Part shown: one piece after another, positions 1 to 35,107 of the stretch
Numbering within the stretch: position 1 is the first letter of the stretch
How the letters are laid out: the number at the start of each line of letters is the position of its first letter
IMG/VR virus record: IMGVR_UViG_3300021957_000143
Coordinates: 1-35,107 of that record
DNA: 35,107 nucleotides
DNA from: a virus
Strand: one strand, 5' to 3'
Notes under the pieces: model-generated
Seen by the model: only the letters and a program-made list of their open reading frames with translations
The model's database searches: none
Told to the model about the DNA's origin: nothing
Program-made: the position numbers and the translations under genes

Positions 1-890
1 ATTCCACCTTTAGGTGTTTGAATTACTACTTTCTTATCAGGAGTAGAAGAAAGTTTTATGTTATGCTTAGTTTCAACATCAATTATTTGTTGTTTTATTT
101 CAGGGTCACTCGTTAAAGCCGCAACTCTAGTATATCCCTGTGTTTTTATTGTAGCGATTTTATCAAGCAAATCATCGGCTAGCATTAAAGGCTGTCCTGT
201 TTTTGGAATTGCAGAACTAGTAACTACGGGTTCAATTCTTCCACCGATAGTAGGTGAAGCTTCACCAGAAACGGGTTTAAACCCTTGAGTTAAGTAACCG
301 CTTGGAACTCTTGGAGCTTTTTGCAAGTATTTAGCTGCAAAATTAGATTGCGATACGCTTCCAGCTGCTCCAGGAATAAAGCCTCTACCTCTATCAACAC
401 GACTAAAGCCGGCCCTTCCACTAAAATCTGTGATATCGTCGGGTGTAATCCCAAGAGCTGTAGGAGCAAACCCTCGAGTTGCTCTTATTCTTCTGGCTTC
501 ATCTAGCCCGGCGTCTCCTGCTCTTGGAGGGGCATATTTTCTAATACTAGTTTTTTCTGAAGCGGAAGCGGCCATGTTTTTTGCCACACGATCGACCGTT
601 TTTAAACCTGCTAAACCTGCAGCAATTGTTGCAGCTTTTTTTATAAATCCAAGGCCGAAACCGCCGCCACCTCCGTCACCGTCGCCCAAAGCTGTCGAAG
701 CCCCCGCTATACCTAAACCTCCTATAGCAGCACCACCCATTCCGCCTCTTTTTTTAGATTCTCGGGCTTTTTCTTTCTCATCTAACTGCTGTCGTTTTTG
801 ATCTTTAAACCAGGCAGTAAAGTTTTTATTGATAGAAGCCGTATCAGACTTTATATCTTTTAGGTTTTGGTTAACTTGCTTAAGTATCAT
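1..890 (-). CDS. Probable tail tape-measure protein (gp29-like), N-terminal part, runs off window
   Basis: An open reading frame of 296 codons runs leftward from ATG at 890 to the window edge with no stop, so only the N-terminus is visible. The start follows directly on the stop of the preceding ORF and has a good Shine-Dalgarno (AAGGAAG, four bases before ATG). Residues 1-47 are charged and helical. A Gly/Ala-rich hydrophobic stretch follows at about 49-70 with a poly-Gly run near 74-78, then a second Ala/Gly-rich helix. I do not recognise a named domain. Tape measure is inferred from position: in long-tailed phages the tape-measure gene lies directly after the tail assembly chaperone pair, which is the arrangement here. 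T4 gp29 (tape measure) or another hub-assembly protein is possible. Confidence 0.5.
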   Translation of the reverse strand, partial: MILKQVNQNLKDIKSDTASINKNFTAWFKDQKRQQLDEKEKARESKKRGGMGGAAIGGLGIAGASTALGDGDGGGGGFGLGFIKKAATIAAGLAGLKTVDRVAKNMAASASEKTSIRKYAPPRAGDAGLDEARRIRATRGFAPTALGITPDDITDFSGRAGFSRVDRGRGFIPGAAGSVSQSNFAAKYLQKAPRVPSGYLTQGFKPVSGEASPTIGGRIEPVVTSSAIPKTGQPLMLADDLLDKIATIKTQGYTRVAALTSDPEIKQQIIDVETKHNIKLSSTPDKKVVIQTPKGG

Positions 891-1070
891 TTAACTTCCT
901 TGCCTATCGGCTTCTTGTTTCTTAAGATCTTCCATCAATAAAGTTATATAAATTTCTCTTTCCCACGGCATCATTCTTTCAAGATCATCTAAGTTATAAT
1001 TATAATTTTGCAGCAGCTGATAATTAATTCTATAATGATTCACCAGATTCTCATGAGAAAGAGCTATTAA
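891..1070 (-). CDS. gp51-like / tail-assembly-chaperone C-terminal ORF, probably expressed by -1 frameshift from gp26
   Basis: This 59-codon frame (leucine codon TTA at 1068-1070, stop TAA at 891-893) has no usable ATG near its 5' end. The only in-frame ATGs are the pair in its second half. It is in the -1 frame relative to gp26 and begins exactly at the T-run where gp26 ends. Translation gives a short helical protein with Asn/Tyr-rich and acidic parts and a core motif DDLERMMPWEREIYITLL. Motifs like this are typical of T4-like hub assembly protein gp51 and of tail chaperone C-terminal (T) domains. A GTG at codon 10 (six bases after GAGA) could give an independent 50-aa product, so frameshifting is likely but not certain. 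The fused product would be about 296 aa. Confidence 0.7.
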   Translation of the reverse strand, partial: LIALSHENLVNHYRINYQLLQNYNYNLDDLERMMPWEREIYITLLMEDLKKQEADRQGS

Positions 1071-1780
1071 AAAAAATCAGATAATCCTTCTAGTGTATAT
1101 TTATTCTCTTCACCGCAACTTTCGCATTTATATTCTACATCTTGAGATAGCTTTGGTAAATCTTGTACAAATTCCATCATCTTTGCGTACTGATCAGATG
1201 AAAGATTATTAATAAACTCTTCGATTTCTTCTCTTGATTCATCCGTAAAATCTAAGAGCTCATCCGGAGTATGTAATTTATCTAGACACATAATCAGCAT
1301 CTGAAAAACTAACTCATTGATATTATCAACTTCAAGTGTTTCTTTATTATCAATGATTTGTTTATATCCTGGAAATTTTAAATCTATGGTATATTCTTCG
1401 TTTATCTTTATTCTCTTTTCAGGAAAAGAATTAGGATCAATATTGATTTCTTCTAATTTAACTACAACTTGATTTTGCTGCTCGCATGATTGACATGCCA
1501 TAGCAATATTACTTGTTTCTCCTACAGCCTTTGATCTAATTTGTAAGAAAAGATATTCAACATCAAATACAGTAAGACTATCGGGATCAAGCTTTTCTTC
1601 TATGCAATCTAAAACTGTATCAAGTATAGCTTCTGCGATATGAGCTCGATCATCGCTTTCAAAAGCTATAAGAAGAATCTTCTCTTCTCCTACATTGAAA
1701 GGCCTAAATCTAATTTGTTGTTGAGTTGATGGCACGGTTGTGCTATACATTGGAAATGTATTAATTTTTGGTAAAGCCAT
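1067..1780 (-). CDS. 26: Baseplate hub/assembly protein gp26-like with zinc-binding CxxC pairs
   Basis: A 237-aa protein that I place in the T4 base plate protein family (T4 gp26, 208 aa). It has two CxxC pairs, C96/C99 (CQSC) and C219/C222 (CESC), spaced as in a split zinc ribbon. The middle is rich in acidic residues and helices. It ends in Asp-Phe-Phe-stop encoded by GAT TTT TTT TAA, a perfect T TTT TTT slippery heptamer. The next ORF starts in the -1 frame, so this gene probably plays the lambda-G role, with a minor frameshifted longer form. It lies between a tail-tube-type protein and the presumed tape measure. In T4, gp26 belongs to the hub assembly pathway. The zinc role is inferred from the cysteine spacing. 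Confidence 0.75.
   Translation of the reverse strand: MALPKINTFPMYSTTVPSTQQQIRFRPFNVGEEKILLIAFESDDRAHIAEAILDTVLDCIEEKLDPDSLTVFDVEYLFLQIRSKAVGETSNIAMACQSCEQQNQVVVKLEEINIDPNSFPEKRIKINEEYTIDLKFPGYKQIIDNKETLEVDNINELVFQMLIMCLDKLHTPDELLDFTDESREEIEEFINNLSSDQYAKMMEFVQDLPKLSQDVEYKCESCGEENKYTLEGLSDFF
1069..1076 (-). promoter_or_regulatory. Candidate -1 ribosomal frameshift site (T TTT TTT followed by TAA)
   Basis: On the minus strand the end of gp26 reads GAT TTT TTT TAA TAG, so eight consecutive T include the X XXY YYZ heptamer T TTT TTT in the correct register, with the 0-frame stop immediately after. Slipping back one base reads TTA ATA GCT and continues for 59 codons. Only a weak downstream structure is visible: a 12-base palindrome TTCTCATGAGAA at 1048-1059, which could fold as a 4-bp stem with a 4-base loop. 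Confidence 0.65.
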
Positions 1781-1795
1781 AATAAGTTATCCATT

Positions 1796-2407
1796 TTAAA
1801 TAGTTCGAGTTGTTTCCCAATTCGTATATGTTAGTGAAACGTTTAAATCTGATACTGCATCAGTGCTAGCATCGCTAAATGCAATACCATTCATAGTATT
1901 TGGAAATGCGTCAATAAGAGTACATTCATGCACTACATCAGTGCTAGTATTAATTGAAACATTAAAATTAAATATGCCCAAACTTAAATCTGCTATAGAT
2001 TGCGATTGATATACGGGCAAATCTGTACCATGCTTTAGTTGTCTAATTCTAACGGATTTGGCATATTCATTTTTAAATCCAACTTCTTTTGTCTGTTGGT
2101 TAAATGCCTTGTTCTGCCAAAACTCAAAATACTTGCGAACTCCATAGTCATTCATTAATCTAAATGTCATTGAAATTTCTTGAGTTAAATATCCATAAGC
2201 CATCGGCTGAGTTACGGGTCCGATAGTCTTTTCTCTAGTAGTAATCTGTCTACCTGGCATAGTTACTTCAGTACAAAATAAAGAAATATTATCACTTCCA
2301 AATTCAGCTATTCCAAATGAAGGGAGTATTACTTGAAATACATTAGGCTTTGCAAAGCCTTTATGTTGTCTAGCTTTTGATTTTAAATCATCAATAGAGA
2401 TTCCCAT
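1796..2407 (-). CDS. Tail-tube-fold protein, probably baseplate tail tube initiator gp54-like
   Basis: A 203-aa protein with the general pattern of T4 tail tube and tube-initiator proteins. There is an N-terminal helix, then FAKPNVFQVILP (compare gp19 FARPNLFQVEI), then a cysteine strand with MPGR. A beta-strand containing MTFRLMNDYGVRKYFEFW follows, and the C-terminus ends in SLTYTNWE, like the final strand of gp19. Its ATG overlaps the stop of the upstream gene by one base. The true tail tube gp19 is normally next to the sheath gene, whereas this gene is next to gp26 and close to gp48. The initiator gp54 is therefore the better guess. The family (tube fold) is fairly secure and the exact member is not. 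Confidence 0.6.
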   Translation of the reverse strand: MGISIDDLKSKARQHKGFAKPNVFQVILPSFGIAEFGSDNISLFCTEVTMPGRQITTREKTIGPVTQPMAYGYLTQEISMTFRLMNDYGVRKYFEFWQNKAFNQQTKEVGFKNEYAKSVRIRQLKHGTDLPVYQSQSIADLSLGIFNFNVSINTSTDVVHECTLIDAFPNTMNGIAFSDASTDAVSDLNVSLTYTNWETTRTI

Positions 2408-2991
2408 TAGATAGCCTTTCTAGAAGCTTGGTAAACACTTGATGCGCTACCCTTTTGCCAATCTGCGGTCGGAAGAAATGTTGCAATCTCCCACTCAGGC
2501 GCGGGCACGCGGGCGAATCTACTTTTGACATGATCTGTTAAGTAGTGTTTCACACAAGGTTTGAAGTATTTCATTTTAGTTGAAGCTTTTAACATTCTAT
2601 AAGTTACCATAAATCTGGCATCGTCAGTGTACATTTTATTGTTTACAGTATCCATTAACCCGTCTAAAAATTTAGCTCTGAGAGTTGGTGGCAAGTAATG
2701 CAAATTTAAACCTAAAAAACCGCCAGGTGCTTTATCAATAACAATGCTTAAAGGAAAGCTATCATAGTAAGGCAACTTATCCTTATGTTTAGGTTGATAA
2801 AAAAACATATACATCGATCCAATGATCTGACGATTCTGCAAATCAATCGGTTCTTCTCGCATCAATTGATTACGATTGACACGTCTTAATGCTTGTGCTT
2901 TTCTACGAAACCAATCTCTGGATTCTTTTGTTCTAGGTGTAATCCCAGCTCTAAAAGCTTGTAGTTCTAAGTTTTGAAATAAATTGCTCAT
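2407..2991 (-). CDS. Conserved T4-like virion-associated protein next to gp4
   Basis: A 194-aa basic protein. It starts with a helical Arg/Lys-rich segment (residues 20-45) and has a conserved-looking core with GGFLGLNLHYLPP near 90-102. A basic C-terminal half contains FKPCVKHYLTDHVKSR and a PEWEIATFLP motif. It is translated four bases after the gp4 stop and overlaps the next gene by one base, so it belongs to the same leftward unit. I recognise the type from marine T4-like phages but not a proven function. A DNA end protector (gp2) role is a possible label because in T4 gene 2 neighbours gene 4, but I cannot confirm it from the sequence. Confidence 0.5.
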   Translation of the reverse strand: MSNLFQNLELQAFRAGITPRTKESRDWFRRKAQALRRVNRNQLMREEPIDLQNRQIIGSMYMFFYQPKHKDKLPYYDSFPLSIVIDKAPGGFLGLNLHYLPPTLRAKFLDGLMDTVNNKMYTDDARFMVTYRMLKASTKMKYFKPCVKHYLTDHVKSRFARVPAPEWEIATFLPTADWQKGSASSVYQASRKAI

Positions 2992-2995
2992 ACTT

Positions 2996-3487
2996 CTATT
3001 TATTCACTTTCTTACGCAACGGTTTAAGAGGTTTAATAGTTTTTCTGGGATTAGGTAATATGCCCATAGACTTTAGTGTATTCTCGGTCCATATCTGGAA
3101 CTCATAACCGTTATCCTGAGCATATTTTTGAGCTGCTGACCATTTATTCATATTCTTAACGTATGTCATACCTTCATTAATATATCTCTTAGTTTTTCTT
3201 CCTTTAAAACTTGGCGGCTTAGTTTCTTTATCCGGTTTAATTTCAACTAAAATAGTTTTACCGTCTTTAAAATTAATTTTAAGATCCATAAAATATCTAT
3301 GGTATTTCTTATCTACTTCATAAAAATAAGGAATTACTGTTTCTTCGCTTGACCACCCTACTACTTTAGGGTTATCATCACACCATTTAAAACAATGTCT
3401 TTCCCATAAAGACCTAAATATAACACCATCCGGATCTCCACGGTATTTATTTCTGTGTTTTACTTTATATCGACCAGAATAAGCCAC
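2996..3487 (-). CDS. 4: Head completion protein gp4 (TnsA-type nuclease fold)
   Basis: A 163-aa protein closely matching T4 gp4 (150 aa). The start MAYSG, the GDPDG and FRSLWER region, SSEETVIPYF, HRYFMD, VEIKP and the C-terminal WSAAQKYAQDNGYEFQIWTE all have clear T4 counterparts. gp4 completes DNA-filled heads before tail joining. Residues E29 (SLWER), D68 (YFMD), E82 and K84 (VEIK) fit a TnsA-like PD-(D/E)XK nuclease core, and all are present here. It is the first gene of the leftward unit, with a 52-base gap to the divergent gp48. The C-terminus is a Lys/Arg/Pro-rich tail of about 15 residues. Confidence 0.88.
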   Translation of the reverse strand: MAYSGRYKVKHRNKYRGDPDGVIFRSLWERHCFKWCDDNPKVVGWSSEETVIPYFYEVDKKYHRYFMDLKINFKDGKTILVEIKPDKETKPPSFKGRKTKRYINEGMTYVKNMNKWSAAQKYAQDNGYEFQIWTENTLKSMGILPNPRKTIKPLKPLRKKVNK

Positions 3488-3539
3488 CTAAAATCCTTAT
3501 AAATAGTTTCAATATTTCTATTTATTAAGGCTTAAAAAT
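3488..3539. promoter_or_regulatory. Divergent late promoter region
   Basis: This 52-base gap separates the leftward (gp4) and rightward (gp48) units. On the plus strand an exact T4 late box TATAAATA lies at 3499-3506, about 33 bases before the gp48 ATG. On the minus strand AATAAATA (3520-3527), one base off consensus, lies about 32 bases before the gp4 ATG. The two boxes lie between one another's start sites, so the promoters are interleaved. T4 late promoters need only this -10 box plus the phage sigma (gp55), sliding clamp (gp45) and gp33. Confidence 0.7.
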
Positions 3540-4697
3540 ATGGCGAAACCGTGGATAGACCCAGATAGACCAGACACAGAACCTAAAACGTTTGAAACAG
3601 AAATCACTGGGCCAGTACGAAGACAAGTTTTAAGATTTCCTAGAGATAATCAATTAGACTATCCTGGCACTATACAGTTTGATTTATTACAGGCTCTCGA
3701 ATTAAACACTAGTAATATCAAAGGTTTTTGGAGTACGGCCAAGAGCATGGGTTCAGCTTTTGGAAATGCATTTAATGCAGCTTATAATGATGATACTGAT
3801 CTAGATAAGTTAGAAAAGCAAAAATTGTTTGATGAACAAGGGATAGATGATGAGGGATTGGCTGCAGCACAAAATGCTTCTAACTTTGTAACTGAAAGAG
3901 AAGTTAATAGAGTCAATAGAATTGATAGACAAACATTATCTGTTGGAAAGTGTACTTTGTATTTACCACAGCAGATTGTAATTCAAGACGGAGTTTCTTA
4001 CGGCGATATTGATTTAGGTAGAATAGGCCAAGCAGCTTTCCAAGCTTTGCAACAAACCGGTGATATAACAGAAGCTGGTAATGTAGCAGCTGCTCAAGCT
4101 GGAAGAAATACTGTAGAATTTTTAAAAGGTTTTAGTCCTGATAATTTATCAAAGATGTCTTCGAGCAGAGCGGCGTTTATTGTCGATCAAGTTCAAAGAA
4201 AAACATTAGGAAGGGGCGGTAGTGCTGGAGGTTTTAGGCAATCTACTTCTGGTGCCATTAGTGCAGGATTAGGTGTTAGTGTTAATCCTAATAAATTATC
4301 ATTATTTAGATCTGTTAATTTAAGAAGATTTCAACTAAATTTTAAACTAATTCCTAATAGTAGATTAGAAGCACAAGAGATAGAAAAAATAATTAAATTC
4401 TTTAGATCCGAGCTTTACCCTGAAGGGATTTATATAGGTGGGGTTTCTGTTGGTTATAAGCATCCTAAAAAATTTAGAATTACGATGGCTTATCGCGATA
4501 AAGAAGTAGCTACTCGTCTATTGCCAGTGTATTTAGAAAGATTTGATACTAATTATAATCCGTCTACTATGTCTATGCATTATGACGGAGAAAGACCTTA
4601 TTTCCCGGAGATTGATATATCCATGGCATTTGTAGAAGAAAGAGCATTAGTCAAACAAGATATTACAGATGATCTAAATAATGGTGGAGGACACTAA
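3540..4697 (+). CDS. 48: Baseplate tail tube cap gp48-like
   Basis: A 385-aa protein, close to the size of T4 gp48 (364 aa). The N-terminus is Pro/Asp-rich and is followed by LRFPRDNQLDYPGTIQFDLL, resembling the early FPTGRASGNDTTEDF region of gp48. A long flexible middle (about 60-210) follows. The C-terminal part is tube-like, with strands such as LNFKLIPNSRLEAQEIEKI and KHPKKFRITMAYRD, and ends near DIDISMAF-like strands (residues about 270-370). gp48 sits with gp54 at the top of the hub and nucleates the tail tube. The gene opens the rightward unit, 33 bases after a late box, and its stop overlaps the gp53 ATG (TAATG). Confidence 0.65.
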   Translation: MAKPWIDPDRPDTEPKTFETEITGPVRRQVLRFPRDNQLDYPGTIQFDLLQALELNTSNIKGFWSTAKSMGSAFGNAFNAAYNDDTDLDKLEKQKLFDEQGIDDEGLAAAQNASNFVTEREVNRVNRIDRQTLSVGKCTLYLPQQIVIQDGVSYGDIDLGRIGQAAFQALQQTGDITEAGNVAAAQAGRNTVEFLKGFSPDNLSKMSSSRAAFIVDQVQRKTLGRGGSAGGFRQSTSGAISAGLGVSVNPNKLSLFRSVNLRRFQLNFKLIPNSRLEAQEIEKIIKFFRSELYPEGIYIGGVSVGYKHPKKFRITMAYRDKEVATRLLPVYLERFDTNYNPSTMSMHYDGERPYFPEIDISMAFVEERALVKQDITDDLNNGGGH

Positions 4698-6277
4698 TGA
4701 GTTATTTTAGAAATTTCCCGCTATATCCATATAAATTTGGAAATGAAGCCGAAGCCAACCTTATTCAGAACTTAAGTGTTTATGTTGATTTAGTTGAAGA
4801 ACTAACCAGCGATGATATGAACGTATACGAGATTCAATACGTTAAGGACGGAGAAAGACCCGACCAGATGTCTCAAAGGATATATGATACTCCAAATTAT
4901 TATTGGACATTCTTTTTTGCAAATGAAAAGTTGAGAATAAGCGGTTGGCCATTAGATGAAAACGAAGTTTTTGATGTAGCCAAGAAACATTATCCTAATA
5001 TCGTTTTAACTACTGAAGGCGCGATGAGTGAAAAATTTAATGTAGGCAATGTGGTAATTCAAGAACCAACTCAATCATCTGATGTATTTTCTGGACCAAT
5101 ATCTATTGGTAAAATTATAGAGAAAAATTTAGATATGGGCCAATTGGTAATCGAACCCTACAACGAAGTAAATGGATTTACAATTACTAATCCAGGTAAA
5201 GGATATGTTAAAGCTCCTTTAGTTACACTTTCAGGTGGAGGCGGAACAGGAGCCACCGCTGTTGCAGGAGTAACTAATGGAATAATTACTTCTATTACTG
5301 TTTCAGATGGAGGTACTGGATATACTTCAAGACCTACTGTTGCTATCTCAGATCCAGATGTAATTAACTGGAGTTCATTTAGCCAGTACGTGTCTAATTA
5401 TCAATTAGCTAAATTACCTGACACCATTAGGGGAATGGCGCAATATCTTTTAGAGTATATAGTTAATATAGGTGGTAATCCAAATCGAATAATATTTTGG
5501 GAAGAAGAAGTTTCCAGCGGTAGAAAGCGCGGTGATTTAAATGGCAGCGGAAGTATAACTCTTACTGATGTTATACTGCTATTACAGATCGCCGTAGGAA
5601 TATCTGTTCCGACATCAGTTAATAATCATTATAATGCCCATATTGCCCCTCAACTTGACGGTGAAGTAGGCTCTCTTACAGGAGTTTATTATGATTTTAT
5701 TAAGCAAGTAGTAAATGGATATGAAATAGCAGACATTGATATGGATGGAACGGTTTCAAAAAAAGATGTTAATATTATAAGTAGGTATAATGTCAATAAA
5801 GCTGATCCTAGAATATCTGAAGCTATTAGACTTAGATTTGAAGTTATACAAAATACAATTGTACAAAACTCTGCGACTTATCCACAATGGAATCCAGGCG
5901 GAGGTATTGAAAAGGCAACAGCAACATCTGGTATAACTAATACGTCATTTAAAATAGATCAAACGATATATTCAAGTAATACTAGTACTGAATATAGGAA
6001 TTGGGATGTTTCAGATGTTAAGACTTTAGCAGTCGAAAACGCACAGAAACAATATGATGCCATTCATCATTATGAAGATGCAAATGGAGATTATTTAGAT
6101 TTAGAAATTACAAATGATGATGGCGGTGTATTAATTCCTACGGTCTTTTCTTCAGCTATTACAAACTTAAATAGATTAAAAACTTTAAACGACGATCTTA
6201 AACAAATTAAAGTTTTAAAGCCCAGCGCTATATCAAAATTAAATACAGAATTCCAAAAGCTTTTGAAAAATGGATAA
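4697..6277 (+). CDS. 53: Baseplate wedge protein gp53, enlarged, with dockerin-like insertion
   Basis: A 526-aa protein against 196 aa in T4. Residues 1-105 match the T4 gp53 N-terminus (FPLYPYKFGN, then RIYDTPNYYWTFFFANE, and GWPLDENEVF). The last 75 residues match its C-terminus (LKQIKVLKPSAISKLNTEF; T4 has LRQIKIIAKSDINSFMNDF). Between them lies an insertion of about 300 residues. It holds two Gly-rich strand repeats (GKGYVKAP at 168-175, GTGYTSRP at 207-214) and then two dockerin/EF-hand-type loops. Loop 1 has D280, N282, S284, D291. Loop 2 has D346, D348, D350, D357. gp53 joins wedges into the ring around the hub. The loops should bind calcium if they follow the dockerin rule (inference). 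Confidence 0.8.
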   Translation: MSYFRNFPLYPYKFGNEAEANLIQNLSVYVDLVEELTSDDMNVYEIQYVKDGERPDQMSQRIYDTPNYYWTFFFANEKLRISGWPLDENEVFDVAKKHYPNIVLTTEGAMSEKFNVGNVVIQEPTQSSDVFSGPISIGKIIEKNLDMGQLVIEPYNEVNGFTITNPGKGYVKAPLVTLSGGGGTGATAVAGVTNGIITSITVSDGGTGYTSRPTVAISDPDVINWSSFSQYVSNYQLAKLPDTIRGMAQYLLEYIVNIGGNPNRIIFWEEEVSSGRKRGDLNGSGSITLTDVILLLQIAVGISVPTSVNNHYNAHIAPQLDGEVGSLTGVYYDFIKQVVNGYEIADIDMDGTVSKKDVNIISRYNVNKADPRISEAIRLRFEVIQNTIVQNSATYPQWNPGGGIEKATATSGITNTSFKIDQTIYSSNTSTEYRNWDVSDVKTLAVENAQKQYDAIHHYEDANGDYLDLEITNDDGGVLIPTVFSSAITNLNRLKTLNDDLKQIKVLKPSAISKLNTEFQKLLKNG

Positions 6278-7610
6278 ATTAATTACTCCTTATGATTTTA
6301 GAATTAAAGAAGTTCTTATTACGTCAGATCGTTTTAGGAATAAACCCCCTTTAAACGTAACCCCTATTACTTTTGGTTTTGAAGTCTTTGAAGATATTAA
6401 TATCCCATATTTAACAGGAACATTGGGATTAGTTGACGATAACGATTTGCAAAATATATATGGTTTTACTGGCACTGAGAGAGTTTCAATAACAGTAGCT
6501 CTTCCTGGATTAGATCAGGAAATAACTAATAACTTTATTATGATGAGTTTTAAAGATAAAAAAAGATCAGGTAATACTGACGTAATATATTTTAATCTTG
6601 TTGAAGAGCATGCATTCTTAAGTAATTCAATTGAATTTAGTAAGTTTTATGACGGAACTGCTGGATCTATAATTAAAAAGATATGTAGAGATAAATTAAA
6701 TATAGAAGTAAATACTTCAAAAGCAAAAAAGACTTATCAGACAAAGTTTAGATATATCGTCCCATATCAAAATCCTTTACAAGCAGCTTTACAGGTATTA
6801 AAAAAAGCTACAACAGAAAATGGATTACCATACTTTTTTTATTCAACCTTTTTAGATGATGGGTTATGCTATAAAGATTTAGAAACTATGATTAGTGAAG
6901 AACCATTTGAAGAATTCATATATTCTCAAGCTTTTTCTTCTGCAGCAACGACATATGAACCCAGAATCAGAGGTAAGGCTATTGAGAAAGTAAAATTAGA
7001 TAGCAATAAAGATACTCTTCTTCTTGCTCAAATGGGCGTATACGGTTCAGATTATAGTTATTTTGATATACAAACTGGTAAAAGCCAAAATACTCATATA
7101 AACGTATATCAAGTTTATGAAAATCTTAATTATCAAAGGATATTTCCGAAAGGACAAAATCAACCTCCTTTTCCAAAAAATGTTTCACCAGATAGAAGTC
7201 TAAAATTAAACAAAACTCTAGATCAATATGACTCAAAATATATACACCAAATAAGTAGTTCTACCTATCCATTTGAAGGCGGGGTAAATAACTTTTCTGA
7301 AGAAGAAAATGACGTCTCATATTATTCTGGAAGAGTAACTTCTGAATCTATGAGACAAATTTTATATCATAACGAAATAGGAATAAGAATTCCTGGTTTT
7401 CATTTTTGTTATGGTTCTAATAGAGGGGTGGGAAATGCACTACAAGTTGATATATACAAAAACGCGCCAGATGTTCAAGATGAACTAGATAACGAAAAAT
7501 CAGGTAATTATATAATTACATCTAAAAAGCATACGTTTGATACTCTTAAAAATGAAAGTACTGTAGATTTAGGAATTTCTAAAATTGCAAATCTTGAGGT
7601 AACAATATGA
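6270..7610 (+). CDS. 27: Baseplate central hub protein gp27-like
   Basis: A 446-aa protein (T4 gp27 is 391 aa). The order of elements fits the hub fold: an N-terminal tube-like domain (residues 1-110, FGFEVFEDINIPYLTGTLGL), then LVEEHAFLSNSIEFSK and a helical domain with PYQNPLQAALQVLKKA. The C-terminal domain ends in KKHTFDTLKNESTVDLGIS, typical of the last barrel of phage hub proteins. It overlaps gp53 by eight bases and the gp5-like gene by four (ATGA), as expected for subunits made together. In T4, gp27 trimers join gp5 to the tube. Sequence identity with T4 looks low, so the assignment rests on pattern and position. Confidence 0.7.
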   Translation: MDKLITPYDFRIKEVLITSDRFRNKPPLNVTPITFGFEVFEDINIPYLTGTLGLVDDNDLQNIYGFTGTERVSITVALPGLDQEITNNFIMMSFKDKKRSGNTDVIYFNLVEEHAFLSNSIEFSKFYDGTAGSIIKKICRDKLNIEVNTSKAKKTYQTKFRYIVPYQNPLQAALQVLKKATTENGLPYFFYSTFLDDGLCYKDLETMISEEPFEEFIYSQAFSSAATTYEPRIRGKAIEKVKLDSNKDTLLLAQMGVYGSDYSYFDIQTGKSQNTHINVYQVYENLNYQRIFPKGQNQPPFPKNVSPDRSLKLNKTLDQYDSKYIHQISSSTYPFEGGVNNFSEEENDVSYYSGRVTSESMRQILYHNEIGIRIPGFHFCYGSNRGVGNALQVDIYKNAPDVQDELDNEKSGNYIITSKKHTFDTLKNESTVDLGISKIANLEVTI

Positions 7611-8533
7611 AAAAGATGATAGAATCTAAATTTTATGGCGATAACTATAGATGGTTCTTTGCTACGGTTTTAGATAGAAACGACCCTGATATGCTAGGTA
7701 GAGTACAAATAAGAATTCACGGCATTCATTCAAATACTGAAGCAGATATCCCAAGAGTTGCATTACCGTGGGCGCCTGTAGTAATATCTACAGAGCATGG
7801 CGCAACGTCTGGTTATGCTACTCCTCCTCAAATTTTACCAGGCGCAACAGTATATGGTTTTTTTGTAGATGGCAAACAGTCGCAATCTCCCATTGTAATA
7901 GGTTCCCTGCCTAAAATAGAAAAGCCAACTTCTCAACAAACCACTCAGTTAATCACGAGTAATTCAGTTATTCCTAATAATGAATATTCAACTTCGCCTG
8001 ATATAGATCAAGATATTAATGATGAATTAGTATCTCCGGAAGTAACTGCTTCCAGAAGATTAAACGCCATGAAATACTTTATTGATCAGGGATTTAATGA
8101 GAATCAAGCTGCAGGAATAGTTGGAAATTTAGATCATATTTCAAATGGATTTAATACTACAATTAAAGAAGAAGGGAACGTCTCGACCTTTGGTATCGCC
8201 CAATGGAAAAAAACAGGAAGACGATATGCGGCATTAGTTGCATACGCTAAATCTGAAAATAGAAACGTACGATTTTTTAAAGTTCAATTAGATTTTATTA
8301 TGCAAGAATTAAATGGTAAAACTACATATTCTGATTTTATATCAGTTAAAAATTTATTAAAAACCTCTACTAGTTTTTATGGTAAAGCTAATTCAAAAAA
8401 CGCCAGCTGGGTGTTTATGAATAAATATGAGCAAGCGCAAGATAATAGTACTCTTTTTATTCGAGTAGGTTTAGCTAGACTTGCCTATAACGTTTATATG
8501 AATAATTATATTACTAGTTCAGGAGCTGGATAA
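7607..8533 (+). CDS. gp5-like hub protein: OB fold plus degenerate tail lysozyme domain
   Basis: A 308-aa protein. Residues 12-100 form the gp5/VgrG-type OB fold, with RVQIRIHGIH, PWAPVV and PGATVYGFFVDG, the region that binds the hub in T4. Residues 150-300 look like a phage tail lysozyme (Phage_lysozyme2 type): FIDQGFNENQAAGIVGNL, then FGIAQW and a GRR. In this family an ES pair follows GNL and supplies the catalytic Glu. Here the sequence is GNLDHISNG with Ile at that place (ATT codon), so activity is doubtful. The T4 beta-helix spike is missing from this protein and is encoded two genes downstream. The first of two close ATGs is favoured because GAGGT lies six bases before it. Confidence 0.75.
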   Translation: MKKMIESKFYGDNYRWFFATVLDRNDPDMLGRVQIRIHGIHSNTEADIPRVALPWAPVVISTEHGATSGYATPPQILPGATVYGFFVDGKQSQSPIVIGSLPKIEKPTSQQTTQLITSNSVIPNNEYSTSPDIDQDINDELVSPEVTASRRLNAMKYFIDQGFNENQAAGIVGNLDHISNGFNTTIKEEGNVSTFGIAQWKKTGRRYAALVAYAKSENRNVRFFKVQLDFIMQELNGKTTYSDFISVKNLLKTSTSFYGKANSKNASWVFMNKYEQAQDNSTLFIRVGLARLAYNVYMNNYITSSGAG

Positions 8534-10002
8534 TGCCATACCCAAGAGATCTTCATGGCGGTACTAATAGCGTAACCCAATCGATACATAAAGCTCATAT
8601 GGATGCGTTTAGAGAAAGTACATCAGAGCCTCAGTGGAAGAAGGATTTTGCCGCTGCTAAAGCTGCCGCTAAGGCCGCTAAAAAAGCCAAAAAGAAAGCC
8701 GCAAAGGCCGCAGAGGTAGATATTCCAGTAGAACTTAAATCACCAGTAATTCCTATAGTTATAGAAGAGGATCTTGCTGTTTCAAAGGAAAAAGTTTTAA
8801 CTTCTGCAGATAGACTTAAATCTGCAATGGGTCTTTCAAATATTGATGCTAAAAATTTAAATATAAGTGCTTCTTTGCCTACAGCGCCGGCGGTAGCGGC
8901 AGGTTTAAAAGTTTCTTTTGCGGCAGATCCTAGAAAGTATGAAACCTATTTAAAAAATGTGAGTGGTATTGATAATTCAGATGACCTATTTAATGCTATA
9001 GAAAAAAAGGATCAATTGGTTTCAAATATAGGTAATTCTGTAACCTCTGATATTTCTGAGACATTAATAAAATTTAATTTTGGTTTCGACGATATATTAA
9101 GTAATATTATAGAATCAGTTAATCACAGTGCTCGTAATGCTATTAATGGCATTGTAAAAGATGTTTCTTCTATTACGGCATTAGAAAGTGCAGAAATAGT
9201 TAAATTACTAAGTGAAGGTAATATTAATGCAGCTACATCAATTTTAGTTAAAAAGTCAGACCTAGATGCTAAAACAATTTTTGATACTCTTAGCGATATC
9301 GATACTGGTGCAAGTAGCCAATTAAATAATATTTCGGGTCCTAAAACTATTTTAAGAAATACTAATCAAAATGTTAAAGCGTGGAAAGAATCAGCTACTT
9401 CAAACGATTATAAATTTAATTATATAGAAAACGGAGAAGAGTTAGAAATAGAATTAAAATCTATAAAAAGAGAAATAACAGAAATAGTATTTCATTGGAC
9501 TAAAACTCCTAATGATCAAAATTATTCAGCCGAAGATTTGCAAGGAGCCTGGGCTCAACAAAGGGGTATAGGCATTCCATTTCATTATATAATCAGAAGA
9601 GATGGTAGACTTCAAAAAGCGAGACCGGTTGAAATAAAAACTCCAGTAATTCCAACAATAACGCCAAATGGTCATGATAACTATGCAATTCATATAGCGT
9701 ATGTAGGAGGATACAATGCTCCAGCCGGAACTAAAAATATACAAAATTATGAAGATAGACTATCACTTACAGATAATCAGAAATATATAGCTGATAGATT
9801 TATGGCAACCTTTTTAAGAGCATATCCTGGAGGGCAGATATTGGGTATAAACGATTTATTATCAGATGAAGTGTGCCCAGGCCTTGATACCAGAGAATTT
9901 ATAGAATTAAGGTTTGGTAGAAAATCTTTATTTACAAATCCTCTTATTCAACCGCCATTTAGCCCAATACAAATTTTAAATACAAGGATTCCAAATGGCT
10001 AA
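8533..10002 (+). CDS. Amidase_2-type (T7 lysozyme-like) virion protein with altered active site
   Basis: A 489-aa protein. The N-terminus has a Lys/Ala helix (residues 39-61, nearly all K and A), then a low-complexity linker and helices up to 300. Residues 313-462 match the N-acetylmuramoyl-L-alanine amidase fold: ITEIVFHWT, then IPFHYIIRRDG, IHIAYVGG and VCPGLD. In T7 lysozyme the zinc ligands are H17, H122 and C130, with Y46 and K128 catalytic. Here H321 and C448 are kept. The second His is replaced (GIND at 438-441 instead of GHxD), Y46 is F350, and K128 is lost. The gene overlaps its neighbours by 1-8 bases, in the hub operon. It may bind peptidoglycan rather than cut it (inference). Confidence 0.7.
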   Translation: MPYPRDLHGGTNSVTQSIHKAHMDAFRESTSEPQWKKDFAAAKAAAKAAKKAKKKAAKAAEVDIPVELKSPVIPIVIEEDLAVSKEKVLTSADRLKSAMGLSNIDAKNLNISASLPTAPAVAAGLKVSFAADPRKYETYLKNVSGIDNSDDLFNAIEKKDQLVSNIGNSVTSDISETLIKFNFGFDDILSNIIESVNHSARNAINGIVKDVSSITALESAEIVKLLSEGNINAATSILVKKSDLDAKTIFDTLSDIDTGASSQLNNISGPKTILRNTNQNVKAWKESATSNDYKFNYIENGEELEIELKSIKREITEIVFHWTKTPNDQNYSAEDLQGAWAQQRGIGIPFHYIIRRDGRLQKARPVEIKTPVIPTITPNGHDNYAIHIAYVGGYNAPAGTKNIQNYEDRLSLTDNQKYIADRFMATFLRAYPGGQILGINDLLSDEVCPGLDTREFIELRFGRKSLFTNPLIQPPFSPIQILNTRIPNG

Positions 10003-12520
10003 TCCAGATGTAGAACTTGCAACTAAATCGAACGATCATGGTTTTGAAGATCCTAACTCTTCTTATCCATCTTCCGTTAATTGGTTTAAGCCCGTTTATG
10101 GTGATGAAACAGAAGAGTTAGATTTGGGTGGCAGTAAACCCGGTTTCCCATTAGATGTACCAAATAGCGGAAATAGTGTTTATCCAAACTATCATAAAAT
10201 TAAAACTTCTACTGGTCATGTGATATCATTAGATGATACAGAAGATAATAAAAGAATTTTAATTAGACATGCTGAAGGCGCTGGGATAGAATTAAAACCG
10301 GATGGCAGTGTATGTATTTTAGCAAAGAAAAATATAGTAACAGTTGCAAATGGAGATCAAACTGTTATCATTGAAGGTGAAGGAAAACTATCTTTTGGTA
10401 AGTTAAAAATTGAAACAAATGATCTGGACATTGACGTAAAAGGAACCTATACGCTTAATGCTCAAAAGAAAATAGAAAACATTACTGAAGACGTAGTTTT
10501 AAATTATGGTAACACTACTCAAACTATCAACGGTACATATCTTGAGACACGCACAGGCGCGTCTACAGAACAAAAACTTGGAGGTGTTACTGAATACATC
10601 AAAGGGAATCATAAGATATACACTCAAGGAAACTTAGAGTTTTCTAATACCGGAGACTTAATTATTACTTCTGATGATATTACTGTGGCTGGTGATAATA
10701 TTAATATCGCAGGATCGGATGTATCAGTGTTTGGTTCTAGTGGAATGATAGGCGGCGATAACGTAGAATTTAAAGGTAAAACTGCAACACTTACTACAAT
10801 TCATGGCGATTTGAACGGAACAGCTTTAAAGGCTAATGCGACATCATCTCAAAATTATGCACAATCGGTAACATCTGGTACAGCGTATAGTTTTACAAAT
10901 ACTGCAGCAACTCGTATATCTCTTACACCCGAAGATATCAATGCCTTATTAGAAAATAGCGAGAAAGGCATTCGCAAAGTTTCAGTTGATCCTGGTGATT
11001 TTACTAAAAATCTCATAAACAAAGAAGAGGAAACCGGTGGGGTTTCAAAGGCCGAATTAACTACAGAAAAATATAGATCTAAATTTAGAGATCAGAGTAA
11101 TTTGGCGAATAGTGTTTTGATGGGCAATGCAATCCTTTCTGATAAAATTAGTAGTGGAGCTGGCACACCGATCCCTCCAGCTATAGGAAGATCTAAGCCC
11201 GGAACTGTTACTCCAAAATTTGGCCAAACGCCGATAGGAAATTTAACAATTGCCAAACAGAGTAATTTATTTGAACCAAAGGAATTAAGCGATGTCATTT
11301 TACCGGCGCCGCAGTTTAATCCTAATTTCAAAGAAACAATTGATGAAAATACTCTTTTAGCTCCAGGCGTTAGAATATCTGATTTCTTAGGAGGTAATGA
11401 CCCTATAACATTAGATCATATAAGGGATGATGAAACAGCTTTACAGCAACTTGCTAGAAATCTTTATATTCATGCAGAAATACTTTCATCATTTAGAGAC
11501 GTATCTTTGAAATTATTTTATCAACATCGATTAGTTGTTTCAGAAGGAGTTTATAAAGCTGGACCAAATGAAACTGTTACTCCAGGTTCTTCAAATGATT
11601 TATCAAGAACTGGTAGATTAATATGGTATCGATTAGTTAATAAAGACGGGCAATTCGCTAATGAAAAACTATTTGATTTGGCCGATTGGTGGAAAGACAC
11701 ACTATCTTACGATAATCTTATATTAGATTGGGATACGTATTCTCCTGAAACAGAAGCTGGTGAAGTTGTTATTAGCGGCCAATTGGGTCTAGAAATACCT
11801 AATATGTCTGAAACATTTGAAGCTCAATATAAGAAAAACGTTAAAACTACATTTAATAATAGCACATTTAAGAATAATGAAATTGTTGAAGTTTTATCTG
11901 AACCTATGGATACAATCAACGATCCAGTTCCGGAGCAAGCACCGGAGCCTGAAGGTCTTATTAGAGGATTTACAAAAGAACAAACTCAAAATTATCTATT
12001 TAAGTTAGGTGAAAGAGAAAGTAGCAATGACTATAAATCTATTAATAGATTGGGCTTTGCAGGAAAATATCAGTTTGGTGTATTAGCATTATTTGATCGT
12101 GGATATATTACTCGTGCAGGCGTTGACGCTTATTTATCTGGAACTTCACACAACTATGTCATGAGAACTGCAGGTAATCAATATTGGACAGGCAAAGCCG
12201 GAATTAATAATGTTGATGATTTTGTTTCGAATCCTGGAATACAAGAAAAGATTATAATAGAGCATACTAATAGTAACCTTGCAACATTAAGAAGTTCTAG
12301 ACTTGGAGGCAGCGTTATATATTCAGATGATACTGTTAGCGTTGTTGCGGGACTTCTATTCGGCGCTCACTTATTAGGTGCTGGTGATGCCAGAAAATGG
12401 AAATTAAAAGAATTTGAAAATATGGCACGGCAAGTAGATGCTAATGGCGTTGGATTTGAAAAATATTATAGGATAGGATCTATAGCTGTTAACGATCAAA
12501 GTGTTTATAAATATGTGTAA
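9995..12520 (+). CDS. Baseplate central spike (gp5 C-terminal beta-helix type) with C-terminal muralytic domain
   Basis: An 841-aa protein. Residues 65-265 contain the short strand repeats of a gp5/VgrG-type triple beta-helix (HKIKTSTGHVISLDD, GAGIELKPDGSV, then regular strands with V/I/T). Residues 660-830 form a muralytic-type domain with KLGERESSNDYKSINRLG, FAGKYQFGVLALFDRGY and a C-terminal GVGFEKYYRIG. The Glu pair E673/E675 is the likely catalytic region. In between is a linker with structural segments I cannot name. In T4, gp5 joins OB fold, lysozyme and beta-helix in one polypeptide and is cut during maturation. Here the parts are separate genes from the start. It overlaps the amidase-like gene by eight bases. 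Confidence 0.7.
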   Translation: MANPDVELATKSNDHGFEDPNSSYPSSVNWFKPVYGDETEELDLGGSKPGFPLDVPNSGNSVYPNYHKIKTSTGHVISLDDTEDNKRILIRHAEGAGIELKPDGSVCILAKKNIVTVANGDQTVIIEGEGKLSFGKLKIETNDLDIDVKGTYTLNAQKKIENITEDVVLNYGNTTQTINGTYLETRTGASTEQKLGGVTEYIKGNHKIYTQGNLEFSNTGDLIITSDDITVAGDNINIAGSDVSVFGSSGMIGGDNVEFKGKTATLTTIHGDLNGTALKANATSSQNYAQSVTSGTAYSFTNTAATRISLTPEDINALLENSEKGIRKVSVDPGDFTKNLINKEEETGGVSKAELTTEKYRSKFRDQSNLANSVLMGNAILSDKISSGAGTPIPPAIGRSKPGTVTPKFGQTPIGNLTIAKQSNLFEPKELSDVILPAPQFNPNFKETIDENTLLAPGVRISDFLGGNDPITLDHIRDDETALQQLARNLYIHAEILSSFRDVSLKLFYQHRLVVSEGVYKAGPNETVTPGSSNDLSRTGRLIWYRLVNKDGQFANEKLFDLADWWKDTLSYDNLILDWDTYSPETEAGEVVISGQLGLEIPNMSETFEAQYKKNVKTTFNNSTFKNNEIVEVLSEPMDTINDPVPEQAPEPEGLIRGFTKEQTQNYLFKLGERESSNDYKSINRLGFAGKYQFGVLALFDRGYITRAGVDAYLSGTSHNYVMRTAGNQYWTGKAGINNVDDFVSNPGIQEKIIIEHTNSNLATLRSSRLGGSVIYSDDTVSVVAGLLFGAHLLGAGDARKWKLKEFENMARQVDANGVGFEKYYRIGSIAVNDQSVYKYV

Positions 12521-12524
12521 GGCT

Positions 12525-12532
12525 TATAAATA
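12525..12532 (+). promoter_or_regulatory. Late promoter box before gp25
   Basis: An exact TATAAATA lies 18 bases before the gp25 ATG. A second exact copy lies at 12506-12513, inside the last codons of the spike gene, so the site may be doubled. The gp25 start itself is preceded by CGAGAAG. Confidence 0.65.
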
Positions 12533-12550
12533 AAATAAAACGAGAAGTAA

Positions 12551-13000
12551 ATGGCAGTAAGATTATTATCACAAGAAGACGGCGGGATTAATACTAATAG
12601 TAAATTAGTTTCCAGATCTCGTGCGTTTAGCGATTTGGACTTAACATTTGCAAATAAGCCAAATGGTGAAATATACAAAAAAATTGATGCGGCTGCTGTA
12701 AAACAGTCAGTAAAAAATTTAGTATTAACTAATTATTATGAAAAACCGTTTCAACCATATTTTGGAACAAATATTCGAGATATGTTATTCGAACTTGCAG
12801 ACGATATTACTTCTTTAGAGATAAAATCTAATATAGCAGAAGCTATTGAGGTGTATGAACCAAGAGCTATAGTCAGCGACATTATCATCGACACCAATCA
12901 AATAGAAACACATAATAGCTTAGGCGTTTCTATAATTTTTAGAATTGTAAATAGCAATGACACTGTACAGTTTAAAATCACATTAGCAAGGCTGAGATAA
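12551..13000 (+). CDS. 25: Baseplate wedge protein gp25
   Basis: A 149-aa protein of the GPW/gp25 family (T4 gp25 is 132 aa). The family core is visible: VKQSVKNLVLTNYYEKPFQP, PYFGTNIRDMLFELAD and YEPRAIVSDIIID. gp25 forms part of the wedge core with gp6 and gp53 in T4. It leads a unit with the gp6 gene two bases downstream, immediately after late promoter boxes. Old 'lysozyme' labels for this family are not supported by any visible active site. Confidence 0.9.
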   Translation: MAVRLLSQEDGGINTNSKLVSRSRAFSDLDLTFANKPNGEIYKKIDAAAVKQSVKNLVLTNYYEKPFQPYFGTNIRDMLFELADDITSLEIKSNIAEAIEVYEPRAIVSDIIIDTNQIETHNSLGVSIIFRIVNSNDTVQFKITLARLR

Positions 13001-13002
13001 CA

Positions 13003-15021
13003 ATGGTAACCACAATTAATTCTACAGCATTAGACTTTAATAATATTAAATCTAGTTTAAAAACGTATTTGGCCGGCAAATCAGAATTTACGGATTATGA
13101 TTTTGAATCAGCTGGTTTATCAAATGTTTTAGATGTATTAGCTTATAATACTCATATTAATGCTTTAATGGCGAACTTTGCTTTAAATGAATCTTATCTA
13201 AGTACAGCGCAATTAAGAAGTTCTGTGGTATCATTATCTGAAGGTATTGGTTACATTCCTACTTCTGTTACAGCCGCTGCTGGGGTTTTGGATGTCAGCT
13301 TTACTAATACAAATAATTCTAGACCATCTACAGTTGAATTACCGGCATTTACTAAATTTACTTCTACTATTAATGATGAAGTATTTGTATTTCAAACTTT
13401 AGAAGAGTATAGTGCTCAAGATGACGGTACTGGTTTTTATCAGTTTAAAGATACAAATGGATCTAGAGAAATTAAAGTAAAAGAAGGTTCAAGAAAATCT
13501 AAAAATTTCTTAGTCGGAGAATATGAAGAAAATCCAGTTTATATTATACCAGACACTGAAATCGATACTACTACTACGGTTATAACCGTATTCGAGACCG
13601 CAATTGGTGGCATCGGAAGTATCTATACTAATATTAATGATGCAGTCAATATTACTTCTCAATCTACAATATATCTTTTAAAAGAATCTCCTAACGGGTT
13701 CTTTGAATTAAGCTTTGGTGATGGTGAAACGTTTGGAGTTGCGCCTGCCGCTGGATCGAGAATTAATGTTAGTTATCTTTCTACTAAAGGTAAATCTGCT
13801 AATGGCGGAAATATATTCCATGCTCAACCATCAACGTTGGATATTACTCTTCAAAATGGCAGCACAGAGCAAGTTACATTAGATGTTACCACAACCCAAA
13901 GATCTATAGGTGGAGACAATAAAGAATCTATAGAATCTATAAGATTGAAGGCTCCATTTCAATATGCATCTCAAAATAGAATGGTTACAGCAGAAGATTA
14001 TGCAGCTTTGATTTTAAGAAAATACTCGTCTTTAATTAAAGACATTATAGCATGGGGAGGTGAAGATAATTTAGATCCAGAATTTGGTGCTGTTTATGTT
14101 TCAATAGATTTTGAAGATGATATAACTGAATTAACTCAGTCAAATACTAAAATTGCTATCTTAGATTTAGCTGAGCAACTAGCGGTAATTTCATTTAAAT
14201 TAAGATTTTCAGATCCAGTTACTACTTTTGTTGAAATCAGAAACTTTTTTCAATTCAACCCCAAGCTTACTACATTAACACTAAACAGTATTCAAGCTCA
14301 GGTTTCAAATGCAGTAGAAGATTATTTTGAAAATAGTACCGGTAAATTTCACCAATCTTTCAGAAGATCTAATATGCTAACTAAACTAGATGAAGTTTCA
14401 TCTGCGGTTTTATCTTCAAGAGCTGAGATTAGAATGCAGCAAAGATTTAATCCAGTAAGACCAACACTTATTAGTACTATTTCCAGTTTAGCAAATAATA
14501 TAATAGATGACGAAGTTTTAAATAACGTTATTTCTTTAGTGAATGATAGTAAATATGATCAAGCCGCTAGTGTATTGATTTCGCTAGATACGGTAACTTC
14601 TTCGTATAGTGTTGTACGAACTACTCTTTTAAATGTTTCAAGAAATAATAATGTTATCTTAAGATTTCCAGTTCCAATAGCTAATCCTGATGATGAAAAT
14701 TTAATAGTTACTTCTTCTAACTTTATCTATTTAAATAAAGTTTGTCAAATAAGAAATGTACTTTCTAGCAATACATTACAAATCGTATCTTTAGATGACG
14801 GATCTATTATGCTAAATAACGTTGGCGAATATAATTCCGAAAAAGCTACAGTTACACTTTTAAATTTTGTACCGGAATCTCTATTATCTGGAGAAACAGA
14901 AATTAAAGTTTCAGTATCGCCGGCAAATCAGGCTTCTATAGCTCCTACCAGAAATAATATTTTAGAACTTGATAAAGACTTATCATTCTCTAAAGGTATC
15001 ATAACAACGGCGACTAACTAA
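13003..15021 (+). CDS. 6: Baseplate wedge protein gp6 (baseplate J-like)
   Basis: A 672-aa protein close to T4 gp6 in length (660 aa). The N-terminal pattern FTDYDFESAGLSNVLDVLAYNTHINALMAN is typical of gp6 and baseplate J-type proteins. Further signs are GDGETFGVAP, GSTEQVTL and the block ESIRLKAPFQYASQNRMVTAEDYAALI, the classic J-protein segment (residues 304-336). gp6 forms the continuous ring of the baseplate. The gene lies two bases after gp25 and its stop overlaps the next ATG by one base. Confidence 0.9.
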   Translation: MVTTINSTALDFNNIKSSLKTYLAGKSEFTDYDFESAGLSNVLDVLAYNTHINALMANFALNESYLSTAQLRSSVVSLSEGIGYIPTSVTAAAGVLDVSFTNTNNSRPSTVELPAFTKFTSTINDEVFVFQTLEEYSAQDDGTGFYQFKDTNGSREIKVKEGSRKSKNFLVGEYEENPVYIIPDTEIDTTTTVITVFETAIGGIGSIYTNINDAVNITSQSTIYLLKESPNGFFELSFGDGETFGVAPAAGSRINVSYLSTKGKSANGGNIFHAQPSTLDITLQNGSTEQVTLDVTTTQRSIGGDNKESIESIRLKAPFQYASQNRMVTAEDYAALILRKYSSLIKDIIAWGGEDNLDPEFGAVYVSIDFEDDITELTQSNTKIAILDLAEQLAVISFKLRFSDPVTTFVEIRNFFQFNPKLTTLTLNSIQAQVSNAVEDYFENSTGKFHQSFRRSNMLTKLDEVSSAVLSSRAEIRMQQRFNPVRPTLISTISSLANNIIDDEVLNNVISLVNDSKYDQAASVLISLDTVTSSYSVVRTTLLNVSRNNNVILRFPVPIANPDDENLIVTSSNFIYLNKVCQIRNVLSSNTLQIVSLDDGSIMLNNVGEYNSEKATVTLLNFVPESLLSGETEIKVSVSPANQASIAPTRNNILELDKDLSFSKGIITTATN

Positions 15022-16169
15022 TGTTAAATTATTTAGACAGAACCTTAGACGATAATAATAGAAGACAGATAGACTTTAGACAATATGAAGTCAAAAAGGT
15101 CCTGCCTGCATATTTTCAAGAAGAGTATGAAACTCTTATTAAATTTTTAGAATACTATTACGAATACTTAGAACAAAATGAAGATGTTCATATACTTCAT
15201 AATTTATATAAATCTCGAGATATCACTCAGGTTGACGCAAAGCTTTTACAATTTATTGAAGATGAACTTCTATTAGGTCAATCTTATTTCCAAGGATTCA
15301 TAAACAAAAGAGAAGCAGCAAAATTTTCTAATTTGTTGTATAGATCTAAAGGATCTTTATATTCTATTCAGCAGTTTTTTAGAGCCTTCTTTCAAGATGA
15401 TCCTACAGTTGAATATACAAAAGAAAAAATATTTAAATTAAATGATTCTAGGATTGGATCTGAATCTGGTAAGTTTATTACAGACAATAAACTATATCAA
15501 GAGCTTGCTATATTAATTAAATCCGGTATTCCTATTAATACTTGGCTAGATGTCTATAAATTATTTGTGCATCCAGGCGGAATGTATGTGGGAGGCCAAC
15601 TTGAATTAGTAAGTGCCAACGAAGCTATTCCGACTAGAATGCCAGAACTACTACAAAACCCAGCAGAAGGCTTAAAAGTTTATAACGTTGGATTTGCAGA
15701 TTACGGTTTTGCTACTGACTCTGGTGTTGTACAGTTCTTGACAATAGGTGATGAAGATAGCGCAGTAGCTACTTCAAGTCAAATAGTAGTCATTGAACCG
15801 ATAACTAATACTAGCACCACCCTAATTGTTGAAGGTGATAATAGAACTGGTGGAAATTATACTGACTTTAGAATGAATATTAATTCTAGAATTGCTGCTT
15901 ACGGTGATGTACCAATTTCAGAGCTTACAACACAGCAAACTCTTGAAACATTCTTCGATCCTAATTCTATCACATTCGATGATTCGACAGGTAAAGTTAT
16001 TGTTGGCGGAACAGATGTTTCTGCTAGAATGTCAGATTCTGCTATTGATACTACTGGCCACGTACTACCTAACGGTGCTGATATTCTGCCTGGCAGCGTA
16101 TTGGTCGCTCATCGCTTTGATGAAGATTGGTTTAGAGATTCTCCGTATGCAGCCACAATTTCTATATAA
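15021..16169 (+). CDS. Marine T4-like structural protein after gp6 (probable wedge component)
   Basis: A 382-aa protein. Residues 1-130 are helical, acidic and aromatic: LPAYFQEEYETLIKFLEYYYEY, RSKGSLYSIQQFFRAFF. A second block has IPINTWLDVYKLFVHPGGMYVGG (residues 171-193). The C-terminal 180 residues are beta-rich. T4 has gp7 at this place next to gp6, but gp7 is about 1030 aa and I see no clear match. Proteins of this form occur in marine T4-like phages directly after gp6. A wedge position next to gp6 is inferred from the one-base overlap and gene order. Confidence 0.55.
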   Translation: MLNYLDRTLDDNNRRQIDFRQYEVKKVLPAYFQEEYETLIKFLEYYYEYLEQNEDVHILHNLYKSRDITQVDAKLLQFIEDELLLGQSYFQGFINKREAAKFSNLLYRSKGSLYSIQQFFRAFFQDDPTVEYTKEKIFKLNDSRIGSESGKFITDNKLYQELAILIKSGIPINTWLDVYKLFVHPGGMYVGGQLELVSANEAIPTRMPELLQNPAEGLKVYNVGFADYGFATDSGVVQFLTIGDEDSAVATSSQIVVIEPITNTSTTLIVEGDNRTGGNYTDFRMNINSRIAAYGDVPISELTTQQTLETFFDPNSITFDDSTGKVIVGGTDVSARMSDSAIDTTGHVLPNGADILPGSVLVAHRFDEDWFRDSPYAATISI

Positions 16170-16172
16170 ATA
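16165..16172 (+). promoter_or_regulatory. Late promoter box before 16202 gene
   Basis: An exact TATAAATA overlaps the stop region of the upstream gene, 29 bases before the next ATG (Shine-Dalgarno-like CAGGG between). Confidence 0.65.
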
Positions 16173-16201
16173 AATACAACCAAATTAAAACAGGGTAAAT
16201 T

Positions 16202-17227
16202 ATGACAAAACAGGTTTTACAAACGGGAGCAGCTGCGAACGACGGGACGGGCGATACCCTGCGCGCGGCGGGCAGAAAAATTAATGATAACTTTACTGAG
16301 GTATATAACTTTCTTGGTACTGATGGTGTATTATCCCAATATTTAACACTTGGAGTAGATGGTTTAGAATTTGGTAATACTAATACTACTAAACTTACTG
16401 CACCGAATGCTGCAACAAGTATTGATATTTCTTTACCAGGTATTGCGACAACTCTGGTGGGTACTAACACTATTGACACTTTAGAAAATAAAACTCTGCT
16501 TTCTCCAACTGTTACGAATATGAGTTTAGATAAATTAGTTCTAGATGATTCTGCGGGGAATAATGAGATAACATTTAAAATGTTTGACCAAACTGGAGAT
16601 AGAACAGTCGTATATCCGGCTTTAACTAATGCTTCTGCGGTTATTACTTTTAATGACGAAACTCAAACATTAACTAATAAGACTTTAACTAACCCTGTTA
16701 TTGATGGATCTTTGTTTGATGATGCATCTAATGAGTATTTACAGTTCGTAAAAGTTGCTGGAGCTGGACTTCATATACAAATACAGAATTCGACTGTTGC
16801 AACTAATTTGCCTAAAATTATTTCGGCAGGCGAAACAGATACCAACTTGGGAGTTGAAGCTGCAGGTACTGGAGCAGTAAGATTAGGAAAAGTAGCTTTT
16901 GCTTCTAGGCTAATTGAAACTGGGTCAGCTGATAGTGATACAGATGAAGACACGATTATTTACGTAAACTTCAGTAATACTAATAGAACAATAAAACTTA
17001 ATGATGGAACAGTAGACGGTGAATGGAAAATAGTTCATAATAAAACAGCTGGTTCTAGCATAATAGATGTGGGATCAAATACTGCAGGTGGTATTACTAT
17101 TCCAGGTAGTTCAAATACAATAGTAAGATTGCACCCAACCGATGTCGCACAATTTACTTGGGATGGTGTAGATCAAACATGGCGGTTTATTGGCGGTGCT
17201 GATTCTGCGGCTTCAGCATTAATATAA
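16202..17227 (+). CDS. Fibre/wedge-associated structural protein (GTGDxLRxAxxKINxNFTE N-terminus)
   Basis: A 341-aa protein whose first 36 residues (TGAAANDGTGDTLRAAGRK followed by INDNFTEVYN) form a widespread N-terminal motif of phage tail-fibre and baseplate-attached proteins. It contains phrases such as LENKTLLSPTV and TLTNKTLTNPVIDGS, repeated strand-turn segments typical of fibre shafts. The C-terminus (residues 245-335) is a compact beta domain with KIVHNKTAGSS and WRFIG. It starts a new late transcription unit. Its role is probably a short fibre or wedge-peripheral protein, but its T4 equivalent (gp9, gp10 or gp11) is not clear. Confidence 0.55.
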   Translation: MTKQVLQTGAAANDGTGDTLRAAGRKINDNFTEVYNFLGTDGVLSQYLTLGVDGLEFGNTNTTKLTAPNAATSIDISLPGIATTLVGTNTIDTLENKTLLSPTVTNMSLDKLVLDDSAGNNEITFKMFDQTGDRTVVYPALTNASAVITFNDETQTLTNKTLTNPVIDGSLFDDASNEYLQFVKVAGAGLHIQIQNSTVATNLPKIISAGETDTNLGVEAAGTGAVRLGKVAFASRLIETGSADSDTDEDTIIYVNFSNTNRTIKLNDGTVDGEWKIVHNKTAGSSIIDVGSNTAGGITIPGSSNTIVRLHPTDVAQFTWDGVDQTWRFIGGADSAASALI

Positions 17228-17242
17228 AAGTAGGATAAGAAC

Positions 17243-18655
17243 ATGGCATTAAAATTTGCAGGTCAACAGGTTGCTATTATCACCGATGATATTAGAAAAC
17301 AATTGTTGCAAACAGTATTTGATGAATCTGGAGATTCTGATGTTGCTAATAACTATTATGTAGGTTATGCAAAATCGACTGAATGGGATGCAACAGATTT
17401 AGCTCCTACTCCAGAAAATACTAATAGAGAAGAAAAACAATTTAGGTATAATCTTCAATCAGTCAAAGCTATTGAAGGTAGATCATTCGTAGTTCCAAGA
17501 TTTAACTGGACTTCTGGTAGAATATATTCGGCATATGATGATAATACTGACGGCCATCCAGTTCAATCCTTTTATGTTTTAACAGAAGATAACAATGTTT
17601 ATCTTTGTGTAAGACAAGGTAAAACTACTACGGGTGCTCCTAAAGCTTCGTCTAATAAACCTGATCATACTAACGTGACATATCCAGTAGAAAATGATGG
17701 ATATGTTTGGAAATATCTATATACGTTAACTACAAATGATCAGAATAGATTTACTACTGCAAACTATATTCCGGTTTCGCTTGTAGATTCCGCAGAAAGT
17801 ACTGATCCCACTTTTGCTCAGTTTACCGTACAACAGGCAGCTATTTCTGGTCAAATCACTGGATTTAGAATTGTAAATAACGGTACCGGTTTTGATAATG
17901 AAGGCACTTTGTCTATTACTGTCGAAGGAGACGGTGGTGGCTGTCATGCTCGTGGAATTATTGATACTGTTACTGAAACTTTAATCGATGTTCAAATTGC
18001 AGATTCTGCAGGAGGATATCCTTTTGGTAGAGGCTATAATAAAGCTATCGTTACTGTTACAGGCGGAGGAGATAACGCGACCGGAGCTTCTGTTGTCCCA
18101 ATCTTTGCACCTAAAAATGGATTAGGTGCTGATCCCAGAGATGATTTAAAATCAACCGCATTAATGATGAATATTAAACCTATCGGCGGAGTAGAAGTTG
18201 ATGGTGTAAATAAATTTGTTATCAATAATGATTTTAGACAAGTAGGACTTTTAAGAAACCCGGCAGATAGTTCAGGGCTAGTAAATATTACCACTAGCGC
18301 ATCAACAGCTTTATCTAAATTTGATATGACGTCGAAATCTGTAATAGACTTTTCTACAGATGAGATTGTGACAGGAGATAATAGCGGCGCAAAAGCTTAT
18401 ATAGACTTTTATAGTGATAGTTCACCCGGCCAAATTTGGTGGCATCAAGATGAAACTACCGGCTTTAAAGAATTTGATATAGCAGGTAACGAAAACATTA
18501 CTACACCAAGCGGAGCTCAAGCTCAGATTGCTTCAAAAACTAATTCTGAAGTAGACATCTTTAGCGGAGATTTGCTCTATATAGATAATAGACCAATCGC
18601 TATTTCAAGAAGTGAAGATCAAACAGAAGACGTAAAAGTCGTAATACAGTTATAA
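17243..18655 (+). CDS. 8: Baseplate wedge protein gp8
   Basis: A 470-aa protein (T4 gp8 is 334 aa). Diagnostic matches to T4 gp8 are VENDGYVWKYLYTL (T4 GDGYVWEYLFEI) and the C-terminus GDLLYIDNRPIAISRSEDQTE (T4 GEMIYMENRPPIIMAMDQTE). The N-terminal YYVGYAKSTEWD also fits gp8 FITFGRSEPWS. The extra length is a Gly-rich beta insertion (residues about 195-300) with NNGTGFDNEGTLSITVEG and TVTGGGDNATGASV, similar in style to the insertion in gp53. gp8 is a dimer in the wedge, contacting gp6, gp7 and gp10 in T4. RBS AGGATAAG. Confidence 0.85.
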   Translation: MALKFAGQQVAIITDDIRKQLLQTVFDESGDSDVANNYYVGYAKSTEWDATDLAPTPENTNREEKQFRYNLQSVKAIEGRSFVVPRFNWTSGRIYSAYDDNTDGHPVQSFYVLTEDNNVYLCVRQGKTTTGAPKASSNKPDHTNVTYPVENDGYVWKYLYTLTTNDQNRFTTANYIPVSLVDSAESTDPTFAQFTVQQAAISGQITGFRIVNNGTGFDNEGTLSITVEGDGGGCHARGIIDTVTETLIDVQIADSAGGYPFGRGYNKAIVTVTGGGDNATGASVVPIFAPKNGLGADPRDDLKSTALMMNIKPIGGVEVDGVNKFVINNDFRQVGLLRNPADSSGLVNITTSASTALSKFDMTSKSVIDFSTDEIVTGDNSGAKAYIDFYSDSSPGQIWWHQDETTGFKEFDIAGNENITTPSGAQAQIASKTNSEVDIFSGDLLYIDNRPIAISRSEDQTEDVKVVIQL

Positions 18656-18664
18656 GGATAAACC

Positions 18665-21600
18665 ATGGCAACGAATGTTACTTCGAGCACATTTGCAACA
18701 ACTTATAGAGACGACTTCAAAGATAGTGATAACTATCATAGAATTCTATTTAATTCTGGCAGAGCTCTGCAAGCGCGTGAACTCACGCAAATGCAAACTA
18801 TTATTCAAAAAGAAATTGAAAGATTTGGAAGATATCTATTTAAAGAAGGATCTCTTATCAATACAACTTCTGGCGGAGTAATAACAAACCAAGACGCCAG
18901 AACTTTTTTAAAGCTTGATGAGACAACCAACCCCTTAAGCGCGACACCTGCTGCTTATGAAGGTACTATTATTCAAAACCAAGATGCTAACCCAGTAAAA
19001 GCTAGAGTAATAAAAGCTTTGCCGGCGGCTGACGGTGATCCTGCTACTTTGATTATTGAATATATTGATACAGGAGGAGATTCTACAGTTTTATTCCAAC
19101 CTGGTCAAACGCTAAGCACTGATCTTCAGAATTTAACTATTAGATTAACCACTTCAATTGCAGATCCAGCAATTGGTAAAACCTCTATGATATCAGTTCC
19201 AGATGGCCAATTTTTTACTGCTGGCCATTTTGTATATACGGCTGCTCAAGAAATTATAGTTGAAAAATATAACTCTTCTCCAAACGCCGTAATAGGTTAT
19301 CAGGTATCAGAAGAAGTATTTACAGCTTCAGATAGCATTGCTTTATATGATAATACTGGTACGAATCCAAATCTTACTTCTCCAGGAGCTGATAGATATA
19401 AAATTTCTTTAGTTTTAACTAAAGAATCAGATGTCGAATCAGGGAAAACGTTCTTTCCTCTAGTTGAATTAATTGATGGTGTTGCTTCTTCTATTCAAAC
19501 TGGAGATAATATATTATCTAAATTAGGAGATCAGATTGCTTCTAGGACTTTCGATGAATCTGGTAACTATGTAGTTAATAATAAACAGAGATTTAATCTA
19601 GATATTCAGGATGACGCAAATAATAACTTTTTAATATATAATATTCAACCTGGGGTTGGATATGTAAAAGGAAGAAGAGTTGAGCAAACTGTTCCAACTG
19701 GAAATACTTATAGAATTGAAAAACCGAGAAGTCTTACGACCGATACTCGAGAAGTTTCAGGCGAAAATGTATTAGTTAGTTATGAAAATTATTTTTTAGC
19801 AGATACGTTAAAAGGTTTAGTTGGCGAAATGGTGTCAATTAAAAATAATGTAAAATCTGCTGGTAATACTATCTCACTATTTAGTGCCGTCAATCGTGGT
19901 GGTACTAATTTAGGTAACGTAAAAATTAAAAACATTGATAAAGTTGGTAGTAAATTCAGAATCCACGTCTTTGATACTGATATGGATTCTAGCGGCGGTA
20001 CACCCTATAGCATTAAAGATGTTCGTAGTATTGGATATGATGTCGACAATTTTGCAAATGTTCAAGTCGATGGAACAAATGGCGGACCTATAGGAACATC
20101 TAACAATACATTGATTTTCCCGTTGCCAGTAGGTCGACCTGCAGATTTAACTACTATTACTGCTACTGTACAAGAAATATTTACTGATACTACGGGCGCA
20201 GGCGGTGCCGGCGATGAAGGTAAAATGACGTTTACCACTTCTTCAGCTTCTGATGAATTCGCAGACGAAGATCAATGGATTGTATCCATTGATTCTAGTG
20301 GAGAAATATTTACTGATCTTAATATTTCTAGCGGAGGCGCAGGTACTACCAGTGTTACTATTGACGATTTACCTTCAGGCCCATTTGGATCTGCTGCGAC
20401 TGCTTTAGCTTATGTTAATATCACATTTAACCCTAAAACTAAAACATTGACAACTGGGTTCTCAGAAACAGTTTCAGTTACTGGTGGAAAATTTACACTA
20501 TCTAAACATGACATTTATAAATTTAATAGTATTATTGACACCGTCACGGATACAGATGTCAAATATAAATTTATTACTGATAACGGCCAAAGAGATAATT
20601 ATTATGACTATGGATCTGGAACAATCAGATCTGGCAATTCGGCTCCAAGCCAAGTTACAGTAAATTATGATTACTTCGCAAGATCTGGTTCTGGTCACGG
20701 CTATACGGTAAAATCATATCAAAACATTGAGTATGAAAATATTCCAACTTATAAAACTAAAACAACTGGTGACTATATAAGTCTAACAGATGTTATCGAT
20801 TTAAGATTTGATATTGGGGCCGGTAATAGTTTTGCTGGAACAAATGGAAATATATTTAGAATACCGCGCAATAGAGATTTAATTAATATTGGCACTGCAA
20901 AATATTATGAGTCAAGAAAAGATGTAATTTATTTAGATCAAAGCGGAGTAAATGTTATAGAAGGCATTTCTTCTTCTAATCCACAAGCTCCTAAAATTCC
21001 TCCTGAAGCATTAAAACTTCATGAAATAACTTTGGCGCCATATACTATTAATAGTAATGATTTAATTACATCATCTACTAATAACCGCGGATATAAAATG
21101 AAAGATATCCAAAGTTTAGCTACGAGAGTTGCTAACTTAGAAGAAATAACAACTCTTACGCTTTCAGAAATAGCTACGACTGAAATTACTGTTACAGATG
21201 AAAACGGAGTTGATAGAACTAAAATAGGTTTAACAGCCGATAGATTTGTTGATAGAACTTTTACTGCTATACCAAATGATATGACTCAGGTTAAAACTTC
21301 TAAATTACATTTTGAAGAAGCTTTAGGCCCCAGAATCTTAAAAAATAATATTTTACTTGCTTATGATTCAGATGAATCTTCTGCTAGAAATATCAATTTG
21401 AATAAAGCCGGAGTAAAAAAAGTAGGTACTACTATATGGCCTGAATATGAAGAAGTAGTTTACATAAATCAAAATAAAGCGTCTGGGCCACAGAGATTAA
21501 ACGTTTACTCATTACAAAGATTTGAAGGTTCTTTAACTTTAAATCCTGACGGCGATGTTTGGACAGTTAGAAAGACTTTGGAAAGAGATGGCCAAACTGA

Positions 21601-21667
21601 AGTAGTTATTGAAGGCGAACTATCCGAGTTTGACATTTATGCTGATTACGGCGAAGGAGAAGAATAA
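18665..21667 (+). CDS. Large DUF4815-type virion structural protein
   Basis: A 1000-aa protein. Its N-terminus (DNYHRILFNSGRALQARELTQMQTI, residues 22-46) is the signature I associate with DUF4815 phage proteins. The rest is long and beta-rich: repeats of D/T/G-rich strands up to about 700, then a helical block (about 815-850), and a C-terminus with WTVRKTLERDG and a DFD/DIYADYGEGEE acidic end. It stands where T4 would have gp10-type wedge proteins (after gp8) and overlaps the next gene by one base. A wedge-periphery or fibre-network role is inferred; the biochemical role is unknown. Confidence 0.6.
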   Translation: MATNVTSSTFATTYRDDFKDSDNYHRILFNSGRALQARELTQMQTIIQKEIERFGRYLFKEGSLINTTSGGVITNQDARTFLKLDETTNPLSATPAAYEGTIIQNQDANPVKARVIKALPAADGDPATLIIEYIDTGGDSTVLFQPGQTLSTDLQNLTIRLTTSIADPAIGKTSMISVPDGQFFTAGHFVYTAAQEIIVEKYNSSPNAVIGYQVSEEVFTASDSIALYDNTGTNPNLTSPGADRYKISLVLTKESDVESGKTFFPLVELIDGVASSIQTGDNILSKLGDQIASRTFDESGNYVVNNKQRFNLDIQDDANNNFLIYNIQPGVGYVKGRRVEQTVPTGNTYRIEKPRSLTTDTREVSGENVLVSYENYFLADTLKGLVGEMVSIKNNVKSAGNTISLFSAVNRGGTNLGNVKIKNIDKVGSKFRIHVFDTDMDSSGGTPYSIKDVRSIGYDVDNFANVQVDGTNGGPIGTSNNTLIFPLPVGRPADLTTITATVQEIFTDTTGAGGAGDEGKMTFTTSSASDEFADEDQWIVSIDSSGEIFTDLNISSGGAGTTSVTIDDLPSGPFGSAATALAYVNITFNPKTKTLTTGFSETVSVTGGKFTLSKHDIYKFNSIIDTVTDTDVKYKFITDNGQRDNYYDYGSGTIRSGNSAPSQVTVNYDYFARSGSGHGYTVKSYQNIEYENIPTYKTKTTGDYISLTDVIDLRFDIGAGNSFAGTNGNIFRIPRNRDLINIGTAKYYESRKDVIYLDQSGVNVIEGISSSNPQAPKIPPEALKLHEITLAPYTINSNDLITSSTNNRGYKMKDIQSLATRVANLEEITTLTLSEIATTEITVTDENGVDRTKIGLTADRFVDRTFTAIPNDMTQVKTSKLHFEEALGPRILKNNILLAYDSDESSARNINLNKAGVKKVGTTIWPEYEEVVYINQNKASGPQRLNVYSLQRFEGSLTLNPDGDVWTVRKTLERDGQTEVVIEGELSEFDIYADYGEGEE

Positions 21668-22326
21668 TGTCGCATTATGTGCAGTCTGGAACTAAATGGG
21701 TATCTCAAGAAGTTCGGTCAGACGTTTTTCAGAACTTTGAAGATGTAACAATATGTCGACCGAAGATGATATATTTTAAGGCAACTGGATTATGGCCAAA
21801 TACTGTTCATCGAGCCTTTTTTGATGGAACTGATGTAACAGCTTATGTTAATACTAATTCAGTTACTATTTCAGATTATATGGCATTAACTAGAAATAGT
21901 CCGCTAAGAAATCCTGGAGAAAAATATATCGCAGAAACTGGGTTTCCAATCGAGCTTGGTGGCGGTAGCGAGATAAAAACGGATCTTAGCGGAACAGTTG
22001 AAGGCGTATTTTATTTACAATCAAATGCTACTTTAAACTTTCCAACTGGAACACGCAAATTAGAATTAACTTCCGATACTTCTGAAATTTCTAAAGCTAC
22101 AGGTACTTATGTAGCAGACGGCGGTCTAGAAAATTATGAAGCAGAATATCATTATACTCAAGTTGAAGTTCCTAATATGGTTAAAGGTACACATTCTAGT
22201 AGTAGTAACGACAATGACGGCGGTATTAAAGTTTCATATGAGACATTACCAACGGGTGGTAAAATTACTGTTGTCGATTTTGGCAACGGGGTGGTTCATA
22301 AGCATACGGCCGTAACTTATTATTAA
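21667..22326 (+). CDS. Virion structural protein, partner of the DUF4815 protein
   Basis: A 219-aa protein with no recognised domain. The N-terminal half has ICRPKMIYFKATGLWPNTVHRAFFDG, a compact beta fold with aromatic residues. The middle has a strand-rich FYLQSNATLNFPTGTRKLEL segment, as often seen in phage wedge or adhesin domains. The final part is acidic and Ser/Asn/Asp-rich. Its start overlaps the stop of the preceding 1000-aa gene by one base, which suggests co-translation and partnership. Confidence 0.5.
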   Translation: MSHYVQSGTKWVSQEVRSDVFQNFEDVTICRPKMIYFKATGLWPNTVHRAFFDGTDVTAYVNTNSVTISDYMALTRNSPLRNPGEKYIAETGFPIELGGGSEIKTDLSGTVEGVFYLQSNATLNFPTGTRKLELTSDTSEISKATGTYVADGGLENYEAEYHYTQVEVPNMVKGTHSSSSNDNDGGIKVSYETLPTGGKITVVDFGNGVVHKHTAVTYY

Positions 22327-22330
22327 CCCG

Positions 22331-22338
22331 TATAAATA
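22331..22338 (+). promoter_or_regulatory. Late promoter box before 22369 gene
   Basis: An exact TATAAATA starts four bases after the upstream stop and 31 bases before the next ATG. An ATAGGAA ribosome binding site lies between box and start. Confidence 0.7.
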
Positions 22339-22368
22339 AAAGAAATAGAGAAATATAGGAATTGCATA

Positions 22369-24027
22369 ATGACAGCTTTAATGGATGTAGCAGCTTCAAG
22401 CAACGTTACTGCTCAAACTTTCGTAGTAAATCAGCCAGCTGGTATTGTTATGACGGGCGTGGGCATATGGTTTTATAGTAAACCTACTACTACACAACTT
22501 CCTGTAACTTTAGAAATTAGGCCTTGTACTGAATCTGGATTTCCTTCTTCTCGAGTAGTATATCCTAATACTAGAGTAACTCTTACTCCCTCTCAAGTTT
22601 CAACAAGTACAGCGTTTAATGCTAATTCCAATGAAACTAAATTTACTTTCAGCGCGCCGCTGTTTTTACCTGCTCAAGCAGAAGTTGCTATCGTATTACA
22701 ATCAAATGCATTTAAGGGCGAATATAGATTTTGGGCAGCAGAATTAGGAGAGTTTAGCTGGGTAGATGGTTCCTTATCTACTACTGTAAGATGTACATCA
22801 CAACAAGCTGCTGGATCTTTCTTTGCTTCTTCAAACGGAACTTCTTGGACTGCAGAACAAACTAAAGACTTTGCATTTAAAGTATATAGAGCGAAGTTTA
22901 AAACTAATCAAAATTCGGTTGCGGTACTTAATCCAGATGTTCCTCCTGTCAAATCGCTATCGCATAGATCTGAGTTTAACGATCCTCTTATTATGACTGC
23001 AGGTGATGCGACAGTTTCTGTCATTCACCATAATCATGGATTTAATGTCGGAGATAAAGTTAAAATTGAAGGCTTAAATGCGGGTGGTTCTACTAACGGA
23101 GTATTTAATTCTTCTATTGCAGGATCAAGAGAAATTACAGCTAGAGATCCTTTTGGTTATACATTTGAAATGGATTCAGCTGCAGATTCATCTATTAGAG
23201 CCGGCGGTCTTGGAATGCTAGCTTCTGATCAGTTTAATATTGATCATTTAAGATTGAATCTTATGGCCCTTAAACCTTTAGGCACTGAAATTGAAGCGGG
23301 TGGCAAATTTGCAACACAAAAATCTTATGCTGGAACTGAATCAATATATCAAGATACAAACAACGTAAGAATTATTCCAGGGCATTTTACAAGTCTTAGA
23401 GAACCTCACGTATTAGCTTCTGAAATTGTTGAAGATAGTAGTTTTAGTGGAAATCCATCTGCAGAAATTAGAGCATATTTAAATACTACTGATTCGAACG
23501 TTGCACCATATATTAATTTGGCTACCAGTAGTTTGGATCTTTATCATAATATTATTGATTTCCAGGATTCTGATAACCATACTTTAGGAAGTATTAGAAA
23601 TACTTTGAATACTATTAATTATGTAAGCGAAACAAATGCACAAAACGGAACTGCATTAGCTACGCATATTACAAGACCCGTAATTCTATTAGAAACTGCT
23701 ACAAGCATTAGAGTATTAGTTGATGCAGTAAGACAACCTACTGCGGAATTTGATGTCTATTATAGAGTATCTAATACTTCTACAGAAGGAGCTGCAGCAT
23801 TAGAAAATATAGCTTGGACCGCATTTAGCAAAACCCCAGACTTGCCAAATAATTCTAATTATAGCGATATAGGTTCAACTAATGATAGCTTCTCATATAG
23901 AGAATATAGATTCAATCAATATGATATTAATGATTTTAATCACTATCAAATTAAAATAGTAATGAATTCTAGAAAATCTACCAATATTGTGAAATTGAAA
24001 AATCTAAGAACAATTGCGACAATTTAA
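22369..24027 (+). CDS. Virion structural protein with HGFxxGDxVxIxG module
   Basis: A 552-aa protein. Residues 1-180 form a beta-sandwich-like region (QTFVVNQPAGIVMTGVGIWF, FLPAQAEVAIVLQSN). Around 220-280 is NHGFNVGDKVKIEGLNAGG with the following FGYTFEMDS, a small beta module common in phage structural proteins. The C-terminal 200 residues (RPVILLETATSIRVLVDAVR, AEFDVYYRVSN, HYQIKIVMNSR) resemble adhesin-like beta domains. It probably acts with the DUF4815 and 219-aa products in the baseplate periphery. The start follows a late promoter and the stop overlaps the next ATG. Confidence 0.5.
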   Translation: MTALMDVAASSNVTAQTFVVNQPAGIVMTGVGIWFYSKPTTTQLPVTLEIRPCTESGFPSSRVVYPNTRVTLTPSQVSTSTAFNANSNETKFTFSAPLFLPAQAEVAIVLQSNAFKGEYRFWAAELGEFSWVDGSLSTTVRCTSQQAAGSFFASSNGTSWTAEQTKDFAFKVYRAKFKTNQNSVAVLNPDVPPVKSLSHRSEFNDPLIMTAGDATVSVIHHNHGFNVGDKVKIEGLNAGGSTNGVFNSSIAGSREITARDPFGYTFEMDSAADSSIRAGGLGMLASDQFNIDHLRLNLMALKPLGTEIEAGGKFATQKSYAGTESIYQDTNNVRIIPGHFTSLREPHVLASEIVEDSSFSGNPSAEIRAYLNTTDSNVAPYINLATSSLDLYHNIIDFQDSDNHTLGSIRNTLNTINYVSETNAQNGTALATHITRPVILLETATSIRVLVDAVRQPTAEFDVYYRVSNTSTEGAAALENIAWTAFSKTPDLPNNSNYSDIGSTNDSFSYREYRFNQYDINDFNHYQIKIVMNSRKSTNIVKLKNLRTIATI

Positions 24028-24242
24028 TGATGAGGTATCAGAAAATAGATGGACATCCTTATCTAGTAAGAGATAAAAATTCAGGCGCTATTTTGAATAT
24101 AAATAGAGAAGAGATTCAAAAAAAGAAACAGCAGAGATTAAAATCGCTTCAAAAAGATAATGAAATTGAAATATTAAAGAATGATGTTAGTGAGATTAAA
24201 AATCTATTGCAACAGTTGTTAGAGAATAATAAACATGGCTAA
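24027..24242 (+). CDS. Small helical protein upstream of collagen-like fibre
   Basis: A 71-aa protein. The first 27 residues ([20 protein letters not shown]) look like a short beta hairpin. Residues 28-68 form a strongly charged coiled coil with leucine/isoleucine heptads ([20 protein letters not shown]). Its start overlaps the previous stop (TAATG) and its end overlaps the fibre ATG by eight bases. Such translational coupling suggests a fibre-associated oligomerisation or assembly factor. No function is known to me. Confidence 0.55.
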
Positions 24243-27200
24243 GATACCTTATGTAAACCTCACAGATAATCTTAATACACATAGAATTCGTACGAATCAG
24301 ATTATCGATTCAGTCGGTGATCTTGCTACACTAACGATGCAAGATAATGAAACGATTGTTTCTGCTTTAAATGAACTTGATAGCGATCTTTTTGGAGTTG
24401 GCGGCGGAAATGCCAAAACCGCTTTATCTACTACTGCTAATCATTTCGAAGGTGCAATTAGAGAACTAGACTCAGATATCGGACCGAGACCTCATACTAC
24501 TTTAACGACTGATAATTTAAATTTAACTGATGCACTAAATGAATTAGATTCTGATTTAGGCCAAAGAGAAACTCTCAATACTGATTGGTTAAAAACTAAT
24601 TACCTAGGAAGTCTTCCAGGTAGTCTGACCAAATATGGGCAGCAAAGCGTAGTCGCTGCTATCAATGAAATTGACTATAGATTAGATTCGATTGATCCTC
24701 TAATTGATCAGGCTGTTCTTGCTAGCTCAAACGTAACATTTAATCAAGTAAATGTTGGAACATATCTAAATAATGATAACTCAGTTTATACTGATGCCGG
24801 TGTAACTCGGACAGGTAGTTATACTATTGATGTTTCAGGTGATATCATACTTGATGCCGATGGCAATGATATCTCAATTAAAAATGGTGGTGGTGCTGAT
24901 CAGGTAGACTTAAAACTAGCGGATAACGCATTATTTACTATTGACGCTCCTGATGATATTGTACTAGATGCCGATGGCGGAAATGTAACGTTTAAAGATG
25001 GCGGAACTACATATATTGATTTTGTTGCTGGTACAGTTGTAGATTCTTCAGTAGCCATTGAAACTCCTGGCGATTTACACTTAAGTCCTGCTGCAGGTAG
25101 AGAAATTCAAATTAAAGATGGCGGAACACACATCGGGCATTTGAAAAAGATTGTTGGTGGATCTGGCCTTGAAATAGCAAGTGAAAATAATAAAGCACAA
25201 ATAAGATTGCAAGATTCTGCAATTACTATCGTAGGTGATCTAACGGTATCTGGAACAACTACCTATGTCAATACCGCAACATTAGAAATTAACGACAATA
25301 TTATGTTGTTAAATCGTGATGCTACTGGAACTCCTTCTGAAAATGCTGGATTAGAAGTTGAAAGAGGTGATAAGCCTAATGCTAAATTTGAGTGGAATGA
25401 GGCCCAAGATTTTTGGACAGCATCTTATGATAGTACTGGTACGCCCGTAGAAGTAGTAACTACTACAAAAACTGGTACACTAAATTTAAATATTTCAGAG
25501 CAACTTAATATTGACGTCGCTGATACTATTACATTCTTAGATGAAGGTGTAGGATCACTATCCTTCAACATGGACGGAAATACTTCTGCAACCCTTGATG
25601 CTGCAGGAGACTTAAGAGCGGATGCGGCAACTGGTATTTTTGCTCTTGATAGAAATGCAACACAATACGCTAGTTTCGATGAGAATAGCGGGAATTTGAT
25701 TATTAAATCAGGTACTACAACTGCTGCTACTTTCTCTGGCGCAGATGTTACTTTAGCGGCCGACTTAGCCGTTACCGAAGATTTGACCGTTGGTGATTCG
25801 GCCAGAGTCAATGGAAATATGTCTATCGGCGGTGGTTTAAATATTGGTGGAACTTTAAATGCTGATGGTAATGCTACATTACATGGAACATTAGATGTTG
25901 ACGGTGCAACAACTTTAGACTCTGCTACTATTAACGGTACCTTATATGTGGACGCTGCTGCTACCTTTGATAACTTTGTAACATTAGGTGCTAGCGGATA
26001 TACGGTAAATATTTTAGCAGATAATACTGATATTACAAATACTTTAAATGTTGATGATGCTGTTGACTTTAATTCTACTTTAGCTGTTCAGGGCGTTACT
26101 ACCGTTTATAGCAAAGTCGATATGAATAGCAATGATATCGATAACGCAAAAGATATTTACTTACAAGATAAACTATATCATGACGGAGATACTAACACTT
26201 ATTTAGGATTTACTGCAGACGCTGCTACTATACGAACCGGTGGAACAGATAGAATTTCTATAACAAATGATAGTACGACTATTAGTAATAATTTATTAGC
26301 AACAGATAGTGCTACAATTTCAAATAACTTAAGTATCGGTGGAAATACTGCAGTTACGGGTTTACTTACAGTAGGAGATAGTGCAACTGTTACGGGTGAT
26401 ATTAGTGGTGCTAATATTGCTTCAACCGGTACATTAACTGCTGGTACTAATTTATTCGCAACTGATTCTTCAAAAATCGATGATAATTTGCATGTCAGCT
26501 TAAATTTAACTGTTGGCGCCGATTTAACCGTTGGTGATGATCTTCATGTAGTTGATAATATCACTGCAAAAGGTGATATAGAAGCGGGATTTGGAGCTGC
26601 AGGATTTGGTAAAGTTGAAGGCTGGAATTTCAACGTTAAAGACAAAATTATAACTCCTAGAACCGGCAATAACGCCAGAATATATTGGGATGAAACTTCT
26701 GATAGATGGCAAGCTGATCAAGGCACAGGAACTTTTGTAGAGATTTTGACTGTAGATTCTGATGGCTGGCATAATAGATCATCTATTACTGGTGCAGGTA
26801 TTGATGGAGCAAATGACGAATTAATTGTCTATGATAAGACTGCAAGCGAATGGAAAAGAGCTGCAGTTGATGAAGTAGCTCTTCAAGGTGTACAGGGTAT
26901 TCAAGGTATATTAGGTACTCAAGGCACAAACGGTACTGCAGTTACTATTGTTGGTAACGTAGCCACCGTAGGTGATTTACCAGGAAGTGCTAATAACGGT
27001 GATGGTTATTTAGTTGATGCTGATGGACACTTATATGTTTGGTTCGGCTCTTCATTTACTGATGTTGGAGAAATTAGAGGTCCTCAAGGTCTTACTGGGG
27101 TACAGGGCACAACCGGCCCACAAGGTATTCAGGGTATTCAGGGCCGTCAAGGTACTCAAGGTCGTCAAGGCATTCAAGGTATTTTAGGCAATCAGGGTAC

Positions 27201-28275
27201 AACCGGAACCCAAGGTACTACGGGTTCTCAAGGAACCACTGGTACTCAAGGCGGAATAGGCGCAACAGGCGCAGTAGGACCTTCAGGAGCAGTAGGTAGC
27301 TCAGGCGCTGTTGGTTCACAGGGAACGACCGGAACGCAGGGTACGCAGGGTACTACCGGAGCAACTGGAGCAACTGGACCAACTGGCGCTACCGGCCCTC
27401 AAGGAACGACCGGAACGCAAGGTACTCAGGGTACACAGGGTACAAAAGGCGCGCAGGGTACACAAGGTATACTCGGTGGCACAGGGGCGACAGGACCTAC
27501 TGGATCTACTGGACCTACTGGTGCTACCGGGTCTCAAGGAACGCAGGGAACGCAGGGAACACAGGGTACACAGGGTACAAAAGGCGCGCAAGGTACACAG
27601 GGAACAGATGGATCTCAGGGTACACAGGGAACAGATGGATCTCAGGGTACACAGGGAACACAGGGTCCACAGGGGACAGATGGATCTCAGGGTACACAAG
27701 GCACAACCGGATCTGGTACGCAAGGACCAGAAGGAGCGCCCGGTGGTACTGGACCTACTGGCCCAACAGGACCTACCGGACCAACTGGGCCGGCTAATAG
27801 TATTGATACAGCATCAATCAGTAGCGGTACGTATTATCCAGTTCTAGCCTCTGGTACTTCTGCTACTACTCCTAGAATTATGAATGCCGCAAATAGTCAA
27901 GGATCTAATTCATCTCACTTAAGTATTAATGCCGCGACTGGTCATTTAACTGTAGGTGGTGATATTACTTGTGAAGATTTGTGTTCATACTCAGATGCTA
28001 CATTGAAACAAAATATTAATCCGCTAGAAAACGTATTAGATATAATCAGCAAGATTAATCCTGTTAGTTTTGAATGGAAAAATAAAAATAAAGATGGTCA
28101 GAGTTTTGGAGTTATTGCTCAAGAGATTGAAGAGATTATTCCTGACATTGTAAGTACTAATATGCCAGTAGGTGGAAGTGAAGTTAAGAAAACGGTTAAC
28201 TATATGGGATTGACCGCATTCTTAATTAAAGCTATTCAAGATCTTGAAAAAGAAATAAAAACGTTGAAGAAATAA
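24235..28275 (+). CDS. Collagen-like tail fibre with S74 intramolecular chaperone
   Basis: A 1346-aa fibre. The N-terminal half is a repetitive beta shaft with strands such as [11 protein letters not shown] and ALNELDSDL (three copies near the N-terminus). A short Gln/Gly stretch at about 883-900 is followed by a globular segment ([20 protein letters not shown], residues about 917-945). Uninterrupted Gly-X-Y repeats then occupy residues 949-1187. The C-terminus is a peptidase S74 chaperone, with SDATLKQNI giving the Ser1253/Lys1258 dyad, followed by [17 protein letters not shown] and a helical tail. Such domains fold fibre trimers and then cut themselves off before the Ser, releasing about 94 residues. 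Binding is expected at the outer cell surface. Confidence 0.85.
27079..27795 (+). repeat. Collagen-like Gly-X-Y repeat region, with 27-base repeats
   Basis: Gly-X-Y triplets (mostly GTQ, GTT, GPT, GAT and similar) run for 239 codons without interruption. At the DNA level a 27-base unit beginning ACAGATGGATCTCAGGG is tandem at 27604-27630 and 27631-27657, with a third copy at 27676-27702 separated by 18 bases. All copies are in frame, so repeat-number changes would leave the fibre in frame. Longer blocks (for example at 27320 and 27402, or 27430 and 27565) are also near copies. Confidence 0.85.
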
Positions 28276-28278
28276 TAT

Positions 28279-28286
28279 TATAAATA
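28279..28286 (+). promoter_or_regulatory. Late promoter box before 28315 gene
   Basis: An exact TATAAATA lies just after the fibre stop and 29 bases before the next ATG. It opens the unit of two small proteins and the 536-aa fibre. Confidence 0.7.
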
Positions 28287-28314
28287 ATGATTAATAAGTG
28301 TTAGTGGAAGAATT

Positions 28315-28674
28315 ATGGCTCAATACGAAGAGATAACAATAGATCAAGGTGCTGATGTTGCATTGGAGATTCATCTTCAAGACAAAAGTGGTGATAAGAA
28401 AAACTTGACAAATCATACCGTAACGGCGAAAGCAAAGAAAACATATAATAGTACTGAATCTGCAGACATATATGATTTTACTACTGCAATCGCTGCTCCG
28501 GCTACTGATGGAGTTGTAACTATTTCTTTAACTAATACGCAAACAGATACAATGAAGGCTCCAAGTAAATATGTTTATGACGTTGAAATGAGCTATCAAG
28601 ATAGTGACGATAATACGATAATTGAAAGGGTTTTAGAAGGAATTTTAAATGTTAGCCCTTCGGTAACTAAATAG
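28315..28674 (+). CDS. Small beta-rich structural protein (baseplate-upper-protein N-domain-like)
   Basis: A 119-aa protein with the pattern ITIDQGADVALEIHLQDKSG, then LTNHTVTAKAKKTY and a final strand KYVYDVEMSYQDSDDN, ending VLEGILNVSP. This strand order resembles the small immunoglobulin-like N-domain of phage baseplate upper proteins, which link receptor-binding proteins to the baseplate. The match is by pattern only. It opens the fibre unit after a late promoter box. Seven bases separate it from the next small gene. Confidence 0.5.
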   Translation: MAQYEEITIDQGADVALEIHLQDKSGDKKNLTNHTVTAKAKKTYNSTESADIYDFTTAIAAPATDGVVTISLTNTQTDTMKAPSKYVYDVEMSYQDSDDNTIIERVLEGILNVSPSVTK

Positions 28675-28681
28675 GATAAAA

Positions 28682-28939
28682 ATGGCTATTAAGGTTGGCA
28701 CTTCAGGAACAACAGCAAAAACAATAGCTGTAGCTGGTTCTACAACTCAAATTAAGAAAGTCGTCGTAGGAACTCCAGTTAAAAGAGTAAGCGGCGGGGG
28801 TTTTAATGTAAATAATATCGGCGGAATAAATACCACAGGCGCAGTGAATGGAAGCCTTTTAATATATAATTCATCTACAGCTGATTTCGAAGCTAATATC
28901 CAACTGCAAGAACAAATTATAAACGGAGGCAATTACTAA
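28682..28939 (+). CDS. Small fibre-linked protein of unknown function
   Basis: An 85-aa protein, basic at the N-terminus (KVGTSGTTAKTIAVAG, a Thr/Ala/Gly-rich strand region), with a Gly-rich turn (SGGGFNVNNIGGI) and a C-terminal INTTGAVNGSLLIYNSSTADFEAN. The last segment (NGSLLIYNSSTADFEA) is of a kind often found in fibre shafts. Its stop is one base before the ATG of the 536-aa fibre, so it is likely co-translated and may be an adaptor. AGGA precedes the start. Confidence 0.5.
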   Translation: MAIKVGTSGTTAKTIAVAGSTTQIKKVVVGTPVKRVSGGGFNVNNIGGINTTGAVNGSLLIYNSSTADFEANIQLQEQIINGGNY

Positions 28940-28940
28940 G

Positions 28941-30551
28941 ATGGCCACAATAATTAGAATAAAAAGGTCAACGGGTACAACAGCTCCGGGATCTCTTGCG
29001 ACAGGCGAAATAGCATATTCATCGGGTACAGGTCTTCATAACAATGGCGGCGATAGACTTTATTTTGGTAAAGGCGATGATGGGTCTGGTAACGCTACTT
29101 CTGTTGTAGCGATTGGCGGTGAATATTTTGCTAATCTAGCTGATCATGCCCCTGGCACACTAACAGCTTCAAGCGCTATTATTACTGATGCTACTAATAA
29201 AATCGATAATATTAAAATCGATAATATTGATATTAATGGTAATACTATTAGCTCTACCGATACAAATGGTAATATTGTTCTTGATCCTAATGGTAATGGT
29301 ACGGTTGATGTCAACACTTCTAGGATTGTTAATGTAACAGATCCTACTTCTGCACAAGATGCTGCAACTAAAGCTTATGTAGACGCCAAAGACACTGAAC
29401 AGGTTCTTACTATTAATGGTGATACTGGAACAGATACAGTTGATTTAGATGATTCAGATTTAACCATTGCTGGAGGCACTGGTTTATCAAGCGTTATAAC
29501 TGATAACACCGCTACTATAAACATTGATAATACTGGAGTTAGTGCTAGTAGTTATGGTAGTGCTACAGAAATTCCTACATTTACTGTTAATGCTCAAGGT
29601 CAATTGACAGCAGCTAGTGTAGTATCAGTTGCGACAACATTAGGACTTTTAGCCGATGGGCCGACAGCCGGTAATGTTTCTATTTTAGACTCTGACCTAA
29701 AATTTGTTGGCGATGATACCAGCGGATTAACGATTAGTGCTGCAGATAATACACTTACATTCACAGTTGACGATGCTTCTTCATCTCAAAAAGGTACTGC
29801 CAGTTTTGATGCTACAGATTTTACTGTTACTTCTGGTAACGTAGTTGCTAATGCTATTACTCTTGGTTCAACAAGCTTAAATTTAGGTGAAACTACAACT
29901 GCGGTTGCAGGAATCACACAACTTGATGTAGATAATATTAGAATTGATGGTAATACTATTAGTTCTACAGACGGATCTAATACTCTTTATATTGATCCAG
30001 CACCTGTCGATTCTGATGGTGGTGATTTAATTATTCGTGGTAACCTTACGGTTCAAGGTACTCAAACTATAATTAATTCTACAACAATGTCAGTGAACGA
30101 TTTAAATATTGTTCTTGCCGATTCTGCTGCAAATGGTACAGAAGCTGACGGCGCTGGAATTACTGTAGGTGGAGCTAGCTATACTGGCACTAAACCAACT
30201 ATTACTTGGGATAATGCTAATACCGCATGGGACTTTAATTATAGAATTAATATAGCTGATTCCATAGGCGCGGGTGCGATAACTTTAAATGACGTTAGTC
30301 TAACTGAAGCAATCGAAGATCATCTTGTTGATCACTTCTTGCTCGCAGGCGAAGGCATTGATCTTACTTATCTTGATGGATCGAATACTCTCACTATTTC
30401 AGGAGAAGACGCAACTCTGACAAATAAAGGTATTGCTTCATTTGGAGGATATGCAGATAGCGCTGCAGCACCAGCACCAGGAAATGTACGTCAATTTAGT
30501 CTTACTAGCGGAGATGTATCGATAGCTGTTATTGATGGCGGTGTTTATTAA
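28941..30551 (+). CDS. Tail fibre protein, 536 aa
   Basis: The N-terminus IIRIKRSTGTTAPGSLATGE followed by IAYSSG is the common attachment motif of phage fibres and adaptor proteins. The rest is a long beta shaft with repeats such as DNIKIDNIDINGNTISST and its copy IRIDGNTISST near 330, TKAYVDAKD, and the module NLTVQGTQTIINSTTMSVND at about 367-435. It has no collagen repeat and no S74 domain. The end (QFSLTSGDVSIAVIDGGVY) is typical of a shaft rather than a tip. So it may be a proximal part or connector, with the receptor tip on the neighbouring fibres. RBS GGAGG, within the end of the upstream gene. Confidence 0.7.
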   Translation: MATIIRIKRSTGTTAPGSLATGEIAYSSGTGLHNNGGDRLYFGKGDDGSGNATSVVAIGGEYFANLADHAPGTLTASSAIITDATNKIDNIKIDNIDINGNTISSTDTNGNIVLDPNGNGTVDVNTSRIVNVTDPTSAQDAATKAYVDAKDTEQVLTINGDTGTDTVDLDDSDLTIAGGTGLSSVITDNTATINIDNTGVSASSYGSATEIPTFTVNAQGQLTAASVVSVATTLGLLADGPTAGNVSILDSDLKFVGDDTSGLTISAADNTLTFTVDDASSSQKGTASFDATDFTVTSGNVVANAITLGSTSLNLGETTTAVAGITQLDVDNIRIDGNTISSTDGSNTLYIDPAPVDSDGGDLIIRGNLTVQGTQTIINSTTMSVNDLNIVLADSAANGTEADGAGITVGGASYTGTKPTITWDNANTAWDFNYRINIADSIGAGAITLNDVSLTEAIEDHLVDHFLLAGEGIDLTYLDGSNTLTISGEDATLTNKGIASFGGYADSAAAPAPGNVRQFSLTSGDVSIAVIDGGVY

Positions 30552-30657
30552 TACTGCCCTTCTCAAATAGCTTACTCTTTTATTATACATAGTTTTATAG
30601 ATTTGTAAACAGCAAAATGCAATTTTTATTGCATTAAACCTTTGTTAAGGACTAAAA
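30552..30657. other. Intergenic region with AT-rich perfect hairpin, no late box
   Basis: This 106-base gap holds a perfect 8-bp inverted repeat AATGCAAT-TTTT-ATTGCATT (30616-30635), 22 bases before the fibre ATG. It is followed by a short tract, TTAAGGA, as ribosome binding site. There is no T-run after the hairpin on the plus strand, so it is not a classical terminator. No TATAAATA box is present. A weak TATACAT element (TTATTATACATAG, near 30580-30592) could be a promoter -10, but the -35 is unclear. Confidence 0.55.
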
Positions 30658-33600
30658 ATGGCTACTAAACTCAGACTTAAGAAGTCTTCCGTCGTTGGTA
30701 AAAAACCAGAAGCAAATGATTTAGATTATGGCGAATTGGCCATTAACTATCAAGACGGGAATCTGTATTATAAAAATGCAGATAATGATATTAAATCATT
30801 ACAAGAATCTCCAGTAGAATTTACGGCTAAAAACGAATCAGGTTTCCCTGTTACAAAAGGACAGGCTGTTTATATTAACGGTGTAAGTGGAACTAACCCC
30901 ACGATCGCCCTGGCTGACGCAGACAATGCTTCTGCGATGCCTGCATTCGGTTTATTAAAAGCCGGTGCTAATAATAATGCTGAAGTCATAATCATTATTT
31001 CTGGCAATTTAACAGGATTAGATACTTCTGATTTTGAAGTAGGTGATACATTATATGTATCTACTACACCTGGACAAATTCAAAACCATAAACCTCCGGC
31101 AGGTGAAGCTTCTCTTATTCAAAACATTGGTAAAGTTGTAAGATCCCATGCCTCTGAAGGTATTATTAAAGTTGGAGGCGCAGGCCGTACGGCAGCTACA
31201 CCAAACTTAAATGCTGGTAATATTTTTATTGGTAATGATTCAAATTATGCATCTACTACATCGATGCAAACAGAAACTCGAAAGCATATTGTTTCAGGAA
31301 CGGGTGTAGGATATGATTCAGCTTCAGGCGTTATATCTATTGGCCAAGACGTAGGAACTACTAGCGATGTAACCTTTGGTAAAGTCACTGGGGATTCTGG
31401 TGATTTTGACATTATAAAATTAAATACTACTCAATGGACTGACGTAAACGTACCAGATAATTTACCTGCATTTCAAGAAGGTAATCTATTCTATTTTCAA
31501 GGCCCAGATGCTTTAACTTATTCAAATCATAAAATAAATATTAAGCTTGGTCAAGATGAAATAACTAGGGTTTATAATAATACCGGAAGTACTATAGCAA
31601 AAGGCCAAGCTGTTTATGTTACTGGCGCCACTAATGATTTTCCTACTATTGCTTTAGCAAGAGCTAATAGTTTTAATACCGTCTATGAAACGATGGGCCT
31701 AACTTCTAATGAAATATTAAATGGCGAATTTGGTTATGTAACTGTCAGAGGTTTATACGGAGGCTTAAATACTGCTGCATTTTCCCCTGGTGATATTGTT
31801 CATGTTTCACCCGATGATCCTGGTACTTTAGTAAATTATGGCCCAACATATCCAAACTTTGCATATGAAATGGGCGTGGTATTAGTTTCGGATTCGGCTA
31901 CAGGTGGTAATGTTGGCGGGTGTATTCAAATACAGCCACATTCCGAAATATTTGAAACACTTAGAGGTATTGGTGAAACTCGTTTTGACGGAGATCTAAC
32001 TGTCGCTGGTAGTTTAACAGTTTTAGGTAGTCAAACTACTGTAGGTCAATCTAATGTAACTCAAGGTGCTCCGTTCTATCGTCTAAACGAAGGCGATGCT
32101 ATTGGAGAAGCAGGAACAACCTTTACTGGATCTGGATTAGATGATGCATTCTTTGCAGGTCATTTTACTGGACCATCAGAACAATCTTATTATGTAAGAA
32201 TTGATGGTGTGGGAACCGGAACTGGCGGAGTAGATACATTTAAAGTGGCGTTGGGTACTGACAGCGCATTTACTTCTCCTATTTTAACTGGCGTTGATAT
32301 TACAGGTAGTGCTCAACTTATTCATTCTGCCGATAATATTTCAGTTGATTTTACTGCGACAACTGGGCATACAATTAATGATACCTGGAAGGGTACAGCA
32401 TCACCTATTAACGTAGATACAGGATTTTTTACAAACAGAAATACTGGAACGAGTGGCGTTGGTTACACTCATATGGGTTTCTTCTTTGATGCATCCGATG
32501 AAAAGTGGAAAGTTATAGATGAGTATGATTCTGTTCCTACCGGAATTATTGAAGTAACAGATTCGTCACTAGGAACATTGGTTGCTGATACTTTTGAAGG
32601 TTCGTTTACCGGAAATTTAACTGGTTCTGCTTCTCAGTTTGGCGGATTAAATACAACTCAATTCTTAAGATCCGATACAGCCGATACTAAAACAAGTGGT
32701 GATCTATCATTTAGTGATAATGTTAAGGCTGTTTTCGGCGCTGGGTCTGACCTACAGATTTATCATGATGCTACGACAAACAATAGTATTATTGCAGAGA
32801 GTGGCACTGGTGATTTGCAAGTCCTTGCCGATAACTTTGCAATAAAAAATGCGGCTAACACATCGCCGTATATTAACGGCGTTTCTGGCGCACAAGTTCG
32901 TATATACTACGGCGGATCTGAAAAACTGGCCACAACATCAACCGGCATCGACGTTACTGGGAATATGGCGGGCGATGGACTATCTGTTTCTAGTGGAGGA
33001 AATACTCTTGCTTCAACAGGCAATAATATTGAGTTTAATCGTGCTTCAGGTTCTTCATTTATAGATCAAGTCGGATCAGGCGGATCATTAACATTTAGAA
33101 CAACTTCATCGCAAACAAATAGATTAAAAATAGAAAATAACGGCGATATTAATTTTTATGATTCAGTGGGATCTGGTGCAGAATTAGTATGGGATACTTC
33201 TGCTCTTTATTTACAAGCAAAAGATGGTGTAAGATCTACTTATGGCGATACCAACGATTTGCAAATCTATCACGATGGTAGTAATAGTTATATCGATGAT
33301 CAGGGAACTGGAAGGCTTTATATAAAAGCAAGCGATCTATATATTCAAGATGATGACGCAGATGATATAATCCGTGCTGAGGGCGGAAACAACGGAGTTA
33401 AATTATATTATAATGGAATTCAAAGGCTAGAAACAACTTCTAGTGGTATTGATGTAAGCGGTACAGTAGAAGGTGCAAGAGGGCTATTTAGTGGTAATTT
33501 TGCTGGTGTTACAGTTGATAATACTGGAGTTGGTGCTCATACTATTTTAATGAAAAACCTTGAGGGTAGTATATTATTTAGCCATGATGACGGCGCGTTA

Positions 33601-35107
33601 TCAATCAATACTGGTGGGGCTGCCGATGGTACTGGTACTACTACTGCAATCACTGTTGATAGTAATCAATACGTAGGTATTGGTGTCACATCTCCCACTC
33701 AAGTATTGGATGTAGTAGGTAATATAGCAGTATCAGGCACGGTAGATGGGCGTGATATAGCTACCGATGGAACTAAACTAGATACTATAGACACTAGTGC
33801 TAACAACTATTCGCACCCAAATCATAGCGGTGAAGTTACTTCAACCGGAGATGGCGCTACAGTTATTGCGGATAATGTAGTAGATGAAGCAAATTTAAAA
33901 GTTTCAAATTCGCCTACGAATGGTTATTTTCTTTCAGCGCAATCTGGAAATACTGGTGGTTTAACTTGGGCCGCAGTACCTCCTGGATATGCTGATAGCG
34001 ATGTAGGCGTCTATATTGCTGGGAATAGAACATACGGCAATATAACAACAACAGGTTACATAGCTGGACCTGCTACAATGACTATCGATCCAGCGGGTGT
34101 TGGAGACAATACGGGTACAGTTGTTATTGCTGGCGATCTACAAGTAGATGGTACAACAACTACTATCAACAGTACCACAGTTACAGTTGATGATCTTAAC
34201 CTTACATTAGCTAGCGGAGCAGCAAATGCTGCAGCTGCAAATGGTGCAGGTATTACAGTTGACGGAGCATCTGCAACTATAACATACGATGCTACTAATG
34301 ACGAATGGGACTTTAATAAAGACATTAACGTGTCAAGCAGGGTGCTTGTAGGAGAAGTTAAAGCAAGCGCAAACCAAACCTTTACACACGGAACAGGAAA
34401 TACTGTAAACTTTAAAAATAGTTCTGCTGTATCAAGATTATTTATTAAGGGTGATGGAGATGTTGGGATTGGCACTAATAACCCTGTTGCTAAGCTAGTT
34501 GTATCAAAAGGAGGCGATGAGGGCTGGGAAATAGATCCTGGTCTAATAGACAGTAATCATAACAGAATTACCAACTTTAATAGAGCTACAAGTCAATATT
34601 GCAATTTAACAACAGATGCATTAGGCTTTAATTATAGAATTTCTGGATCTGCAAATGCTGGTCTTTCTATGACTGCTAATGGATTAGAATCAAAAAGTGC
34701 TTCTTATAATATTTTAAATATCCGTACTGATATGGATGATAATGGTTCTAGCGATGACGGAATAATTAAAATTACAAATGGTAGTAGTAATACTACAAAA
34801 GCAGAATTAAGATGGGACGAAAGCGAAGATCTAGTACATATTAGTTATGGCGATCATGGTAGACATATCTCAATTAATTCGTCTGGTAATGTAGGTATTG
34901 GTACAGGATCAACAAGTCCAACAGAAAAATTGGTAGTAACTGGATCAATAAACTCTTCTAATCAATCTGTTAATTTTAATACTGGCGATCATCGCGTAAT
35001 GATGGACATTATTAATAGTACTAAGATTGCAAGAATAGGCACAGTAACAGGTACTGCAACACCTACAGGTACTCAGGGCGAAGTATCATTTCTTGTAAAT
35101 GGTTCAG
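30658..35107 (+). CDS. Giant tail fibre, N-terminal part, runs off right edge
   Basis: The frame is open for 1483 codons from ATG at 30658 (AAGGA binding site) to the window end. The N-terminus MATKLRLKKSSV and DYGELAINYQDGNLYY is a fibre attachment motif like the neighbouring fibre. Two similar domains follow near 55-175 and 310-440 (FPVTKGQAVYINGVSG and STIAKGQAVYVTGA). Then come shaft modules: DLQIYHD blocks (32750 and 33256), an SHPNHSGEVTSTGDGATVIA block near 33820, and the module DLQVDGTTTTINSTTVTVDD at about 34135. GVGIGTSPTQVLDV-type phrases mark repeated beta-helical turns. The C-terminal tip and any S74 domain lie outside the window. Confidence 0.8.
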   Translation, partial: MATKLRLKKSSVVGKKPEANDLDYGELAINYQDGNLYYKNADNDIKSLQESPVEFTAKNESGFPVTKGQAVYINGVSGTNPTIALADADNASAMPAFGLLKAGANNNAEVIIIISGNLTGLDTSDFEVGDTLYVSTTPGQIQNHKPPAGEASLIQNIGKVVRSHASEGIIKVGGAGRTAATPNLNAGNIFIGNDSNYASTTSMQTETRKHIVSGTGVGYDSASGVISIGQDVGTTSDVTFGKVTGDSGDFDIIKLNTTQWTDVNVPDNLPAFQEGNLFYFQGPDALTYSNHKINIKLGQDEITRVYNNTGSTIAKGQAVYVTGATNDFPTIALARANSFNTVYETMGLTSNEILNGEFGYVTVRGLYGGLNTAAFSPGDIVHVSPDDPGTLVNYGPTYPNFAYEMGVVLVSDSATGGNVGGCIQIQPHSEIFETLRGIGETRFDGDLTVAGSLTVLGSQTTVGQSNVTQGAPFYRLNEGDAIGEAGTTFTGSGLDDAFFAGHFTGPSEQSYYVRIDGVGTGTGGVDTFKVALGTDSAFTSPILTGVDITGSAQLIHSADNISVDFTATTGHTINDTWKGTASPINVDTGFFTNRNTGTSGVGYTHMGFFFDASDEKWKVIDEYDSVPTGIIEVTDSSLGTLVADTFEGSFTGNLTGSASQFGGLNTTQFLRSDTADTKTSGDLSFSDNVKAVFGAGSDLQIYHDATTNNSIIAESGTGDLQVLADNFAIKNAANTSPYINGVSGAQVRIYYGGSEKLATTSTGIDVTGNMAGDGLSVSSGGNTLASTGNNIEFNRASGSSFIDQVGSGGSLTFRTTSSQTNRLKIENNGDINFYDSVGSGAELVWDTSALYLQAKDGVRSTYGDTNDLQIYHDGSNSYIDDQGTGRLYIKASDLYIQDDDADDIIRAEGGNNGVKLYYNGIQRLETTSSGIDVSGTVEGARGLFSGNFAGVTVDNTGVGAHTILMKNLEGSILFSHDDGALSINTGGAADGTGTTTAITVDSNQYVGIGVTSPTQVLDVVGNIAVSGTVDGRDIATDGTKLDTIDTSANNYSHPNHSGEVTSTGDGATVIADNVVDEANLKVSNSPTNGYFLSAQSGNTGGLTWAAVPPGYADSDVGVYIAGNRTYGNITTTGYIAGPATMTIDPAGVGDNTGTVVIAGDLQVDGTTTTINSTTVTVDDLNLTLASGAANAAAANGAGITVDGASATITYDATNDEWDFNKDINVSSRVLVGEVKASANQTFTHGTGNTVNFKNSSAVSRLFIKGDGDVGIGTNNPVAKLVVSKGGDEGWEIDPGLIDSNHNRITNFNRATSQYCNLTTDALGFNYRISGSANAGLSMTANGLESKSASYNILNIRTDMDDNGSSDDGIIKITNGSSNTTKAELRWDESEDLVHISYGDHGRHISINSSGNVGIGTGSTSPTEKLVVTGSINSSNQSVNFNTGDHRVMMDIINSTKIARIGTVTGTATPTGTQGEVSFLVNGS

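Follow-up and report, generated by a model that had tools for sequence, protein, structure and literature searches.

A probable -1 ribosomal frameshift joining gp26 to a gp51-like tail in marine T4-like phages, and its relation to T4 genes 26 and 51

The gp26 gene of a marine T4-like phage very probably gives rise to two proteins from one start through a -1 ribosomal frameshift at a run of T, as judged from the sequence of the gene and of its relatives. The window, i.e., the whole 35,107-base virus record analysed here, covers the tail and baseplate region of the phage. Most ribosomes would terminate at the TAA that follows the heptamer T TTT TTT, yielding a 237-aa gp26 (the short, TAC-N-like form), while a minority would slip back one base, with both tRNAs re-pairing on the U run, and translate 59 more codons to give a 296-aa gp26–gp51 fusion. 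The slip would probably be assisted by an upstream GGA/GGAGG-like sequence pairing with the 3' end of 16S rRNA. Homology together with T4 and lambda genetics suggests that the short and long forms act as chaperones of tail (hub) assembly whose ratio has to be fixed, and both homology and the logic of the gene order make the T4-superfamily counterpart of lambda gpG/gpGT the most likely identity of the pair. The slippage in the cell, its rate and the chaperone function are inferred.

The slip site and the -1 frame in the window

On the minus strand, in the order of transcription, a head-closure gp4-like gene (3487..2996) is followed by the DNA end protector gene (2991..2407), a tail-tube-like gene (2407..1796; phrog_45, E=3e-28), situated directly upstream of gp26, and gp26 itself (1780..1067), whose zero-frame stop is TAA 1069-1067. 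The 3' end of gp26 reads GAT TTT TTT TAA within a run of eight T (1076..1069), which contains the slippery heptamer T TTT TTT (1070..1076) with the stop directly after it. A -1 slip on this heptamer leads into ...SDFF-LIALSHENLV...RQGS, the tail annotated in marine phages as gp51 (1070..891, minus strand; 59 codons, 1070..894, then TAA 893-891), with the predicted junction-spanning peptide ...DFFLIALSHENLV... in the fusion. The first ATG of the tail is found only at the MM of its core, and the first alternative start, which is also the sole plausible internal one, is a GTG at codon 10 (1041..1043), not conserved among relatives. The run, its register and the adjacent stop (1076..1067), the 59-codon frame without an ATG start and, on translation, the lengths of the two products are all as the earlier note had described them.

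The site is exceptional in its surroundings. The 35 kb contain, on both strands, a single T8/A8 run, that at the end of gp26, while shuffled sequences have a mean of 11. Among the 13 in-register slippery heptamers present in the window genes, the one in gp26 alone both lies where its gene ends and leads into a long -1 frame, open for 59 codons versus at most 29 at the other twelve.

Both parts of the predicted fusion belong to the T4 gp26/gp51 family. The short form matches Pfam PF12322 T4_baseplate (E=6e-55) and phrog_150 (baseplate hub, E=2e-54), and the tail matches the C-terminus of gp51 (phrog_634, 'baseplate hub assembly catalyst', E=1e-20), so that the resemblance of its core to gp51 remarked on earlier holds. 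A further match of the tail (E=2e-8) is to the very C-terminal end of phrog_150, the gp26 family, in itself a hint that the two parts constitute one protein. The PF12322 gene and the tail occur once each in the whole record; this being a 35-kb fragment, the phage may carry a separate full-length gp51 beyond it. A PDB sequence search found no meaningful relative.

The stop of the tail (TAA 893-891) abuts the ATG (890-888) of the next ORF (3..890, minus strand), the beginning of a protein of ca. 560 aa that runs off the contig and is complete in the relative L002. The abutment had been noted before, together with a probable identity of the next gene as the tape measure; the latter found no support, the best profile match being phrog_14441 with E=0.04-0.08. 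In L002, whose gp26 is 96% identical, the next gene (3391-5082) contains an extra tandem copy of ca. 30 residues as compared with the window (ALGITPDDITDFSGR...RGRGFIP repeated), and its protein therefore seems to vary by repeat number. Two further genes of the window, both on the plus strand, are worth mentioning. One (4697..6277) codes for a gp53-like baseplate wedge protein (PF11246, E=0.002) into which a calcium loop resembling that of dockerins is inserted (Dockerin_1, E=2e-4, narrowly below the Pfam cut-off), unusual for a phage baseplate, and the other (24235..28275) for a 1346-aa tail-fibre-like protein with a long run of collagen-like GTQGTQ/GPT repeats ahead of the C-terminal domain.

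Conservation of the site and alternative explanations

A scan for close relatives based on gp26 only gave just three loci, and the tail motif M-P-W-E-R-x-[IV]-Y, independent of the slip site, which lies 35 codons further upstream, was used instead. Searching 2.9 million viral contigs for this motif as degenerate DNA, with the addition of named phages and the window, provided 124 distinct usable loci. The slip site is present in all of them as TTTTTT followed by C (67 loci), T (37) or A (20), never by G, and the distance from it to the MPWER of the tail is exactly 35 codons without exception; the zero-frame stop of gp26 lies 2-3 codons past the first TTT in 123 loci. Read in the zero frame, the run has wobble positions at its first and fourth base, and both are T in 124/124 loci, while T is found at comparable wobble codons elsewhere in the same genes with frequencies of 0.77 and 0.78, and an in-register heptamer at 9 of 27,871 codons. 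The 124 loci are related and do not represent independent trials, so naive probabilities derived from these counts overstate the case; nevertheless, the site is without exception also among 74 of the loci whose pairwise differences here exceed 20%. The similarity of the tail proteins starts right after the slip site. The comparison with relatives that the earlier note had proposed as a check did not refute the frameshift and supports it, with the run and the register retained at a fixed spacing and the wobbles invariant.

An additional conserved element, absent from the earlier note, precedes the run. In the window it is the Shine-Dalgarno-like AGAAGGA (1085..1091, minus strand), a putative stimulator of the -1 shift, located 8 nt upstream of the heptamer and 9 nt from its first full codon. 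The computed strength of duplexes between the mRNA and the 16S anti-Shine-Dalgarno sequence peaks sharply ca. 8-14 nt before the run across the loci, with a mean of -5.8 versus +1.0 kcal/mol at control positions; the duplex in the window has -4.8 kcal/mol. In a thinned set of 74 sequences, Glu codons at this position are biased to GAG (p=1e-5) and Gly codons to GGR (p=3e-4). At bacterial -1 sites Shine-Dalgarno-like stimulators are effective 9-14 nt upstream (PMC5009743). A search for a downstream stem-loop or pseudoknot found none (RNAalifold predicted no structure for the 74 sequences, and the window has a z of +1.33), so the efficiency of the shift may be low.

The tail could instead be a separate small gp51 with a start of its own, GTG 1043 in the window and ATG in a part of the relatives, at which ribosomes would initiate internally or through coupling to gp26 termination. 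Public records do annotate it so, e.g., with the gp51 start of P-SSM2 placed 3 nt past the gp26 stop, and in the KVP40-like PVA8 and in YC of the Ackermannviridae a start overlaps the gp26 stop. However, the positions of the starts are not conserved. No ATG occurs in the first 18 codons of the tail in 92/124 loci, and 53/124 loci have no ATG, GTG or TTG there; the check for a start of the second frame suggested by the earlier note thus revealed no conserved one. In C48C1, Mosig and Melnitz 'gp51' is annotated from internal methionines located well inside the conserved tail, and in ACG-2014e, S-CAM1, DSL-LC03, CC2 and S13 the tail is unannotated. Moreover, a separate gene leaves the fixed T wobbles, the T run and the fixed spacing unexplained, the Shine-Dalgarno-like element stops 8 nt short of the run and is not followed by a start codon at a distance suited to initiation, and T4 gp51 has the tail joined to a gp26-like domain. 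For lack of conserved starts this was rejected as the main reading and is considered improbable. As expected of a tail assembly chaperone (TAC) pair made by frameshifting, the -1 frame is open from the slip site, conserved, and devoid of a conserved start of its own.

RNA polymerase slippage on the T run, giving mixed mRNAs from which the fusion would be made by standard translation, would suit the eight T of the window, but in 87/124 loci the run consists of six T only, closed by C or A and preceded by a base that is never T. This argues against transcriptional slippage, since it is the heptamer and its register that are conserved and not the length of the run, and a Shine-Dalgarno-like element at a fixed spacing is expected for ribosomal rather than transcriptional slippage; this explanation was rejected and appears very unlikely. 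Homopolymers are error-prone in sequencing, and a single gene with a miscounted run could produce the same picture. Such an error was already excluded by the relatives, given that the same architecture recurs in 124 loci of varied run lengths and sequences, isolate genomes included, and its probability is negligible. Frameshifting by the ribosome is thus the preferred explanation.

Distribution and relation to T4 genes 26 and 51

The T TTT TTC or T TTT TTT heptamer with a -1 tail is also found in Vibrio phage PVA8 (KVP40-like), Aeromonas phage CC2, Cronobacter phage S13, Sinorhizobium phage phiM7 and Stenotrophomonas phage Bhz51. The tails of phiM7 and PVA8 match phrog_634 (E=5e-21 and 3e-20, respectively). 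For the tail of Bhz51 the match is weak, with an E of about 0.001 when a handful of sequences was searched. In Det7, YC, D528 and KNP4 of the Ackermannviridae a related -1 tail lies behind a shorter T TTC (L140:2165-2417, L141:2125-2390, L142:2195-2405 and L143:2200-2450). This weaker site possibly reflects a different shift signal or translational coupling, the latter being conceivable in YC because of the ATG overlapping its gp26 stop. The jumbo phage Asteriusvirus UB (L144:2090-2366) has T TTT TTC immediately ahead of its gp26 stop, together with an open -1 frame; its tail displays no significant similarity to gp51.

A profile built from the marine gp26–tail fusions was aligned to the T4-type proteins. 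It crosses the junction in gp51 of Aeromonas phage 31 (77 bits, positions 21-287) and of T4 (46 bits, positions 23-280), i.e., the fused product is colinear with the single-ORF gp51 of T4-type phages, while T4 gp26 aligns with it only up to position 236, which is the slip site. Thus, T4 gp26 resembles the short product and T4 gp51 the fused one, with the difference that in T4 the pair consists of two divergently placed paralogous genes and involves no frameshift. The tail profile matches gp51 of T4, Aeromonas phage 31, CHI14 and RB43 at 23-40 bits, and the likeness of the marine tail to gp51 is, from these alignments, one of homology. Gene 26 is short, and gene 51 long and separate from it, in T4, CHI14 and Aeromonas phage 31; RB43 has a long gene 51.

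T4 gp26 and gp51 are also similar to each other (BLASTP E=2e-6). A tree built on the domain common to all of them places the gp26 and gp51 rows of T4 type together (92/93), with all the frameshift-type rows on the opposite side. Being unrooted and long-branched, this tree favours a single duplication in the T4-type branch, short of proof. Taken jointly, the data make it moderately probable that the frameshift is the ancestral mechanism of producing the chaperone pair across the T4 superfamily (Kyanoviridae, KVP40-like and other Straboviridae, and with the weaker T TTC in Ackermannviridae), driven by a U run and an internal Shine-Dalgarno sequence without RNA structure, and that the T-even/44RR/RB43 branch of Straboviridae gave it up, in a single event, for the duplicated genes 26 and 51. 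The pair offers a clear example of a recoding event apparently swapped for gene duplication, and it gives T4 gp26 and gp51 a concrete, testable role as the short and long assembly chaperones.

Known systems and the annotation of marine gp51

According to the review of Atkins et al. 2016 (PMC5009743), long-tailed phages 'except T4' have the G-T shift conserved. As in lambda G/GT and its relatives, such as P2 E/E+E' (PMC5009743), one tail-region gene here would encode a short product and, in minor amounts, a version extended in the -1 frame, the first ORF carrying the shift site at its 3' end and the second having no start of its own. The proteins differ in belonging to the PF12322 T4_baseplate family, with no demonstrated homology to lambda gpG, and the site differs in being T TTT TT[C/T/A] with a Shine-Dalgarno-like upstream element; downstream, where lambda has its tape measure gene, the next gene of the window gave the weak phrog_14441 match as its best. 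The TAC frameshift of Vandenendeviridae and Andersonviridae, with its invariant GTTTTT (PMC12846349), is likewise a poly-T -1 shift at the TAC-N end with the tail misannotated as a separate gene, but it occurs in other phage families and has a shorter poly-T motif. The E. coli dnaX site shares the Shine-Dalgarno-like stimulator, effective for -1 shifts at 9-14 nt (PMC5009743), and differs in possessing a downstream stem-loop, not found here, and in spacing, which in the window is 8 nt to the heptamer and 9 nt to its first full codon.

The earlier note had read the pair as a frameshift, which the comparison with relatives supports, and did not mention that such a pair is already described in T4-like phages. 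Vladimirov, Gautam and Davidson 2022 (Virology 566:9-15) had identified which proteins of T4-like phages are the tail assembly chaperones. Citing papers credit them with poly-T -1 signals in T4-like TAC-N genes (PMC12846349) and with the finding that in some T4-like phages frameshifting gives way to two genes, a short one and a long fusion (Vladimirov et al. 2022, via PMC10885494). On this account the idea is largely published. The specific case, the figures for its conservation, the Shine-Dalgarno-like element and the place of the duplication in the tree are added here and may be new.

Cyanophage and marine vibriophage gp51 were reported to be devoid of the first ca. 200 residues, so that the cyanophage protein, at some 20% of T4 gp51, looked truncated (Sullivan et al. 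2010). If marine 'gp51' is the transframe end of gp26, as proposed here, this truncated look is explained, and public genomes misannotate or omit the tail. With no start codon near the slip site, annotators began 'gp51' at internal methionines (loci L004, L008 and L009) or left the tail out (L005, L010, L011, L136 and L137).
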